In this document: positions 1-64,000 of the stretch, one piece after another
Numbering within the stretch: the stretch's first letter is position 1
How the letters are laid out: every line of letters begins with the position of its first letter
Assembly (NCBI RefSeq): GCF_012927455.1
Contig: NZ_JABBPE010000016.1
Span: 1-64,000, forward strand
Reading direction: 5' to 3'
DNA: 64,000 nt
Source: Polaromonas sp.
Lineage (GTDB): Bacteria; Pseudomonadota; Gammaproteobacteria; Burkholderiales; Burkholderiaceae_C
Program-made: the position numbers and the translations under genes
The notes under the pieces: generated by a model
Seen by the model: only the letters and a program-made list of their open reading frames with translations
What the model was told of the DNA's origin: nothing
Database searches by the model: none

Positions 1-420
1 CAAGCATTGGTGGAAGACACGGGTTGATCCGTTTGCCGACGCCTGGTCGACCATTGAAGGCTGGCTGATTGCTGAGCCCGCTGTTTCGGCGAACGACTTG
101 ATGGATCGGTTAGCCGCGATGGAGCCGAAGAAGTCGCTTTCGCTGGTGGTCAGCCCAAAGCTGTAGCCGTTAGTTTGCTGGCCTGCCGTGAGATTGACGT
201 CGTTGCCGACCATGGCCAGCAGGGCGCCTTGCGCCTGGACCTTGGCGGCCTTGGCGTTCAGGTCAGCGCCGGCGGCCAAACGAAGATTGCCTGCGGCCCG
301 GATCTGGCTGCCGAGCTCGGCGCTTTGGCTGTCCTTGAGGTAGTTGTCGGCATCACCTTTGAAATATCCGGGACAGTTGTTCAAACAACCGGGGCCACTT
401 CTTGAGAGGGGGGAACTCAC
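1..420 (-). pseudogene. Truncated FhaB/CdiA-type hemagglutinin-repeat exoprotein (partial, runs off left edge)
   Basis: The minus strand is open with no stop from about 564 down to base 1, although it has no ATG; GTG at 420 is the only plausible start. From about 365 downward the translation is typical filamentous-hemagglutinin repeat sequence: a stretch reading AAGNLRLAAGADLNAKAAKV, then GNDVNLTAG and SFGLTTSESDFFGS. Alternating Gly/Asn/Asp and hydrophobic residues of this kind form the beta-helix of two-partner-secretion exoproteins and contact-dependent-inhibition CdiA proteins. Such proteins are usually thousands of residues long and begin with a signal peptide and TPS domain, for which there is no room before diaA at 594. 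I therefore infer a 5'-truncated remnant or displaced module. The C-terminal part, including any toxin, lies outside the window. Confidence 0.65.
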
Positions 421-593
421 TTTGAAAACTGCCAGAACTGCAAAGGCGACGTCGATTGGTAAATCAAACTTTCGCAACGATGAAGGCTTTGATACGCGTA
501 AGCTGTTGATTTGTAAAGAATAACAAATCAAACTTAATTCTAGGAAGTCAGACTTAATTCCAGATCACAACCAGCACCCGCTATCATTGATAC

Positions 594-1193
594 ATGCTTG
601 AACAACGTATCGAACAGCAATTTATTGACAGCGCCGACCTCAAATACCAGGCGGCGCAGGTCTTGTCCAAACCCATCGCGGCAGCGGTGCAAGCCATTTT
701 GGCCAGCGTCACCAGTGGCGGCAAGGTGCTGTCCTGTGGCAATGGCGGATCGGCCGCCGATGCCCAGCATTTCGCCGCCGAATTCGTTGGCCGCTATGAG
801 CGCGAGCGGCCCGAGCTTGGCGCGATTGCCCTGACGACGGACAGCTCCATCCTCACGGCGATTGCCAACGACTACGATTTCAGCGTGATTTTCTCCAAGC
901 AGGTGCGCGCTTTGGGCGGTGCCGGCGACGTCTTGCTGGCACTCAGCACCAGCGGTAACTCCGCCAATGTGCTGGCCGCCGTTGAAGCGGCCCACGAGCG
1001 CGAGATGACGGTAGTGGCACTGACCGGCCGGGGCGGCGGCAAGATGACCCACGCATTGCGCGAAACCGACGTGCATATTTGTGTTCCGCATGAGCGCACC
1101 GCGCGCATTCAGGAAGTGCATCTACTCGTCCTTCACTGCATTTGCGACGGTGTGGACACCCAGTTACTTGGCGATCAGGAGTCTTCTGTATGA
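594..1193 (+). CDS. diaA: SIS-domain protein, DiaA/GmhA family
   Basis: A 199-residue single SIS-domain protein. The sugar-phosphate-binding motif SCGNGGSAADAQHFAAEFVG lies near residues 47-66 and LALSTSGNSANVLAA near 115. The family contains phosphoheptose isomerase GmhA and its paralogue DiaA, a tetrameric DnaA-binding protein that promotes timely replication initiation. DiaA is preferred because the next gene is a DolP-type BON lipoprotein, as in the E. coli diaA-dolP (yraO-yraP) pair. The stop codon overlaps the next ATG (ATGA at 1190-1193), indicating translational coupling. The start at 594 precedes the family's conserved N-terminal helix. GmhA activity cannot be excluded from sequence alone. 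Confidence 0.85.
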   Translation: MLEQRIEQQFIDSADLKYQAAQVLSKPIAAAVQAILASVTSGGKVLSCGNGGSAADAQHFAAEFVGRYERERPELGAIALTTDSSILTAIANDYDFSVIFSKQVRALGGAGDVLLALSTSGNSANVLAAVEAAHEREMTVVALTGRGGGKMTHALRETDVHICVPHERTARIQEVHLLVLHCICDGVDTQLLGDQESSV

Positions 1194-1852
1194 AATTTAT
1201 TGTGATGAAACGGCTGGCTTTGGCGCTGGGCGCGGCGGCTTTACTCTCTAGCGCCCTGACCGCCTGCGTGCCGTTGGTGCTGGGCGGCGCCGTGGCCGGA
1301 GGCACCCTGCTGGCCAGCGACCGCCGCACCTCCGGCACCCAGCTGGAAGACGAAGGCATCGAATTGCGCGCACTCAGCCGCATTCGCGGCAACGTCGGCG
1401 ACCGCGTTCATGTGAACCTGACCAGCTACAACCGCCAGGTGCTGTTGACGGGCGAAGTGCCCACCGCACAGGAAAAGCAGCTGGTTGAGCAGATCGCTTC
1501 GCGCGTGGAAAACGTTAACTCGGTGGTTAATGAACTGGTCGTCGCGGGCAACTCCTCGCTGGCCGATCGCTCATCAGACACCCTGACCACCGGCCGCGCC
1601 AGAGCCATGCTGATTGATGCCCGCGACCTGCATTTCAATGCTTTCAAGGTCGTGACCGAGCGCGGCACCACCTACCTGATGGGGCGCGTGACCCAGCGCG
1701 AGGCAGACCGGGCCACGGCGGTGGTTCGCGCCACGCCGGGCGTGCAAAAAGTCGTGCGGATTTTTGAGATCATCAGCGAAGAAGAGCTGGCGCGCGTACC
1801 GGGCAAGCCGCAAGCGCAACCCGCAGCCGCTATCAAGCCCCTGAGCGACTAA
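1190..1852 (+). CDS. dolP: Outer-membrane BON-domain lipoprotein, DolP/YraP family
   Basis: A 220-residue lipoprotein. A basic, hydrophobic signal peptide ends in a lipobox (LTAC, Cys at about residue 26). Two BON domains follow, roughly residues 47-115 and 125-190; BON domains bind phospholipids. DolP supports outer-membrane integrity and localises to division sites in E. coli. I chose ATG 1190 rather than the GTG-type upstream extension because GATCAGGAG at 1172-1180 is well spaced and the result is a proper lipoprotein signal. It overlaps diaA by four bases. The C-terminal ~20 residues are Pro/Ala rich. Confidence 0.88.
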   Translation: MKFIVMKRLALALGAAALLSSALTACVPLVLGGAVAGGTLLASDRRTSGTQLEDEGIELRALSRIRGNVGDRVHVNLTSYNRQVLLTGEVPTAQEKQLVEQIASRVENVNSVVNELVVAGNSSLADRSSDTLTTGRARAMLIDARDLHFNAFKVVTERGTTYLMGRVTQREADRATAVVRATPGVQKVVRIFEIISEEELARVPGKPQAQPAAAIKPLSD

Positions 1853-1909
1853 GGCGGACCGGCCCCGCAGGCAGGGCCATTGCCTTGGTGGGCCCATGTC
1901 CTCGGTTTC

Positions 1910-2812
1910 CTATTTCAAGCGCTTGATCAGGCTGGAAGTATCCCAGCGCCGGCCGCCCATGGCTTGCACATCGGCGTAGAACTGGTCGACCAGCGCCGTC
2001 ACCGGCAAACGGGCGCCATTGCGTTTGGCTTCGTCCAGCACCAGCCCCAGGTCCTTGCGCATCCAGTCCACCGCGAAGCCGAAATCAAACTGGTCGGCCA
2101 CCATGGTTTTGCCCCGGTTGTCGAGCTGCCAGCTTTGCGCCGCGCCCTTGCCAATCACGTCCAGCACCTGGTTCACGTCCAGCCCGGCTTTCTGGCCAAA
2201 GGCCACGGCTTCGCTCAAGCCCTGCAGCAAGCCTGCAATGCAGATCTGGTTGACCATTTTGGTGAGCTGGCCAGCGCCGCTGCCGCCCATCAAGGTGAAG
2301 GCTTTCGAAAAAGCCAGGCCCGCCGGCTTGACGACATCGAACGCGCTGGCATCGCCGCCGCACATCACGGTGAGCGCGCCATTTTGGGCGCCTGCCTGGC
2401 CGCCCGAGACCGGTGCATCGACAAAATGCAGCCCGAGGTTTTTTGCCGCGCCGTGCAGCTCGCGGGCAACATCGGCCGAGGCCGTGGTGTGGTCCACCAG
2501 CACCGCGCCGCTTTGCATGCCCGCCAACGCGCCGTCGGCACCCAGCGTGACGAAGCGCAGATCCGCGTCATTGCCGACGCAGCAAAACACGATCTCGGCG
2601 CCTATGGCAGCCTCGCGCGGCGTGGCTGCGCTGGCGCCCTTGAATTCTGCGACCCAGGCCTGCGCCTTGGCGGCGCTGCGGTTGTATACCGTCACCTGAT
2701 GGCCGGCCAGCGCGAGATGGCCGGCCATGGGATAGCCCATGACACCCAGCCCCAAAAATGCGACTTTGCGCGGCGTGGCTGCTTCGTAGGTTTTCAGATG
2801 GGTGCTGGTCAT
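1910..2812 (-). CDS. Beta-hydroxyacid dehydrogenase (3-hydroxyisobutyrate dehydrogenase / tartronate semialdehyde reductase family)
   Basis: A 300-residue NAD(P)-dependent dehydrogenase. The Rossmann signature VAFLGLGVMGYPMAGHL is at residues ~17-33, the substrate-binding DAPVSGGQAGAQNG at ~131, and the catalytic lysine sits in GAGQLTKMVNQ (~178-188). Length and motif order fit the 3-hydroxyisobutyrate dehydrogenase / 2-hydroxy-3-oxopropionate reductase superfamily. Substrate specificity is not readable; glyoxylate metabolism is possible because glycolate oxidase and malate synthase G are in the window, but this gene is not linked to them. It stands alone between dolP and the pil genes, convergent with dolP. 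Confidence 0.85.
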   Translation of the reverse strand: MTSTHLKTYEAATPRKVAFLGLGVMGYPMAGHLALAGHQVTVYNRSAAKAQAWVAEFKGASAATPREAAIGAEIVFCCVGNDADLRFVTLGADGALAGMQSGAVLVDHTTASADVARELHGAAKNLGLHFVDAPVSGGQAGAQNGALTVMCGGDASAFDVVKPAGLAFSKAFTLMGGSGAGQLTKMVNQICIAGLLQGLSEAVAFGQKAGLDVNQVLDVIGKGAAQSWQLDNRGKTMVADQFDFGFAVDWMRKDLGLVLDEAKRNGARLPVTALVDQFYADVQAMGGRRWDTSSLIKRLK

Positions 2813-2908
2813 AGGGGCGTGAGATCAAGGGTTGGATGGGCGAAGGCTGCGTTCATCATTTTGTGCATTGCATGGCCATGAGCATGCCAGGCGGCAGGTA
2901 TCGGCAGC

Positions 2909-4048
2909 CTAGACGATGGCGAAATTTTCCGTGCCAGCGGCCAGATCCGTTGACTTAGCGCGCTTTGAATTGAGCTTGATTTGCAGTCGAAGGTCGTTGA
3001 TCGAGTCGGCATTGCGCAAGGCCTCTTCATAATTGATGAGGTTGCTTTCGAAGGCGTCAAACAGCGCCTGGTCGAAGGTCTGCATGCCCGAGTTGCGGCT
3101 TTTCTTCATGATCTCCTTGATCTCGCTGACTTCGCCTTTCAGGATCAGGTCGGAAATCAAGGGCGAATTGAGCATGACTTCAACCGCCGCAATGCGGCCC
3201 TTGCCGTCCTGTTTGGGAATCAGCCGCTGCGACACCATGGCTCTGAGGTTGAGTGACAAGTCCATCAGCAGCTGGGTGCGCCGCTCTTCAGGAAAGAAGT
3301 TGATCACCCGATCAAGCGCCTGGTTGGCGCTGTTGGCGTGCAAGGTAGCCATGCACAGATGACCAGTTTCGGAAAAGGCGATGGCGTGTTCCATGGTTTC
3401 ACGGTCGCGGATCTCGCCCATCAAGATCACATCAGGGGCTTGGCGCAGCGCATTCTTGAGCGCAGCGTCCCAACTGTCGGTGTCCAGCCCTACTTCGCGC
3501 TGCGTCACCACGCAGTTTTTGTGCGGATGCACGAACTCCACCGGATCTTCAATCGTGATGATGTGGCCGCACGATTGCTCGTTGCGCCAGTCCACCATGG
3601 CGGCAAGGGTCGTCGACTTGCCCGATCCGGTTGCCCCCACCAGAATCGTCAGCCCACGCTTGGACATCACCACCTGCTTGAGGATCTGCGGCATTCCCAG
3701 CCCGTCAATCGTCGGCAGCACGGCCGGAATGACACGCAGCACCATGCCAACCTTGCCTTGCTGCAGGAAGGCGCTGACCCGAAAACGCCCGACGCCCGGC
3801 GGCGAGATCGCGAAGTTGCACTCCTTGGTGCGTTCGAATTCGGCGGCCTGCTTGTCGTTCATGATGGCGCGCGCCAGCGCCAACGTGTGGCTGGCATTGA
3901 GCGGCTGCGGCGACATCTTGGTCATGGACCCATCGACTTTAATGGCCGGTGGAAATTCCGCCGTGATGAACAGGTCGCTGCCGTTGCGGCTGACCATCAA
4001 CCGCAGAAGATCGTTGATAAATTTGCTAGCCTGGTCGCGTTCCATCAC
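2909..4048 (-). CDS. pilU: Type IV pilus retraction ATPase PilU
   Basis: A 379-residue hexameric secretion-superfamily ATPase. It has Walker A GATGSGKSTT (~residue 135), Walker B-like VILMGEIRD, and the His-box region GHLCMATLHANSA. Compared with PilT in the same cluster it carries a longer C-terminus, which is typical of PilU. PilU works with PilT to power pilus retraction and twitching. It is the last gene of the minus-strand run pilT - cNMP protein - pilU. The first two codons are both ATG (4048, 4045); either could start. Terminal residues ~355-379 are divergent, as usual for PilU. Confidence 0.92.
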   Translation of the reverse strand: MMERDQASKFINDLLRLMVSRNGSDLFITAEFPPAIKVDGSMTKMSPQPLNASHTLALARAIMNDKQAAEFERTKECNFAISPPGVGRFRVSAFLQQGKVGMVLRVIPAVLPTIDGLGMPQILKQVVMSKRGLTILVGATGSGKSTTLAAMVDWRNEQSCGHIITIEDPVEFVHPHKNCVVTQREVGLDTDSWDAALKNALRQAPDVILMGEIRDRETMEHAIAFSETGHLCMATLHANSANQALDRVINFFPEERRTQLLMDLSLNLRAMVSQRLIPKQDGKGRIAAVEVMLNSPLISDLILKGEVSEIKEIMKKSRNSGMQTFDQALFDAFESNLINYEEALRNADSINDLRLQIKLNSKRAKSTDLAAGTENFAIV

Positions 4049-4087
4049 ATGTCCTTTGGATCTGCTTGGCTTGCCCTGCGGCGGCCG

Positions 4088-4720
4088 CTAGCTGTTGTTG
4101 TCGGTGAGTCGGGCGCTGACCAGGCGCAGGCGCAGCGATAGCTTGCGCGCCAGCAGTGCGATCAGGCCGGCGGCCAGTGCCGGGTCGGCGCTCGTCATCT
4201 CGTCGAGCGCGTGCGCATCGAGCACCGCGATGTCGCATTCGGTCAGCGAGGCGCAGATCGAAAAGCGTTTGCCGCTGTCGAGCAGCGACATTTCACCAAG
4301 AATGTCGCCGGGGCGCGCCTCCGTCAGGCGCAGGCGCTCGCCCCAGGGCTGCAAACGGTCCACCGCGATGACGCCGCTCAGCAGCACGATCATGAAGTTG
4401 CCGTATTCCTCTTGCCGGATGATGTCGCGGTTGGCCGGTATGCTGGCGAACTCGAAAAAATGTTCCAGCCTAGGCATGGCGTCGGGCGTCAGCCGCGCCA
4501 TGTACTTGTCCTGGTTCCACAAGGCCTGCAGCGTCTTGCTGCCGCGCGCGGCCGAAAGGCGCTTGGCACCCACCTCGTTGGCACGCGCCTCCCAAGGGAC
4601 CAGCTTTGAAGAATCTACCCCCTGATCGGCAAAGGCGGTGCTGAACATCAGTGAATCCTGCGGCTCGACATCTCGTCGGGGAGGGCTGGACTTCTTGAGG
4701 AGCCCGAGTAATCCTTTCAT
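4088..4720 (-). CDS. Cyclic-nucleotide-binding-domain protein between pilT and pilU
   Basis: A 210-residue protein whose residues ~85-200 form a cNMP-binding (Crp-like) beta-roll. The phosphate-binding cassette reads RPGDILGEMSLLDSGKRFS, followed by CDIAVLDAHAL. There is no C-terminal helix-turn-helix, so it is not a transcription factor. The N-terminal ~80 residues are not recognised. It lies 26 bp downstream of pilT and 39 bp upstream of pilU in the same direction, so it is very likely co-transcribed. It may tune retraction-ATPase activity by a cyclic nucleotide; that role is inferred from context. The cassette ends in a Lys-Arg-Phe rather than the canonical Arg-Ser/Thr-Ala, so nucleotide binding is uncertain. 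Confidence 0.8.
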   Translation of the reverse strand: MKGLLGLLKKSSPPRRDVEPQDSLMFSTAFADQGVDSSKLVPWEARANEVGAKRLSAARGSKTLQALWNQDKYMARLTPDAMPRLEHFFEFASIPANRDIIRQEEYGNFMIVLLSGVIAVDRLQPWGERLRLTEARPGDILGEMSLLDSGKRFSICASLTECDIAVLDAHALDEMTSADPALAAGLIALLARKLSLRLRLVSARLTDNNS

Positions 4721-4746
4721 TTGTCTTGTCTCCTAATAGCCAGGCG

Positions 4747-5790
4747 TTAGCCGGGAAAGTTGTCAGGTATTTTGGCCTTGCCACGCGCTTCCGCAGCAGA
4801 AATCACATTGCGCTTGACCAGGTCGGTCAGGTTCTGGTCCAGTGTCTGCATGCCCACATTGCTGCCAGTCTGAATGGAAGAGTACATCTGCGCGACCTTG
4901 GCTTCCCGGATCAGGTTGCGGATGGCGCTGGTGCCCAGCATGATTTCGTGCGCCGCCACACGGCCCTGGCCGTCCTTGGTTTTGCACAGCGTTTGCGAGA
5001 TCACGGCCTGCAGCGATTCCGACAGCATGGAACGGATCATTTCTTTTTCCTCGGCGGGAAACACGTCGATGATCCGGTCTACTGTCTTGGCCGCACTCGA
5101 GGTGTGCAGCGTGCCGAACACCAGGTGGCCGGTCTCGGCAGCCGTCATGGCCAGGCGAATGGTCTCCAGGTCGCGCATCTCGCCTACCAGAATCGCATCC
5201 GGATCCTCGCGCAGCGCGGACTTCAGCGCGGCGCTGAAGCTCAGCGTGTGCGGGCCGACCTCGCGCTGGTTGATCAGGCATTTTTTCGATTCGTGTACGA
5301 ACTCGATCGGGTCTTCCACCGTCAGTATGTGGCCATACTCGGTTTCGTTGAGGTAGTTGACCATGGCAGCCAGCGTGGTCGACTTGCCCGAGCCGGTCGG
5401 GCCGGTCACCAGTACCATGCCGCGCGGCTTGAGTGCCAGCTCGCCAAAAATCTTGGGCGCGCCCAGCTGCTCCAGCGTCAGGATTTTTGAAGGAATGGTA
5501 CGCAGCACGGCACCGGCGCCGCGGTTGTGATTGAAGGCATTGACACGAAAGCGCGCCAGCCCATCGATCTCGAAGGAAAAATCAACCTCTAGAAACTCTT
5601 CGTAGTTTTTGCGCTGGGTGTCGTTCATGATGTCGTACACCATGGCATGCACCTGCTTGTGGTCCAGCGGATCGATGTTGATGCGCCTTACGTCGCCGTG
5701 CACCCGGATCATGGGCGGCAAGCCTGCCGACAAATGCAGGTCGGACGCCTTGTTTTTGACGCTAAAGGCCAGCAGCTGGGTAATGTCCAT
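4747..5790 (-). CDS. pilT: Type IV pilus retraction ATPase PilT
   Basis: A 347-residue PilT. It contains Walker A GPTGSGKSTT (~residue 131), the Asp box around TVEDPIEFVHESKK, Walker B AILVGEMRD, and the PilT-specific AIRNLIRE motif at SAIRNLIREAKVAQM near residue 285. It hydrolyses ATP at the base of the pilus to depolymerise pilin, giving twitching motility and DNA uptake. It heads the pilT - cNMP - pilU operon and is divergent from yggS (62 bp apart), an arrangement also seen for yggR-yggS in E. coli. Confidence 0.95.
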   Translation of the reverse strand: MDITQLLAFSVKNKASDLHLSAGLPPMIRVHGDVRRINIDPLDHKQVHAMVYDIMNDTQRKNYEEFLEVDFSFEIDGLARFRVNAFNHNRGAGAVLRTIPSKILTLEQLGAPKIFGELALKPRGMVLVTGPTGSGKSTTLAAMVNYLNETEYGHILTVEDPIEFVHESKKCLINQREVGPHTLSFSAALKSALREDPDAILVGEMRDLETIRLAMTAAETGHLVFGTLHTSSAAKTVDRIIDVFPAEEKEMIRSMLSESLQAVISQTLCKTKDGQGRVAAHEIMLGTSAIRNLIREAKVAQMYSSIQTGSNVGMQTLDQNLTDLVKRNVISAAEARGKAKIPDNFPG

Positions 5791-5852
5791 CCCGGGGGAT
5801 CCTTGAAAGTCGCGGTTGAGTCTTGGTTTGTAACTAAGTTTACAGTTCGATT

Positions 5853-6572
5853 ATGACCACGATTGAGCAAAACCTTCACTTGGTGCGTGACCGAATCGCC
5901 ACAGCCTGCCGGGCCGCCGGGCGCGCACCAAACAGCGTGCGGCTGCTGGCCGTGTCCAAAACCTTCGGCGCCGATGCCGTGATAGCGGCGCTGCCGGCCG
6001 GGCAGCGCGCGTTTGGCGAAAACTACGTCGCCGAGGGAATTGAAAAGATTCTGGCGCTGCGCGTCTGGTGCGCGTCCCACTCCCTGGCTGCTGGCAGCGC
6101 GCTGGAGTGGCACTGCATAGGTCCGCTGCAAAGCAATAAAACCCGGCCAGTTGCCGAACACTTTGACTGGGTTCAGTCGGTTGACCGCCTGAAAATTGCA
6201 CAGCGCCTGAGTGAACAGCGACCTGCCCACCTACCGCCGCTGCAAATATGCCTGCAGGTCAACATCGACGCCGGCGCCAACAAATCGGGCGTGGCGCCGG
6301 CCGACGCCCAAGCGCTTGCCGCCGCAGTCGCACAACTGCCGCGCCTGACGCTGCGCGGACTTATGGCCATCCCTGAGCCTGCTATTGATTTTGTAGCGGC
6401 TTGCGCCCTCCACGCAAGGACCAAAGCCCTATTCGACCAGATAAATGCGGCGGGGGTGCTAGCCCGGCCGATGGACACGTTGTCGCTGGGCATGACGGCG
6501 GACCTGGAAGCGGCGATCCATGCCGGCAGCACCATGGTGCGAGTCGGCACCGCCATTTTTGGCGGCAGATAA
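5853..6572 (+). CDS. yggS: PLP homeostasis protein YggS (PLPBP/PROSC family)
   Basis: A 239-residue pyridoxal-phosphate-binding TIM-barrel protein without catalytic activity. It buffers PLP and affects amino-acid and coenzyme pools. The PLP lysine is Lys36 in LLAVSKTFGA; other family marks are HCIGPLQSNKTRPVAEHFDW, QVNIDAGANKSGV and LSLGMTADLEAAI plus STMVRVGTAIFG near the C-terminus. The gene starts with ATG 5853, divergent from pilT. Codons for AIDFVAACALHARTKAL (about residues 177-193) coincide with a copy of the genome's interspersed repeat (6380-6433), so that surface segment was supplied by the repeat while the frame stayed open. Confidence 0.93.
   Translation: MTTIEQNLHLVRDRIATACRAAGRAPNSVRLLAVSKTFGADAVIAALPAGQRAFGENYVAEGIEKILALRVWCASHSLAAGSALEWHCIGPLQSNKTRPVAEHFDWVQSVDRLKIAQRLSEQRPAHLPPLQICLQVNIDAGANKSGVAPADAQALAAAVAQLPRLTLRGLMAIPEPAIDFVAACALHARTKALFDQINAAGVLARPMDTLSLGMTADLEAAIHAGSTMVRVGTAIFGGR
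6380..6433 (-). repeat. Interspersed ~55-bp repeat, copy 1, inside yggS
   Basis: It reads TGCTATTGATTTTGTAGCGG then CTTGCGCCC and a degenerate CAAGGACC half, the reverse orientation of the family consensus. It is translated in frame within yggS. Confidence 0.7.
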
Positions 6573-6625
6573 AGAGTAGCGCTCGGGCGGTGGCGCTACT
6601 ACCGGCTCCGCCTGAAATAGATATC

Positions 6626-6682
6626 AAATTGGCTTCTAGACCAATACACACGGGCGCAAGCAGCTATTAATTTAGTAGCATT
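6626..6682 (+). repeat. Interspersed ~55-bp repeat, copy 2
   Basis: An almost consensus copy: CTTCTAGACC, a six-base variable spacer, ACGGGCGCAAGCAGCTATT and ATTTAGTAGCATT. It lies in the convergent gap between yggS and the GGDEF-EAL gene. Confidence 0.9.
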
Positions 6683-6706
6683 CTATTTGCATTCGCTAGC
6701 CGGCGC

Positions 6707-9214
6707 CTACAAGGCCTGCAGCGGCAAGCCTTGTAGCGCACGGGCTTGCATAAAGGCCTCAAGTTCGTAGAGCGGCAAGGCTTTGCAAAACAGATGGCCC
6801 TGGTAGTTCTCGCAGCCGTGCCGTGCCAGAAACTGGCGCTGGGCCTCAGTCTCGACGCCCTCGGCCATGACGTCCAGACCCAGGCTTTGCGCCAGGCCAA
6901 TGATCGTGCGGGCAATGGCCGCATCGTTGGGGTCGGTCAGCAGATCCTTGATGAAATTCCGGTCTATTTTTAGCTGGTCCAGCGGCAGGCGCTTCAAGTA
7001 AGAGAGCGCTGAGTAGCCCATGCCGAAGTCGTCGATGGACAGAGTGACGCCGGCGCGCTTGAGCCGTCCCATTTTGGCAATGGTTACCTCGATCCCGGTG
7101 GCCAGCGAGCTTTCAGTCAGCTCCAGTTTAAGCCGCCGTGCGCGAACGCCGTGCTTCTGAATGGTGCGCATCACCAACTCGACAAACTCCGGGTCGCGAA
7201 ACTGGCGCGCACTCACGTTCACGGCGATGCTCAGCCTTTTGGTTTCAGGGTGAGCGGCCCAACGGGCCAGTTGCGCGCAGGCGGTCTCCAGCGCCCACTG
7301 GCCCAGCGGCAAGATGAGCCCGCTTTCTTCAGCATGGAGGATGAACGCATCTGGAAACACCAGACCGCGCTCCGGATGCCTCCAGCGGATCAGCGCTTCG
7401 ACGCCGAGCATGCGTCCGTCGCGTCCCACCTGCGGCTGGTAGTGCAGCAAAAACTCATGATTGCGCAAGCCCTGACGCAGCTCCATATCCAGGCCGGCGC
7501 TCGCGCTGGCGACCGCCTGCATCATCGGATCAAACAGGCAGATGGCGTTGCGCCCCTGCGCCTTGGCCTGGTACATCGCCAGATCCGCCTGCTTGAGCAG
7601 GTCGCCAATGCTTTGCTGGTCCTGGCTGAATGAGGTGATACCGATACTGCAGGTGCTGTGGTGCTGGAAGCCCGCCAGGTCATACGGTTCACTGAGCGTG
7701 GTCAAGATTTTATGGCCGACCACCTGGGTCTTGTCCGCAGCGACCTGCGCGTCGTCGCCCAGGTCCTCCAGCATGACAACGAACTCATCCCCACCCAGGC
7801 GCGCAACCGTGTCGGTGATGCGCACACAACTCGACAGGCGCGTGGCGACCTGTTGCAGCAGCAGGTCGCCTATGGCGTGCCCCAGCGTGTCGTTAAGCAC
7901 CTTGAAGTTGTCCAGATCAATAAACATCAGCGCGCCGATTTTTGTATGCCTGGCGCCTTGGGCCAGCGCATGCTGCAGGCGGTCCATCAGCAGTTGCCGG
8001 TTGGGCAACTGCGTCAGCGTGTCGTAAAACGCCAGATGCTCGATTTCTTCTTCCGCGCCCTTGCGTGCGGTAATGTCACGGGCCACGGCGACCCAGTGCG
8101 TCAGCCCACGGTCGAAATAATCCACCGGCACAATGTCCAGCTCAAGCCAGAACAACTCGCCATTTTTTTTGTAGTTGATGAGCTCCGCACACACCGGTTG
8201 CGCTTGCTGCAGCGCTGCGCGGATACGGTCCAGCTCGCTACGCTGCGTTAGCGGCCCCTGCAGCAGGCGGGGCGTCTGGCCCAGCACTTCTTCTCGGCTA
8301 TAGCCGGTGAGCCGTTCAAAGGCGTCATTGACAAACACAATCCTCGGACCCGGCGCGTTGAGCGTCTTGGCTTCGGTGATAAAGACCATGTCGTTCAGGC
8401 GGGAAATGCTCGTCATCAGCAGCAACTGCTGCTCTTGTGACTGCCGCCTGTCGCTGACGTCGCGAATATACACGGCCAGGCCTTCCTCGAAAGGATAGGC
8501 GCGCAGCTCAAGCCACTTACCCAGCGCTGCATAAAACTCCTCGAATTCCAGATGTTTTTCGCCGTTCATGGCTTTAATAATTTCGCTACGTGTACGCCCG
8601 CTCCCTTTGATGTCCAGCTCGTGCCATATTCTTTGCCCAAGCAACTCCCCGCTGCTGCGGCCAAGCAAGCGTTCGGTCTCGCGGTTGACGTAGGTAAAGC
8701 GCCCCTCGCGGTCCAGCGTGACAAAGGCGTCGGTGATGCTGGCCAGCGTTGTGCTCAGCTGCATGGTCAGGCTTGAGGACGCCTGCTGATCGCGTTTTTT
8801 CAGGGTGAGATCCTGCAGCACACCTTCCATGCGCAACACCGTCCCGCCGTCGTCCAGCACCGCCTGACCGAGCGAGCGCACCCACACGCGCCGCTGGCTG
8901 ACCGTGATGACCTCCACCTCTTCATCAAACGCGGCACCGTTCGTGCGACAGGCATGCAGCGCCGCCGCCATCCGTTCGCGCGATTCAGGCGCATAAAAAT
9001 CGAGCGGGTCGGCATACAGCGTCGCGTCGTCGTGCGGCACCTCCAGCAGCGCGGCCAACGATTCGGACCAGGTCAGGCGCCCGCCTGACCTGTCAAAGAC
9101 CCAGGTTCCTGCGCCTGCCGCATGTTCAAGCAGCGCTAGAAGCGGACGCGCCGGATCATCAGTACTGTTGCAGCGGTGGGCCGGTAGCGGCACGGTCTGA
9201 CGTGAAGGTTGCAT
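6707..9214 (-). CDS. PAS-PAS-PAS-GGDEF-EAL cyclic-di-GMP signalling protein
   Basis: An 835-residue cytoplasmic protein. The N-terminal half holds PAS-type sensor modules (roughly 25-135, 150-265 and 270-395). A diguanylate cyclase domain follows with an intact GGDEF signature (ARLGGDEFVVML, ~residue 472), then a phosphodiesterase EAL domain (GVEALIRWRHPERG, ~605; DDFGMGYSALSYLKRLPLDQ; KIDRNFI). Both catalytic signatures are intact, so it could make and/or break c-di-GMP. No membrane segment is visible. It is monocistronic and convergent with yggS. The signal sensed by the PAS domains cannot be read. Proximity to pilT/pilU makes a motility-adhesion role plausible but unproven. Confidence 0.92.
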   Translation of the reverse strand: MQPSRQTVPLPAHRCNSTDDPARPLLALLEHAAGAGTWVFDRSGGRLTWSESLAALLEVPHDDATLYADPLDFYAPESRERMAAALHACRTNGAAFDEEVEVITVSQRRVWVRSLGQAVLDDGGTVLRMEGVLQDLTLKKRDQQASSSLTMQLSTTLASITDAFVTLDREGRFTYVNRETERLLGRSSGELLGQRIWHELDIKGSGRTRSEIIKAMNGEKHLEFEEFYAALGKWLELRAYPFEEGLAVYIRDVSDRRQSQEQQLLLMTSISRLNDMVFITEAKTLNAPGPRIVFVNDAFERLTGYSREEVLGQTPRLLQGPLTQRSELDRIRAALQQAQPVCAELINYKKNGELFWLELDIVPVDYFDRGLTHWVAVARDITARKGAEEEIEHLAFYDTLTQLPNRQLLMDRLQHALAQGARHTKIGALMFIDLDNFKVLNDTLGHAIGDLLLQQVATRLSSCVRITDTVARLGGDEFVVMLEDLGDDAQVAADKTQVVGHKILTTLSEPYDLAGFQHHSTCSIGITSFSQDQQSIGDLLKQADLAMYQAKAQGRNAICLFDPMMQAVASASAGLDMELRQGLRNHEFLLHYQPQVGRDGRMLGVEALIRWRHPERGLVFPDAFILHAEESGLILPLGQWALETACAQLARWAAHPETKRLSIAVNVSARQFRDPEFVELVMRTIQKHGVRARRLKLELTESSLATGIEVTIAKMGRLKRAGVTLSIDDFGMGYSALSYLKRLPLDQLKIDRNFIKDLLTDPNDAAIARTIIGLAQSLGLDVMAEGVETEAQRQFLARHGCENYQGHLFCKALPLYELEAFMQARALQGLPLQAL

Positions 9215-9724
9215 GGCATGGTGGGTTGAACATAAACATGGCGGGCAGCCGGCGCACCGGTCCCTTCTAGCTTACTGCTTTGGGCGGACAACTGCAGCCT
9301 GCAGGCGGCTCAGCAAGCTACGGCGCTTGTGCCCTAGCGTTTTATTTCTTGTAATTGCATACCAAGGAAAAGACATAACGAGGGCGGAGCGGTTCGGCCG
9401 CAAGCTCTGTCCTCATGCATTGCGTTTGCCGTTAAAGATTCAAAATGTTTTGTAATTGTAATAAACGTCTTGATATGTCTTTTCACCAGCGTTAGTCCGA
9501 CAGAATTTATAGCACTTTTAAACTAAAAAGTGCTGCCATCTCCTTGTCAGTTTACTCAACACTGAATTTTTATGACTAATTTTAAATGTAAGTGACTGTC
9601 ACAAACTTGCAGGTGAGATACCCGAAAGTTCCGGTAGATTGCTATCTAGCGCTTGGGCAGGGGCGCGCAAACCGCATGCCGTTGAGGCGCAAAAAGTCCA
9701 CGAACTCACAAGAGGAAAAGTATC
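9215..9724. other. 510-bp gene-free region with a perfect palindrome
   Basis: No coding sequence is supported here. The segment is noticeably more AT-rich from about 9340 to 9600 than its surroundings. It contains a perfect 9-bp inverted repeat, AGCACTTTT at 9511-9519 and AAAAGTGCT at 9526-9534 with a 6-base spacer, not followed by a T run, so it may be an operator or RNA hairpin. It serves as promoter space for the divergent GGDEF-EAL gene and the small gene at 9725. Confidence 0.5.
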
Positions 9725-10006
9725 GTGAATGCACTTGATGATCTCAGGCAATGCCCGGACGTTGCCACCTTGAAGCCTGCCCTGCAAAAACTTTGTGAAA
9801 AGTTCGGGAAAATTGCAAGGCTGGACATCCTTACCGCCATGCATGAAGGCACGAAACAGGCCATCTGTTTTTTGCGGCTGGACGCGCCAGACAAGGAAGT
9901 GGCACTGATGAAGGCCTTGGGTGTGGGGCGATTCGGCGGGGAAATTGTGTTTGTGGTGAACCTCGATGATTCGGCCATCGGCAAGGGCGCGAGTTCTTCC
10001 TCCTAG
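9725..10006 (+). CDS. Small hypothetical protein, possibly RRM-like
   Basis: A 93-residue soluble protein starting at GTG 9725, with a strong ribosome-binding site AGAGGAAAAG at 9711-9720. The pattern of alternating helices and strands (helix ALQKLCEKFG, strand KIARLDIL, strand QAICFLRLDAP, helix EVALMKALGV, strand EIVFVVNL) resembles an RNA-recognition-motif fold. Canonical RNP aromatic motifs are not obvious, so no function is claimed. A short Ser-rich tail ends the protein. It is followed by a bactofilin gene 247 bp downstream, probably separately transcribed. Confidence 0.7.
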   Translation: MNALDDLRQCPDVATLKPALQKLCEKFGKIARLDILTAMHEGTKQAICFLRLDAPDKEVALMKALGVGRFGGEIVFVVNLDDSAIGKGASSSS

Positions 10007-10253
10007 TGGGCCGAGGTCGAGGGCATGGAATAGGAAAATAGGCTGAACGGGACAGCCCGGTCCGACGCCGGCCATCCTGCCGCAACCTCGCGCTTCAAGC
10101 AGGGACGCGAAAATTATTGGGTCGCCGCTGACTTCCTGACACAAGTTCAAGTGAATCCCTGAGTGTAAAAATTGGTTCAGTTACCACTCTTGCATGAACG
10201 TGACGTTTGGGGATCTTTGCGGACGTACCATGCGTCCCTTTAAAGGAAGTCAC

Positions 10254-10805
10254 ATGGCAACACCGTTTTTTGGCAAACGCGAAAATGAGTCCCCTAGCAA
10301 TTTGCGTCCCGGTGCAGCCGGCGGCTATGGCTCTACGGGCTCTTCAAGCACGCTGCATTCTGCCGCCCCAGGTGCCAGCCAGCAAAATTCGTCCAAACCT
10401 GTGAACGAAGCAGCCTCCTCTGCGAGCACCGGCAAAGAAGGCGGCAGCAAGCTGACAGTGGGGCCGAACATCAAGCTCAAGGGCGTTGAAATTACCGACT
10501 GCGATACCCTGGTAGTTGAAGGGCTGGTTGAAGCCACCATGGACTCACGCGTGATTCAGATCGCGGAGCAAGGCGCTTTCAAGGGTTCGGCTGAAATCGA
10601 TGTAGCCGAGATTCGTGGCGAATTTAACGGCAATCTGACGGTGCGCGACAAGCTGGTGATTTATTCGACCGGCAAAGTCACTGGCACCATTCGCTACGGC
10701 AAGCTGGTGGTGGAAGAAGGCGGCCAGCTCTCCGGCGAAATCATGCCTGGCACGGGCGGCACCAAATCGAGCAGCGCCAGCAAGACCGGTTTGCAGGCAG
10801 TCTGA
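10254..10805 (+). CDS. Bactofilin family cytoskeletal protein
   Basis: A 183-residue protein. The first ~65 residues are a disordered Ser/Ala/Gly-rich tail; residues ~68-165 form the bactofilin (DUF583) right-handed beta-helix with repeats such as GVEITDCDTLVVEGLVEAT, GAFKGSAEIDVAEIRGEF and GKVTGTIRYGKLVVEEGG. The C-terminus is again disordered. Bactofilins polymerise without nucleotide and organise cell-wall or stalk enzymes. ATG 10254 is selected because TAAAGGAAG lies 4-12 bases upstream; the frame is open further 5' but lacks such a site. A stem-loop follows the gene. Confidence 0.88.
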   Translation: MATPFFGKRENESPSNLRPGAAGGYGSTGSSSTLHSAAPGASQQNSSKPVNEAASSASTGKEGGSKLTVGPNIKLKGVEITDCDTLVVEGLVEATMDSRVIQIAEQGAFKGSAEIDVAEIRGEFNGNLTVRDKLVIYSTGKVTGTIRYGKLVVEEGGQLSGEIMPGTGGTKSSSASKTGLQAV

Positions 10806-10814
10806 AACGCGAAA

Positions 10815-10837
10815 GCCTGGCGCAACCGTCGCCAGGC
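10815..10837 (+). terminator. Stem-loop after bactofilin gene
   Basis: A perfect 8-bp inverted repeat GCCTGGCG / CGCCAGGC with a 7-base loop begins 10 bases after the bactofilin stop. There is no U-tract, so efficiency is uncertain. It lies between convergent genes and may serve both strands. Confidence 0.5.
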
Positions 10838-10904
10838 AAACACAACACTGACCGGCGAAAGCAAACTTGCCTGACGCTGCGGTCACGCCATTGCAAAGTC
10901 GCTG

Positions 10905-11630
10905 CTAAAACAGCCGGAAAGCCAACGGTATCAACAGCGACGCCAGCACCACTTGCAGGCCCAGGGCCAGTCCCGCATAGGCGCCGGCATCGGCATTAAC
11001 TTGAAGTGCGCGTGCCGCACCAATGCCGTGTGACGCAGTGCCCAGCGCGAAGCCGCGCGCGGCCCAGCCGGCGCTGTCGGTCGGGATGCGCAGCCCGTCA
11101 AACAGGTATTTGCCGCTGAGCGCGCCCACCAGCCCGGTAATCACCGCAAAGACGGCCGCCAGTGCCGGAATGCCGCCTATCTGTTCAGCGATACCCATCG
11201 CCACCGGCGCCGTCACCGACTTGGGCACCAGCGACAAAATGACCCCTGCAGGCAAGCCGAAGAGCCAGCCTAGCAGCAGCGTGCAGCCCGCGGCGACGCT
11301 GCCACCGGCCAGCGCGGCGATCAAGAGATGGCGCCAACGTTGGCGCAGCTCTTCACGGCGCAGCCATAGCGGCCAGGCCAGCGCCACCACGGCCGGGCCC
11401 AGCAGGAAATGGATGAATTGCGCGCCGGCAAAGTAGCTCGGGTAAGGCACGCCGGTTGTCAGCAGACCGGCGGCAAGGACCACCACCGTCCACAGCACCG
11501 GATTGGCCCACGGCGCTTGCCGCAGACGCACATAAACTGCTTGCGCCAGGGCATACACCATCAGCGTGGCGGTCAGGCCGAACAGCGGCGTGGCCGAAAG
11601 ATAAACCCACAGCTCGACAAACTTAGGCAT
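10905..11630 (-). CDS. lrgB: LrgB/CidB family membrane protein
   Basis: A 241-residue polytopic membrane protein with about six to eight hydrophobic segments and LrgB signatures (PKSVTAPVAMGIAEQIGG, and GTASHGIGAARALQ near the C-terminus). LrgB pairs with LrgA. The pair was first described as holin-like modulators of murein hydrolases; homologues include the chloroplast glycolate/glycerate carrier PLGG1 and bacterial pyruvate transporters. It overlaps lrgA by 8 bp and is the last gene of a glcD - lrgA - lrgB run on this strand. In that context a role in moving glycolate or another small hydroxy-acid is a reasonable inference. Confidence 0.88.
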   Translation of the reverse strand: MPKFVELWVYLSATPLFGLTATLMVYALAQAVYVRLRQAPWANPVLWTVVVLAAGLLTTGVPYPSYFAGAQFIHFLLGPAVVALAWPLWLRREELRQRWRHLLIAALAGGSVAAGCTLLLGWLFGLPAGVILSLVPKSVTAPVAMGIAEQIGGIPALAAVFAVITGLVGALSGKYLFDGLRIPTDSAGWAARGFALGTASHGIGAARALQVNADAGAYAGLALGLQVVLASLLIPLAFRLF

Positions 11631-12003
11631 GCGGCACCTCTTCGGGTGGCGGCTTGCCGGACCCTGGGCGGTTGCGCAACAAGTGAAGAGTGAGCACCGT
11701 CACGGCCAAACCGGCCAACGTCGAGACAACAATAACCACCAGCATGCGCACACCGTACTGGCTGACAAGCGAAAGATGGGTCATGACACCCACGCCCACC
11801 GGTACAAAGAGTAACGAAAGGTGAGAGAGCAGAAAGTCGGCGCAAACAGCCACCGGCTCGCGCACCAGGCGCCAGCGCAGCGCCAGCAGAAGTAAAACCA
11901 TGCCGACAACCGGCCCAGGAAAGGGCAAAGACAGGCCGCGCGCCAGCACTTCACCGAGGGATTGAAGCACCAGCAGCCAGACCAGCCCGCGCAATGCTTG
12001 CAT
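11623..12003 (-). CDS. lrgA: LrgA/CidA family membrane protein
   Basis: A 126-residue protein with four hydrophobic segments. It has the family pattern PFPGPVVGMVLLLLALRW and a middle section LSLLFVPVGVGVMTHL. I chose ATG at 12003 because GGGAAAG precedes it at good spacing and it removes a non-conserved 21-residue extension. It works with LrgB, with which it overlaps. glcD lies 153 bp upstream on the same strand, separated by a degenerate GC-rich repeat. Confidence 0.87.
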   Translation of the reverse strand: MQALRGLVWLLVLQSLGEVLARGLSLPFPGPVVGMVLLLLALRWRLVREPVAVCADFLLSHLSLLFVPVGVGVMTHLSLVSQYGVRMLVVIVVSTLAGLAVTVLTLHLLRNRPGSGKPPPEEVPHA

Positions 12004-12106
12004 TTCAGGCTTTCCCGAAAATGTTCTGAGCGGTGAATCGCCACGCGCCGCGCTGGGCCGCCCCAAGCAAGGCCAGCCCTTCTTCCTGGTGAAAGGGGCC
12101 TCGCAC

Positions 12107-12149
12107 CGCCGAAGGCACGCGAAGCGACAAGCGTGGGGGCTCCATAGGT
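12107..12149 (+). repeat. Degenerate GC-rich repeat (family 2), fragment
   Basis: GGCACGCGAAGCGACAAGCG followed by TGGGGGC resembles the right end of the family-2 repeats at 24908 and 26716. It lies between glcD and lrgA. Only the terminal third is recognisable. Confidence 0.45.
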
Positions 12150-12156
12150 TTATGGT

Positions 12157-13659
12157 TTAAAAACGAGGCAGGTCAGGGTGCGTTATCTGCCCGTCCCGCA
12201 CCAGCATTTTTCCGTAATCGGCGCAGCGATTGAGTGTCGGGATCACCTTGCCGGGATTGAGCAGGCCTTTGCTGTCAAAAGCGCGTTTCACGCCGAACAT
12301 CTGCTCGTTTTCCTGCGCTGAAAACTGCACACACATGGAGTTGAGCTTTTCCACGCCGACGCCATGCTCGCCGGTAATGGTGCCGCCCATGGCAACGCTG
12401 GTTTCCAGAATCTCGGCGCCAAACAGTTCGCAGCGGTGCAGCTGATCGGCATCGTTGGCATCGAACATGATCAGTGGGTGCAGGTTGCCATCGCCCGCGT
12501 GGAACACGTTGGCACAGCGCAGACCGTATTTCTTTTCCATCTCGCCTATCGCCAGCAAAATGTCGGCCAGGCGCTTGCGTGGAATGGTGGAGTCCATGCA
12601 CATGTAGTCGGGGCTGATGCGGCCAGAGGCTGGGAATGCGTTCTTGCGTCCGCTCCAGAAGCGCAGGCGCTCGGCTTCGTTCTGGCTCACAGCAATGGCG
12701 GTCGCGCCGTGCAGACTCAGCACGGCGTTCATGCGGCCGATTTCTTCCTCGACCTCTTCCGGCGTGCCGTCGCTCTCGCACAGCAAGATGGCCGCGGCGC
12801 TCAGGTCATAACCGGCATGGACAAAGGCTTCCACTGCAGCCGTCATCGGCTTGTCCATCATTTCCAGCCCGGCCGGAATGATGCCTGCGGCAATCACCGC
12901 AGCCACCGCATCGCCGGCTTTGCGCAAATCGTCGAAGCTGGCCATGATGCAGCGCGCCAGTTGCGGCTTGGGCATCAGTTTCACGGTGACTTCGGTGGTG
13001 ACTGCCAGCATGCCTTCGCTGCCAATGACGATGCTGAGCAGGTCAAAGCCCGCCGCATCCAGCGCATCGCCGCCGAACTCGACTTCTTCACCCTCGATGG
13101 TGAAGCCCCTGACCTTGAGCACGTTGTGCACCGTCAGGCCGTATTTGAGGCAGTGCACGCCGCCGGAATTTTCAGCCACATTACCGCCTATGGTGCAGGC
13201 GATCTGGCTGGAAGGATCGGGTGCGTAATACAGGCCGTGCGGCGCCGCCGCTTCGGAAATGGCCAGGTTGCGCACCCCGCCCTGCACCACCGCAGTACGG
13301 CTGATTGGATCAAGCTTGAGGATTTTGTTGAACTTGGCCAGCGACAAGGTCACGCCAAGCTTGTGCGGCATGGCCCCGCCGCTCAGGCCGGTGCCCGCGC
13401 CGCGCGCCACCACCGGCACATCGAGTGCGTGGCAGGCCAGGAGCACAGCCTGTACCTCGGCGTAGGTTTCCGGCAAGGCCACGACCAGCGGCCGCTGGCG
13501 GTAAGCGGTCAGCCCGTCGCACTCGTAAGGCGTGGTGTCTTCACTGTTCCACAGCAGGGCATGGGCGGGCAGCACTGCCGTCAGCGCGGCAACCACTTGC
13601 GACTGGCGCTCTGCTCTGCTCAAAGAATCATGCTGCTGCGAAGAAAGAGGTGCGTTCAT
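12157..13659 (-). CDS. glcD: Glycolate oxidase FAD-binding subunit GlcD
   Basis: A 500-residue FAD-linked oxidase, the size of E. coli GlcD, with characteristic GlcD stretches: TPYECDGLTAYRQRPLVV, VVARGAGTGLSGGAMP, YYAPDPSSQIACTIGGNVAE, NSGGVHCLKYGLTVHN, NVFHAGDGNLHPLI and GTITGEHGVGVEKLN. It oxidises glycolate to glyoxylate with electrons going to the membrane chain, normally as a GlcDEF complex. glcE and glcF are not downstream; lrgA and lrgB are. The start is ATG 13659 (MNAPLSS); the frame extends upstream but only through non-conserved sequence. The (D)-lactate dehydrogenase branch is the alternative, less likely because of the close GlcD match. Confidence 0.9.
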   Translation of the reverse strand: MNAPLSSQQHDSLSRAERQSQVVAALTAVLPAHALLWNSEDTTPYECDGLTAYRQRPLVVALPETYAEVQAVLLACHALDVPVVARGAGTGLSGGAMPHKLGVTLSLAKFNKILKLDPISRTAVVQGGVRNLAISEAAAPHGLYYAPDPSSQIACTIGGNVAENSGGVHCLKYGLTVHNVLKVRGFTIEGEEVEFGGDALDAAGFDLLSIVIGSEGMLAVTTEVTVKLMPKPQLARCIMASFDDLRKAGDAVAAVIAAGIIPAGLEMMDKPMTAAVEAFVHAGYDLSAAAILLCESDGTPEEVEEEIGRMNAVLSLHGATAIAVSQNEAERLRFWSGRKNAFPASGRISPDYMCMDSTIPRKRLADILLAIGEMEKKYGLRCANVFHAGDGNLHPLIMFDANDADQLHRCELFGAEILETSVAMGGTITGEHGVGVEKLNSMCVQFSAQENEQMFGVKRAFDSKGLLNPGKVIPTLNRCADYGKMLVRDGQITHPDLPRF

Positions 13660-13844
13660 GCTGGGGTTCCCGGTGTGAAAGCAGACTGTAGAGCAAGCCG
13701 CCGCCGTCGGGTTGAAGAAAATTAAGGCCGCGCATGAAAACGAGCTTGAGTTCCACCGGTGATTTTGTCGAAGGCGTCTTGCTGAATCAGTCCCCCCAAA
13801 GCTGGCGGGCTGTTTCCGCGTCATTTTGTCGAAAATTGGACAAA

Positions 13845-13901
13845 ATAAGCTTCCAGCCCAACCAGGGCGGGCGCTAACAGCTATGTTTTTTATAGCATTC
13901 A
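13845..13901 (+). repeat. Interspersed ~55-bp repeat, copy 3
   Basis: CTTCCAGCCCAACCAGGGCG, GGCGCTAACAGCTATG and TTTTTATAGCATT. It is the left flank of the decayed LysR fragment. Confidence 0.75.
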
Positions 13902-13949
13902 AGCCTTCGTTGCTGCCGCACCGTGGCTCACCAGGCGCGCCTTGCCGCA

Positions 13950-14245
13950 GATCAATTTTCCGGCCGCCCCTTCAGCGCATGGCCGATTGTGCGCGCGCAG
14001 TTTGCGCTGCGCACCGACGACATGCTGGCCTACTGAAAAGCGATACGTCCCGGTCTGGGCGTCGGGTTTGTCGCCAAATATTTGCTGGCCACCGACCCCG
14101 GCGTACGGCGCGTGCTCCCACGCTCTCGCTGCCGGCACTGCCGATCTGGCTAACCGTGCACCGTAAGTTGCGCAGCAACGGCCGCATCCGGGCGGTTTAC
14201 GCTTTTCTGGCGCCGGCGGCCCCGCAGGCGTCGATCCCACGCATT
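13950..14245 (+). pseudogene. Decayed LysR-type regulator, C-terminal fragment
   Basis: The plus strand encodes pieces of a LysR effector-binding domain in two frames. In the first frame FALRTDDMLAY is followed by an in-frame TGA (14034-14036), then AIRPGLGVGFVAKYLLATDP and GVRRVLP. After about 14118 the homology moves to another frame: LPALPIWLTVHRKLRSNGRI and RAVYAFLA. These match the usual C-terminal LysR pattern (RTDD..AY....AGLGIGF, PVWL..H.ELR.N.RIRAVYDFL). One nonsense change plus one frameshift and no DNA-binding domain make it a pseudogene. It sits between two copies of the interspersed repeat. Confidence 0.65.
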
Positions 14246-14277
14246 TGCGAAAGCCTCGCGCTGCGCGCTGCCCCGGT

Positions 14278-14333
14278 TTGCTATTGTTTCAATAGCTGTT
14301 TTCGCCCGTATCTATTGGACTACAGGCACTATT
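14278..14333 (-). repeat. Interspersed ~55-bp repeat, copy 4
   Basis: TTGCTATTGTTTCAATAGCT, GTTTTCGCCCGT, a spacer and TTGGACTACAGGC, in inverted orientation to copy 3. A partial extra TTTGCTATTAAAATT follows at 14332-14347. Confidence 0.85.
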
Positions 14334-14433
14334 TGCTATTAAAATTAATTGCAGGGCAGACTCGTATAGAGTTGCAAAACCGGCCGAAGCTTGCAGTTGC
14401 CGGTACAGATCAGACCCCACCAGAGGACTCAGC

Positions 14434-14946
14434 ATGCATCCCAACCAGACCAGGCTCGACGACTTTTACGCGGCGTTTTCCCGTCTTGACGCCGACACCA
14501 TGGTCACTTTTTATGCGCCTGATGCGCAGTTTCATGACGAGGCCTTTTCGCTGCGCGGCCACGAACAGATAAGCGGCATGTGGCGCATGCTGTGCGACGG
14601 GACCAAGACAAAGGGCGACGTCTGGAAACTAGCCTACAGCGGCATTGAGGCAGACGCACAGCGCGGAAAGGCCCATTGGGAAGCCGACTACTGTTTCGGC
14701 CAGCCCGGGCGCCTGGTACACAACGTCGTCGACGGTGTGTTTCAATTCGATGAAAGCGGGCTGATTACCCACCACTATGACCGCTTCAGTTTCTGGGCCT
14801 GGTCGCGCCAGGCCTTGGGGGCGCCCGGCATGTTGCTGGGATGGACGCCGTTCTTGCGCCGCAAGGTCGAAGCGCAGGCCGCAGCCAACCTGCAGAAATA
14901 CCTGTCCACGCGCAGAACTGATACGGCGCAGGCAGTCGCCGCCTGA
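14434..14946 (+). CDS. SnoaL/NTF2-like fold protein
   Basis: A 170-residue protein with a SnoaL-like (NTF2 superfamily) domain over residues ~1-125. It shows the typical start LDDFYAAFSRLDADTMVTFY followed by a helix-strand order, the motif APDAQFHDEAFSLRG and a late HHYDRFSFWAW. This fold is used by ketosteroid isomerases, polyketide cyclases and many small unknown enzymes; the substrate here is unknown. It lies tail-to-tail with phcQ, so it is not part of that operon. The upstream 200 bp holds a LysR remnant and a repeat. Confidence 0.78.
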   Translation: MHPNQTRLDDFYAAFSRLDADTMVTFYAPDAQFHDEAFSLRGHEQISGMWRMLCDGTKTKGDVWKLAYSGIEADAQRGKAHWEADYCFGQPGRLVHNVVDGVFQFDESGLITHHYDRFSFWAWSRQALGAPGMLLGWTPFLRRKVEAQAAANLQKYLSTRRTDTAQAVAA

Positions 14947-15039
14947 ACGTCTGGCTAGGTAAAACCCAGAACAGGTTGCTGTTTGCGGCGCAGCACCTCA
15001 TCTTCGATGCGCTGACACCGCCACCCCATGCCAGCCGAC

Positions 15040-16023
15040 CTACTGCTCCATCAGCTGTTCGATCATGCGCTCCAGCCAATCGGACGCCGGCGCGCTCTCT
15101 TGGCCGTCCGGGCTGTCGGCAAGGGGTGCTCGCAGAGTCAGCCCGCCCGCCGCACTGGCGTGCACCTGAACTGGTGCGTTCCACCACAGCAGCCAGGCCA
15201 GCCATGCCGTGTCGCCGGCTTGCGGCAGCTGGCCCGGCGCGGCGTCCAGCAACACCGTCAGGGAAGCCGCGGAAGGCAGGTGCACGCTGGCTCCTTGCGC
15301 CTGCGCACCGAGCGCACCGGCCAGCAACGCAAAGGCGCGTTCGGGCGTGCGGTCATCGCCAAACTCGCCGTGCCAACGCGCCAGGCCTTGAGCAATGGCC
15401 ACGCCGCGTTGCGCCTCGGCTTGCAGCAGACCGGCATAGTCCCACTGATGCAAGGGCGCGAGCGGCGTGGTGGCCGCGTTGCAACCGGCCGCCAGCGCGG
15501 CACGCGCAAAGCGCTGCATGGCGGCGTTGCTGTCGCCGCGCACGAAGCCCGCGCCCAGCATGGCCAGGCTGGCCAGGCGGCTGCCCAGCAACTGCTGCTG
15601 CTGCACCAGCATCTTCTCGCGCACCAGATGGTCGCGTTCATTGCGCAGCTCGGCCAGTTCCAGCGCATTTTTCAGGTCGGCATGCAGGCTGCCCATGTCC
15701 CAGGGCTTGGTGATGTAGCGGTAAATTTCGCCGCTGTTGATGGCTTCGATAGCTTCACCGAGTTCGGAGTAGGCCGTGGTCAGCATGCGAACAATGCGCG
15801 GATGGTATTCGCGCGCAAAGCGCAGCAGTTCATTGCCATGCGCGCCCGGCATCCGCTGGTCGGACACCAGCACGGCGATTTCGCCGCCGCGCTCGCGCAA
15901 TACGGCCTTGCCTTGCTCGACCGACGACGCGGTGATCACGGGTGCCAGGGGACTGACCAGCCGCTCAAAATATTTGAGCGCCATCGGTTCATCGTCAACG
16001 AAAAGAATCTTGTCTGGACTCAT
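15040..16023 (-). CDS. phcQ: Response regulator, PhcQ-like
   Basis: A 327-residue protein. Residues ~4-115 are a receiver domain with acidic pair DDE (10-12), phospho-acceptor Asp55 (LVSDQRMPG) and Lys106 (ITKPWD). A helical linker containing a four-glutamine run (residues 141-144) follows. The C-terminal ~170 residues match no HTH, HD-GYP or kinase domain I can recognise. In Ralstonia solanacearum, PhcQ is the fourth product of phcBSRQ: a receiver protein with a Q-rich linker that carries most of the quorum-sensing output. Gene order, the 4-bp overlap with the upstream gene and architecture support that assignment. The molecular output of the C-terminus is unknown. Confidence 0.75.
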   Translation of the reverse strand: MSPDKILFVDDEPMALKYFERLVSPLAPVITASSVEQGKAVLRERGGEIAVLVSDQRMPGAHGNELLRFAREYHPRIVRMLTTAYSELGEAIEAINSGEIYRYITKPWDMGSLHADLKNALELAELRNERDHLVREKMLVQQQQLLGSRLASLAMLGAGFVRGDSNAAMQRFARAALAAGCNAATTPLAPLHQWDYAGLLQAEAQRGVAIAQGLARWHGEFGDDRTPERAFALLAGALGAQAQGASVHLPSAASLTVLLDAAPGQLPQAGDTAWLAWLLWWNAPVQVHASAAGGLTLRAPLADSPDGQESAPASDWLERMIEQLMEQ

Positions 16024-17237
16024 AGTTCAGCCCCTCCCAGGTTTGCATCAGAATTAAATAACAGCGCGACGCTGGCACCGCGCCCCAGCTCGGACTGGAC
16101 TTCCATCAGCCCGCCCATGGACTGCACCACGCGTCGGCAAAACAGCAGCCCCATGCCGCTGCCACCTTGCGCGGCGCGCGTGGTGACCGGCTCGCGCGTC
16201 AATCGCGCAAAGATTTCAGGCGCGATGCCCGGGCCGTTGTCGGTAAAACGAATGATGGATTGCAGTGCCCGGTCTGGCGCGCTGATCTGCTCCAGCGTAA
16301 TGTGCAAGCTGGGGTGCGGGCCACCGCGCAAGGCCAGCAAGGCATTTTTGGTCAGGCTGCACAAAACGAGGTAAAGCAGGTCAGGCTGCCCCGGCAGCTC
16401 AAAATCGGCAGCCATGTCGCAACTCACCCAGGCGCGCTCGTCGCCTTCAAAAGGGTATTCGTCCAGCAGCGCACTGACCAGTCGGCTGGCCCGCAGCGGC
16501 GCCGGCGCCGCGCCGGGGTAGGCATCGCGCGCCGACTGCACAAAGGTCGCCACCAGCGACAGCGCATACAGCGTGCGGCGCTCGGCCGCCTCAATCATCG
16601 TGCGCGTGTCACCAGCGCGGTTTTCAGCAATGCGCGCAATGCCAGGCAACTCATCCGGCGCCGGGGCACAAGTGCGGCGCTTGAGCTCTTCCATGTAACC
16701 GAGCACCGTTGCCAGCGGGGTGTTCAATTCGTGCGCCAAAAAGCCCAGCGTCTCGCGCATGGCGGCCGCCCGGCCTTCCACCAGAAAATGTTCGCGCTCG
16801 CGCCGGCGGTAAATCGCCAGGGCTTCGCGCAAGGCTTCGCGCACCTGCAAATCGTCAAACGGTTTTTCCAGGATTCGCAGCACCCGGCCCTGGTTGATTG
16901 CCGCAATCGCCACGTCTTTTTCGGCATAAGCCGTGGCCAGCAGCCGCACGACATGCCGATGTTCGCGCTGGGCCGTGATCAGCAAGGCCAAGCCGTCGCG
17001 ACTTGGCATCCGGTAGTCGGTGACCAGCACGGCGATCTCCGGGCCGCGCTCGCGCAGCGTGCGCAGCGCCTCATCCACACTGCCTACCGTAAGAATAGAA
17101 AATTCATCGGAGAACGAACGGGCGAACCACTTGCGCGCCTGGGGCTCATCGTCCACGAACAGGATCACGCTGGCGTCTTGTGAGGCCGAAGAGGCCGGGG
17201 AGGCCTGAGAAATTGGGGGCAATGGGGTCAAGGGCAT
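16020..17237 (-). CDS. phcR: REC-histidine kinase hybrid, PhcR-like
   Basis: A 405-residue protein with a receiver first (residues ~24-140; Asp74 in LVTDYRMPS, Lys125 in ILEKPFDD) and a histidine-kinase core second (H-box FLAHELNTPLATVLG, His169; N-box-like SLTKNALLALRG; G1 FTDNGPGIAPEIF; G2 GGSGMGLLFCRRVV). This inverted receiver-kinase layout is that of PhcR in the Ralstonia solanacearum quorum-sensing relay. No membrane segment is seen. It starts 9 bp after phcS ends and overlaps phcQ by four bases. The N-box Asn and G boxes are present, so kinase activity is possible. Confidence 0.78.
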   Translation of the reverse strand: MPLTPLPPISQASPASSASQDASVILFVDDEPQARKWFARSFSDEFSILTVGSVDEALRTLRERGPEIAVLVTDYRMPSRDGLALLITAQREHRHVVRLLATAYAEKDVAIAAINQGRVLRILEKPFDDLQVREALREALAIYRRREREHFLVEGRAAAMRETLGFLAHELNTPLATVLGYMEELKRRTCAPAPDELPGIARIAENRAGDTRTMIEAAERRTLYALSLVATFVQSARDAYPGAAPAPLRASRLVSALLDEYPFEGDERAWVSCDMAADFELPGQPDLLYLVLCSLTKNALLALRGGPHPSLHITLEQISAPDRALQSIIRFTDNGPGIAPEIFARLTREPVTTRAAQGGSGMGLLFCRRVVQSMGGLMEVQSELGRGASVALLFNSDANLGGAEL

Positions 17238-17246
17238 GGCAATCGT

Positions 17247-18605
17247 TCAGCGCTGCGGCGTCGCAAGGTCAAAGGAGAACTCGGTCCACGCGCCAAACTC
17301 GCTGCTGACTGACAGCGTGCCCGCATGGCGCTGGATGATGCCGTAGCTCACGCTCAAGCCGAGACCCAGGCCAGCACCGACATCTCGGGTGGTGAAGAAG
17401 GGCTCCAGCACGCGGCCGATATTTTCGGGTTTGATGCCGGTGCCGTTGTCACGCACCGCCAGCCAGAGGCGCCCGCCACGGTGTTCGCCGCGCATGGAAA
17501 TTTGCGGCAGCGCGCGTGCCGCGCTGACCAGGGCCAGCGCGGCATTGCTTAGCAGGTTGATCAACACGCCAATGATGGCCGGCTCATCGCCCAGCACATG
17601 CGTGTCCAGCGGCAGCGCCAGTTCCACCTTGACATTCTTGAGCTCAAAACTGGTCAGGCGCAACGCTGACTGCACGGCCTTTTCGAGCAGAAATACGCGC
17701 TGGCTGTCCTCCTCGCCAGGTTTTTGGTAAGCAAAAACCTTGAGGTCGGACACGATGGCCTGAATGCGCTGCATGCCTTCGCGCGCATCGACCAGGCTTT
17801 CCTTGAGGTCGGCACTTTGCACCACGGCTTGATCTAACAGGGCCATGTTGATGGCCATCAGGCTGTAGTTCACCGGGTTGTTGACTTCGTGCAGCAGGCC
17901 GGCAGACAAAGTACCCAGGGCTGCCATTTTTTCGCGCTGGACTAATTGGCCTTTGACTTCGGCGAGTGCTGCGTTGGTTTTTTGAAGTGCGTCATTTTGC
18001 GTCGCTACCTGCTCTTGCAGCGCAAACATGCGCAGGCGTCCTAGCTCAGCGAAGTAAGCGGCACCCGCTGAAATGATCGCGGCAAACGACAAGAGCATCA
18101 GATTGGTCGCGAACTGCCCAATATCGCCAATGCCACCCGGATGAAAAAAGCAGGCCAGTATGTACACCAAAACGGTGAACAAGCCGTAGCCCAAATTCTC
18201 AAGATGGTTGGCCGGTACGAGCATGCCTCCACCGAAAAATGCGAGCTGCATACCCACAAAGTAGATCGACGCCGAACCATCGGTCACGGCAATCATCCAG
18301 CCGATCATCAGCTGCGGCAGTGCGAGCCATAAAAAGGTCAAGGACTGAACATGTGGCCGGCCGCGCTTTGTCAGGATAAGCAGCAGGATCAACAGCGTGA
18401 GCCCGGCTGTCAGTACCCGGGCCGCAAAAAAATAGGCGAGGTGCTCGGGATACAAGCTGTAATCCAGACCCACGCCAAGGAGTACCAATCCAATGACAAA
18501 CAAACAGCCCGTTTTGCTATGGGCAATACGCAGCTTATGCAGCGCCTGGTTGTATCGGATCAAGGTCTGATCACGGGTCATGCCCGCCAACAAGGCGGCA
18601 GTCAA
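17247..18605 (-). CDS. phcS: Membrane sensor histidine kinase, PhcS-like
   Basis: A 452-residue kinase. Six transmembrane helices occupy residues ~32-188, a short coiled linker follows (~190-225), then an H-box LSAGLLHEVNNPVNYSLMAI (His239), N-box GVLINLLSNAALALVSA, G1 VRDNGTGIKPENI and G2 GAGLGLGLSVSYGII. PhcS in Ralstonia senses 3-hydroxy fatty-acid methyl esters through a membrane region of this kind. The gene overlaps the upstream methyltransferase gene by four bases, so sensor and predicted signal synthase are translationally coupled. The ligand is inferred, not shown. Confidence 0.8.
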   Translation of the reverse strand: MTAALLAGMTRDQTLIRYNQALHKLRIAHSKTGCLFVIGLVLLGVGLDYSLYPEHLAYFFAARVLTAGLTLLILLLILTKRGRPHVQSLTFLWLALPQLMIGWMIAVTDGSASIYFVGMQLAFFGGGMLVPANHLENLGYGLFTVLVYILACFFHPGGIGDIGQFATNLMLLSFAAIISAGAAYFAELGRLRMFALQEQVATQNDALQKTNAALAEVKGQLVQREKMAALGTLSAGLLHEVNNPVNYSLMAINMALLDQAVVQSADLKESLVDAREGMQRIQAIVSDLKVFAYQKPGEEDSQRVFLLEKAVQSALRLTSFELKNVKVELALPLDTHVLGDEPAIIGVLINLLSNAALALVSAARALPQISMRGEHRGGRLWLAVRDNGTGIKPENIGRVLEPFFTTRDVGAGLGLGLSVSYGIIQRHAGTLSVSSEFGAWTEFSFDLATPQR

Positions 18606-20008
18606 GACTGCCTCGGGATGCGAAACTCGGCGAATACATTCACGCCCGTGTCATCGGTGTAGATGCGCGTGTCCTCACGCGGCGAAGGCAGCACGGACTC
18701 CAGCGAGCGCTCGTCGCGGTAGATCAAATGCCATTCCAGCACATGCTCCATCACGCCGGTATTCGGGTTGCTCGAATGCACATTGGTCACCAAAATGCTC
18801 CCGCCCGGGCGGCTGCGCTGCACAAAATACTGCAACAACCGCGCGCAAACCTTGTCCGACAAATAATCAAACAGGCCCGCGCAATAGACGAAGTCGAAAA
18901 GCTCGCCGTCCGCCGTCGCTTCGGGTCGCACCGCACGCTTGAGCAGGTCATGAACCGATTCATGCACCAACTGAACATTCGTCGTCTTGCCTCCCGCACG
19001 GGCGGCGCTGTCAATACGTTCGCGCGTGTAGGCCAGGGTTTCCTCGCTGAAGTCCACCAGGGTGAACGACAGACATCCGGGGTCAGGGTGTGTCTCGATG
19101 AATCGCTGAATCTCCACGGCGGGCCCGCAACCCACATTCAAGATGCTCACCTGCCGCTGCTCTCGCTTGGCCAGGTCTGCAGCCCGGTTGAGATAGTCCA
19201 CCAGCGTGTCAATGCGGTTGCAATGGGCCTTCACCACGGCGGCCTGAAGAAACTGCGCATTGACGATCTGGAAATAAGTGCTGGGCCCCTGCTGCGGATC
19301 CCCGAGTATCTGGTTGACCATTTCATAATCACCGGCATAACCAAGTGGTTTGACAAAAGTGCGGTAGACGAAGGGGGCACGCAGCAGCAGAGGATGCAAG
19401 GCCGTTTGCAAAAAGCTGCGATGCGCAACGGCGTCATCTGCCGGAACGGACCTGGTCTCTTCCTCTATCCGGTCAAAGTATTCTGCCCCCTTCACCATGA
19501 TCGGCTTGGCCAAATCAAGAAACACATCCGAGCGGATGCGCCCGTCTTCATTGCGGGGCAGGATGCCACTCATGTCGGCTTGGTCCGCCCAACGTGCAGT
19601 TTCCGACAGAAAGGCTCTTGTTTCGCTGACCGCCACCTGGTAAGTGCGACCGATCCGAAATCGGCTCTGCCAGTCATCGACAAAGCGTTGTGCCTCGTCT
19701 GAGATGCGCGTCATATCTCCGCGCACGACGTTCAGGTCAGTCCACTCGTCAATCAGCACCACGGACACCACCGCCATCAAGCCGGTATTGAGCAGGCTGG
19801 TGACCACCGCCTTGCCCTTGTAGATGCTGCGCTCGCCCGAGCGGATGTTGAGGTCGTTGAGCACCTCGCTGACCTGAACGATCGAGTAGGGGTTGTAAAT
19901 TTCCATCACCAGCGAGCGGCGCTGGACGTTGGTCAGGGTGCCGCGCACCGCTTCACCCTGACTGTTGCGAAAGGAGATGACGGGATCGATAGGGCGAATT
20001 GGATGCAC
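18602..20008 (-). CDS. phcB: SAM-dependent methyltransferase, PhcB-like (3-hydroxy fatty-acid methyl ester signal synthase)
   Basis: About 468 residues from GTG 20008. The N-terminal ~100 residues are a PilZ-like beta domain (GTLTNVQRRSLVMEIYNPYS), a central helical region follows, and residues ~285-440 are a class I methyltransferase with motif I ILNVGCGPAVEIQRF and DFVYCAGLFDYLSDKV. PhcB of Ralstonia solanacearum methylates 3-hydroxy fatty acids (3-OH PAME / 3-OH MAME), and database entries of this type are often named extracellular-factor biosynthesis protein. The frame is open upstream to ATG 20113, but residues before the GTG look non-conserved and AAGGACG lies upstream of the GTG. It heads the phcBSRQ-like operon. 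The acyl specificity cannot be read. Confidence 0.82.
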   Translation of the reverse strand: MHPIRPIDPVISFRNSQGEAVRGTLTNVQRRSLVMEIYNPYSIVQVSEVLNDLNIRSGERSIYKGKAVVTSLLNTGLMAVVSVVLIDEWTDLNVVRGDMTRISDEAQRFVDDWQSRFRIGRTYQVAVSETRAFLSETARWADQADMSGILPRNEDGRIRSDVFLDLAKPIMVKGAEYFDRIEEETRSVPADDAVAHRSFLQTALHPLLLRAPFVYRTFVKPLGYAGDYEMVNQILGDPQQGPSTYFQIVNAQFLQAAVVKAHCNRIDTLVDYLNRAADLAKREQRQVSILNVGCGPAVEIQRFIETHPDPGCLSFTLVDFSEETLAYTRERIDSAARAGGKTTNVQLVHESVHDLLKRAVRPEATADGELFDFVYCAGLFDYLSDKVCARLLQYFVQRSRPGGSILVTNVHSSNPNTGVMEHVLEWHLIYRDERSLESVLPSPREDTRIYTDDTGVNVFAEFRIPRQS

Positions 20009-20211
20009 GGTGTCAGGCGTCCTTGAGGATGTAAAGGGCCGGTAGCGCAACAGCAGGTAAGTTGTCGCGCAACTTGCGATTGTGACATTGAAGGCCGGGC
20101 CCCAGCCTTTCAACCAACCAGGGCCGAGTCAAGCAGGCAAGCATTTACACCGGCTGGCACTGGCGTATGCTTAGTCCCGCACTAAAGCCCACTCCAACAA
20201 GGGAAAGCCGC

Positions 20212-21156
20212 ATGAATTCATCGAGCCACTGGTTTAACGGTTTTGAATCGCGCAGTTTTGAGGTCAATGGCGCATCCATCCATGCCCGCTTCTCCAAAGT
20301 GGCGCTGGGCGAGCCGCTGCGCCCGGCCCTGTTGCTGCTGCACGGCTTTCCGCAATCGCATGTGATGTGGCACCGCGTGGCGCAGCGCCTGAACCAGTAC
20401 TACTTTCTGGTCATGCCGGATTTGCGCGGCTACGGAGACTCTTCCAAAACGCCGGGCCTGCCCAACCACAGCAATTACAGCAAGCGCAACATGGCCCACG
20501 ACATGGTGGCCGTGATGGACGCCTTGGGCTTGGACAGTTTTTACCTGTGCGGCCACGACCGTGGCGGCCGTGTGGCGCACCGGCTGGCGCTGGACTACGC
20601 ACCGCGCGTCGACAGACTTTGTGTCATCGACATTGCCCCTACGCTGGACATGTACGAGGGCCGCAGCATGACGCAGCCCTACATGGAATTTGCCCGCGCC
20701 TACTACCACTGGTTTCACATGCTGCAGCCGGCGCCGCTGCCGGAAATCATGATGGGCGCCAACCACCCGGAAACTGCCAGGGCCTATCTGCACGCCAAGC
20801 TGGGCGGCTGGGGCAGCGCGGGGTTGCACTACATAGAACCCCAGGCGCTGACCGAGTACGAACGCTGCTTTTGCAATGCTGAAGCGCTGCACACTGCCTG
20901 TGAAGACTACCGGGCCAGCGCCGGCATAGATCTGGAGCACGACCGCGAAAGCCGCGCCCGGCACCTCAAGGTGGCCTGCGACATGCTGGTGCTATGGGGT
21001 GAGCGCGGCGTGGTCAACCGGCTGTTCGACCCGATGGCGCTGTGGCAAGACCAGTGCAGCGGCGAGGTGGCCGGTCATGCCATGGCGGCCGGACACTTCA
21101 TTCCCGAAGAGCAGCCCGAGGCGACGGCCCGCGCGCTTCAACAGTTTTTCATCTAA
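20212..21156 (+). CDS. dehH: Haloacetate (fluoroacetate) dehalogenase, alpha/beta-hydrolase fold
   Basis: A 314-residue alpha/beta hydrolase starting at ATG 20212 with GGGAAAG at 20201-20207. Counting from this start, the residues defining fluoroacetate dehalogenase (numbered for the Rhodopseudomonas enzyme) are all present with steadily increasing offsets: nucleophile Asp116 and Arg117, Arg120 (GHDRGGR), Asp140, the halide pocket His166-Trp167 (YYHWF) and Tyr233, and catalytic His295 (GHFIPEEQPE). The enzyme hydrolyses haloacetates to glycolate, including C-F bonds for true members. It is divergent from phcB across 203 bp. An esterase on methyl-ester signals is the alternative reading suggested only by location. 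Confidence 0.82.
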   Translation: MNSSSHWFNGFESRSFEVNGASIHARFSKVALGEPLRPALLLLHGFPQSHVMWHRVAQRLNQYYFLVMPDLRGYGDSSKTPGLPNHSNYSKRNMAHDMVAVMDALGLDSFYLCGHDRGGRVAHRLALDYAPRVDRLCVIDIAPTLDMYEGRSMTQPYMEFARAYYHWFHMLQPAPLPEIMMGANHPETARAYLHAKLGGWGSAGLHYIEPQALTEYERCFCNAEALHTACEDYRASAGIDLEHDRESRARHLKVACDMLVLWGERGVVNRLFDPMALWQDQCSGEVAGHAMAAGHFIPEEQPEATARALQQFFI

Positions 21157-21283
21157 TTCCATTCTTAAATAAATCGTGAACGCGAAGGCGAAACGACGGC
21201 AGTATCTACGTACGGCGAACGAAGCCAACAAAGTGCACGGTTGATTTATAAATGGAATAACGCCTGATTGGAGGGAGTTGTTC

Positions 21284-21754
21284 ATGTCCACCTACATCGC
21301 TGAAGTTTTATGGTTGCGCAACGACGGAGATTTTGTCGGCAGGCGCTACAGCCGCAACCATCTGCTGCGTTTTGACGGCGGCCTGGAAGTGCCCGGCTCG
21401 GCATCGCCGCATGTGGTGCCGCTGCCGCTGTCCGATGCCTCGGCACTGGACCCGGAGGAGGCTTTTGTGGCCTCGCTGGCGAGCTGCCACATGCTGTGGT
21501 TTCTGTCGATTGCCGCCAAACAGGCCTACTGTGTGGACCGCTACTTCGATGCGGCCAGCGGCCTGATGGAAAAAAACGCCGCCGGGAAAATCGCCATGAC
21601 CGTTGTCACGCTGCGCCCCGACGTGACGTTTTCCGATGATCGCCTGCCGAGCCGCGCAGAGCTGGACCAGTTGCACCATGCGGCCCACGAGAGCTGCTTT
21701 ATTGCCAACTCGGTTAAAACCGATGTGCGCTGCGAGCCGGTCTATCCGGCTTAG
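21284..21754 (+). CDS. OsmC/Ohr family protein
   Basis: A 156-residue OsmC-fold protein. The two family cysteines are in VASLASCHMLWFLSIA and HESCFIANSVKTDV, which form the peroxidase site in OsmC/Ohr thiol-dependent hydroperoxide reductases. ATG 21284 is chosen because GGAGGGAG at 21270-21277 is ideally placed; the alternative TTG six bases earlier is less likely. It follows the dehalogenase gene by 127 bp in the same direction and is probably separately expressed. It likely reduces organic peroxides; the substrate is not known. Confidence 0.85.
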   Translation: MSTYIAEVLWLRNDGDFVGRRYSRNHLLRFDGGLEVPGSASPHVVPLPLSDASALDPEEAFVASLASCHMLWFLSIAAKQAYCVDRYFDAASGLMEKNAAGKIAMTVVTLRPDVTFSDDRLPSRAELDQLHHAAHESCFIANSVKTDVRCEPVYPA

Positions 21755-21813
21755 CCCGCTCGGTCGAATTTCCGTCTTCATCCTACGCGGAAAAAGGCAG
21801 CCAGCACAGGCAG

Positions 21814-21871
21814 AGCGCTATTAAATTAATAGCTGCTTGCGCCCGTATTTATTGGGCTGGAGCCTTGAAAT
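21814..21871 (-). repeat. Interspersed ~55-bp repeat, copy 5
   Basis: CGCTATTAAATTAATAGCTG, CTTGCGCCCGT, a spacer and TGGGCTGGAGCC. It is paired in inverted orientation with copy 6, about 90 bp away, in the gap between the OsmC and SEC-C genes. Confidence 0.9.
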
Positions 21872-21962
21872 ACCCCAAAAAATGGCGGTCTCTACCTGCC
21901 GGCTGCACCCGTAACCATTTAGCAAGGGTGTCGATCTGCCCAGGAAGTCGTTTTCAGGCACG

Positions 21963-22019
21963 AAATTAGCCTCTAGCCCATTAACTACGGGCGCAAGCAG
22001 CTATTATTTTAATAGCACT
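21963..22019 (+). repeat. Interspersed ~55-bp repeat, copy 6
   Basis: TTAGCCTCTAGCCCATTAAC, ACGGGCGCAAGCAGCTATT and TTAATAGCAC, close to consensus. It forms an inverted pair with copy 5. Confidence 0.92.
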
Positions 22020-22031
22020 TTCAGCACTCCA

Positions 22032-22853
22032 TCATCCCGCCCCGTGGCACTTCTTGTACTTCCTGCCGCTGCCGCAGGCGCACGGGTCGTTACGGCCTTG
22101 TGTGGCTTCCTTGCGCACGGTTTCGACGCGTGGTCCCAGCGTTTTCCACAATTCGCGCAGGTCGTAAACCGCCCAGATCGCCTCGCCAAAGGCATTGAGC
22201 CTGGCGATGCTGGTGCTGGGTGCGCCATCTTCGCTGAGGGGTGAGACTTCGGGCGCGGCACTGTCGTCTTCCGTCATGGCGACGATGGCCTGCAGCGCGC
22301 CATCCAGCCATTTGGCCGCGTCCTTGTCGCGCGGGCTGGCCCATTCCTCGGGCCAGCTTTCCACGGCAAACATGAAACCCAGCGCCCACACCTGGGCAAA
22401 CGCGGGCAGTTCTTCGCCTTTGAAATCAGCCTGCTCATCAGCCGGCATCTCGGCGACGGCGCCTCGAATGTCCACCACTTCGGGGTGGTAGCAGTGGTCG
22501 TCTTCGAGTGAGTTCACCTCGGCATCGAGCGCTGTGCGCACCTCGTTCCAGCGCTGCTGCCAGAGCGTGAGGAAGCGCGCACGCTGCGCGTCGCTGGCAA
22601 ACGAGCCGCCTTCGGTATCGGGCGCGTCACCCTCGGCAGGCGTGTCGAGCAGCAGCGGCAGGTATTCATCGACGGCGATGGGCCGACGCGAGCAGATCAC
22701 GGCGGCCATGAAACCTTCGCAAAACTCCCACTGCGGCGTTTCGTCGTAGCGGCTGCGCAAGTCGTCGAGGATGGCATCGAGTTCGTCGAAAGCTTCGCTT
22801 TCCAGCCAGATCGTGTCGGATGGCGTGGCGGGGGTGGGCAATGAGGTGTTCAT
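22032..22853 (-). CDS. YgfB/YecA (UPF0149) family protein with C-terminal SEC-C motif
   Basis: About 273 residues from ATG 22853. The main body is a YgfB/YecA-type (UPF0149) helical domain with WEFCEGFMAAVICSRRPI and an acidic mid-section. The C-terminus carries a SEC-C zinc-binding motif (GRNDPCACGSGRKYKKCHG, last ~20 residues). The final zinc ligand here is His in KKCHG, as in SecA. SEC-C modules are found on SecA and on accessory proteins that touch the ribosome or SecB. The precise role is unknown. The frame extends 22 codons upstream but without conservation. It is monocistronic; the PIN gene ends 122 bp upstream, separated by a repeat. Confidence 0.82.
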   Translation of the reverse strand: MNTSLPTPATPSDTIWLESEAFDELDAILDDLRSRYDETPQWEFCEGFMAAVICSRRPIAVDEYLPLLLDTPAEGDAPDTEGGSFASDAQRARFLTLWQQRWNEVRTALDAEVNSLEDDHCYHPEVVDIRGAVAEMPADEQADFKGEELPAFAQVWALGFMFAVESWPEEWASPRDKDAAKWLDGALQAIVAMTEDDSAAPEVSPLSEDGAPSTSIARLNAFGEAIWAVYDLRELWKTLGPRVETVRKEATQGRNDPCACGSGRKYKKCHGAG

Positions 22854-22966
22854 GAGAGGCAGTCTTGAGCCTGCGGCGAGGCTCTTGGGGTGAAAGTGGG
22901 GAAAGTGTATCTGCCGCAATGGCGCTGGCGATGCCGCATTGCGCTGCGTTCATCCGGTCTGCGTAA

Positions 22967-23023
22967 GCTATCAATTACATAGCTTTTCGCACCCGTACGT
23001 CATGGGCTAGAAGCCTTTTTGAC
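22967..23023 (-). repeat. Interspersed ~55-bp repeat, copy 7, encodes the PIN-protein C-terminus
   Basis: AAGCTATCAATTACATAGCT, TTTCGCACCCGTACG and CATGGGCTAGAAGCC. Most of the last 16 codons and the stop of the PIN gene lie in it. Confidence 0.85.
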
Positions 23024-23433
23024 ATGCAAATTACATCCCTGTCCCGGCTCAGCAGCAAGGCTTGGTGGGCGACTGCGAGGTCGATAAATTTCTGGTCGTC
23101 CGCGTCGCTGCAGGTCAGGCTGGCCTTGGCTGCGGCTTCCGCCAGACGAGCGTGCCGATCAAACGCGGCGAGGACATCGCTGGCACTGAGCTGGTAGAAA
23201 TTGAGGCGCGGAACGATTTTCGGATAGGCCAGCACGCGCGCCAGTTCGTCGCGCATCGGTTGGGTGGCGATCCAGTCGAGCGCGCCTGCCTCCAGCGCCT
23301 GCCGGACGGGTTTTGCGGCTGCATCATTGAATACAAAAACGTCTAGAACAATGTTGGTGTCGATGACGACCGGCGCCTTGTACACGGGTGAAATTTCGGC
23401 GGCGGGCCCGGCGCCGTTGACCGTTTCGCTCAT
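22975..23433 (-). CDS. PIN-domain protein (COG1569, putative toxin family)
   Basis: A 152-residue PIN-domain protein. Acidic active-site residues are visible in PVVIDTNIVLDVFVF (Asp25), the Glu in MRDELARVL, and the SDADDQKFIDLAV cluster. PIN domains are metal-dependent RNases, often toxins of type II modules. No antitoxin-like small gene flanks it; instead it overlaps the upstream rRNA methyltransferase gene by four bases. The last ~12 residues (AHDVRVRKAM and neighbours) and the stop are encoded by an interspersed repeat, so the original C-terminus has been replaced. A housekeeping RNase role is as likely as a toxin. Confidence 0.8.
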   Translation of the reverse strand: MSETVNGAGPAAEISPVYKAPVVIDTNIVLDVFVFNDAAAKPVRQALEAGALDWIATQPMRDELARVLAYPKIVPRLNFYQLSASDVLAAFDRHARLAEAAAKASLTCSDADDQKFIDLAVAHQALLLSRDRDVICMSKRLLAHDVRVRKAM

Positions 23434-24776
23434 GGCGTTTGCGGCGCGCCGGCAGGCTTGCCGCGCGCCGAGCCGGCCACCATGTCAAAGCGGAACAGCC
23501 GGCATTCAATTGGGCCGTTCCACATCGGCACCCGGCGCGATTCCTTCAGGCGCATCTTGCTGGGCAGTTTCAGGTCGGGCGTCAGCACATGGGCGGTCCA
23601 GCCAGCGTAATTTTTCTTCCAGTGGGCGGCCAGCCGCGGAAAGAAATCAGCCGCTTCTTCGCCGCTTTCGGTGTAAGCCTGTTCGCGCGCGGGGTTGGCC
23701 GAGCGGTCGCGTGGTGCCTCCGCCGCGCCCGTGTCACGCCGCAGCGGCTGGCCAAACTCGTCAACGCCTTGGCGCCGCTCATCGCGCTGGTTGCGGCTCT
23801 GCACGCCGGAAATACCGGCCACGCCGGCCACATCAATGCGCTCGCCATACGGCGGATTGACCAGCATGACGCCGCTGGGGGCTGGCGGCATGCGTTGCAG
23901 CGCATCGCCGCCACGGAACTGCACGGCCTGCCCGACACCCGCGCGCTCGGCATTGCGCTCTGCAAAGTCGACCATGCGAAAGGAGACATCGCTGCCAAAC
24001 ACCGGCGCACTGGGCGCTGTGATGGCGGCTTCGGCGTGGTCGAGCAGGCCGTCCCACACATGCGCCTGAAACGGCAGATATTTCTGAAAAGCAAACTTGC
24101 GGTTGATGCCAGGCGCGATGTTGCAGGCGATCTGCGCGGCTTCTATGGCGATGGTGCCCGAGCCGCAGCACGGGTCGTACAGCGGCACGCCTTGTTTGCA
24201 CAATTGGTCCCAGCCGCTGGCGGCAATCATGGCGGCCGCCAGCGTTTCCTTCAGCGGCGCATCGCCCTTGTCCTCGCGCCAGCCGCGTTTGAACAGAGGC
24301 TCGCCCGAGGTGTCAATGTAAACGGTGACGGTGTCGGTGGTCAGGTGCACATAGACGCGCACGTCGGGCCAGTGGGTATCGACATCGGGGCGCACGTCAT
24401 ACTTGGCGCGAAAGCGGTCAGCGATCGCGTCCTTGATCTTGAGGGCGGCAAAGTTCAGGCTGGTCAGCGGGCTGTGCTGGGCCGTGACCTCGACCTTGAA
24501 GGTCTGCTTGGGCGTGAACCAGATCTCCCACGCCACGCTGGCAGCCGCGTTGTACAGGTCCTGCTCGTTGCGGTACTGCCCGTGCTGCAGCTCGATCAGC
24601 ACACGCTGGGCCAGCCGGCTGTGCAGGTTGAGCTGCAGGGCGTCGCGCCACGAGCCTTGCAGTTGCACGCCGGCGCGCCAGGCCTTGCCGGCAATGCCGG
24701 TGACACGTTGCACTTCAGTCGCCAGCAGCGCTTCAACGCCGGCGGCGCAGGGGAGGAAGAGTTGGAGTTGGTTCAT
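23430..24776 (-). CDS. THUMP-domain 23S rRNA (guanine-N2)-methyltransferase, RlmL-type
   Basis: A 448-residue class I methyltransferase. The N-terminal ~160 residues are a ferredoxin-like/THUMP RNA-binding region (LPCAAGVEALLATEVQRV; FKVEVTAQHSPLTSLNFA). Motif I DPCCGSGTIAIEAAQIACN is near residue 200 and the N2-guanine motif IV VNPPYGERI near 303. It matches the first half of E. coli RlmL (m2G2445), without the RlmK half, as is usual outside enterics. An unusual hydrophilic insertion (residues ~308-358, rich in Arg, Glu and Gln) follows NPPYGER. It overlaps the downstream PIN gene by four bases. Confidence 0.88.
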   Translation of the reverse strand: MNQLQLFLPCAAGVEALLATEVQRVTGIAGKAWRAGVQLQGSWRDALQLNLHSRLAQRVLIELQHGQYRNEQDLYNAAASVAWEIWFTPKQTFKVEVTAQHSPLTSLNFAALKIKDAIADRFRAKYDVRPDVDTHWPDVRVYVHLTTDTVTVYIDTSGEPLFKRGWREDKGDAPLKETLAAAMIAASGWDQLCKQGVPLYDPCCGSGTIAIEAAQIACNIAPGINRKFAFQKYLPFQAHVWDGLLDHAEAAITAPSAPVFGSDVSFRMVDFAERNAERAGVGQAVQFRGGDALQRMPPAPSGVMLVNPPYGERIDVAGVAGISGVQSRNQRDERRQGVDEFGQPLRRDTGAAEAPRDRSANPAREQAYTESGEEAADFFPRLAAHWKKNYAGWTAHVLTPDLKLPSKMRLKESRRVPMWNGPIECRLFRFDMVAGSARGKPAGAPQTP

Positions 24777-24907
24777 AAGTTATGTGACTAAAGCGTAGGG
24801 GGTTCTTTCAGGCAGGCCCCCATCCCCGCCTTTACCCAGCGGGGAAAGAAGCAGTTCGGTTAGAGAAAAGCGCAAGAGCAATCCCCGCTTCCTCTTCAAG
24901 CCAGTCA

Positions 24908-24996
24908 GGGCCGCGGAACCGGCTTTGCCGGGCCGCAGGCGCAGCGGCCCCCTCGGGGGGCAGGGAGTTACGCGAAGCGAACGACCGTGGGGGCAA
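24908..24996 (+). repeat. GC-rich interspersed repeat (family 2), copy 1
   Basis: CAGGGCCGCGGAACCGGCTT, GCCGGGCCGCAGGCGCAGCG, GCCCCCTCGGGGGGCAGGGA, then CGCGAAGCGAACGACCGTGG GGGC. It contains the palindrome GCCCCCTCGGGGGGC. It is downstream of rpoN. Confidence 0.85.
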
Positions 24997-24999
24997 CAT

Positions 25000-26535
25000 C
25001 TACAGCGATTTACGCAGGTTGGTGGGCGCTATGCGCAGCGTCTCGCGGTATTTGGCCACGGTGCGGCGGGCGCATTCAATGCCCTGCTCCTTCAGCATGT
25101 CGGAGATCTGGTTGTCGCTGAGCGGCTTGTGCGCGCTCTCGGACGAGACAAACTGCTTGATCAGCGCACGCACCGCCGTGCTGGACGCATTGCCGCCGGT
25201 TTCGGTCCCCAGGGCCGAGCCAAAAAAGTATTTCAACTCGAAGGTGCCGTAAGGTGTGCTCATGTACTTGGCCGTGGTGACGCGGCTGATGGTGGACTCG
25301 TGCAGGCCCAGTTCGTCGGCAATTTCGCGCAGCACCAGCGGCCGCATGGCCAGCTCGCCGTGCGAGAAGAAGCTTTTTTGCCGCTCCACAATCGCACTAC
25401 TGACGCGCAAGATAGTGTCAAAACGCTGCTGGATGTTCTTGATGAACCAGCGCGCTTCCTGCAGCCGCTGCTGCAGCGCCGGCCCGCCCTGACCCTTGTG
25501 CTGCTTGAGGGCGCTGGCATAAATGTCGTGCACGCGCAGGCGCGGCATAACGTCCCGATTGAGCGAGACCTTGAAGTTGCGACCGGCCTTGACGACGATG
25601 ACGTCGGGCACGACGACGTTGCGCTCTACGTTGACAAAACGGCGGCCGGGCTTGGGGTCGAGCCGCCCTATCACGGTAATCGCGCCCTTGATCACGGCTT
25701 CCGGAAACCCGCACAGGTAGACCAGGCGCTTGACATCGCGCTTTGCCAGCAGCTCCATCGGCTGCTTGCACATCGCCATGGCGGCACGGGTTTCGTCGCA
25801 GTCCTTGCAGTCGAGCAGCTGCAGGCCCAGGCACTCGGCCAGGTTGCGCGCGCCGACGCCGGCCGGCTCCATGTGCTGCAGCAGCTGTAGCGCCATGGCG
25901 AAGCACTGTTCGAGCTCTTCAGCCTGCACCAGGTCTTCACCGGCAAGGCCCACGGCCAGCTCAGCCAGGCTGTCTTCAAGGTAGCCGTCGTCGCTCAGCG
26001 ACTCAATCAGAAAGTACAGGGCTGCGCGGTCCTCGTCAGACAGCCGCAGGCCGAGCGACTGCCGGTGCAAATGATCCTGCAGCGTGATGTGGCTGCCGGT
26101 CAGGTCGGAGGCCTCGGCATCACTGTCTTCAAGGTTGTTTTTGCGCGCAGGCGCGTCGCCGCCCCATTCGCTGTCGTCGGGTGCGGACTCAACCGTGCCG
26201 TCGCCGTCCCAGCTTTCCTCGATCTTGGCCTCAGCGCTGGTTTCCGGCTCATTTTGGCTGGCAGCACTTGTTTCATCGGAACTAGCTGCTACTAAAGTTG
26301 TAGCAGACTCGAACTCTTGGCTGTCCCGGCTGACCGGCGTGTTGGTATGCTCCAGGCCAAATTCCTCACGCTCCGCGGCATCTTCCGATACTTCCAGAAA
26401 CGGGTTTTCGTCGAGCATCTGCTCAACTTCCTGGCTCAGCTCCAGCGTGGACAACTGCAGCAGGCGAATCGACTGCTGCAGTTGGGGCGTGAGCGCCAGA
26501 TGCTGCGAGACGCGAAGGGACAGGCCTTGCTTCAT
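25000..26535 (-). CDS. rpoN: RNA polymerase sigma-54 factor RpoN
   Basis: A 511-residue sigma-54. Region I is Gln/Leu rich (LRVSQHLALTPQLQQSIRLL), followed by an acidic region II (~60-165), the core-binding domain and, near the C-terminus, the RpoN box CARRTVAKYRE. It directs RNA polymerase to -24/-12 promoters and needs NtrC-type activators. I chose ATG 26535 (MKQGLSLRVSQ); the longer frame upstream translates a GC-rich repeat. It lies downstream of lptA-lptB as in many proteobacteria, but 300 bp of inverted repeats separate it from lptB. A core fragment of the interspersed repeat (26281-26306) encodes ATTLVAAS in the variable acidic region. Confidence 0.95.
   Translation of the reverse strand: MKQGLSLRVSQHLALTPQLQQSIRLLQLSTLELSQEVEQMLDENPFLEVSEDAAEREEFGLEHTNTPVSRDSQEFESATTLVAASSDETSAASQNEPETSAEAKIEESWDGDGTVESAPDDSEWGGDAPARKNNLEDSDAEASDLTGSHITLQDHLHRQSLGLRLSDEDRAALYFLIESLSDDGYLEDSLAELAVGLAGEDLVQAEELEQCFAMALQLLQHMEPAGVGARNLAECLGLQLLDCKDCDETRAAMAMCKQPMELLAKRDVKRLVYLCGFPEAVIKGAITVIGRLDPKPGRRFVNVERNVVVPDVIVVKAGRNFKVSLNRDVMPRLRVHDIYASALKQHKGQGGPALQQRLQEARWFIKNIQQRFDTILRVSSAIVERQKSFFSHGELAMRPLVLREIADELGLHESTISRVTTAKYMSTPYGTFELKYFFGSALGTETGGNASSTAVRALIKQFVSSESAHKPLSDNQISDMLKEQGIECARRTVAKYRETLRIAPTNLRKSL
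26281..26306 (+). repeat. Partial interspersed repeat core inside rpoN
   Basis: TAGCTGCTACTAAAGTTGTA followed by GCAGAC resembles the hairpin core of the ~55-bp family; only this third is recognisable. It is translated in frame in region II of RpoN. Confidence 0.45.
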
Positions 26536-26540
26536 GACGA

Positions 26541-26660
26541 TGGTGCCCCCACGCTCCCCACTGCGTGTGGTTCGCTGCCCCCCGAGGGGGCCGCCCCGCC
26601 TGCGGCCTGGCAAAGCCAGTTCCGCGGCCGGTACTTGCACGGTCGGGGATTGGTGCAGGC
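26541..26660 (-). repeat. GC-rich interspersed repeat (family 2), copy 2
   Basis: It reads on the plus strand GCCCCCACGCTCCCCACTGC, GTGTGGTTCGCTGCCCCCCG and AGGGGGCCGCCCC...GGCAAAGCCAG TTCCGCGGCC. It starts just upstream of rpoN and is inverted relative to copy 3. Confidence 0.88.
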
Positions 26661-26715
26661 CTTAACGCTTGCTGCTGCATGTGGTTGGTTGAGCCCCCGG
26701 GGAGCTGACCTTGCT

Positions 26716-26835
26716 TCGGGAGCGCGTCCCCGCCTGTGCAAGTACCGGCCGCAGGACCGGCTTTGCCGGACTGCAGGCGGGGCGGCCCCCTCGGGGGGCA
26801 GCGCAGTACACGAAGTGGCAAGCGTGGGGGCCATA
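26716..26835 (+). repeat. GC-rich interspersed repeat (family 2), copy 3
   Basis: GCAAGTACCGGCCGCAGGAC, CGGCTTTGCCGGACTGCAGG, GGCGGCCCCCTCGGGGGGCA and ACGAAGTGGCAAGCGTGGGG. It ends against the lptB stop. With copy 2 it forms a long inverted pair filling the lptB-rpoN gap. Confidence 0.88.
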
Positions 26836-26836
26836 T

Positions 26837-27619
26837 TCACATTTTGAAGTGTTCGCCGAGGTAGACGCGGCGAACTTCGGCATTGTTCACGATCTCGGTC
26901 GGCGTACCGGCCGCCAATACATGGCCGTCGTTGATGATGTAGGCGTGGTCGCAAATACCCAGCGTTTCGCGCACGTTGTGGTCGGTAATCAAGACGCCAA
27001 TGCCGCGCGACTTCAGGAAGCCGATGATGCGCTGGATCTCGATCACGGCAATCGGGTCGATGCCGGCAAAAGGTTCGTCAAGCAAAATGAAACGCGGTTG
27101 CGTCGCTAGAGCCCGCGCAATCTCGACGCGCCGCCGTTCGCCCCCCGAAAGCGCTGGCGCTGGCGAATCGCGCAAATGGTCCACCCGCAAATCCTTCAGC
27201 AGGGCATCCAGCCTCGCCTCGATAGCGGCCCGGCCCAGCGCCTTGCCAGCGTCATCTTGCTGCAACTCCAGCACGGCGCGCACGTTTTCCTGCACCGTGA
27301 GCTTGCGAAAAATAGAGGCCTCCTGCGGCAGGTAGCTCAGGCCCATGCGGGCCCGCCGGTGAATCGGCATGTGCCCGATTGACTCGCCATCGATGGATAT
27401 CTCGCCGGCATCGGCGCGCACCAGCCCGACGATCATGTAGAACGAGGTGGTTTTGCCCGCTCCATTGGGGCCAAGCAGCCCCACCACTTCGCCTTTTTGC
27501 ACAGTCAGCGAGACATCCTGGACCACCTTGCGGCTGCCGTAGGATTTTTGCAGTCCCTGCACCACCAGGCGACTGGGCGCTACGCTCTCGGCCATCGACG
27601 GATCGGTGAGCAGATTCAT
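26837..27619 (-). CDS. lptB: LPS export ABC transporter ATP-binding protein LptB
   Basis: A 260-residue ABC ATPase. Walker A GLLGPNGAGKTTSFYMIVGL, Q-loop LSYLPQEASIFRKLTV, signature ALSGGERRRVEIARAL, Walker B FILLDEPFAGIDPIAV and the switch His in ITDHNVRETL are all present. LptB powers LptFG extraction of lipopolysaccharide from the inner membrane. ATG 27619 gives the expected N-terminus; the track upstream is non-conserved. It follows lptA by 16 bp. lptF/G are elsewhere, as is normal. Confidence 0.96.
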   Translation of the reverse strand: MNLLTDPSMAESVAPSRLVVQGLQKSYGSRKVVQDVSLTVQKGEVVGLLGPNGAGKTTSFYMIVGLVRADAGEISIDGESIGHMPIHRRARMGLSYLPQEASIFRKLTVQENVRAVLELQQDDAGKALGRAAIEARLDALLKDLRVDHLRDSPAPALSGGERRRVEIARALATQPRFILLDEPFAGIDPIAVIEIQRIIGFLKSRGIGVLITDHNVRETLGICDHAYIINDGHVLAAGTPTEIVNNAEVRRVYLGEHFKM

Positions 27620-27635
27620 CGCTTGCGGTTTCTTT

Positions 27636-28277
27636 CTACTTTTTATCGGTTTTTTCAGTGCCCAGCGAAGTGCTGGGGCGCAGGCTGGGCGCGGGCCCGA
27701 CCGCTGCCGCCGCCGGGGCGCCGGCTGTCGGCGCAGCACCGCGCGGCGACAGCATGGCGCGAACCCGGCCCGATGGATTGGTGGCTGTGCGGTTCTGCGC
27801 GCCACCATCGACGGTGAACACGTCGGTGTTGTTGTCGTAAACAATCAGCGAGCCGGTGGTTTCATCGACCAGCGTGGCGCCGTTGTAGCGGCGCATCACG
27901 GCGCGCGTAATGAATTTCACGAGATCGGCGCGGCTGTCGTATTCGATGCGTTCCCCTTCGCCCTCGATGTATTCGTCCACGCCATCACGCTTTTTGCGGT
28001 AAAAGGCGAGTTTGCCCGGTGCGGCAATGGAAACGGCTTGCTGGTAACCCTCGGGGTCCTGGCTAACATCGACCCGGTCGCCCCGCACGATGGTGGAGCC
28101 TTTGGTGATCACCACGTTGCCGGTGAAGACGCTGCTTTGCTTGAGGTCGTCGTAACGCAAGGCATCGGCCTCGGCGTTCATGGGCTTGTCGCGATCGCCT
28201 TTTTCAGCGGCAGCCGGCAGCACCGTCCCAAGTGCCAGAGCGGCCGTCAAAATCAGCGAGAAAAAGGGGGTTTTCAT
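27636..28277 (-). CDS. lptA: Lipopolysaccharide transport periplasmic protein LptA
   Basis: A 213-residue protein: a signal peptide (~1-24, ending AAAE), an LptA/OstA beta-jellyroll from ~30 to 170 (MNAEADALRYDDLKQSSVFT; GNVVITKGSTIVRGDRVDV; RADLVKFITRAVMRRYNG), and a Pro/Ala-rich tail not found in E. coli LptA. It bridges the periplasm and carries LPS to LptD. The usual upstream partners kdsC/lptC are not present here; a terminator and dsbA precede it. Confidence 0.93.
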   Translation of the reverse strand: MKTPFFSLILTAALALGTVLPAAAEKGDRDKPMNAEADALRYDDLKQSSVFTGNVVITKGSTIVRGDRVDVSQDPEGYQQAVSIAAPGKLAFYRKKRDGVDEYIEGEGERIEYDSRADLVKFITRAVMRRYNGATLVDETTGSLIVYDNNTDVFTVDGGAQNRTATNPSGRVRAMLSPRGAAPTAGAPAAAAVGPAPSLRPSTSLGTEKTDKK

Positions 28278-28357
28278 AAGGCACGAATCTTGCTGCGTGG
28301 AGGTTCGCTCATTGTAGCCATGCCGGCTGCAGCCATGGCGTCCTAATGAACTTGAAT

Positions 28358-28393
28358 CCAAAAAAAAACCCGCCTGCTGCTGGCGGGTTTTTT
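28358..28393 (-). terminator. Rho-independent terminator after dsbA
   Basis: An 8-bp stem AACCCGCC / GGCGGGTT with a 7-base loop (stem 28367-28389). It is followed on the minus strand by a run of eight or more T and on the plus strand by six T. It ends dsbA transcription and separates it from lptA. Confidence 0.88.
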
Positions 28394-28421
28394 GCCGGAG
28401 CGTCAAGACGCCTAACCCATC

Positions 28422-29081
28422 TTACTTGGCTTTGCCGCGCGATTGCCCGACCAGATAATCGGCTACCTGCAGCGCGCGATCCATGTTTTTTGCGAGGTCG
28501 CCGGAGGTGTAATAACGCCCCCCAATGCCGAGCGCCGGCACGCCGTCAACCTTGTAGAGGTTCTGCAATTGCGTTGCCTTGCGCACCTTGGTGCTCACCG
28601 AAAACGAGTTGTACATCTCGACAAACTTGGCTTTGCTGATGCCCTGCTTTTCGGCCCAGGCCGCCAGCAGCGCCTCCGTGTTGAGCGGCTGTTTGTCCAC
28701 GTGAATGGCGTAAAACACCTTTTTGTGCAGTTCCTCGACCTTGCCCATGCCTTCGAGCACATAAAAAAGACGCTGCTGCGGCTCGAAATCGGGGCGAAAC
28801 GACACCGGCACGCGTCTGAGGGTTACGTCCTTCGGGGCTTGCTTGGTCCAGGCCTCCAATTGCGGCTCAAAGGTGTTGCAGTGCGGGCAGCTATACCAGA
28901 AGAACTCGACCACCTCGACCTGGCCGGCAGGCACTTCGGTAGGCGCGGGCTTGTCCAGCATCAGATAGTCGGAGCCCTCCTTGAAGGCCTGGGCTTGCGC
29001 CACGCTGGGCAGCACGGCCGCACCCAAAGAGGCGACAGCCGCCACGGAAGCAGCCGAAAGGGAAAACTCGCGTCGTTGCAT
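28422..29081 (-). CDS. dsbA: Periplasmic thiol:disulfide oxidoreductase DsbA
   Basis: A 219-residue exported protein. It has a signal peptide (~1-31, cleavage near AQAQA), a thioredoxin-fold domain with active site CPHC (Cys65-Cys68 in FFWYSCPHCNTFEPQ), an inserted helical domain, and the cis-Pro loop DGVPALGIGG. It introduces disulfides into exported proteins and is reoxidised by DsbB. The start is ATG 29081, preceded by AGGAGAAAG; the TTG codon before it is not needed. It is third in argS - SPOR - dsbA, a common betaproteobacterial order. Confidence 0.94.
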   Translation of the reverse strand: MQRREFSLSAASVAAVASLGAAVLPSVAQAQAFKEGSDYLMLDKPAPTEVPAGQVEVVEFFWYSCPHCNTFEPQLEAWTKQAPKDVTLRRVPVSFRPDFEPQQRLFYVLEGMGKVEELHKKVFYAIHVDKQPLNTEALLAAWAEKQGISKAKFVEMYNSFSVSTKVRKATQLQNLYKVDGVPALGIGGRYYTSGDLAKNMDRALQVADYLVGQSRGKAK

Positions 29082-29224
29082 CAATCTTTCTCCTGGAAAA
29101 TTGCCGAAATAGCTGAAATAGCGGGTGGCCGGAATGGCAACAGTAACGTTAACAGTGTCGCGCAGGGGTTTGACGGCCCGGCCCGGAAAAGTTCAGTGCC
29201 TTAACTCTCGACCAGGCCTGCGCG

Positions 29225-29890
29225 CTAGCGCTGGACCCTGACCAAGGCCGTCTCTATGGAGTTGTTGTCCAGCCGCTCTTTGGCCTTGTCGGCGTCGTCC
29301 TTCTTGTTAAACGGTCCCAGGCGTACCCGGTAAACGGTGCGGCCTGCCTGCTCGCGCTCACTGACCTTGGCCTGCATGCCCAGCAACATCAGCCGGGCAC
29401 GCTGCTGCTCGGCGTCTTCAGGAGTACGAAATGCGCCAGCCTGAATGAAATAAGTGAAGGGATCAGCACCAGCCCCGGACGGCGGCGCTTCGCTTTTGGC
29501 CTTGGCCAGATCGCCCAGCGGATCGCTCGGCTCGGCCGGTTTGGCGGCTTTGGCGGGGGCTGATGCGGCAGACTTGGGTGCGATAGCTATGGGGGGCGCA
29601 GCGGTATCGGGTGGCGTACCAGTGCTCACTTCGCCGGAGGCCGAAGGCGGCCCTTTGACGCCGTTTTTTCCCGCCAGCGGTGCATTCGGGTTCCAGTCCC
29701 GGTTCTTTTTGGCCTCGGCAGCGTCGCTGTCGGTGTTGCGCGACTGGCTCTTATTCATGAAGGGCACCGGCACCTTGGTGATATACACCGCTACCGCCAG
29801 CGCGGCGCCCAAGCCTACCAGCGCGCCAAGAATCAACCCCAGCAGGGTACCGCCTCGTTGTTTTTTCATACCTTGCCTGATTTCCATGCT
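29225..29890 (-). CDS. SPOR-domain cell-division protein (FtsN-like)
   Basis: About 221 residues. There is a short basic cytoplasmic start, one transmembrane helix (GTLLGLILGALVGLGAALAV, ~13-35), a long Pro/Ala/Ser-rich periplasmic linker, and a C-terminal SPOR domain (~145-221: FTYFIQAGAFRTPEDAEQQR; VYRVRLGPFNKKDDADKAK) that binds denuded septal glycan. Several ATGs are possible (29908, 29890, 29872); 29890 is kept, and 29872 (MKKQRGG) is a real alternative. It lies 24 bp after argS and 143 bp before dsbA. Confidence 0.85.
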   Translation of the reverse strand, partial: SMEIRQGMKKQRGGTLLGLILGALVGLGAALAVAVYITKVPVPFMNKSQSRNTDSDAAEAKKNRDWNPNAPLAGKNGVKGPPSASGEVSTGTPPDTAAPPIAIAPKSAASAPAKAAKPAEPSDPLGDLAKAKSEAPPSGAGADPFTYFIQAGAFRTPEDAEQQRARLMLLGMQAKVSEREQAGRTVYRVRLGPFNKKDDADKAKERLDNNSIETALVRVQR

Positions 29891-29914
29891 CGACTCTAAG
29901 TAATTCATGCTTGT

Positions 29915-31600
29915 TTACATTTTGCGCGGCGCGCTGACGCCCAGCACGGCCAGACCATTGTGCAACACCTGCGCGGTGGCCGCGACCAGCGCCAGCCGCG
30001 CCAGCTTGACGCCCTCGTCATCGACCAGAATGCGCTCAACGTCGTAGTAGCTGTGGTAGCTGGCAGCCAGCTCGCGCAGGTAAAACGCCACATCGTGCGG
30101 CGCCAGACCGGTGGCGGCGTTATCCAGCATGTCAGGGTATTTGGCCAGCAAGAGCATCAGTGCCTGCGCCTGCGGGCTGCTCAGCGCAGACAGGTCCACG
30201 CCCTTCAGCAAGTTCTCATCGCCGCCCTGGCCAATCCAGGTGGAGAGGATGGAGCAGATGCGGGCGTGCGCATACTGCACGTAATACACCGGGTTTTCAT
30301 TGTTCTTGGCCAACGCCAGGTCAATGTCAAAGACGTATTCGGTGTCGGGCTTGCGGCTGAGCAGAAAAAAGCGCACGGCGTCGGCGCTGGTCCATTCGAT
30401 CAGGTCGCGCAGCGTGACGTAACTGCCGGCGCGCTTGGAAATCTTGACCTCCTCGCCATGGCGCATCACCCGCACCATGGTGTGCAGCACATAGTCGGGG
30501 TAGCCCTGGGGCACCCCGGCGTTGGCCGCCTGCAGCCCGGCGCGCACGCGGGCAATCGTGCCGTGGTGGTCCATGCCCTGGATGTTGATGGCCTTGCCAA
30601 AGCCGCGCTCCCATTTGGCTAGGTGGTAGGCCACGTCGGGCACAAAGTAGGTGTAAGTGCCGTCGCTCTTTTTCATCACGCGGTCTTTGTCGTCGCCGTA
30701 ATCGGTCGACTTGAGCCAGAGCGCGCCGTCCTGCTCGTAGGTTTTGCCGGCGGCCTTCAGCGTGGCTACCGCCGCTTCGACCCGGCCCGAGCTGTACAGG
30801 CTCGATTCGAGGTAATAGTTGTCAAAGTGCACCGAAAAGGCCAGCAAATCGAGGTCCTGCTCGCGCCGCAGGTAGGCCACGGCGAACTGGCGAATCGAGT
30901 CGAGATCGCCCGCGTCGCCTGACGCGGTGAATTCCCGGTCGTCGGATTTGACGGTTTTGCCGGCCAGAAAGTCGGCGGCTATGTCGGCAATGTAGTCGCC
31001 GTTATAGGCCGGCTCGGGCCAGCCGCCATCGCCTGGCTTGAGGCCTTGGGCGCGCGCCTGTGTACTGGTGGCCAGGGTGTTGATCTGCACGCCGGCATCG
31101 TTGTAATAAAACTCGCGCCAGACCTGCACGCCCCGGGTGGCAAACAGGTTGCAGATGGCGTCGCCCAGCGCCGCCTGCCGGCCATGGCCCACATGCAGCG
31201 GGCCAGTCGGGTTGGCCGAAACGAATTCGACAATCATGCGCGGCTGGCTGCCGGGCGGCTGGCTGCCATAGCTGCTGCCTTCGCGCAGCACCTCGCGCAC
31301 GGTTTCCTGCTTGGCGGCGGGCTTGAGCCGGATGTTGAGAAATCCCGGGCCGGCAATTTCCACCGCATCGACCCAGCGCTCGAACGCGGGCGCCTGCAGC
31401 AGCAGGGCGCGAAGATTCTCGGCCAGCACTCTCGGGTTTTGTTTGAGCGACCTGGCCAGTTGCATGGCCGCTGTACAGGCGAAATCGCCGTGGGCCGCGA
31501 CCTTGGGAGACTCAAACGCAGCCTTGTCAGCCGCACCAGGGGAAAGTTCTTCCAGCCCGGCAGCCAAGGCTGCGAGCAGGTCTTTTTTAATCGAGAGCAT
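29915..31600 (-). CDS. argS: Arginyl-tRNA synthetase
   Basis: A 561-residue class I synthetase. The N-terminal Arg-S domain starts [13 protein letters not shown]; the HIGH-type motif is [19 protein letters not shown] (~residue 130); the KMSKS-equivalent region reads [18 protein letters not shown]; the C-terminal DALR anticodon-binding domain includes [11 protein letters not shown]. It charges tRNA-Arg. ATG 31600 is chosen over an ATG seven codons upstream because the conserved N-terminus begins there. It heads argS - SPOR - dsbA. Confidence 0.96.
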
Positions 31601-31706
31601 GGGGTATTTTACGTTTAACAACGTCGCAGAACTTGCTGCGCCAGACGTTGTGTGATCGAATCCACCCGGCCTTCAACCCCTGTTCCCCCACTCAAAGGAG
31701 CCTTCC

Positions 31707-32006
31707 ATGAAAAAACTGTTGTCCTTGGTCGCTGTCGTTTTTGCCTTCTCGATGGGCCTGTCGCCCTTGGCGCAAGCTGCCGACGTTGCGGCAAAAACGC
31801 CCCAGCAAAACAAAATGGCCACCTGCAACAAGGATGCCGAAGGCAAAAAAGGCGATGAACGCAAGACCTTCATGAAAGAGTGCCTGAGCGCCAAAAAAGA
31901 AATGCCGCAGCAAAGCAAGATGAAAAGCTGCAATGTCGACGCCAAAGACAAAAAAGGCGACGAGCGCAAGGCCTTCATGAAAGAGTGCCTGAGCAAGGCG
32001 GCCTGA
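31707..32006 (+). CDS. PsiF repeat family exported protein
   Basis: A 99-residue protein: an N-terminal signal peptide (cleavage near AQAAD, ~25) followed by two PsiF-type repeats of ~34 residues, each with a QxKMxxCNxDAxxKKGDER core and a KxFMKECLS end. The two repeats are near-identical at the DNA level, a recent internal duplication. PsiF in E. coli is phosphate-starvation-induced with unknown function. The ribosome-binding site AAAGGAG is at 31695-31701. A terminator-like hairpin follows. Confidence 0.85.
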   Translation: MKKLLSLVAVVFAFSMGLSPLAQAADVAAKTPQQNKMATCNKDAEGKKGDERKTFMKECLSAKKEMPQQSKMKSCNVDAKDKKGDERKAFMKECLSKAA

Positions 32007-32047
32007 TTTTGCGGCGTCTACCTCAGACGCCCCGAATCCCATAACTG

Positions 32048-32088
32048 ACCCGGCGGACCGCGCAAGCGATCTGCCGGGTTTTGCTTTT
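32048..32088 (+). terminator. Rho-independent terminator after psiF-like gene
   Basis: Stem ACCCGGC (32048-32054) / GCCGGGT (32073-32079), followed by TTTTGCTTTT. It lies 40 bases after the stop codon. Confidence 0.82.
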
Positions 32089-32116
32089 GAGCCGTTTTAT
32101 TTGGCATGATGGGGCA

Positions 32117-33103
32117 ATGATTTCCCGCGCTCACCTGACCCCGTCCATTTCATGCGTCATGCCCGCCTTCAACGAGGCGTGCAACCTCGGCGTCGTGGTG
32201 CCGCATACGCTGGCTGCGCTGCAACAACTGACTTCCCAGGCCGAACTGATTGTGGTGGATGACGGCAGCAGCGACAACACCGCCAGCGTCATGGAAACAC
32301 TCTGCGCAGCCCATGCCCAGCTGGTGTACATCCAGCTTTCGCGAAACTTTGGCAAGGAACACGCGCTCACTGCCGGCCTGGACAGGGCGCGCGGCGACAC
32401 CATCGTGATAATGGATGCGGACGGCCAGCATCCGACCTCGGTGCTGGCCGACATGTTGTCGAAATGGCAAGAAGGTGCCGACGTGGTGTACGCGGTGCGC
32501 AAAAGTCGCAACGACCAGTCCGGCTTGCAAGCCGGACTGGTGGGGCTTTTTTACCGGCTCATCAACTGGGGCAACCACATCGAGATCCCGGCCCACGCGG
32601 GCGACTTCCGCTTCATGGACCGCAAGGTGGTGAATGCCCTGAAGGCCTTGCCGGAGCGCAACCGTTTCATGAAGGGCCTGTATGCCTGGGTCGGCTTCAA
32701 CAGCACGGCGATTGACTACGAACCGCTGGCGCGCGTGGATGGCCGCACCAACTTTGGCCTGCGCAGCTCGTTTGGGCTGGCCTTGACCGGCATGGTGGCT
32801 TTTTCTACCGCGCCGCTGCGGCTGTTGGCCTGGCTGGGCTTTCTGATGGCCGCTGGCGCGCTGGGCTTCGGCAGCTGGGTGGTGCTGGAGCATTTCATCT
32901 GGGAGATGGCCGTGCCCGGCTACGCCACCCTGGTGGTGGGCATGATGTTTTTAAGCGGCATTCAGCTGCTGAGCATTGGCATTCTGGCCGAGTACGTGGG
33001 GCGTATTTACGAGGAAGTAAAGCAGCGGCCCAGCTATGTCGTGGCGCGGCGCGGCGGCCAGGGCTTGCCTGACCCCTGCGACGAATGCCCGCACCAAGCT
33101 TGA
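32117..33103 (+). CDS. Family 2 glycosyltransferase, polyprenyl-phosphate sugar transferase (ArnC/GtrB/FlmF-like)
   Basis: A 328-residue membrane-anchored GT2. The catalytic half carries CVMPAFNEACNLGVVVPHTL, VDDGSSDNTASVME and IIVMDADGQHPTSVL; RFMKGLYAWVGF marks the dolichol/undecaprenyl-phosphate sugar transferase subgroup. Two C-terminal transmembrane helices occupy ~238-262 and ~275-300. It should load a sugar from a nucleotide donor onto undecaprenyl phosphate. ATG 32117 gives a standard N-terminus; ATG 32081 is possible. It overlaps gtrA by 19 bp and belongs to the GT2 / GtrA / ArnT-like / deacetylase group. Confidence 0.88.
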   Translation: MISRAHLTPSISCVMPAFNEACNLGVVVPHTLAALQQLTSQAELIVVDDGSSDNTASVMETLCAAHAQLVYIQLSRNFGKEHALTAGLDRARGDTIVIMDADGQHPTSVLADMLSKWQEGADVVYAVRKSRNDQSGLQAGLVGLFYRLINWGNHIEIPAHAGDFRFMDRKVVNALKALPERNRFMKGLYAWVGFNSTAIDYEPLARVDGRTNFGLRSSFGLALTGMVAFSTAPLRLLAWLGFLMAAGALGFGSWVVLEHFIWEMAVPGYATLVVGMMFLSGIQLLSIGILAEYVGRIYEEVKQRPSYVVARRGGQGLPDPCDECPHQA

Positions 33104-33477
33104 CCGTGGCGCGCCAGAACGCGCTCTGGTTCCTCGCCGTGGGTGGCGCCGCCGCGCTGACGCATTTGCTGGTCTTTAGCCTGACGCAGCACCAGATGTG
33201 GCCCGAACTGGCCAATGCCATCGGCTTTTTGGTGGCTTTTTTTGTAAGCTTTTTCGGCCACCGGCTGCTCAGTTTTCGCGACGCCAGCACCAGCGTGGCA
33301 CAGAGTTTTCAGCGCTTCGCCGTCACCGCATTGGCCGGCTTTGCCACCAATGAAGCGATGTTCGTACTGCTGCTACGCGGCGCCGGCTGGCCCGCGCTGC
33401 TGGCCTTGCTGCTGGCCTTGCTGGGCGCCGCTGCCCAAACTTATTTCCTCAGCCGCTTCTGGGCTTTCCGGCGCTGA
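33085..33477 (+). CDS. GtrA-family small membrane protein (putative lipid-linked sugar flippase)
   Basis: A 130-residue protein with four hydrophobic helices and the GtrA pattern WFLAVGGAAALTHLLVF ... NAIGFLVAFFVSFFGHRLLS, ending in YFLSRFWAFRR. GtrA proteins are proposed to flip undecaprenyl-phosphate sugars. The start overlaps the end of the GT2 gene (19 bp), so the two are coupled. Its last 105 bp are antisense to the 3' end of the ArnT-like gene, an unusually long convergent coding overlap. Confidence 0.85.
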   Translation: MPAPSLTVARQNALWFLAVGGAAALTHLLVFSLTQHQMWPELANAIGFLVAFFVSFFGHRLLSFRDASTSVAQSFQRFAVTALAGFATNEAMFVLLLRGAGWPALLALLLALLGAAAQTYFLSRFWAFRR

Positions 33478-35007
33478 TTCGGTGCCCTGATCGAGCGGTT
33501 TGTACAGCGACCAGGCGCGCCCTACGAACACCCGGACAAAGCCGCCCAGCTCGACTTTATGACGCGCTAGCACCCACACCCCCCGTTCCCCGCGCTGAGT
33601 CAGGTCCAGCGCCAGCAACCGGGGGGTTTGCAGAACGCCGGCGGCCGGCGGCTCAAAATCAGCGCCCTCCAGCATCTCGTGCTGCCAGTCGTCGCCGGGG
33701 AACTGGCGCAGTGCGGGCCAATCTTGAAGCACCACCATGTGCGTACTCGCTCGACGATAAAACGGCAGATCGTAGGCAAAGTCGTTGAGTAGATAGACCG
33801 TGTCTGAGGGCTGAGCCCCCGCCGCTTCGAGCGCCTGCGCGATATCTTGTGTGGCGTATTTTTTGGTGTACTCGGCCGCCGCCAGATTGGCCCCGATGGC
33901 AATTCCGATACTGACCACGCACAGCGCTGCAAACCACCGGGCTTGTGCAGGTGCACCGAGCTTGAGCCGGGCCATGGCGTCGTCCCAACCCAGCGCCGCC
34001 AGCAGCGCCAACGGCGGCATCACCGGCAAGGCATAGCCGATGATCTTGGAGTGCGGAATGGAGAAAAAACCGATGATCGCTAGCAGCCAGATCCAGCCTA
34101 GTGCCGTGCCGGCGCCAGGCCTCGCATCCGCTATTGATTTTGTAGCTGTCTGCGCCCGTCTTGCCTGGGCTACAGCCTGATTGATCGCAAAAATGACCCA
34201 CGGAAAGAGCAGCACCAGCAGCGCCAGCCCGTAAAACCACCAGGGCTGGGCGTTGTTAAAGGTGGTGGCGCTGAAGCGGGCCACCTGCTGCGTGCCAAAC
34301 ATGTAATCCAGCATGCCCGGAAATTTCTGCCCTGCCAGCCAGAACCAGGGTGCGGCAATCAACCCAAACAGCAGCAGCCCTGAAATCCAGGGCAGGTAGA
34401 AAATTTTCTTGAACTGCCGGGTCCAGAGCAGCCAGATCAGCAGCACCAGGCCCGGCAGCGCCACGCCAATCAGCCCCTTGGACAACACGCCGAAAGCGCA
34501 GGCCACAAAGCCCCAGCGCGCCAGCGCTGCGTGCGGCTTGTCGCCGTGCATGAAGGCCAGCGCAAAGCACCAGATGGCCACGCCTATCCAGGCTGCGACC
34601 AGCATGTCGTGGTTCACGTACTGCCCGCCAATCAGAAAGGAAAGGCTGGTACCCAGCATCCAGACAGCGCGACGCGCTATGGTTTCAGTAGCAAATTGGC
34701 GCGCGCCCAGGTATAGCGCGAGCAGCATCAGCCCGGCATGCAGCGCCGGTACCAGGCGCAGCGCCCAGGAGTGCACGCCAAACGTGGCGAGCGACAGCGC
34801 CTCCAGCCAGTACAGATAAGGCGGTTTGTGAAAAAACGGTATGCCGTTCAGGCGCGGCGTCAGCCAGTCGCCGCTGACCAGCATCCAGCGCCCGATCTCG
34901 CCGTAGCGGCCTTCGTCGGGTACGGCCAGCGGTCGAAAGGCGGCCAGCATCAGCAGCAGCACAAACAGGGCAGCCAGCGTCAGCCTGGATTTGCGTTGTT
35001 CGGTCAT
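33373..35007 (-). CDS. ArnT-like family 39 glycosyltransferase (lipid A sugar transferase)
   Basis: A 544-residue polytopic GT-C enzyme with ~11-12 transmembrane helices. The first periplasmic loop has the catalytic DE motif and ArnT signature (RPLAVPDEGRYGEIGRWM; TPRLNGIPFFHKPPYLYW). ArnT/FlmK enzymes move amino sugars from undecaprenyl phosphate to lipid A phosphates. The C-terminal ~35 codons are Gln/Gly rich and lie antisense to gtrA, so they may be non-functional read-through. Codons for VAQARRAQTATKSIAD (~285-300, a loop) derive from an interspersed repeat. It is 3 bp from the downstream end of the deacetylase gene on the same strand. Confidence 0.87.
   Translation of the reverse strand: MTEQRKSRLTLAALFVLLLMLAAFRPLAVPDEGRYGEIGRWMLVSGDWLTPRLNGIPFFHKPPYLYWLEALSLATFGVHSWALRLVPALHAGLMLLALYLGARQFATETIARRAVWMLGTSLSFLIGGQYVNHDMLVAAWIGVAIWCFALAFMHGDKPHAALARWGFVACAFGVLSKGLIGVALPGLVLLIWLLWTRQFKKIFYLPWISGLLLFGLIAAPWFWLAGQKFPGMLDYMFGTQQVARFSATTFNNAQPWWFYGLALLVLLFPWVIFAINQAVAQARRAQTATKSIADARPGAGTALGWIWLLAIIGFFSIPHSKIIGYALPVMPPLALLAALGWDDAMARLKLGAPAQARWFAALCVVSIGIAIGANLAAAEYTKKYATQDIAQALEAAGAQPSDTVYLLNDFAYDLPFYRRASTHMVVLQDWPALRQFPGDDWQHEMLEGADFEPPAAGVLQTPRLLALDLTQRGERGVWVLARHKVELGGFVRVFVGRAWSLYKPLDQGTESAPESPEAAEEISLGSGAQQGQQQGQQRGPAGAA
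34130..34181 (-). repeat. Interspersed ~55-bp repeat, copy 8, inside ArnT-like gene
   Basis: CGCTATTGATTTTGTAGCTG, TCTGCGCCCGTCTTGCC and TGGGCTACAGCC. It is read in frame in a loop of the ArnT-like protein. Confidence 0.85.
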
Positions 35008-35010
35008 GCT

Positions 35011-35829
35011 TTAAAGGATGGGCGCACCGCGCGAAAGAGCCACGCCGGCACGCGCCAGCGCCTGCGAAAAGGCGTCGCTGGCCAGATAGTCATGCTCCCA
35101 GGTGCGTGCCGCGCCAATCGCATCAAGCGCCTCGGCACGCACGGCGGGGTGGCACATGATGATGCCGCCCGCCGGCGTGTCCTGCAGCCAGCGCGCCATC
35201 AGCGTGGCGTAGCGCTGCGCCCCGCCGGTGAAATCGTAAATACCCGACAAGGCCGGCGCGCAGGCAATGCCGGCCGCGCCCGCCCCGTGCGCCAGCGCGC
35301 CGGCGCCGAGCCTTGCGATAACCTGGGTCTTGAAGCTCTTATCCGTTATTGCGCCCTTGGATAAACGAAAGTATGCTCTGTTTTTTATAGCATAGCGCTG
35401 CTCCATTGCGGCCACCAGGGCGTCACGGATGCCGGCAAACTGCTGCACATGCTGGTGCCCGTCGATGTGGTCGGGCGGGCCCTGCCAGACCGCTTCAAAG
35501 GCGTTGAGCTGACGCTCTATCACCGCACGCGCGGCCGCCCGGTTAAAACCGCCCAGCACGGCCTTGAGCATCGCGCCCGTCAAAGACACGCCATGGCCGG
35601 CACTGCGCGCAAACGCGCTGGTCCAGTCCAGATGCAGGCCCACGTCGATGCGCCCGCGCAGTTCTTGCAGCAGTGCGGCGTCCTGTGCCCAGCGCGGCGA
35701 CAGCACCATGACGCTGGTGGCACTGATGCGCCCCGCGAACGCCAGCGCGGCAATGCCTTGCGAGGCGGCCGCGTTCAGCGCGAAGTCGTCAGCGCACACA
35801 ATCAGGCGCTTGAGCGGCGCAGTGGTCAT
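35011..35829 (-). CDS. YdjC/ChbG-family carbohydrate deacetylase (NaxD/HpnK-like)
   Basis: A 272-residue metal-dependent deacetylase. Motifs: RLIVCADDFALNAAASQGI (metal Asp-Asp), DVGLHLDWT, HIDGHQHVQQF, and GGIIMCHPA at the C-terminus. Family members remove N-acetyl groups from chitooligosaccharides (ChbG) or from undecaprenyl-linked amino sugars (NaxD of Francisella/Bordetella); HpnK is a hopanoid-cluster annotation. Next to an ArnT-like gene, a NaxD-like role in lipid A decoration is most likely. A degenerate bit of interspersed repeat may encode QRYAIKNRAYFR. It overlaps the upstream LysR gene by four bases. Confidence 0.85.
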   Translation of the reverse strand: MTTAPLKRLIVCADDFALNAAASQGIAALAFAGRISATSVMVLSPRWAQDAALLQELRGRIDVGLHLDWTSAFARSAGHGVSLTGAMLKAVLGGFNRAAARAVIERQLNAFEAVWQGPPDHIDGHQHVQQFAGIRDALVAAMEQRYAIKNRAYFRLSKGAITDKSFKTQVIARLGAGALAHGAGAAGIACAPALSGIYDFTGGAQRYATLMARWLQDTPAGGIIMCHPAVRAEALDAIGAARTWEHDYLASDAFSQALARAGVALSRGAPIL

Positions 35830-36737
35830 GCCACACCCTTCCAGAACGCCGCCTGTCCGTAGTGGTGCTTCAAAAAATCAATCCACAAGCGCACCCGCAG
35901 CGGCAAATGCTTGCGCTGCGGGAACACCGCGTAAATGCCATTGGGCGGCGCCGCAAAGTCCTCCAGCAGCGCCAGCAACCGGCCATCGGCCACTTCCGAT
36001 TCGACCTCCCAGCTGCTGCGCCAGGCGATGCCGTAGCCAGCCAGACACCAGTCGTGCAGCACCTGGCCGTCCGAACAATCCAGCGGACCGCCGGGCTTCA
36101 GGTGCACCAGTTCGCCGTCGACCGTGAAAGCCCAGCCACGCGTCTGCGAGGCATCGCTGGACAGCGTCAGACAGTCAAAGCGGGCCAGCGCGCTGGGGTG
36201 CTGCGGTGTGCCGTGGCGCTTCAGATATTGCGGCGTGGCCACGCACAGGCGCCGGTTGTCGGCCATGCGCACGCTGACCAGCGAGGAGTCGGGCAAATCG
36301 CCGACGCGCACCGCGCAGTCAAAGCCTTCGCCCGCCAGGTCCATCACGCGGTCGCTCAGGTTCAACGAGATGGTGACGTCCGCATGCTGCTCGCGAAATC
36401 GGGGCATCAGCGGCGCCACATGGCGCCGGCCAAAGCCGGCCGGCGCGGTGATGCGCAAGTGCCCGCTGGCTTTCGCACCGCCGGCCGACACGCTGGCCTC
36501 GGCATCGGCCAGCTCTGCCAGCAGGCGCTGGCAGTCTTCCAGAAAGGCACTGCCCTCGTGCGTCAGGGTGATGCGCCGCGTCGTACGTAGCAGCAACCGC
36601 ACATCCAGCCGCTGCTCCAGCGCATCCAGGCGCCGCCCCATGATGGCGGGCGCCACGCCCTCGGCCTTGGCCGCCGCCGTCAGGCTGCCGCGTGCCACCA
36701 CCGATACAAAAGATTCGAGCTGCTTGAGTTTGTCCAT
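35826..36737 (-). CDS. LysR-family transcriptional regulator (CrgA-type)
   Basis: A 303-residue LysR protein. The N-terminal winged HTH (LESFVSVVARGSLTAAAKAE...RLDALEQRLDVRLLLRTTR) is followed by an effector domain starting ASGHLRITAPAGFGRRHVAP. This form (SGxLRITAP.GFGR) belongs to the CrgA/AaeR-like group. Its stop overlaps the deacetylase start (ATGA), so it is transcribed with deacetylase and ArnT-like genes and may control them. LysR regulators are more often divergent from targets, so this co-directional coupling is notable. Confidence 0.88.
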   Translation of the reverse strand: MDKLKQLESFVSVVARGSLTAAAKAEGVAPAIMGRRLDALEQRLDVRLLLRTTRRITLTHEGSAFLEDCQRLLAELADAEASVSAGGAKASGHLRITAPAGFGRRHVAPLMPRFREQHADVTISLNLSDRVMDLAGEGFDCAVRVGDLPDSSLVSVRMADNRRLCVATPQYLKRHGTPQHPSALARFDCLTLSSDASQTRGWAFTVDGELVHLKPGGPLDCSDGQVLHDWCLAGYGIAWRSSWEVESEVADGRLLALLEDFAAPPNGIYAVFPQRKHLPLRVRLWIDFLKHHYGQAAFWKGVA

Positions 36738-36809
36738 GCGCAGGGATTATCGGTTGCACCTCGGCGCTGCCTGATTCGAGACTTTACCCAGGTGGCCCGG
36801 AGTGAACGC

Positions 36810-37736
36810 TTAAGTGGTTGAAGGCTGTATCAGTCGTGCCAGCGCGGCCTGCTTCACCGCCCGCGTGAGGCGCTGGGCCAGCACGGATTCGCGCGCCCAA
36901 TGCTGCCAGTAAAGCGCCACATCCACCGGGTGGCCGGGCCAGACCTCGACCAGCGGCGGCTGCCGCGCGCGCGCTGCGAGCAGCAGGTCGGGCACCATGC
37001 CCCAGCCGAGGCCGAGTTCCAGCGCCAGCTCAAAAGCATCCACCGCCGGCACAAAGTGGCGCGGGTACACGGCTTCGCGCAGCCCGAAATGCTGGGTCAG
37101 GTAGGCGTCCTGCAGCGCGTCCTTGCGGTTAAAAATGATCGCCGGGCTGCCAAGCAATTGGTGCGCCAAAGCGGCGGCACCTGCTGTGGCATGGGGACCC
37201 CACTGCGCCAGCAACGCTGGCGCCGCGACACAGCGGTAGCGCATCAACCCGAGCGGCTCTGCCACACAGCCACGCAGCGCACGCGCCAGCGTCGTGACGC
37301 AGCCGGTGACGTCACCGCTTTTGAGCGCGTCGTGGGTGTGGTCCTGGTCGTCAATCACCACGTCAATCAAGAGACGATGCTGCTGCAGCACAGGCGCCAC
37401 GCCGCCCAAAAACCAGCCGGTCAGTGAATCGGCATTGACCGCCACTGAGAGCGACTGCATGCGCCCGGCCTGGCCCGCGTCGCCGCCCTGAAGGCCTCCC
37501 AGCAAATCGGTCTCCATCAGCCGCACCTGCCTGACATGGCCCAGCAGCGCCTGCCCGGCGGGGGTGGCCCGTACCTGCTTGCCCCGCACCAGCAGCCGCC
37601 GGCCCATGGTTTCTTCCAGCGATTTGATGCGCAGCGACACGGCCGCCAGCGTCAGCGAAAGAGCTTTGGCGGCCGCGCCAAAGCTGCCGTATTCAATCAC
37701 GGCGGCAAGCGCGTCCAGCTGGCGGGCATCAAGCAT
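36810..37736 (-). CDS. argP: ArgP/IciA-type LysR regulator
   Basis: A 308-residue LysR protein whose HTH (LDALAAVIEYGSFGAAAKAL; SLRIKSLEETMGRRLLVRG) and start (MLDARQLDALAAV) match ArgP (IciA/LysG). It is divergent from a LysE/ArgO exporter gene 143 bp away, the usual argP-argO arrangement. ArgP senses lysine/arginine and activates the exporter gene. The intergenic segment 37737-37879 is AT-rich and likely holds both promoters and the ArgP site. Confidence 0.9.
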   Translation of the reverse strand: MLDARQLDALAAVIEYGSFGAAAKALSLTLAAVSLRIKSLEETMGRRLLVRGKQVRATPAGQALLGHVRQVRLMETDLLGGLQGGDAGQAGRMQSLSVAVNADSLTGWFLGGVAPVLQQHRLLIDVVIDDQDHTHDALKSGDVTGCVTTLARALRGCVAEPLGLMRYRCVAAPALLAQWGPHATAGAAALAHQLLGSPAIIFNRKDALQDAYLTQHFGLREAVYPRHFVPAVDAFELALELGLGWGMVPDLLLAARARQPPLVEVWPGHPVDVALYWQHWARESVLAQRLTRAVKQAALARLIQPSTT

Positions 37737-37879
37737 TTTTTATTGAGTTTTTGTTTAGTGATAACAATTTTAGTTAACTTTATTTAATCAAAAATGGATT
37801 CGCACGACACTTGGAACCTGACGCCCATTCTTCCCGTTTGGTCCGGATTTTTTTGCCTCGCCTTTTAACGTCCTGACCC

Positions 37880-38536
37880 ATGAATCTGTTCATCGCCCCG
37901 GCATTCATTGCAGGCTTCCTGTTAAGCCTGTCACTCATCATGGCCATTGGCCCGCAAAACGCGCACGTCATGCGCATGGGGCTGTTGCGCCAGCATCTGT
38001 GGCTCACGATAGCCATCTGCGTGCTCACCGACATCGCGCTGATCGCCGCCGGCGTCGGCGGGCTGGCCCAGTTAGGCGGACTTTCCGACAAGCTGCTCGG
38101 GGCGATGACGGGCGCGGGCGCGCTGGTGCTGGCTTTATATGGTGCCCAGGCGATGCGGCGTTTTTTGACCCCCCCGCTGACGCAACCCGCGCAAGCGGAG
38201 GCGGACGCGGCAGTTGGCTGCGCTGCGGACCCGGCCGGCATGTCGCGGCGCCGCGCCGTCGGGCTGGCGCTGGCGCTTTCATGGCTGAACCCGCACGCCT
38301 GGCTGGACACCGCAGTGGTGATTGGCAGCGCCTCGCTGGCTTACGCGCAGCCCGACAACGCGGTCTTCGGGCTGGGTGCAGCGACCGGCTCGGTGCTGTG
38401 GTTTGGCATGCTGGGCCTGGCCATGCTGGTCCTCGGGCATCGCCTGAACTCACCCGGCATCTGGCGCGCACTCGACGCACTGGTGGCGCTGATGATGTGG
38501 GGCACCGCTCTGTGGCTGCTGCTGGGCTTGCTGTAA
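37880..38536 (+). CDS. argO: Lysine/arginine exporter, LysE/ArgO family
   Basis: A 218-residue membrane protein with about six hydrophobic helices and LysE signatures (SLIMAIGPQNAHVMRMGLLR near the N-terminus; LALSWLNPHAWLDTAVVIG in the second half). It exports basic amino acids to prevent toxic accumulation. Divergent from argP, which probably regulates it. The cytoplasmic loop between helices 3 and 4 is rich in Ala and acidic residues. Confidence 0.9.
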   Translation: MNLFIAPAFIAGFLLSLSLIMAIGPQNAHVMRMGLLRQHLWLTIAICVLTDIALIAAGVGGLAQLGGLSDKLLGAMTGAGALVLALYGAQAMRRFLTPPLTQPAQAEADAAVGCAADPAGMSRRRAVGLALALSWLNPHAWLDTAVVIGSASLAYAQPDNAVFGLGAATGSVLWFGMLGLAMLVLGHRLNSPGIWRALDALVALMMWGTALWLLLGLL

Positions 38537-39151
38537 ATCAGGCAGTCTGAGCCGAGGCGTGCGATCACCCTGGCGGCTTCTGGCCGGTGCAGCAACTGAA
38601 GCAGTGGCCGTGCCGGCGCGAAGGGCCGCGCCAGCGGGCTGCGGCCCGGCTGCGGCTGCGGCTGCGGCTGCGCGCCGTCAGGTTTAACAGGTTTTAGCCG
38701 TTTTACCCATCAAATATGCCTCTAGACCATATAGCACGGGCGCAAGCAGCTATCTATTTTATAGCATTATTGACTCAAAACCTGGTCGACAAACCCAGGC
38801 CTGCGGGCAGCCCGGCAAACAGACCTGAGATCCGGGCGAGGCGGCGGTTCGATCAAAACCCAACTGGAGTGGGCCCTCATCAAAAAAAAAGGTTTGCTGG
38901 AGCGCATGCTTTCTTCTTGGGTTAAACCCAGCCCCCGGTGCGCAGACCTGCACGGACAGCGTGGTTAGATACTTTCCAAGGCGGTAAACATGCCACGCTG
39001 CAATAGCCGGAAAACAGCGCCATGAACCAATGCGGTGGCGTCGCAGCCGCAGACGGTAGGGGTGAAATCATCCGCTCAACCCCAGACGCTGAGTGATTTT
39101 GACTTGAATCAATTAGCATGTGACCGTATTCACCGCGAGGAAAAAGGCGCC
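38537..39151. other. ~600-bp gene-free region with repeats
   Basis: No coding sequence is supported. It contains a small tandem array of GGCTGC (four units, 38648-38671), one interspersed repeat (38709-38769) and an A9 tract at ~38881. The last ~120 bp are open in the frame of the downstream kinase but lack a good start; the kinase is taken to begin at 39152. Confidence 0.6.
38709..38769 (+). repeat. Interspersed ~55-bp repeat, copy 9
   Basis: AAATATGCCTCTAGACCATA, TAGCACGGGCGCAAGCAGCT and ATCTATTTTATAGCATT, close to consensus. Confidence 0.92.
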
Positions 39152-40519
39152 ATGGACCCTGCTTTTGAAGTGTCAAAGCCGTTCAACCTGAAGCGGCGCT
39201 TCGCCCTCACCAGTCTGGTGGTGATCACCGCCATGGCGCTGGGCCTGAGCTGGCTGCTGTCAGACATGCTGACCCGGCGCATGCTGCAGCGCGAAGGCGA
39301 GGTCAGCATGGACTTCATCCAGAACCTGATGCGCACCGACGACTCCGCGCGTTTTCTGGCCGACGCGAATGACCCGGAGCTGCGCGTGCGTTTCCTCAAT
39401 TCGATGGCGCATATTGCTTCCATGCGCGAACCGGTGCGCGCCAATGCCTACACGCTTGACGGCACGGTGGCCTGGTCCACCGATGAAAATCTGGTCGGCA
39501 AGCGCTTTGCCGACAACGACGAATTGAAGGAAGCGCTGAGCGGCAAGCTGGTCGTCAAAAGCGGCGATACCGAGGACACCCTCGGCGCCAAGACCGAGCA
39601 TGAGGGACTGGCTTCGCGCACCACCAAATTTGTCGAAAGCTATATTCCGATCCTGGATCCACAAAGCAACCGCGTCGTCGGTGCGATGGAGCTTTACAAG
39701 ACACCGGCCCGCCTCACCGCGGCGATCCAGGAAGGCCAGATCTACCTTTGGGTGGCCTGCGGTATCAGTGGCACGGGGATATTTCTGGCGCTGTACTGGA
39801 TCGTGGCGCGCGCCGACCGCAGGCTGCGCGCGCAGCAGGCGCGCCTGGCCGAAGCGCAAAGCCTGGCGGCGGCGGTCGAGCTGTCCAGCGCCGTGGCGCA
39901 CAACCTGCGCAACCCGCTGGCATCGATCCGGGTCTCGGCCGAGATGCTGCTGGACAGCGAGCCGCTGTCCAGCCAGGCGGAGGTGCTCGAACATTGCCAG
40001 GACATCACCAACGCGGTGGACCGCGCTGACCGCTGGATCACCGAACTGGTACGCGTATCGCAGGCGACGCAGTTGCAGCCCGAAGCGGTACCACTGGGGC
40101 CGCTGGTGCGTGCCTGCTTTGAAGAAATGCGCCCCGAGATGGAGCGGCGCCGCATCAGCTGGCAGCTGCCTGAGCACGACGCCGGTCAGGTGCAGGCGCA
40201 CACCGCCATGCTGCGCCAGATCATCCTGAGCATTATTGCCAACGCGGTAGACGCCATGCCGCAGGGCGGTCAGCTGCGCGGCGTCTGGCGCGCTGACGGT
40301 GGCCGGCAGCTGCTGCAGCTGATAGACAGCGGCCAGGGCATTCATGAGGAGATGCGCAAGCGCCTGTTCCGGCCATTTTTCAGCACCAAGAGCGGCGGGC
40401 TGGGCATCGGACTGGCGCTCGTCAAGCGCATGGTCGAGCAGTGGCATGGCAGCGTCACACTCAGCGCCGTTCTGCCGCACGGCACCTGCGTGGAAATTTC
40501 GCTACCGCGCGCGGACTGA
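39152..40519 (+). CDS. Sensor histidine kinase (NtrB-like, partner gene broken)
   Basis: A 455-residue kinase starting at ATG 39152 with GAGGAAAAAGG at 39137-39147. It has transmembrane helices at ~15-38 and ~195-218 flanking a periplasmic single-Cache-like sensor, a short linker, and a kinase core: H-box SSAVAHNLRNPLASIRVSAE (His250), N-box IILSIIANAVDAMPQ, G1 IDSGQGIHEEM, F-box FRPFFSTKSGG and G2 GLGIGLALVKRM. The H-box and short G-box spacing fit NtrB/DctB-type kinases. The co-transcribed NtrC-type regulator 13 bp downstream is a pseudogene, so this kinase may be orphaned or signal to another regulator. Confidence 0.88.
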   Translation: MDPAFEVSKPFNLKRRFALTSLVVITAMALGLSWLLSDMLTRRMLQREGEVSMDFIQNLMRTDDSARFLADANDPELRVRFLNSMAHIASMREPVRANAYTLDGTVAWSTDENLVGKRFADNDELKEALSGKLVVKSGDTEDTLGAKTEHEGLASRTTKFVESYIPILDPQSNRVVGAMELYKTPARLTAAIQEGQIYLWVACGISGTGIFLALYWIVARADRRLRAQQARLAEAQSLAAAVELSSAVAHNLRNPLASIRVSAEMLLDSEPLSSQAEVLEHCQDITNAVDRADRWITELVRVSQATQLQPEAVPLGPLVRACFEEMRPEMERRRISWQLPEHDAGQVQAHTAMLRQIILSIIANAVDAMPQGGQLRGVWRADGGRQLLQLIDSGQGIHEEMRKRLFRPFFSTKSGGLGIGLALVKRMVEQWHGSVTLSAVLPHGTCVEISLPRAD

Positions 40520-40532
40520 AAGGAACGCTGCC

Positions 40533-41108
40533 ATGGCCACCTTGCTGGTGATTGAAGACGAGTTGGCGCTGGCCAAGAACATCACGCGCTAGTTTGAAAA
40601 GCTCAACCACAAGGTGGCGGTGGCGCACGCTGGCCCAAGCGGCATTGATCTGGCCAGGGCGCTCATGCCCGACGTGATGATTGTCTATTTTCAGTTGCCC
40701 GGAATGGACGGGCTGGAGGTCATTCGCGCGCTGCGCCGCATCGACGAGCAGGTGCGCACCGTGGTGGACCGCGCGCTGACCGACAGTGGCACGCGCCGGG
40801 CGCTGGCCTATTACCAGCGCCGTGAAGCCGACCTCTGCAGCCTCGACTGTTTTCTGGGCGAGTCCGCGCCCATGGCGCCGCTGCGTGATCTGGTGCGTGC
40901 CATCGCCGCCAGCGAACCGCTCCTGGCGGCGCTGGTGCAGACGGGCCAGTTCAGGCGCGACTTGCTGTACCGCTTGCGCGTGCTGCAAATCAGTATTCCG
41001 CCGCTGCGCTGGCGCGGCGACGACGCCCGGTTGCTGGACGTCAGCCGCGACACCTTGCGCTACCGCATGGCGCGCCACCGGCTGCAGCGGCCCGCAGCGG
41101 CGCCGTAA
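40533..41108 (+). pseudogene. Degraded NtrC-family response regulator
   Basis: One reading frame from ATG 40533 to the stop at 41106-41108, interrupted by an amber TAG at codon 20 (40590-40592). Recognisable parts: a receiver start MATLLVIEDELALAKNITR, then LMPDVMIVYFQLPGMDGLEV in which the phospho-Asp position is Phe; the beginning of a sigma-54 AAA+ domain (FLGESAPMAPLRDLVRAIA); then directly a late AAA+ piece (FRRDLLYRLRVLQISIPPLR); then a Fis-type HTH end (VSRDTLRYRMARHRLQ). Walker A, GAFTGA and Walker B regions are deleted in frame. It cannot be a functional activator. It sits 13 bp after an intact kinase gene. Confidence 0.85.
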
Positions 41109-41221
41109 ATAGCGGGTGTGCCTGGAGGCGCGCAGCGTTTTTTTGATTGCTGCATTTTTATGGCAGATTAAGCAGTTGCTGAGTACTAAATAGCGCTTAA
41201 AGCTTGCAATACACTCGTGTG

Positions 41222-41923
41222 ATGAGTTCCAACGCCACCTTTTTAACGCCACAAGCGGTCTTGTTCGACGCCTACGGCACCCTGTTTGACGTCTACAGCG
41301 TGGCTTCGCTGGCTGAACAACTGTTTCCTGGCCAGGGCCAAGCGCTCAGCGTGCTGTGGCGTGACAAGCAGATTGAGTACACCCGGCTGGTCACCACCAG
41401 CAACGACGGTGCGCACTACCAGCCGTTTTCGGCGCTGACGCGCGCCGGCCTGCGTTACGCCTGCAAAAAATTCGGGCTGGACCTGAACGCCGAGCGCGAA
41501 GAGCAGCTGATGAACCAGTACCGCCACCTGAGCGCCTTTCCCGAAAACAAGGAAGTGCTGCGCGCGCTCAAGGCGCGGGGCCTGGTCACCGGCATTTTGA
41601 GCAATGGCGATCCCGACATGCTGGGCGTGGCGGTGCGCAGCGCCGGGCTGGAGGGCCTGCTTGACCATGTGCTGAGTGTGGACGGCCTGCGCAAATACAA
41701 AACAGATCCTGCGGCTTACGCGCTGGGCCCGCAGGCCACCGGCCTGAAGCCCGCGCAGATCCTGTTTGTCAGCTGCAACGCCTGGGACGCGCTGGCCGCC
41801 ACTTGGTATGGCTACCAGACGCTGTGGGTGAACCGCTACAACCTGCCGTTTGAAGAACTCGGCACACAGCCGACGCGCACCGGCAGCAGCCTGCGCGATG
41901 TGCTGCGCGCTTTCCCAAACTGA
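41222..41923 (+). CDS. L-2-haloacid dehalogenase (HAD superfamily type II)
   Basis: A 233-residue HAD enzyme from ATG 41222. Counting from this start, the active-site residues of L-DEX YL are all present at constant offsets: Asp16 nucleophile and Thr20 (VLFDAYGTLFD), Arg47 (LWRDKQIEYTRL), Ser127-Asn128 (ILSNGDPDML), Lys160 (RKYKTDP), Tyr166, and Ser184/Asn186/Asp189 (VSCNAWDALAATWYGY). It converts L-2-haloacids to D-2-hydroxyacids and chloroacetate to glycolate. It ends 71 bp upstream of malate synthase G in the same direction, linking glycolate formation with glyoxylate use. It may also act on other substrates. Confidence 0.88.
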   Translation: MSSNATFLTPQAVLFDAYGTLFDVYSVASLAEQLFPGQGQALSVLWRDKQIEYTRLVTTSNDGAHYQPFSALTRAGLRYACKKFGLDLNAEREEQLMNQYRHLSAFPENKEVLRALKARGLVTGILSNGDPDMLGVAVRSAGLEGLLDHVLSVDGLRKYKTDPAAYALGPQATGLKPAQILFVSCNAWDALAATWYGYQTLWVNRYNLPFEELGTQPTRTGSSLRDVLRAFPN

Positions 41924-41994
41924 GTTTTCCGGCCTGAATTTTTCTCTTCGGTTTTTTTAGTAATTTTTTAGTTTTATCTAGAAGGCTTTCGCAC

Positions 41995-44205
41995 ATGACC
42001 ATTCCCCGCACCGCCGTTCACCGCCTGCAAGTTGCCAGCGTCCTGCACCGTTTCATTGAAGACAACGTGCTGCCCGGCAGCGGCGTCAAAAGCGCCAGCT
42101 TCTGGAAAGGCTTTGACGCCATCGTTGCCGCGCTGGCGCCTAAAAATATCGCCCTGTTGGCCGAGCGCGAGCGCCTGCAGGCCGAGCTCGACGTCTGGCA
42201 CAAGGCCAACCCCGGCCCCATCACCGACACCCGGGCCTACCGCGCCTTCCTGACAAAAATCGGCTACCTGGTCCCTGCACCGGGCAAAGTCAAAACCACC
42301 ACCAGCAACGTCGACGCCGAACTCGCCATCCAGGCCGGCCCGCAGCTGGTGGTGCCGGTACTGAACGCGCGCTACGCGCTCAACGCCGCCAACGCGCGCT
42401 GGGGCAGTTTGTACGACGCGCTGTACGGCACCGACGCGCTGTCCGAGGCCAAAGGTTGCCAAAAGGGCAAACGTTACAACCCCAAACGCGGCGCCAAAGT
42501 GATTGAATACGCCCGCCATGTGCTGGACCGCACTGCGCCGCTGCGCAAGGGCTCGCACATCGACTCGCAGGCCTACAGCATCAAGGCCGGCAAGCTGGTC
42601 ATCAAGCTGCAGGACGGCAGCAACACCAGCCTGGCCGATCCAGCCCAATGCCTCGGCTTCCAGGGCGAGGCCAAAGCGCCTAGCGCCGTGCTGCTGCAGC
42701 ACAACGGCTTGCACATCGACATCCAGATCGACCGCAGCACGCCGATTGGCGCCAGCGACCCGGCCGGCGTCAGCGACCTGGTGCTGGAAGCGGCGCTGTC
42801 AGCCATCATGGACCTGGAAGATTCGGTCGCCGTGGTCGATGCCGATGACAAAGTGCTGGCCTACAGCAACTGGCTCGGCATCCTCAAAGGCACGCTGACC
42901 GAAGAAGTCAGCAAGGGCGGCAAAACCTTCACGCGCGGCCTCAACCCTGACCGCGTCTACACCGGCCTGAGCGGAAAAACCGTCACGCTGCATGGCCGCT
43001 CGCTGATGTTCGTGCGCAACGTCGGCCATTTGATGACGAATCCGGCGATTCTTTACACCGCCAAGGACGGCAGCGTCAAGGAAATCCCTGAAGGCATTCT
43101 GGACGCCGTGATCACCACCACCATTGCGCTGCACGACCTGCAGCGCAAGGGCCAGAGCGGCATCAAGAACTCGCGCAAAGGCTCGGTCTACATCGTCAAG
43201 CCCAAGATGCACGGCCCGGCCGAAGTCGCCTTTGCCGCCGACCTGTTCAGCCGCGTTGAAAAGCTGCTGGGCCTGCCCGACAGCACCGTCAAGCTTGGCA
43301 TCATGGACGAAGAGCGCCGCACCAGCGTCAACCTGAAGGCCTGCATTGCCGCCGCCGCCAGCCGCGTCGCCTTCATCAACACCGGCTTTCTGGACCGTAC
43401 CGGCGACGAGATGCACAGCGTTATGCAGGCCGGCCCCATGATCCGCAAGGGCGACATGAAGACCAGCACCTGGATTGCCGCCTACGAGCGCAGCAACGTG
43501 CTGACCGGCCTGGCCTGCGGCCTGCGCGGCAAGGCGCAAATCGGCAAAGGCATGTGGGCCATGCCCGACCTGATGGCGGACATGCTCAAGCAAAAAATCG
43601 CGCACCCGATGGCCGGCGCCAACACCGCCTGGGTGCCGAGTCCCACCGCCGCCACCCTGCATGCGCTGCACTACCACCAGGTGCTGGTCAGCAGCGTGCA
43701 GAAAGAGCTGCAGGCAAGCGCCACCGACAAGCAAATCGACCAGCTGCTGGACGGCCTGCTGCAAGTGCCCGTGATGGCTAATCCCAACTGGTCAGACATC
43801 GAAAAGCAGCAGGAACTTGACAACAACGCCCAGGGCATTCTGGGCTACGTGGTGCGCTGGATCGACCAGGGCATCGGCTGCTCCAAGGTACCCGACATCC
43901 ACAACATCGCCTTGATGGAAGACCGCGCCACCCTGCGCATCAGCAGCCAGCATATGGCCAACTGGCTGCTGCACGGCGTGGTGAGCGAAGCGCAGGTGAA
44001 AGAAACCTTCGAGCGCATGGCCGCCGTGGTCGATGGCCAGAACGCCGGTGACCCGCTGTACAAAAACATGGCCGGGAACTTTGAGACCTCGGCAGCGTAC
44101 AAGGCCGCTTGTGACCTGGTGTTCAAGGGCCTGGAGCAGCCGAGCGGCTACACCGAGCCGTTGCTGCATGCCTGGCGCTTGCAGGTGAAGGCCGGCACCG
44201 TCTGA
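41995..44205 (+). CDS. glcB: Malate synthase G
   Basis: A 736-residue malate synthase G (E. coli GlcB is 723). Visible family marks: the N-terminal [20 protein letters not shown], the catalytic barrel [72 protein letters not shown] and [12 protein letters not shown]. It condenses glyoxylate with acetyl-CoA to malate. It is 71 bp downstream of the haloacid dehalogenase gene, probably one transcript, and is closed by a strong hairpin. It complements GlcD encoded elsewhere in the window. Confidence 0.97.
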
Positions 44206-44219
44206 GCTGACAAGCGCAG

Positions 44220-44280
44220 AACGCTATCAATTAGATAGCTGCTAACACCCGTTCTGCATGGGGTAGCGGCCTGTTTAATG
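44220..44280 (-). repeat. Interspersed ~55-bp repeat, copy 10
   Basis: AACGCTATCAATTAGATAGC, TGCTAACACCCGTTC and GGGGTAGCGGCC. It lies between glcB and its terminator. Confidence 0.85.
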
Positions 44281-44290
44281 CTTGAAATCC

Positions 44291-44318
44291 GAAAACGGCA
44301 CCTGCGGGTGCCGTTTTC
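44291..44318 (+). terminator. Strong stem-loop terminator after glcB
   Basis: A perfect 12-bp stem GAAAACGGCACC / GGTGCCGTTTTC with a 4-base TGCG loop. The T run is at the foot of the stem, so it can also act on the opposite strand for the SEC-C gene ending at 44389. Confidence 0.85.
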
Positions 44319-44388
44319 ATTGGCGCGCCACTCAGGCCAGCGGCAATACCGAGCCCTTGCTGCAGGCCTGGTTGAAACAGCCGTCCAG

Positions 44389-45801
44389 CTATCGCCGAAG
44401 CCCCAGCGCATCCCACAAGAACTGGTAGGAAATGGCGCGGCGCCCCTGCTGCGCGGCCTGCTGCGTTTCGCCGTCTTCATAGCTGCGCAGCAGGCCCTTG
44501 ACGCGCTCCAGCCCTGGCGCGCTCTGGATCGCCTGACGCGGCGTGCGCCCTTCCAGTATGGGAATGGCTTCGTCCGCCCAGTTCTTGTAGCTGCGCTTGA
44601 TGGCAGTTTCGACGGCGCCGGCCAGGGTCTCGGCATCAAGTCCCGCTGGCATGTTTGAAGCTGTTTTCGCTTGCGGCATCGCCTGTCCCTCCATGCGCGA
44701 CATCAGCGCCTTGGGGTCGGACACTTCGCGCAGTTCAAACTTCACCGAGCCCCCGGCCAGCACGTCGAACCAGGCGCGGCCCTGTTCGGCCAGCGTGGCC
44801 GTCTTGTACGACACACTCACGCGGTCGCCACCCGGCTTGGCGTTGATGGTGGCTAGCGAGCGGGTGTTACCGTCGTCGCAATCGAGCAAGAGATTCCAGC
44901 CCGCTTCGCGATCGCCCTCCACCTCCGGCTCTCTTTTCAGCGCGGCAGTGAGCGCGTCCCAGTCCCGCACAGCGTAGTGGTCAGAGATGAACAGCAGCGG
45001 CTCGCCGGAATGGCGGTCAATGATTTCTGGTAGCGGTTCGGGCCGCAGATGCTGCGCCAGCCAGCTCTCGATGATTGTGAGTCCGGCCATGAGAATGTCG
45101 TCTTCCTCGTGCAGGTTGGGAACAGCAGCCTGCTCGCGCAGCTTGGCCTGAACGGCGCGCCCGGCCCAGGCCGAGAACGGATAGATCGCGCCGGAAAACT
45201 GGTGCCGCCCGCCCACTGCCATCACGCGCGCGCCGATCTGGTTGCCCGCCTGCATTGACTGGCTGCCGGCGCGCTCGTCCACCACCAGCGGCGGCTGGTC
45301 GGTAGCCAGCGCGTCGCACACAGTAACACCCACGCCGGGCACCACCTCGGTCACGTCGTACAGGCGCAGCGGCCGGCGCGCATGCTGCTCCAGCCAGGCG
45401 CGCTGGCCGGTTGACAGCAGCGGCCCGCGCGGGCCCAGCAACAACTCGGCGACGCGTTGCCGCCCGTCCTTGACCTGAATGTCGCCCTCGGCCAGCAGCC
45501 ATTCGACGAGGTTGATATGGAGGGCCTGCCGCACTGCCACATCCAGGCCGGCCATGGCAGCGCGCGCTTCGTCTTCGTTGTCGTCGCATATCTCCAGGAC
45601 CGCGTCGTCCATCCCCGTTTGCAATGCCGCGGCAAAGCCCTTGCGATGGTGCTGCGCCAGCCAGGCCATCGCAAGCGCAATCGCACCCTCATGCGACCCG
45701 GCCGGGGCTGCCGCAGGCGCCGCCGGTTGGCCGCAGCAGTGCTTGTACTTCTTGCCACTGCCGCAGGGGCAGGGGTCGTTACGTCCAATTTTTTCGCTCA
45801 T
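44389..45801 (-). CDS. SEC-C zinc-motif protein, 470 aa, function unknown
   Basis: Starts [24 protein letters not shown], a complete N-terminal SEC-C zinc motif like that at the end of SecA. Residues ~30-400 are not recognised beyond being acidic, soluble and helical. The last ~75 residues ([20 protein letters not shown], then [10 protein letters not shown]) resemble the DUF2384 / MbcA-ParS-Xre toxin-binding fold. Similar SEC-C proteins occur widely without assigned function. It is monocistronic and convergent with glcB. A zinc-dependent protein-interaction role is likely; more cannot be said. Confidence 0.78.
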
Positions 45802-45942
45802 GGTCGGGCACTTCAGGATAGGGTTGACATTTCAAACATGAAAAAAAGTCTACCAGCCGCCTGTCCCGGCGGTGCTGCGTCACCAGGTCATGCGGTACCA
45901 GCAGGCATCCATTGCGCGCCCTGGCTTTGCAGATCAGCGCAG

Positions 45943-46004
45943 GGCGCTATCAATTAGATAGCTGTTAACGCCCATCCGCGCTGGTCTAGAGGCTTATTTG
46001 ATTA
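45943..46004 (-). repeat. Interspersed ~55-bp repeat, copy 11
   Basis: GGCGCTATCAATTAGATAGC, TGTTAACGCCCATCC and CTGGTCTAGAGGC. It lies in the promoter space between the divergent SEC-C and DUF1631 genes. Confidence 0.9.
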
Positions 46005-46108
46005 CTTTTCCGGGAAACGACAGCGGCCGCAGCGGTTTTATGGAGGCCCGCGCGGGTGGTGGCGCACCACCCGCAGGCGGTCAAATTCTGCGGTACCCTT
46101 CGAAACAC

Positions 46109-48643
46109 ATGACAGCGCAACCTGACATTCTGCAATCCTGCCTCCAGCAGGCGGCCCAGGCGGCCTGGCCAGCGCTGAAGCGCTGTATTGAGGACGCGGT
46201 GGCGGCGCTGCAGGTGGCGGAAACCCAAAGCCTGAAGCTGGTCGAGCGCGATGCGCTAGCGGCGGCCTGGCGCGGCTTGCTGGACCAGCAGGCGGCCTGG
46301 CGCGAGCACTACCCGGCCGCGCTGCTGGTCCTCTTTCATGCCGGTGTGACGCAGGCCCCGTCGCCGGGTGCGCTGCCGCCTGACACGGCCGCAGCGTTGT
46401 CCCACGGCGATCTTTCTCTGGTCGATGACGCTGACGTGGCGCAGGCGATTGAATCGTCGCGTTTGCTGCAGCAAATTTTGCCGGTGCTACAGCACACGCT
46501 GGCTGAACTCGACACGCTGATGAGCGGCGTGCAGGGCCTGCCCAATGTCAGGCCGGAGCTCAATCCGCTGCGACCGCAGGCCTTCGCGCAGGCGCTGCGC
46601 GAACTGGTCGCCGCCAGCGCGGTGAAACCGTCCACCCAGGCGCTTTGGCTGCGCTATTTGGCCGACCCGCTGGGGCGCGAACTGCAGCGCTTGTATGAGC
46701 GCATCGTCAACCAGCTTGAGCTGGCCCAGGTGCGGGGTGCGAGCTACCGCGTGCTGCCGACGCCTGCCAGCGTCGCCGGGCGGCGCGGCACCGGCCAGGC
46801 CGCGGCTGACACCGGTTCGGGCGGTGGCGGCGCGGGCCCGGGCGGCTATCTGTCTGACGAGCCGATGGCGCCGCCGCCCTCGCACTACGCCGACCTGTCG
46901 GACGACGACATCCAGCACGAATTGCTGCAGGACTTTTTGTTTAATGATGGCAGCCGGGCGCACCACGGCCTGGCACCGGCTTACTACGCCACCATCGAGG
47001 AAGAACTGACGGCGCTGAAAGCGGCGCGCGAGCCGGTGCCGGCAGCGCCCGCTGCGGCAGCTGATGCGGCACTGGATGAGGAAGCCGAGACGCCATCGGA
47101 CTACCGCAGCCTGCCGCCGCCTGAGCGTCCCGCGCGCCCTGTCGATGAGCGTAGCGCGCTGAGCCAGCAGCTGTGGGGCGCCTTTGGCCGGGCGCGCGAG
47201 CGCGCCATCGTGCGCACGCAGCTTAAAAAAGACGCCCGGCAGGTCGGCCAGGTGCTGGGCCTGGAGGTAGTGCGCAAGCTGGTCGGCCAGGTGGCGCAAG
47301 ACCCGCGCTTGCTGCCACCGCTGCGCGAAGCCATCGTGGCGCTGGAGCCGTCGCTGCTGCGCCTGGCGATGCGCGACCCGCGCTTTTTCAGCGACGAGCA
47401 CCACGCCGGGCGCCGCCTGCTTGAGCGCGTGGCGCAGCGCAGCTTCAAGTACAACGATGAATTCAGCAGCGAATTTCTGACCTTTTTCGAGCCGGTGGCG
47501 GCCGCCTTCAACGCGCTCAACGGGCAGGTCATTGAAGATGCGCGGCCGTTTGAAGGGGCGCTGGCGGCGTTGCAGGACGGCTGGGACGGGCAAGACCAGC
47601 TAGAGGCGCAGCAGCGCCAGCACGCGCTGCAGGCGCTGCGTTTTGCCGAGGAGCGCCAGACCCGGGCCGACCAGATTGCCCTGACGCTCAGTGCGCGTTC
47701 GGACCTGGACAAGGTACCGGGTCTGGTGCTGGATTTTCTGTTCGGCCCCTGGGCGCTGGCGATGGCGCATGCCAGGCTGACTGACACGCGCCAGCAGGTC
47801 GACCCGCTGGGCTTTGGCTCAGTCGTGCCCGATCTGCTGTGGAGCGTCAAGCGCGACGTCACGCTGCGCCAGCCGGCCAAGCTGATCGCGATGATCCCTA
47901 CTCTGCTGGGCCAATTGCAGGCCGGACTGCAGTTGCTGGGCCAGCAGCCGCGCGAGAGCGAAGCGTTTTTTGCGGCCTTGATGAACCTGCACCGGCCGGT
48001 GCTCAAGCTGCGCCGCCTGAAAAGTCAGCGTGATGCCGACGAACCGGATGCGCCGGCGCTGCCGCCCGAAGCACCGGCGGCCACGCCCGAGCAGCGCCGC
48101 GCCAAGGCGGCGCCGCTGCCCTGGCTGGCGCGTGACGAGCTCGACGCCGCCGGCTTTGAAGACACGCTGCCGACCGACTTTGATGAACTGGCGCCGCGGC
48201 AAAAGGAGCAGGAAGGGCAGGAAGGGCCCGCAGCGGCGGCTGAATCTTTGCTGGCGCCAACTACGGCAGTCAGCGCAGCAACCGATCCCGCAGCGCCGCT
48301 TGCCGAGGCGATGGCGCCGCCGGACGCTGCGCCACCGGCAAGCGCTCCTGTCAACCCAGCTAGCGGCCTCAGCGACGCCGAAGCGCTGCTGCTGAGCCTG
48401 CGGCCAGGCAGCTGGGTCGACCTGTATTCACGCCAGCGCTGGCTGCGCGCCCAGCTGGTCTGGGCCAGCAGCCAGGCTATGCTGTTCATGTTTGTCAGCC
48501 ACGGCGGCCAGGCGCATTCCATGACCCGGCGCAGCTGCGAGCGTCTCCTCAATGCGCGCCTGCTGCGCCCGGTCGAGACGCACGGCGTGGTTGCGCAGGC
48601 GCTGGACGGCGTGATGAAAGCGGCAGCGCCGCCGGCGCAGTGA
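46109..48643 (+). CDS. DUF1631-family protein
   Basis: About 844 residues from ATG 46109, soluble and largely helical, with Ala/Gln-rich composition and low-complexity Ala/Pro/Gly linkers (~235-255, ~325-360, ~690-770). The segment around RDPRFFSDEHHAGRRLLERV and AQRSFKYNDEFSSEFLTFFE is a hallmark of DUF1631 (sometimes mis-annotated thymidine phosphorylase). The C-terminal ~90 residues (LRPGSWVDLYSRQRWLRAQL; MLFMFVSHGGQAHSMTRRSC) form a PilZ-like end often found in this family and may respond to c-di-GMP; that is inference. It is monocistronic. Confidence 0.85.
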   Translation: MTAQPDILQSCLQQAAQAAWPALKRCIEDAVAALQVAETQSLKLVERDALAAAWRGLLDQQAAWREHYPAALLVLFHAGVTQAPSPGALPPDTAAALSHGDLSLVDDADVAQAIESSRLLQQILPVLQHTLAELDTLMSGVQGLPNVRPELNPLRPQAFAQALRELVAASAVKPSTQALWLRYLADPLGRELQRLYERIVNQLELAQVRGASYRVLPTPASVAGRRGTGQAAADTGSGGGGAGPGGYLSDEPMAPPPSHYADLSDDDIQHELLQDFLFNDGSRAHHGLAPAYYATIEEELTALKAAREPVPAAPAAAADAALDEEAETPSDYRSLPPPERPARPVDERSALSQQLWGAFGRARERAIVRTQLKKDARQVGQVLGLEVVRKLVGQVAQDPRLLPPLREAIVALEPSLLRLAMRDPRFFSDEHHAGRRLLERVAQRSFKYNDEFSSEFLTFFEPVAAAFNALNGQVIEDARPFEGALAALQDGWDGQDQLEAQQRQHALQALRFAEERQTRADQIALTLSARSDLDKVPGLVLDFLFGPWALAMAHARLTDTRQQVDPLGFGSVVPDLLWSVKRDVTLRQPAKLIAMIPTLLGQLQAGLQLLGQQPRESEAFFAALMNLHRPVLKLRRLKSQRDADEPDAPALPPEAPAATPEQRRAKAAPLPWLARDELDAAGFEDTLPTDFDELAPRQKEQEGQEGPAAAAESLLAPTTAVSAATDPAAPLAEAMAPPDAAPPASAPVNPASGLSDAEALLLSLRPGSWVDLYSRQRWLRAQLVWASSQAMLFMFVSHGGQAHSMTRRSCERLLNARLLRPVETHGVVAQALDGVMKAAAPPAQ

Positions 48644-48951
48644 GCCTGCCTGACGACCTTTCGGCTTCCATTTTGGCCGCGCGCGTTAAATCGGCTGGAC
48701 CGTCGCGAACTTAGTATGCTATTAATTCGATAGCTATTTGCGCCCGTACTTAAAGGGCTACAGGCCCATTTAATCAGTTTTTCGCTGCCGCGGCTGCCGT
48801 CAAGCAGCTTATTTCCTCTTTGGCCCTTGCCATAGCGCGCCGATAATAGGGTGGTCTGGCTTGCTGCCCGGCGCCGTTTCATGCCCTTTCCCCCTTCCCC
48901 CTTTTCCATTCCATTTTTGTTGCAGCACGGTCCCTGCGTGGCGGGGCTGCG
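48644..48951. other. ~300-bp spacer with one interspersed repeat
   Basis: No gene is supported. It contains repeat copy 12 and a pyrimidine-rich tract of C/T (48883-48918) just before the SpeE-like gene. Confidence 0.55.
48716..48776 (-). repeat. Interspersed ~55-bp repeat, copy 12
   Basis: TATGCTATTAATTCGATAGC, TATTTGCGCCCGTAC, AAGGGCTACAGGCCC. Near consensus. Confidence 0.9.
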
Positions 48952-49779
48952 GTGAAAGCTGACGTCGCCACGTCCCCAGACAGCGCGCTGATGGCGCCCG
49001 CGCAGCCCGGCGATTTTTTGTCGTTGCAGTTTGTCCAGCCCTTTGTGCGTAACGACGGCGCGGCCAAGTCGCTGCATTTCACGCTGGGCGAACTGCAAAG
49101 CCGCATGCTGACACGCATGCCCTGGCGCCTGGAGGTTGACTACACCCGCACCATGATGGGATTTCTGCTGTTCCGGCCGGCGCCTGTGCATATCTGCATG
49201 ATTGGCCTGGGCGGCGGCTCGCTCGCCAAATTCTGTTACCGCCAGCTGCCGGCAAGCAAAATGACGGTGCTGGAGATCAACCCCTACGTGATTGCGCTGC
49301 GGCGCGAATTCCAGATCCCTGACGACGACGAACGCTTCACCGTGGTCGCCGCCGACGGGGCGCTTTATCTGCAAAACGCGCAAGGCGAAAACCCTGACTT
49401 CGATGTGTTGCTGGTCGATGGCTTTGACCAGGAGGGCCAGCCACCCGCCCTGTGCTCGCAGCGCTTTTATGACGACTGCTTTGCCGCGCTGGCCGAGGGC
49501 GGCGTACTGGCGGTCAACCTGCATTACGACCACCCCGACTACCCGGTGCTGGCAGACCGCATCAGCCGCAGCTTTGGCGGCAACGCGGTTGAAGTGCTGG
49601 CTGAGGAAAAAAGCAACGCCATCGTGTTTGCCTCAAAAGGCCAGGCGATTTCGCCGCGCAACATGAGCCTGCCACACAGCCTGGCCGGGCTGGACCAGGC
49701 GGCGCGTATGCAGCTCAAGGGAGAACTGGTGCGGATTGCCTGGGAGATGAAAAACCTGGACCAGCACGGCCTTGCTTAA
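48952..49779 (+). CDS. Spermidine-synthase-like methyltransferase-fold protein
   Basis: A 275-residue class I SAM-binding-fold protein of the SpeE-like group, starting at GTG 48952; ATG at 48991 is an alternative. It shows ICMIGLGGGSLAKFCYRQLP (nucleotide loop), LEINPYVIALRREFQI, VVAADGALYLQNA and FDVLLVDGFDQEGQPPALCS. Many proteobacterial relatives are annotated spermidine synthase without proof, and polyamine-binding residues are only partly kept, so true aminopropyltransferase activity is uncertain. It is followed by a short inverted repeat (TTAAGCTG / CAGCTTAA, 49776-49798). Confidence 0.8.
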   Translation: MKADVATSPDSALMAPAQPGDFLSLQFVQPFVRNDGAAKSLHFTLGELQSRMLTRMPWRLEVDYTRTMMGFLLFRPAPVHICMIGLGGGSLAKFCYRQLPASKMTVLEINPYVIALRREFQIPDDDERFTVVAADGALYLQNAQGENPDFDVLLVDGFDQEGQPPALCSQRFYDDCFAALAEGGVLAVNLHYDHPDYPVLADRISRSFGGNAVEVLAEEKSNAIVFASKGQAISPRNMSLPHSLAGLDQAARMQLKGELVRIAWEMKNLDQHGLA

Positions 49780-49913
49780 GCTGAAAATCGCAGCTTAAAG
49801 GGGTTGGCAGGACGCGCTCCGGTGCTGGCGCGCGGCCCCGTCCGACGCCTGGCGCCGGCCCGCTTTGGCAAACTGAGGTGGCCCAGGCGATCAGTCAAGG
49901 AACGCAACCCCCC

Positions 49914-50186
49914 ATGAAAACCAACTACTCTTTTGCGGTGCAGTACAGCGCCAACTCAGGCACCGCGCAGGCGCAGCGCGACAAAGTCATGGGCGCGCTC
50001 GAGCCCCTGCTGCAACAAGGCCTGAGGGCCGAGGACAGCAATGCCCGCGTGCTGGTCAGTGACAGTCACAAAGGCGCTGACCACAAGCTGGTCGAGCTGG
50101 TGACGACGCTGCAGGACGCGCAGATTGCGCGCATTCTGAAGACTTTTGCCGAGCAGTACGGCGTCAGTGTGAGCGCCTTCGAATAG
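49914..50186 (+). CDS. Small hypothetical protein (90 aa)
   Basis: A 90-residue soluble protein (MKTNYSFAVQYSANSGTAQA...). ATG 49914 is preferred to GTG 49878 because CAAGGAACG lies just upstream and the extension has no predicted structure. Pattern: a strand, a helix with DKVMGALEPLLQQGL, another strand, and the helix DAQIARILKTFAEQYG. I do not recognise a family. It lies 134 bp after the SpeE-like gene and tail-to-tail with the GspC-like gene. Confidence 0.65.
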   Translation: MKTNYSFAVQYSANSGTAQAQRDKVMGALEPLLQQGLRAEDSNARVLVSDSHKGADHKLVELVTTLQDAQIARILKTFAEQYGVSVSAFE

Positions 50187-50234
50187 CCCGCTCTAGCCGG
50201 CCCGCTCTGCCGCGAAAGCTGAATCCCCACGCGC

Positions 50235-50933
50235 TCAAGGAGCGCGCCTGCCGGCTGCCGATGACGCTTCGGCCGGATTAAGCGCCGGGTTTCCCCGCAC
50301 AGCCGGAATGGCGCCGTTCGGCGCGACGACCGGCGGCCCGGTTGAAGGCGAAGCGCCATCGCCGTTCGGCGCGAACACTTTCGACTGTCGCGCTGGTGGC
50401 GGTTTTGGTGCTGGCGGCGGCGCTGACGGCGGCAGCGGAATGGGCGTGCGTTGAATGGTGGGCGCGCCTGGCAGGGGCGCCGGCGCAGCAGCGCTGGCGG
50501 CCGCCTCTGTAGGGAGCTTTAAGACAATGCGCAGCTGCGCGCCGTCGCTCACAATGGCCTCGCGCCGGCTGACTTCCTGAACCACGAAGCCAGGCGCGAT
50601 TTCTGTGCCAACCGCCAGCGGACGCGGCGGCTGGCCATCAACCGACACCAGCACCGCCCCGCCACCGCTTTCGCTGGTGGCAATCACCCCTGACAGCACA
50701 AATCGATTTATTGCGGCCGCTGCAGGTACGGCTGCGGCAGGCTGGGCGCCGAGCAGCCGGGCCACGACAGCCTGGCGCGCGGTGGGGTCAGCAGTCGGAG
50801 CCTGAACGAAAGCAGCGGGCACTCGCGGGGCCGCGCCACGGCCCATCAGGCGTAAACCCCAATACACCACGCTGGCCGCAGCCAAAACCCACAACAGTGC
50901 GGTGAGCAACCGCACGGTCCAATTTCCTTGCAT
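50235..50933 (-). CDS. GspC-like type II secretion accessory protein (orphan)
   Basis: A 232-residue protein: one N-terminal transmembrane helix (LLTALLWVLAAASVVYWGLR), then a periplasmic HR-type domain (~75-140: RFVLSGVIATSESGGGAVLV; PRPLAVGTEIAPGFVVQEVS) as in GspC/PilP-like proteins, and a very Pro/Ala-rich C-terminus with no PDZ or coiled coil. In type II secretion GspC links the inner-membrane platform to the secretin GspD. No other gsp gene lies nearby, so it is either a displaced member of a system elsewhere or has a separate role. Confidence 0.75.
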   Translation of the reverse strand: MQGNWTVRLLTALLWVLAAASVVYWGLRLMGRGAAPRVPAAFVQAPTADPTARQAVVARLLGAQPAAAVPAAAAINRFVLSGVIATSESGGGAVLVSVDGQPPRPLAVGTEIAPGFVVQEVSRREAIVSDGAQLRIVLKLPTEAAASAAAPAPLPGAPTIQRTPIPLPPSAPPPAPKPPPARQSKVFAPNGDGASPSTGPPVVAPNGAIPAVRGNPALNPAEASSAAGRRAP

Positions 50934-51165
50934 TCCTGGATTTTTGATTGGATCCCATTAAATTTCAAGCCCGACCTAGACCGGTTGTCTGCGCCTTGAC
51001 GCAAAAAAAAACGTTTTGATAAAGTTTTCACCAATGGTTTCCAACGGGAAACAAACAGGCGCCGTGTGCTCCGGTGTAATCAGTAGGGGGAAAGCAGAAA
51101 AACACATGCGCGTTTTCTGGATTGAACCGGCCCCGGTTCAACCGCCAAGTCCAAGGGGAAGTTTG

Positions 51166-51936
51166 ATGCTTCAAAAAGATCTTTCTCTGGCGAACCGCCT
51201 GATCTCGGCCTTGCCGGCGCGACAGCGTGGGGTACTTCTTACACACTGTGAGCTGGTGGAGCTCAAGCTACATAAAGTGCTGATTGAATCCGGCGCGCCG
51301 CTTGAGTACGCCCACTTTCCGATGGACAGCTTTATCTCCGCCGTCTTGCCGGTATTGGACGCACCCGATGTGCAGGTGGCGTTGGTTGGCAATGAGGGCA
51401 TGGTCGGCACCTCGATGGTGCTGGGCGGCAACACTTCGGCGCTTACCTGCAAAGTCCAGCGCAGCGGGCGGGCCTATTGCATACACCGGACGGCACTGCA
51501 GCACTTGCTCAGTGAAGACCTCGATTTGCGCGACATCCTCAATCGCTACGTAGGTGTGCGCCAAACCCATCTGGCGCAGCAAGCCGCTTGCCTGAACTAC
51601 CACTCGGTCGAGCAGCGGCTGGCGCGCTGGCTGCTGATGGCGCGTGACCGGGCGCAGTCCATCGAGGTTTTCCTGACCCACGAAGTACTGGCCGCCATGC
51701 TGGGCGTGCGGCGCGAAAGCGTGACGCGGATTGCCGGCCTGTTTCAAAAACGCGGCCTGATCAGCTACAGCCCGGGCTACGTGATGCTGCTGGACGAAAC
51801 CGGGCTGCTGCGGCTTTCCTGCAGTTGCTACCAGTCCGATCTGCTGTCGTATCAGCGCGCTCTCGGCGACCTCATGCCCGAGGCCCCGGCCCAGCATTTG
51901 TCAGAAAACGAAGCGGGCGACAGCTATTCAATATGA
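51166..51936 (+). CDS. Crp/Fnr-family transcriptional regulator
   Basis: A 256-residue regulator from ATG 51166 (CAAGGGGAAG at 51152-51160); a 50-codon open extension upstream looks non-coding. Residues ~15-130 form a cNMP-type effector beta-roll (FPMDSFISAVLPVLDAPDVQ; VGNEGMVGTSMVLGG) of the form seen in non-FNR members lacking Fe-S cysteines, and residues ~150-225 a winged HTH (VEQRLARWLLMARDR; THEVLAAMLGVRRESVTRIA). The ligand is unknown. The last codons and stop lie in an interspersed repeat (51923-51985), so its C-terminal tail may have been altered. Confidence 0.85.
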   Translation: MLQKDLSLANRLISALPARQRGVLLTHCELVELKLHKVLIESGAPLEYAHFPMDSFISAVLPVLDAPDVQVALVGNEGMVGTSMVLGGNTSALTCKVQRSGRAYCIHRTALQHLLSEDLDLRDILNRYVGVRQTHLAQQAACLNYHSVEQRLARWLLMARDRAQSIEVFLTHEVLAAMLGVRRESVTRIAGLFQKRGLISYSPGYVMLLDETGLLRLSCSCYQSDLLSYQRALGDLMPEAPAQHLSENEAGDSYSI

Positions 51937-51985
51937 AATCAATAGCAGCTTACGCCCGTTGCTATTGAGCTAGAAGGTTATTTGC
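51923..51985 (-). repeat. Interspersed ~55-bp repeat, copy 13, over the end of the Crp-like gene
   Basis: AGCTATTCAATATGAAATCA, ATAGCAGCTTACGCCCGTTG and TTGAGCTAGAAGG. The hairpin loop is longer than in other copies. It contains the stop codon of the upstream gene. Confidence 0.8.
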
Positions 51986-52075
51986 CAGATAAATCGGTTA
52001 CCCAAAGCCTGTCGCGCGCCCCTGCTTTTAAACTAGGCATGTACCAACAACCCGATTCAATCAATCAAGGAAACC

Positions 52076-52267
52076 ATGCCCACCTACCACGTAGAAATGC
52101 TCGAAGGCCGCAGCATCGAGCAGAAAAAGCAACTGGTCGAGGCCATCACCCGCATCAGCGTTGAAATTCTCGGCGGCCAGAGCGACTCCGTCGACATTCT
52201 CATCAGCGACATCAAGCGCGAGAACTGGGCCACCGGCGGCAAGCTCTGGACGGAGCCGAGAGACTAA
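52076..52267 (+). CDS. 4-oxalocrotonate tautomerase family protein
   Basis: A 63-residue tautomerase. After removal of Met the N-terminal Pro (MPTYHVEMLEGRSIEQKK) is the catalytic base of this superfamily; the length and the beta-alpha-beta pattern fit 4-OT. It likely catalyses keto-enol tautomerisation or a related reaction on a small unsaturated or halogenated acid. The ribosome-binding site AAGGAAA sits just upstream. It is 2 bp upstream of the glutamine amidotransferase gene, so they are co-transcribed. Confidence 0.85.
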   Translation: MPTYHVEMLEGRSIEQKKQLVEAITRISVEILGGQSDSVDILISDIKRENWATGGKLWTEPRD

Positions 52268-52269
52268 GC

Positions 52270-53067
52270 ATGTGCCAGCTGCTCGGCATGAACTGCAACG
52301 CGCCGACCGACGTGACCTTCAGCTTTCGCGGCTTTGCGCAGCGCGGCGGCCGCACCGACGACCATGCGGACGGCTGGGGCATTGCCTTTTTCGAGGGCGA
52401 CGGTAGCCCCGGCAGCGCAGGCTGCGACAAGGGCCTGCGCCATTTTGTCGACCACCTGCCGGCCAGCGCCTCACCGGTGGCCGAGCTGATTGGCCGCTAC
52501 CCGATCAAAAGCCGCAACGTCATTGCGCACATCCGCAAGGCAACTCAAGGGCGAGTGGCGCTGGAAAACTGCCACCCCTTCGTGCGCGAGTTGTGGGGCC
52601 GCTACTGGGTGTTTGCGCACAATGGCGACCTGCAGGGTTTTACGCCCCGGCTGCACGGCAGCTTCCGGCCGGTCGGCAACACCGACAGCGAGCGCGCTTT
52701 TTGCTGGATCATGCAGGAGCTGGTCAAGTCGCATGCCGGCGTGCCCAGCGTGGCCGAGCTCAGCATCACGCTGCGCGAACTGGCGGCGCAGATTGCCCGC
52801 CACGGCACGTTTAATTTCATGCTGAGCAACGGCCAGGCGCTGTGGGCGCATGCCAGCACCCGCCTGGTGTACGTCGAGCGACGCCACCCGTTTGCCCATG
52901 CCCGGCTGAGCGACGAAGATCTCAGCGTGAACTTTGCCGAACACGCCAGTCCGACCGACCGCGTCACGGTGGTGGTTACGGCGCCGCTCACCACGAACGA
53001 AAACTGGATCGCTTTTGCGCCCGGTGAGCTGAAGGTGTTTGAGGATGGCGCGCTGGCGGCAGTCTGA
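52270..53067 (+). CDS. Class II glutamine amidotransferase, YafJ-like
   Basis: A 265-residue Ntn-hydrolase-type amidotransferase. Cys2 (MCQLLGMNC) is the nucleophile; RTDDHADGWGIAFFEG, RNVIAHIRKATQGRV, ENCHPFVREL and FAHNGDLQGF are typical of class II GATase domains. It lacks a fused synthase domain, as in E. coli YafJ and the Dug3/EgtC-like enzymes. In EgtC-type members the substrate is a gamma-glutamyl amide; location 6 bp from the convergent gshB is suggestive only. Confidence 0.88.
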   Translation: MCQLLGMNCNAPTDVTFSFRGFAQRGGRTDDHADGWGIAFFEGDGSPGSAGCDKGLRHFVDHLPASASPVAELIGRYPIKSRNVIAHIRKATQGRVALENCHPFVRELWGRYWVFAHNGDLQGFTPRLHGSFRPVGNTDSERAFCWIMQELVKSHAGVPSVAELSITLRELAAQIARHGTFNFMLSNGQALWAHASTRLVYVERRHPFAHARLSDEDLSVNFAEHASPTDRVTVVVTAPLTTNENWIAFAPGELKVFEDGALAAV

Positions 53068-53073
53068 AATTTT

Positions 53074-54033
53074 TCAGGCAGCCGCCAGCGCAGCTTCCAG
53101 CGCATCGATAAACATGGCGGCCACATCAAAGCCGGTCTGCTGAAAAATTTCCTGAAAGCAGGTCGGACTGGTCACGTTGATCTCGGTAACGTAGTCGCCA
53201 ATCACGTCAACGCCCGCCAGCAGCAAGCCGCGCGCCGCCAGCACCGGGCCCAGCGCTTCGGCAATTTCAAAGTCGCGCGGCGTCAGCGGTTGCGCCACGC
53301 CCAGGCCACCAGCGGCCAGGTTGCCGCGCACCTCGCTGCCCTGCGGAATGCGCGCCAGGCTGAACGGCACCGGCTTGCCGCCAATCACCAGCACGCGCTT
53401 GTCGCCCTGGGCAATCTCGGGCAGAAACTTCTGCACCATCACGCTTTGCGCGCCCTCCTTGTTCAGCGTTTCGGTGATGCTGCCCAGGTTCAGGCCGTCG
53501 GCCTTGACGCGGAAAATGCCCATGCCGCCCATGCCGTCCAGCGGCTTGAGGATGATGTCGCCGTGCTCGGCGTGAAAGCGCTTGATGTCGGCGGCGCTGC
53601 GCGTCACCAGCGTCGGGCCGCTGAACTGCGCAAATTCGAGAATCGCCAGCTTCTCAGGGTGGTCGCGCAGCGCACGCGGCTGGTTGAAGACCCGGGCGCC
53701 CTCGCGCTCGGCCTGCTCGAGCAGATGCGTGCTGTAAAAATACTCGCTGTCAAACGGCGGGTCCTTGCGCATCAGGACCGCGTCGAAACTGGCGATGGAT
53801 GCCAGCCCGTCGGGACGGGTTTCATCGGCGACAAACCAGGCGTCGGCTTCGCCCGTCAGCGCGATGTGGCGTACCTGGGTGGTGACCTGGCCGCCGGTTT
53901 GCCAGCTGATGTTCTGCGGCTCGCAGGCGCTGACGCGGTGACCGCGCCTTTGCGCCTCGCGCATCATGGCAAAGGTGGTGTCCTTGTAGGGCTTGAACGC
54001 CTCAAGCGGGTCGGCAACAAAGAGAATGTTCAT
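53074..54033 (-). CDS. gshB: Glutathione synthetase
   Basis: A 319-residue ATP-grasp ligase with standard prokaryotic GshB marks: MNILFVADPLEAFKPYKDTT, MRKDPPFDSEYFYSTHLLE, GDIILKPLDGMGGMGIFRV, VRGNLAAGGLGVAQPLT, and GVDVIGDYVTEINVTSPTC. It joins gamma-glutamylcysteine and glycine. gshA is 2.4 kb upstream on the same strand with kup between, but intergenic repeats suggest separate transcription. Confidence 0.96.
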   Translation of the reverse strand: MNILFVADPLEAFKPYKDTTFAMMREAQRRGHRVSACEPQNISWQTGGQVTTQVRHIALTGEADAWFVADETRPDGLASIASFDAVLMRKDPPFDSEYFYSTHLLEQAEREGARVFNQPRALRDHPEKLAILEFAQFSGPTLVTRSAADIKRFHAEHGDIILKPLDGMGGMGIFRVKADGLNLGSITETLNKEGAQSVMVQKFLPEIAQGDKRVLVIGGKPVPFSLARIPQGSEVRGNLAAGGLGVAQPLTPRDFEIAEALGPVLAARGLLLAGVDVIGDYVTEINVTSPTCFQEIFQQTGFDVAAMFIDALEAALAAA

Positions 54034-54228
54034 GGGGTTTAAAGGCTTTGGAGGTGGTGCGGGGGTGGGACGGCGCCGGCGATTCACAGTCGACTTACAG
54101 GCGAGGCGCGGGCTAGTGGCTATTGTTGTACAAACAGCGCCGCCCTGCGCTTGACCCCGAGACCAAGGCTGCATCGGCTGTGGCCAAGGGTGAAGCAGGG
54201 ACGCCACTCAGGGGATTGGCGCCGCCGC

Positions 54229-54286
54229 CTTGCTATTAATTAAATAGCTGTCAGCGCCCATTTCTATTGGCTTGCAACCCTAAATC
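54229..54286 (-). repeat. Interspersed ~55-bp repeat, copy 14
   Basis: TTGCTATTAATTAAATAGCT, GTCAGCGCCCATTTC and TTGGCTTGCAACC. It lies between kup and gshB. Confidence 0.88.
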
Positions 54287-54290
54287 GCCC

Positions 54291-56159
54291 TCAAATCTCG
54301 ATCTTGCTGCCCAATTCCACCACCGCGTTATTAGGCAGGTTCAGGAAGCCCGCCGCACCGCTTGCGTTGTGATGCATCTGCGCGAACAGTTTCTCGCGCC
54401 AGGGCGCCATGCCGCTGCCCAGCGTCGGTATCACGACATCGCGCGACAGGAAGTAGCTGGTGGTCATGGGATCAAGTTCGCAGCCGCGACCCCTGATCTG
54501 CTGCAGGGCTCTGGGCAGATCCAGATCGTTCTTGAAACCGTAGTGCAGGCTAACTTGCCAGCAGTCATGGCCCAGGGTTTCAATTTCAAGCCGCTTGTTC
54601 ATGCCAATCCAGGGGACCTCGTGGTAGCGCACCGTCACAAACAGGTTCTGCAAGTGCAGCACCTTGTTGTGCTTGAGGTTGTGCAGCAGCGCGTTGGGGA
54701 CGATGCCCGGCTCGGCGGTCATGAAGACGGCGGTGCCTTCCACCCGAACCGGTGGACTGACAAACACGGCGTCCAGGAAACTGGGCAAGTCGATGGCGTC
54801 GCTGCGCATCTTTTCGTTCAGCAGTTGGCGCCCCTGCTTCCAGGTAGCCATCACCGTATACATTGCGCCCGCCAGCACGAGAGGAAACCAGCCACCCTGC
54901 GCGATCTTCAGCGAGTTGGACGCAAAAAATGCCAGGTCAATCACGAGAAAGAAGCCGCTGGCCGCGAGGCACAACCACAGCGGGTAGCCCCAGCCGTAGC
55001 GCACCACGAAGAAAGTCAGCACCGTGGTTATAACCATGACCAGGCTGACCGAGATACCGTAGGCTGCGGCCAACGCGGAAGACGAGCCGAACAGGCCCAC
55101 CGCAGCGACGACCCCGGCCAGCAACATCCAGTTCACTGCGGGGATATAGATTTGCCCGGTGTCGCGGATCGAGGTGTGGAGAATGTTCAGGCGCGGCAGA
55201 AAACCAAGCTGGATGGTCTGCTTGGTCGCCGAAAATGCGCCCGAGATAAGGGCCTGCGAGGCGATCACGGTGGCCGCCGTGGCCAGCCCCACCATGGGCA
55301 TCAGGGCCCAGTCGGGCGTCATCAGGTAGAACGGATTTTCCGCCGCTTTGGGGTTGGACAGCACCAGCGCACCCTGGCCGAAGTAGTTGAGCATCAATGA
55401 CGGCATCACCAGACCGAACCAGGCCAGCCGGATCGGCAGCTTGCCGAAATGGCCCATGTCTGCATACAGCGCCTCGGCACCGGTGACGCACAGAAACACC
55501 GCACCCAGCGTGATGAAAGCCACGGTGTAGTGCTCGGACGCAAAGCGCAGCGCATGCACCGGCAGCACCGCCACCAGCACCTGCGGGTTCTGCACGATCT
55601 GCAACACCCCGGTAACGGCGATGGCAAGAAACCAGACGACAGTGATGGGACCGAAGAACTTGCCGATGTCTGCTGTGCCCCGGCGCTGTACTGCAAACAG
55701 CAGCACCAGCACCACCAGCGAGATCGGCACCACGAAGGGCTTGGCCGCAGGCGTCAGGATTTCCAGGCCCTCCACCGCCGACAGCACCGAAATGGCCGGG
55801 GTGATGATGCCGTCACCAAAAAATAGCGCTACGCCGAACACGCCAACCATCAGCAGAACACTGCGCAGGCGCGGCTGGTCCTTGACCGACTGCGAGGCCA
55901 GCGCCAGCAAGGCCATCAGTCCGCCCTCGCCACTGTTGTCGGCGCGCATGATCAGCACGACGTACTTGATGGAGACCACGATGGTCAGGGTCCAGAAGAA
56001 CAGCGACAACACGCCAAGAATGTTGGCTTGCGTGATCGGCACATGGCCACTCACGAAAACCTCCTTGAAGGCGTAAAGGACGCTGGTTCCGATGTCGCCG
56101 TAAACGACACCTATGGCGCCTAGTGTGAGCGCCGGGAGTGATGATTTTTTGGTGGCCAC
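54291..56159 (-). CDS. kup: Low-affinity potassium transporter Kup
   Basis: A 622-residue polytopic membrane protein with ~12 helices in the first 430 residues and a C-terminal cytoplasmic domain. The family start [40 protein letters not shown] and [15 protein letters not shown] are clear. It is a K+/H+ symporter with constitutive activity. It lies between gshB and gshA, which may be meaningful because glutathione adducts gate KefB/C potassium efflux; this is inference. Confidence 0.96.
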
Positions 56160-56461
56160 AAAGATTTATGATTTTGCCGCTCAAACCGCACAAAAGCGGC
56201 CGCTCGCGATGGGGGCGGGGTTAAGTTGGGGAACGCTATTTTGCGCCCGGCTGGCTGATTTTGCGGGCGGCGGCCAGCAGCGTCACGACAAAACAGGGAT
56301 TTGTGGCAGAGAAACAACTCGTAACAAAAATCCTGGTAGCCGAATCAGAACAGGCGCTTGCGGCGCCCTCATTTTGCTATTTTTTCAATAGCAGCTAGCG
56401 CCCGTCCATCATGGCTTAGACATAAAAAAGTACGAAAATCTTTTTCACCGGGCGACTCGGC
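56160..56461. other. ~300-bp spacer between kup and gshA
   Basis: No gene seen. It contains repeat copy 15 at 56374-56429 and kup promoter space. Confidence 0.55.
56374..56429 (-). repeat. Interspersed ~55-bp repeat, copy 15
   Basis: TTTTGCTATTTTTTCAATAG, CAGCTAGCGCCCGTCC and ATGGCTTAGAC. It is just downstream of the gshA stop. Confidence 0.85.
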
Positions 56462-57757
56462 TCAGTCGTAGACCTCGGCGTTGGGATCGGTCGCTTCGAG
56501 CTCATAACTGGCGGCCAGCATGGCGAGCCGGCCAATCACCCCGTACATGTAAAAGCGGTTGGGGCTGCTGGAGCCGGGTTTTTCACCGGGCTGCGGCAGC
56601 CGGCCGCTGTCGGCAAAGGCCAGCGGTGCAAAGCTTGCGCCCGGCGCGTTGAGGTTTTCGTCGACGCCGCGCTCGGCGTGCACACGGTAAAAGCCGCCGA
56701 CCACGTAACGGTCCATCAGGTAGACCACCGGCTCGGCCACCGCGTCGTTGACGCGTTCGTTGGTCAGCACGCCTTCCTGGATGATGACTTCGGACAGCGC
56801 CTGGCCGTCCTTGGTCGTACTCATCTTGTTTCTGGTCTTGCGGTTCAACGCGGCCAGGTCTTTCACGTCGTGCACTGTCATGATGCCCATGCCGTCGGTG
56901 CCGTTGTCGGCCTTGACCACGACAAAGGGCTTTTCGTTGATGCCGTATTCCTTGTACTTGCGCTTGATCTTGGTCAGCAGCGCGTCGACGTTGGTGGTCA
57001 GGCAATCCATGCCGGTTTCTTCGGAAAAATTGACCTCGCCGCAGCGCGCGAACATCGGGTTGATGAGCCAGGGGTCTATGCCCAGCAACTTGCCAAAGCG
57101 CTTGGCGACCTCCTCGTAAGCCTTGAAATGGCGTGACTTGCGCCGCACCGACCAGCCCGCATGCAGCGGCGGCAGCAGGTATTGCTCGTTCAGGTCTTCC
57201 AGCATGCCGGGAATGCCCGCCGACAGGTCGTTGTTCAGCAAAATGGTGCAGGGGTCGAAGTCTTTCAGGCCGAGGCGCCGGTCTGTGCGGATCAGCGGCT
57301 CTAGCGTGATGGACTCGCCGGTTGGCAGGTTTAGCGTGGTCGGCTCGTTGATGTCAGGGCTGAGCGAGCCGAAACGCACGTTGAGGCCGGCCTGGTGAAA
57401 AATCCGCTTGAGTTGCAGCACGTTGGCCAGATAAAAGCTGTTGCGCGGGTGGTTTTCCGGCACCACCAGCAGGTTGCGCGCTTCCGGGCAGATTTTTTCA
57501 ATGGCCGCCATGGCCGCCTGTACCGCCAGCGGCAGCATCTCGGGCGCCAGGTTGTTCCAGCCGCCGGGAAACAGGTTGGTGTCTACCGGCGCCAGCTTGA
57601 AACCGGCGTTGCGGATGTCCACCGAGCAGTAAAACGGCGGCGTGTGCTCCATCCATTCGAGCCGGAACCAGCGCTCGATAGCCGGCGTGAAATCCAGAAT
57701 GCGCTGCTCGAGTTCGTTAATGGGGCCGTTCAGGGCAGTAATGAGGTGCGGGACCAT
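56462..57757 (-). CDS. gshA: Glutamate-cysteine ligase (proteobacterial GshA type)
   Basis: A 431-residue enzyme of the glutamate-cysteine ligase type found in betaproteobacteria and Acidithiobacillus, unrelated in length and motifs to the E. coli enzyme. It starts MVPHLITALNGPINELEQRI; conserved blocks are VDIRNAGFKLAPVDTNLFPG, VVPENHPRNSFYLANV, VVKADNGTDGMGIMTVHDVK and GVDENLNAPGASFAPLA. It makes gamma-glutamylcysteine, the first step to glutathione. It is 121 bp downstream of proA in the same direction. Confidence 0.93.
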   Translation of the reverse strand: MVPHLITALNGPINELEQRILDFTPAIERWFRLEWMEHTPPFYCSVDIRNAGFKLAPVDTNLFPGGWNNLAPEMLPLAVQAAMAAIEKICPEARNLLVVPENHPRNSFYLANVLQLKRIFHQAGLNVRFGSLSPDINEPTTLNLPTGESITLEPLIRTDRRLGLKDFDPCTILLNNDLSAGIPGMLEDLNEQYLLPPLHAGWSVRRKSRHFKAYEEVAKRFGKLLGIDPWLINPMFARCGEVNFSEETGMDCLTTNVDALLTKIKRKYKEYGINEKPFVVVKADNGTDGMGIMTVHDVKDLAALNRKTRNKMSTTKDGQALSEVIIQEGVLTNERVNDAVAEPVVYLMDRYVVGGFYRVHAERGVDENLNAPGASFAPLAFADSGRLPQPGEKPGSSSPNRFYMYGVIGRLAMLAASYELEATDPNAEVYD

Positions 57758-57878
57758 GCGGTCACTTTCAAAAGAGAGATGTTGCTATTAGACCCGTTCC
57801 GGATCCATCCGGATGTCAAAAAAATGGGGCCGAGCGTGCCGGATGCAAGGCAGGACTGGCCAGCGCCGTCAAACCCGC

Positions 57879-59213
57879 TCAGACCCGCACTTCACCCTGG
57901 CCCAGCACCACGTACTTGAGCGAAGTCAGCCCTTCGATGCCGACCGGCCCGCGTGCATGAAACTTGTCGGTACTGATGCCGATTTCCGCGCCCAGGCCGA
58001 ACTCGAAGCCGTCGGCAAAGCGGGTGCTGGCGTTAACCATCACGCTGGCTGAATCTACCTCGCGCAAGAAACGCTGGGCGTGCATGTGGTCGCGCGTGAC
58101 GATGGCGTCGGTGTGGTGGCTGGAGTACTGGTTGATGTGGGCAATCGCCGCGTCAACGCCGGCCACCAGCTTGATGCTGATGACCGGCGCCAGGTATTCC
58201 TGGTACCAGTCCTGCTCGACTGCCGGCACGATATTTGCTATCAACTTAATAGCTGCTTGCGCCCGCAGGATATGGGCTGCAGCCTCATCACAACGCATTT
58301 CCACGCCCTTGGCGGCGTAGATGGCGGCAATCAGGGGCAGAAATTCCTCAGCCACAGCACGCGCCACCAGCAATCCTTCGGTGGCATTGCAGGGGCTGTA
58401 TTTTTGCGTTTTGGCGTTGTCGGCGATCTTCACGGCCATGGCGATGTCGCAGGGGTCATCGACATAGACATGGCAGTTACCGTCCAGGTGCTTGATGACC
58501 GGCACCTTGGCGCCTGCACTGATGCGTTCGATCAGGCCCTTGCCACCGCGCGGAATGATGAGGTCCACATACTGCGCCATGGTGATGAGATGGCCGACCG
58601 CTTCCCGGTCGGTGGTCGGCACCAGTTGCACCGCGTCTGCTGGCAGGCCGGCGCCGGCCAGGGCTTGCTGCACCAGCGCGGCCAGCGCCTGGTTGGACTC
58701 GATCGCCTCGGAGCCGCCGCGCAAGATGCAGGCGTTGCCGCTCTTGATGGCCAGGCTGGCCGCTTCAATCGTCACATTCGGGCGGCTCTCGTAAATCATG
58801 CCGAACACGCCAATCGGCACGCGCATCTGGCCGACGCGAATGCCGCTGGGCTGCTGCTTCATGCCGATGATCTCGCCGATCACGTCGGGCATGGCGGCGA
58901 GCTGCTCGCAGCCCAGCGCCACGGTTTCAATATCTTTGGCACCGAGCTTGAGCCTGTCCAGCAGCGGCCCGGCAAGTCCGGGGGCGCCGGCCCGGTCAAG
59001 GTCGCGCTGGTTGGCGGCCTGCAACATGGGCAGGTTTTGGCGCAGCAAGGCGGCCAAACCCAGAAGCGCTCTGTTTTTAATAGCCGCCGGTGCCCGTGCC
59101 ACCTGCGAAGAAGCCGCTTTTGCCTTAAAACCCATGGTTTGCATGAGGTTTAGCAACTCGCTGCCGGCTTCGCTGGCCGGAGGGATGACGGGAAAAAGAG
59201 TTGACGCGTTCAT
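57879..59213 (-). CDS. proA: Gamma-glutamyl phosphate reductase
   Basis: A 444-residue aldehyde-dehydrogenase-fold enzyme. The catalytic Cys is in [17 protein letters not shown] (~residue 274); other ProA marks are [52 protein letters not shown] and [20 protein letters not shown]. It performs the second step of proline synthesis. Codons for [18 protein letters not shown] (about residues 308-325) coincide with an interspersed repeat; in E. coli ProA this point is a short variable loop, so the repeat expands it. proB is not adjacent. Confidence 0.95.
58234..58290 (-). repeat. Interspersed ~55-bp repeat, copy 16, inside proA
   Basis: TTTGCTATCAACTTAATAGC, TGCTTGCGCCCGCAGG and ATATGGGCTGCAGCC. 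It is translated in frame. Confidence 0.88.
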
Positions 59214-59252
59214 GCTGGTATTCTGCCTGCAACAGGCGGCAGAGCATCGGCC

Positions 59253-59837
59253 TTACTTTTTCGACGCGACGCCCCGGCGCTGCATCATGTCCTCGCTCAT
59301 GGCCGCCAGCGCTGCCGGCGACAAGTTGTCACGAGCGGCCGGATAAACCACGCGGTCTTCGTCAGCCAGGTGTTGCTGGTACAGGGCTGCGAATTGATTC
59401 AGCGCTTCGGCCTGGGCCGGCGTGAGCGGCATCCAGCCTGATTCAGCGCCTTCAGCAATGGCCAGCAGCGTGCGGCGGGTCTCGGCCCACGCATGCTCCA
59501 TCTGCCGATGGTCCTGCATCAGCCGCTGTACCAGCGCGCGCAGGGCGGCATCCGGCCCCGCCAGCAGGGGCGGAAACACATGCAGTTCCTCGTCCTGGTG
59601 GTGCAGCGGCGCGGCGATATCGAAATAGCGCATCACGTCGCGGGCGGCCTGACGAGCGGGCTCGTCACAGCCTTTGTCCAGCAGGTGCTGCTGCAGCTTA
59701 CCCTGCAGGTTCAGCATGCGCTCGACCCGGTCATGGCAGGTGGCCAACATTGCAAAAGGCTCCTCAAACCCGGCGGCAGGCGCGCGGTGGCCAGGCAGTG
59801 ACACCGGGCGGGTGGTGGCGCGGGCAGCGTGGCGCAT
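59253..59837 (-). CDS. Hemerythrin-domain protein
   Basis: About 194 residues from ATG 59837. A four-helix hemerythrin fold is shown by the iron ligands: His in LATCHDRVER, AAPLHHQDEELHVFPPL, LMQDHRQMEHAW and YQQHLADEDRVVYP. Di-iron hemerythrin proteins bind oxygen or NO or take part in iron-sulfur repair. Its start lies one base after the stop of the upstream 134-aa gene. It is part of the run nrdJ - nnrS - nitroreductase - unknown - hemerythrin - proA, which contains several oxygen/NO-linked genes. Confidence 0.87.
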   Translation of the reverse strand: MRHAARATTRPVSLPGHRAPAAGFEEPFAMLATCHDRVERMLNLQGKLQQHLLDKGCDEPARQAARDVMRYFDIAAPLHHQDEELHVFPPLLAGPDAALRALVQRLMQDHRQMEHAWAETRRTLLAIAEGAESGWMPLTPAQAEALNQFAALYQQHLADEDRVVYPAARDNLSPAALAAMSEDMMQRRGVASKK

Positions 59838-59838
59838 G

Positions 59839-60243
59839 TCAGCCCATCTGGACGGCATGGCCTTGCGAGTCGAAAGGAATGTAGGCGCCGTGTTCGCCGC
59901 GCTTGATGGCCTCCACCATGCGCTGCAACGGCTCCTCAGCGTCCTCGGAGGTCGGCGCCCGGTTCACGGTGCCGGACATGGCGGCGGCAAACACAATGCC
60001 CCAGTCGTGGCCAAACTGGCTGGATTCTTCGATCAGCGTGGCGAAAGACGCCAGTTCGTCGGGGCGCTTGTCCACGCACATCAGCGGCACCAGAGCGCCG
60101 CCCTGCCTAACCTCAAAGCGCTCGCGCTGTGCGGAGGTTGCGTCGTCAGGCAGTTCAACGCCGGCAAAGACAAACAGCAGGCGCTGCGGCTCAGGTTGGG
60201 CGCGGGCGGCCTGTAGAAGGTCGTCAAAACTCGAAATAGTCAT
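59839..60243 (-). CDS. Conserved hypothetical protein, 134 aa
   Basis: A 134-residue soluble protein, MTISSFDDLLQAARAQPEPQ at the start. Homologues of this kind in Comamonadaceae are sometimes named ribonucleotide reductase subunit alpha, apparently by neighbourhood rather than homology; nothing here resembles a reductase. The pattern RLLFVFAGVELPDDAT and GHDWGIVFAAAMSGTVNRAP suggests an alpha/beta fold. It is tightly coupled to the hemerythrin gene and 53 bp after the nitroreductase gene. Function unknown. Confidence 0.7.
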   Translation of the reverse strand: MTISSFDDLLQAARAQPEPQRLLFVFAGVELPDDATSAQRERFEVRQGGALVPLMCVDKRPDELASFATLIEESSQFGHDWGIVFAAAMSGTVNRAPTSEDAEEPLQRMVEAIKRGEHGAYIPFDSQGHAVQMG

Positions 60244-60296
60244 AGTGGATGCATCCAGTCATGAAAAAAAGCGCAAGGCCCGTATTGCCCCGCTTA

Positions 60297-60971
60297 TTAG
60301 AAACCTGTCGTCTTTTTCTCGTCGGCAGAAAGGCTACTCAGAAAGTCGGCCGGCGCCGGCCGAAAGCGGGCGATTTTGCGCGATTGCACGGTACCGATAC
60401 TGGTGAAACACAGCGCATGTTCCCCGTCGCCCAAACCGAACAGTGCGCGCAGTCCGGCGAACTTCAGGGCCTTGCCGCTGGTCAGCGCCGAGCCAAAACC
60501 GAGCGCGGTGGCCATCAGCAGCATGTTCTGCACCGCGCAGCCGGCGGAAACGATGCGTTCGAACAGGTCAATGTCTGGGTCGCCGCGCAGCCCATCGACC
60601 ACCACCAGCAACAGCAAGGGCGAGCGCTGCGCCTTGTCACGCGCCCGCGCCAGCTGCTCTGGCGTGGCGGCGCCATCGCGCTCGAGCAGCGCGGCAGCAA
60701 AGACCTCCGCCAGCCGGTCGCGCGCATCGGCGGGCACCAGCACGAAGCGCCAGGGCAGCAGCTGGCCGTGGTCGGGCGCGCTGGCGGCGGCGCCGAAAAT
60801 CAGCGCCAGCTGCTCCGCGTCGGGGCCGGGCGGCGCCAGGCGCTTGGGCAGTATGGTCTGGCGCGTCTGCATGAGGGCCGCCACCATCGCGGTCAGCTCC
60901 TTGCCAGCCTGCGCCGCATCGAGCGACGTGGCGTCCGGAGGCACAGCGGCATTGTCAACAGGGCTTGTCAC
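60297..60971 (-). CDS. Nitroreductase family protein (YdjA-like)
   Basis: A 224-residue FMN-type nitroreductase starting at GTG 60971, preceded by AAGGAAA. Marks are MQTRQTILPKRLAPPGPDAE, ASAPDHGQLLPWRFVLVPAD, and SAGCAVQNMLLMATALGFGS, in which the last is the common FMN-contact segment. It resembles the small YdjA-type members. The substrate is unknown; such enzymes reduce quinones, nitro groups or enones. It is 28 bp from the nnrS stop, within the nrdJ-nnrS run. Confidence 0.86.
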   Translation of the reverse strand: MTSPVDNAAVPPDATSLDAAQAGKELTAMVAALMQTRQTILPKRLAPPGPDAEQLALIFGAAASAPDHGQLLPWRFVLVPADARDRLAEVFAAALLERDGAATPEQLARARDKAQRSPLLLLVVVDGLRGDPDIDLFERIVSAGCAVQNMLLMATALGFGSALTSGKALKFAGLRALFGLGDGEHALCFTSIGTVQSRKIARFRPAPADFLSSLSADEKKTTGF

Positions 60972-60999
60972 AGCGTTTTCCTTACCAAGGCGATCCAGC

Positions 61000-62322
61000 T
61001 TACCCCGGCCGTCCATCGACGCGCAGGCGGCCGTACCAGCCGGCCTGGCGCAGCCCCCAGACCGCCATGACGCCGGCCCACAGCAGCGCCGCCGGCAGCA
61101 GCAGCCATAGGGCCAGTGCAGCTTGCGCGGCGGCCGCCAGGCGCAACAGCGTGGCTGCCTGCAACAGCCAGAACAGCGACCAGACCAGGCGGTCGGCCAC
61201 CAGGGCGCGCCCGCTGTGGCCGCAGGACACGCGCGTGACCATGGCAAACATCAGCGACGCCAGGCAGCCCATGGTGAGGGCATGCAGCGCGCCCAGCGCC
61301 AACACCGGCGCGCCCTGCAGCCAACCCAAAAGTTGCGCGGAGCCGCCCAGCAGCAAGGCCAGACCGAACCAGAGAAAACCGATGTGCAGCATGGCCAGCA
61401 GGCGGTTCTTCAGACTTTGCACCAGCCCCCAGACGAGCGCCAGCCACAGCAGCACCGCGCCTGCCGCCATCTCAAAAATGCCGCGCGCCAGCAGCCACAG
61501 CGTGGCGGCGCCGCCCGGTAGCGGGCCGGCCAGCTCGACCCAGACGGCGGTAGCCTCAAAGGCCGCTGCGGCCAGCATCAGCCACAACACCCAAAACGGG
61601 CGCCAGGCGGCGATGAAAGGCATGGCGCTAGAAGTAAAAAACGGGATCATGCGGTGCGCCACCGTGACAAACACCACCAGCACGAAGCCCCACAGGCCGG
61701 TCAGCAGGCAGGCCCGGGCCACGGCGGGAAAACCCAGCAGCAAATTGAGCGCCAGACCAGCCAGGCTCAGGCAACCGACGACGCAGGCCACGCCTATGGC
61801 GCGCGCATGCAACTGGTCTTCGGCCTGGCTGCGCCGGATCAGGCCCCAAAACAGGCCCGTCACCCAGGCCAGACCGATCCACACCAGCAACAGTCCGGCG
61901 AGTGCCGTCAGACCGTGCAGATGCACGGCGATCAGCCACAACGTCCAGCCGATAGCCTGCAGCAGCAGCGGCACCAGCACCTGCCTGGCCGCCAATGGCT
62001 GCACGCCCAGCCATTTGGGGCCAGCCGTGAATAAAAAACCCGAGAAAAACAGCGGAAGAAAGCCGAAAGTCATTACCGCGCCATGGGCCAGCGAGGGCGC
62101 CACGGCGTAAGGCAGCGCCACGGCGGCGCTGACCCGGTCCAACTGCACCAGCGCCCACCACGCGCCCGAACTCACCAGCACCGCCATGGCCAGAAAGAAC
62201 CCCAGCCGGTGCGGCGCCAGCAGCAGGTAGCGGGCGCGCCAGCGCGGGTCAAGCAGCGCGCGCGCGGCGGCGGAAGGCTTGCCGGGGGTCACCCGCGAAG
62301 GGGAGACCGGGGGAAAATTCAT
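61000..62322 (-). CDS. nnrS: NnrS family membrane haem protein
   Basis: A 440-residue membrane protein with ~12 hydrophobic helices. NnrS signatures: [53 protein letters not shown], and [20 protein letters not shown] plus [14 protein letters not shown], the His residues being candidate haem ligands. NnrS is a haem- and copper-containing protein linked to nitric-oxide resistance and denitrification. The ATG overlaps the nrdJ stop (ATGA, 62319-62322), so class II ribonucleotide reductase and NnrS are translationally coupled. Confidence 0.92.
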
Positions 62323-64000
62323 CCGCAGGTTCCCAGATGGCCGCACTGGGTGCAATAGTCGCAGCCGTCCTTGCGGATCACGGCATGGGCGCCGCATTCA
62401 CTGCATTTCTTGCCGGCCATCACCGGCGGCGACAGTGCCGAGGTGGCTTGCTGCTCGACCTCGGGCGCTGCGTGGGCGGCCGGCTGGCTGGCGCGCCGCG
62501 TGATGATGTTCTGCACCGCATAAGCGATCGCCGCCACCTCCGAGTCGTGCCACAGCGGCACGCGCGTGCCGTCGAGCTTTTCGTAGGTGCCGAGGCGCAC
62601 CGGGCCGCGGTCCCACGCCACCTTGCGCATATCGCTAAGGGCGCGCTCCAGAAAGCCGCCGCGCGCGGCCAGCGACAGCATGCGCATGCTGGAGGTGATC
62701 CACTGCTGCGACTCGCCGCTTTGGCCGACCGGCATGAAGAACTCGATGGCACGGTCTACCGTGCCCGCGCCATTGGCGGCCGGCACCGGCAGAAACGACA
62801 CCAGCAGGTACAAGGTCTTGTGGCCTTCCTGCGTCCAGTATTCGACCTTTTCCGCCACCGCCGCCAGTGCGCCTTTGGGGCGGCTTTCGATCACCGTGCG
62901 CATCGGATCGACGGCCGCCACGGGCGCAGCCACTTCAGGCGCCGCATGCACTTCCAGCACCGAGCCGAGAATGGCGTTGGGCCGGTAGGTGGCCAGGCCT
63001 TTCAGGCGCGCGCGCCAAGCCTGCTGGTACAGGCCCTTGAAGTCGTCATACGGGTAGTCGGCCGGCACGTTGACGGTCTTGGAGATCGCCGTGTCGACAA
63101 AGGGCTGCACCGCCTCCATCATGGCGATGTGGCTGGCCGCCGACATGTCGAGCGCCGATACAAAGTAGTCGGGCAGCTTGTCGACATCCCCGCCAAGCTC
63201 GCGGTAAAGCCGCCAGGCGTGGTCTTCCACCGCGTAATCCGTAGTGCTGCCGTCGGACTCGCGCTTCTTGCGCCGATACATCCACGAGAACGCCGGCTCG
63301 ATGCCGTTGGAGGCGTTGTCGGCAAAGGCCAGGCTGACCGTGCCGGTGGGCGCAATCGACAGCAGGTGGCTGTTGCGAATGCCTTGCGCGCGTATGGCTT
63401 TTTGCAAGGCGGGCGGCAGCCGGCTGGCAAAGGTGCCGGGGGCGAGGTAGCCGGCGGCGTCGAATTTGGCGAAAGCGCCTTTTTCCTTGGCCAGCGCCAC
63501 CGAAGCGGTGTAGGCAGCATCGCGCATGCGCACGGCAATGCGGGCGGCCATCTCGCGGCCCTCAGGGGCGTCGTAGCGCAGGCGCAGCATGGTCAGCGCA
63601 TTGCCCAGGCCGGTAAAACCCACGCCAATCCGGCGCTTGGCGCTTGATTCGGCCTGCTGCTGCGGCAGCGGCCAGAACGTCACGTCGAGCACGTTGTCGA
63701 GTGCGCGCACCTGGGTCGCGACCGACTTTTCGAAGGCCTCGAAGTCAAACGCCGGCTCGCCGTCGAAACCGAAAGGCTGGCGCACAAAACGCGTCAGGAT
63801 GATCGGGCCGAGGTCGCAGCAACCATAGGGTGGCAGCGGCTGTTCGCCGCAAGGATTGGTTGCGGCAATCGACTCGCAGTAACGCAGGTTGTTGTCCTGG
63901 TTGATGTTGTCCAGAAACAAAATGCCGGGTTCGGCAAAGTCGTAGGCGGAACGCATCACGGTGTCCCACAACTCTCGCGCGGCCACGGTCTGGTAGGCCC
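62319..64000 (-). CDS. nrdJ: Adenosylcobalamin-dependent (class II) ribonucleotide reductase, C-terminal part (truncated by window)
   Basis: The frame is open at the right edge, so the N-terminal part lies outside. The visible ~560 residues include [40 protein letters not shown] (radical-site region with NPCGEQ), [40 protein letters not shown], and a C-terminal zinc module [22 protein letters not shown] typical of vitamin B12-dependent NrdJ. It makes deoxyribonucleotides without oxygen and needs cobalamin. It is coupled to nnrS by an ATGA overlap. A cobalamin riboswitch, if any, would be off-window. Confidence 0.94.

Follow-up and report, generated by a model that had tools for sequence, protein, structure and literature searches.

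A phcBSRQ-type operon in a Polaromonas genome without a detected PhcA, and a divergent phcB–phcS block that may set its signal

PhcA is the LysR master regulator under Phc control in Ralstonia, and the signal route from PhcS, PhcR and PhcQ to PhcA is still debated. A four-gene locus resembling this system was found in a 64,000-nucleotide stretch of Polaromonas DNA (hereafter the window), in a genome where we detected no PhcA. Two questions follow: what could such a locus act on, and what sets its signal?

The four-gene operon and its products

All four genes are on the minus strand (20008-15040) and are coupled as the first-pass annotation had described, with a 4-bp overlap between phcB and phcS, a 9-bp gap between phcS and phcR, and a 4-bp overlap (ATGA) between phcR and phcQ. 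phcB (18602..20008) starts with GTG and encodes a SAM-dependent methyltransferase of 468 aa, a putative 3-hydroxy fatty acid methyl ester synthase. GTG was found at the equivalent of this start in 84 of 85 relatives, whose starts were picked by nearness with ATG preferred. phcS (17247..18605, TTG start) encodes a membrane sensor histidine kinase of 452 aa with phospho-acceptor His239 (H-box HEVNNP, codon at 17889..17891). The product of phcR (16020..17237, 405 aa) has a receiver (Asp74, codon at 17016..17018) followed by a histidine kinase (His169, 16731..16733), and that of phcQ (15040..16023, 327 aa) has a receiver (Asp55, 15859..15861) and an uncharacterised C-terminal part. The four phospho-sites are intact at the positions given earlier, and their columns are at least 97% conserved over 75 PhcS, 73 PhcR and 78 PhcQ rows.

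Pfam revealed Methyltransf_25 in PhcB (residues 289-403, E 2e-8). The PhcB N-terminus, for which a PilZ-like nature had been hinted, gave no Pfam PilZ match at E <= 0.01, and the PhcB profile had a single weak match in the PDB, a methyltransferase (E 0.011). PhcS contained HATPase_c, with HisKA below threshold (24.2 versus 26.9 bits). Its membrane sensor region, the divergent half of the protein (residues 20-195; 18021..18548, minus strand), was claimed to hold six helices, and about six hydrophobic stretches were indeed seen at residues 25-189 in the Kyte-Doolittle plot, the count being approximate because peaks overlap. Response_reg, HisKA and HATPase_c were identified in PhcR, and Response_reg alone in PhcQ. 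The Gln run and unrecognised C-terminus reported for PhcQ were both confirmed (QQQQ past residue 140; no Pfam domain beyond residue 117), and a PDB profile search with PhcQ gave matches confined to residues 1-149, that is, the receiver and the next helix. The PhcQ receiver is 45% identical to that of PhcR in the profile alignment; a degenerate histidine kinase from PhcR as the PhcQ C-terminus was not supported, the profile-profile probability being below 1% though the receivers match.

The gene identities and order proposed in the first-pass annotation are borne out by collinear homologues in Cupriavidus and relatives. The alignments it had called for gave identities of 62-63% (PhcB), 48-51% (PhcS), 40-43% (PhcR) and 42-45% (PhcQ) with four Cupriavidus-type loci (L062, L074, L064 and L082). 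Over residues 30-195, the PhcS membrane region has a mean identity of 42% to 21 PhcA-carrying (Cupriavidus-type) rows; therefore the lack of conservation with PhcS that would have counted against the assignment was not observed. Of 80 related loci, 76 retain the B-S-R-Q order, and the other four (L023, L025, L034 and L080) reach contig ends. Judged from homology and kept gene order, the Polaromonas locus is a true phcBSRQ operon.

The signal would be a 3-hydroxy fatty acid methyl ester. It is unlikely that PhcB makes a ligand of another class, although PhcB is just 62-63% identical to the Cupriavidus protein and, in the account of strain CH34 in PMC2864759, the expected 3-OH PAME was not purified despite activity; against this, Arg22 is Arg in 85/85 PhcB rows and about 160 further columns are at least 97% conserved over the same rows, Cupriavidus-type ones included. 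A change of Arg22 in Ralstonia PhcB is described as lowering signal output (PMC6989110).

The distribution of phc is patchy (7/37 genomes of the genus and 20/299 of the family), so the system is dispensable. Among plasmid records, 142 had a PhcB match, of which the sole full-length relative is from Paraburkholderia graminis (59%) and none of the others spans 80% of the PhcB query. The duplicate loci L009, L011, L012 and L014 were left out of the PhcB tree, and fragments were excluded by length.

PhcA and other possible outputs

The first-pass annotation had suggested a search for a phcA-type LysR gene. This search was negative: no PhcA orthologue was found in the genome itself (99.65% complete), where the best match was a LysR protein with 27% identity (E 1.5e-21), and the biological reading changes for this reason. 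PhcA was present in 24 of the 78 phcB genomes searched, a set that leaves out L055 and L061; these were Cupriavidus, one ‘Ralstonia sp.’ and two other Burkholderiaceae. The remaining 54 showed no orthologue, only LysR paralogues of about 32% identity, with at most 55 best candidates scored per genome. Where full-length PhcA matches do occur in other genomes, their identity is 72-100% (one of these searches took the best 8 candidates per genome). In Cupriavidus phcA lies near fur, and the surroundings of fur in this genome and five other PhcA-negative genomes contained no PhcA match below E 0.3 (6/6 stretches). A LysR remnant beside the operon was considered as a dead phcA and rejected, as tblastn of PhcA against window positions 13601-14440 gave nothing below E 6 and Pfam nothing relevant. 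Only 2 of 399 genomes of the order carry PhcA (best 5 candidates scored per genome); since it is so rare, its absence may be the ancestral state rather than a loss.

Could an unrecognised LysR protein, strongly diverged or unrelated, have replaced PhcA in an otherwise Ralstonia-like system? The genome does have LysR genes, among them the 27% match, and Ralstonia PhcQ is reported to bind and stabilise PhcA (PMC13320629), so a LysR partner is plausible. Such a replacement nevertheless seems improbable to us in view of the high conservation of PhcA wherever it was found, the 54 of 78 phcB genomes with distant paralogues only, and the negative result near fur. We prefer an operon that works without PhcA.

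Selection on the genes is relevant here. Where measurable, dN/dS in 11 PhcA-negative pairs was 0.01-0.10 for phcB, 0.05-0.20 for phcS, 0.10-0.19 for phcR and 0.11-0.26 for phcQ; all four genes were somewhat higher than in five PhcA-positive pairs, which could reflect weaker constraint. This rise, and the patchy distribution, would fit a decaying orphan operon with open frames and no function, a remnant of PhcA loss. We give this very little credence: every measured dN/dS is far below 1 (maximum 0.26), the phospho-sites are kept in at least 97% of rows, and with PhcA in 2/399 genomes of the order (best 5 candidates each) its absence may be ancestral. With purifying selection still acting on the operon in PhcA-negative genomes, its output there probably differs.

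Several candidates for this output were rejected. No PhcX/LqsR orthologue was found in the genome, just a paralogue of 33% over part of its length; orthologues (63-100%) occurred only in G061, G062, G108, G119 and G132, with a 34% match in G134, among 54 genome entries in which at least three genomes were entered twice. PhcX/LqsR was dismissed as the output, being represented by a distant paralogue that was found in phcB-negative genomes too. No neighbouring regulator was common to the PhcA-negative loci among 80 contig loci, six other Polaromonas-clade loci and the window; the clustering used gene calls with a GC3 filter, some still antisense, so a short or badly called regulator was possibly missed. 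By eye, a MarR-like gene is located downstream in many Hydrogenophaga-type loci, adjoining an OsmC/Ohr-like gene. A divergent alpha/beta hydrolase gene (20167-21156, plus strand) adjoins phcB in only some Polaromonas-clade loci. A role as a signal-destroying methylesterase was set aside as the leading idea because its nucleophile elbow, GHDRGG, is of the Asp type of dehalogenases and epoxide hydrolases.

A divergent block across phcB and phcS

Nine Polaromonas-clade operons were compared, at least six of them from genomes whose record titles mark them as MAGs. Four divergent types can be told apart in PhcB past residue 100 or so together with the membrane half of PhcS; the types were named after the distances had been seen. 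The PhcS kinase half, PhcR and PhcQ are near-uniform and follow a different tree from this block. The putative specificity cassette of the window, of type I, has outer bounds at 17964..19849 (minus strand), from about codon 54-126 of phcB to about codon 196-214 of phcS.

Synonymous divergence shifts at borders similar to those of the block, with edges inside genes. All 30 between-type pairs showed a synonymous excess inside the block, at ratios of 1.25-2.71 and with Fisher p <= 9e-4; both fitted borders fell inside the ranges above in 14 of the 30, and they vary among pairs. Within types the ratio was 0.97-1.45 and the excess was significant in five of six pairs. Seven between-type pairs with L010 (1.25-1.41) did not exceed the within-type level, and the other 23 (1.59-2.71) were above it.

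A 35-row set was composed of the window and 38 of 86 loci hand-picked for spread, minus L019 and L022 (without R or Q) and L011 and L012 (genomes already represented by L020 and L021). Over 28 rows, the partial Mantel correlation of PhcB was r 0.69 with the sensor region (p 0.0005, as low as 2000 permutations allow) and r -0.16 with the kinase (p 0.92). A weak covariation with the sensor was present for residues 1-100 of PhcB as well (r 0.36, p 0.005). The nine operons form one clade in the relay tree, and for the block the AU test rejects one clade (p 1e-37). AU p values for the conflict between block and relay trees were 1e-37, 2e-35 and 4e-13, the last becoming 2e-10, with the same outcome, when the doubtful part of L014 was blanked (the start of phcR, out of frame in the translation used). 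L014 is near L021 in kinase, PhcR and PhcQ and distant from it in the block, and the split of type I in the relay tree had a p of 0.029 only.

The synonymous border pattern suggests exchange of a signal-specificity cassette between relatives. The block might instead simply have evolved faster, under relaxed or diversifying selection and with no exchange, as sensor domains evolve quickly anyway, pairs within a type also have a synonymous excess, though a milder one, the L010 pairs rise no higher, and the fitted borders differ by pair. Yet synonymous sites are affected as well, with edges inside genes, and the two trees conflict (L014 and L021 being an example) at the p values above; hence we regard faster evolution alone as quite unlikely and retain exchange. 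Judged by the block structure, signal identity probably depends on these parts of PhcB and PhcS, and several new signals are to be expected in one genus.

Proposed working and comparison with known systems

We consider it likely, though well short of certain, that this Polaromonas-type chromosome carries a complete phcBSRQ quorum-sensing operon which works without PhcA and whose signal dialect is set by a swapped block. PhcB would methylate a 3-hydroxy fatty acid; the methyl ester would build up with density and bind the membrane region of PhcS, and phosphate would pass from His239 to the receivers of PhcR, perhaps a second kinase, and PhcQ. In Ralstonia, PhcQ is described as contributing most to output (PMC8578825); here it would act on some partner that is not PhcA. 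The phcB–phcS block would be exchanged among related genomes and set the dialect, about four in the Polaromonas clade, and the downstream relay would stay common. That all four genes are kept where no PhcA was detected suggests another relay output, and such harmless hosts allow a search for it. A wider view is more tentative, and we lean slightly against it: Phc would be PhcA-independent in Comamonadaceae and Paraburkholderia, cells of the Polaromonas clade would switch among roughly four chemical dialects by recombining a 1.7-kb phcB–phcS block, bordered inside both genes, and keep the relay intact, the Ralstonia/Cupriavidus line would have acquired PhcA later, and the original target of PhcQ would be another protein.

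Phc clusters outside Ralstonia, including Hydrogenophaga, have been surveyed by genus with PhcA among the queries (PMC10653808); the portions of that text available to us mention neither PhcA absence nor cassette exchange, and its figure 7b may show PhcA by genus. The Lqs system of Legionella (LqsA/S/R) is another proteobacterial quorum system, and its LqsR has an orthologue, PhcX, that is phc-linked in Cupriavidus (PMC10653808), unlike the present genome with its partial 33% paralogue.

The closest relatives are phcBSRQ with phcA in the Ralstonia solanacearum species complex and Cupriavidus, which share the four genes, their order, domains, phospho-sites and PhcB Arg22. In the Ralstonia solanacearum complex, too, synthase and sensor vary together and PhcR/PhcQ track the strain tree (PMC5462968, PMC8578825), and two signal types are known there (both sources citing Kai 2015). 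We found no published account of a single genus having four such types, bordered inside genes and lacking PhcA. The present case differs from Ralstonia and Cupriavidus in a Polaromonas host without a detected phcA or phcX/lqsR orthologue, and from Ralstonia in four types within one Polaromonas-genus clade; in the Polaromonas clade data the block borders fall inside phcB and phcS. In the agr system, the signal maker and the sensor input diversify as one block. The agr pherotypes of Staphylococcus have been drawn on as an analogy for phc (PMC6580516), and agr is likewise a strongly diverse signal-receptor locus according to that source, but it is built from unrelated proteins and uses a peptide signal instead of a lipid ester.

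Identity, distribution and neighbourhood of the phc operon

Four coupled genes, phcB, phcS, phcR and phcQ, are located at 20008-15040 on the minus strand of the window. From the genome_contigs scan the best 80 of 455 PhcB relatives were retained, belonging to Polaromonas, Hydrogenophaga, Ramlibacter, Pseudorhodoferax, Paraburkholderia, Cupriavidus and others. The order B-S-R-Q was complete in 76 of the 80 loci, the remaining four reaching contig ends, and alignment with four Cupriavidus-type operons revealed 62-63% (PhcB), 48-51% (PhcS), 40-43% (PhcR) and 42-45% (PhcQ) identity. The genes are thus a genuine phcBSRQ operon, as the first-pass annotation had proposed; its four intact phospho-sites were also confirmed, each with at least 97% conservation across the rows. 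According to the retrieved text of PMC6989110, a change of PhcB Arg22 reduces signal output in Ralstonia; this position was Arg in 85 of 85 rows. PhcQ Arg149 is conserved too and possibly corresponds to Arg154 in that text.

By Pfam, PhcB has a methyltransferase domain and PhcS a HATPase_c plus a HisKA below threshold; PhcR combines Response_reg, HisKA and HATPase_c, and PhcQ has Response_reg as its sole domain. Among the best 25 NCBIfam models per protein, none reached its cut-off for any of the four. We infer the signal identity, phosphate flow and output of the operon.

The host genome, 4.47 Mb in 22 contigs and 99.65% complete, contains one phcB copy, and the closest named relative is Polaromonas sp. 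UBA4122 (PhcB 87% identical). Within the genus, 7 of 37 genomes carry PhcB, the host counted; for the family the figures are 20 of 299 genomes and 8 of 126 genera. Since the retrieved text of PMC10653808 reports a survey of phc clusters in Betaproteobacteria, Hydrogenophaga among them, the occurrence of the operon is of a kind already reported. The genes are ordinary; what is unusual is that their known target was not found and that the signal block is apparently exchangeable.

An alpha/beta hydrolase gene (20167-21156, plus strand) is divergent from phcB, with full relatives adjoining phcB at loci L009/L017, L010, L016 and L019 and short leftovers at L011/L020 and L012/L021. A SnoaL-like protein (14434-14946, plus strand), convergent with phcQ, has the same place at L013 and L014/L049 (68-72%). 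Between it and a glcD-like gene, two frames at 13900-14300 (plus strand) resemble by eye LysR substrate-binding pieces, as in a decayed regulator, and neither Pfam nor tblastn with PhcA supported this. Two adjacent genes, whose products resemble by eye a YbhN-like membrane protein and a 2OG-Fe(II) oxygenase, lie upstream of phcB at L035 and downstream of phcQ at L036, L037, L038, L044 and L051, as if tied to the operon. A response-regulator receiver match with an in-frame TAG at 40545-40766 (plus strand) is perhaps a pseudogene.

Search for PhcA and PhcX

In C. metallidurans and R. solanacearum phcA adjoins fur, according to the retrieved text of PMC2864759. The PhcA query was the LysR protein beside fur in 'Ralstonia sp. 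25mfcol4.1' (locus L117, 5679-6683, 334 aa), taken as PhcA from this position and its conservation rather than from a named record. In 23 genomes at E <= 1e-30, matches of 92-100% were found only in Ralstonia sp. and C. necator, the rest being LysR paralogues of 29-32%. Among 78 genomes of the 80 phcB loci (L055 and L061 left out), PhcA was present in 24 at 77-100% identity, namely 21 named Cupriavidus, the Ralstonia sp. and two other Burkholderiaceae (the match is in two pieces at L088 and contains one stop at L077), and was not found in 54 (39 of 39 in one batch and 15 of 39 in the other). It was detected in 47 of 249 Burkholderiaceae genomes (3 of 25 genera) and in 2 of 399 genomes of the order. 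In genomes G897, G905 and G907 the phcA matches are split, partial or carry stop codons; phcA is otherwise mostly intact in their genera.

The genome search for a phcA-type LysR gene suggested by the first-pass annotation revealed no orthologue in the host, the best match being only 27% identical. The fur-bamE-dapB-leuS order was kept in the host, Polaromonas C04, H. taeniospiralis, Pseudorhodoferax and P. tuberum, and to the end of the stretch in H. palleronii; none of these six fur stretches gave a PhcA match at E 1e-6, nor below 0.3. The LqsR-type regulator PhcX, linked to phc in Cupriavidus, matched the PDB response regulator 6sy9, Legionella LqsR, at 1e-50. A search of 54 handles, with at least three genomes represented twice, found no PhcX orthologue in the host or in any other Comamonadaceae-type genome covered. 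In Ralstonia sp. 25mfcol4.1 such a gene (locus L140, 3256-4395, minus strand) sits between phcA/fur and phcB.

In a PhcB tree of 81 rows built with a quick method, the 13 Paraburkholderia-type rows formed a starred clade, of which 11 were searched and all were PhcA-negative. This clade is nested in a starred set (98) containing all Cupriavidus rows, and the forks placing it beside C. basilensis had supports of 91-92 in this tree, and the relay tree gave 97. Read most simply, the Paraburkholderia-type rows acquired the operon without phcA. Every searched Comamonadaceae-type row was PhcA-negative as well, so the PhcA-free lines are two.

We calculated dN/dS for 16 locus pairs, some with missing or fragmentary genes. 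The 11 PhcA-negative pairs gave 0.01-0.10 (phcB), 0.05-0.20 (phcS), 0.10-0.19 (phcR) and 0.11-0.26 (phcQ), the phcB dS of the window-L018 pair being near saturation; therefore constraint on the operon persists without PhcA. The five PhcA-positive pairs gave 0.01-0.07, 0.02-0.04, 0.06-0.12 and 0.03-0.125, and constraint without PhcA is perhaps slightly weaker on all four genes, though the contrast is not clean because the pairs are unequal in divergence.

Signal block and relay

Nine distinct Polaromonas-clade operons, at least six from genomes titled as MAGs in their records, sorted by PhcB 101-468 and PhcS 20-195 into four types: I (window, L016), II (L009, L020, L021), III (L010, L018) and IV (L013, L014). 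PhcS sensor distances were 0.13-0.38 inside a type and rose to 0.60-1.21 across types, while those of its kinase half were only 0.06-0.24 and did not follow the types. Among 28 Comamonadaceae-type rows, with PhcR and PhcQ controlled, the PhcB block covaried with the sensor half (partial Mantel r 0.69, p 0.0005) and not with the kinase half (r -0.16, p 0.92); for PhcB residues 1-100 the covariation with the sensor was weak (r 0.36, p 0.005). As the half of PhcS that travels with PhcB is the sensor half alone, the PhcB product may, on this indirect evidence, be the ligand of PhcS in these bacteria too.

The relay tree (kinase half, PhcR and PhcQ; 35 rows) placed all nine operons in one clade (support 100), in which the types were intermingled. 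In the block tree, type I was joined to three Hydrogenophaga (99); type II fell into a different set (96), type III close to yet another (85), and type IV on the side of Cupriavidus (97). AU tests, whose p-values are optimistic because the types were named only after the distances had been seen, rejected a single clade of the nine operons in the block tree (p 1.5e-37) and, for the three types covered, rejected in the relay tree clades of type II (2.3e-35), type IV (3.9e-13; 1.8e-10 after blanking of the doubtful L014 part) and, only at p 0.029, type I.

Synonymous divergence (pS) between L016 and L009 was 0.32 at phcB codons 1-100 and 0.65-0.76 over the remaining phcB codons, 0.68-0.70 at phcS 1-200 and 0.18-0.25 at 201-450; phcR and phcQ gave 0.24-0.34. 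For the pair L009 and L021, which belong to one type, it stayed at 0.25-0.48. A block excess was found in 30 of 30 between-type pairs (p <= 9e-4), with ratios of 1.59-2.71 in the 23 pairs without L010 and 1.25-1.41 in the seven with it; the latter do not stand out because the six within-type pairs reach 0.97-1.45 (significantly above 1 in five). In 24 of the 30 between-type pairs a fitted change-point fell at phcB codons 54-126; 17 pairs had one at phcS codons 196-214, and 14 had both. Seven of the 16 pairs missing at least one border involve L010. Synonymous sites thus agree, with exceptions, with the proposed specificity cassette.

Comparison with known Phc systems

Searches of the open-access literature, aimed at subjects other than recombination or cassettes, found no printed account of PhcA absence, four types in one genus clade or intragenic borders; fig. 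7b of PMC10653808 could show PhcA by genus. According to the retrieved texts, PhcB and PhcS sequences sort R. solanacearum strains by two signal types and PhcR and PhcQ track phylotypes (PMC5462968, PMC8578825), and phcB and phcS carry marks of balancing selection (PMC6580516), so the principle of signal-block variation is already known. R. solanacearum, as described in these texts, has two signal types, whereas the Polaromonas clade has four block types, recognised from sequence.
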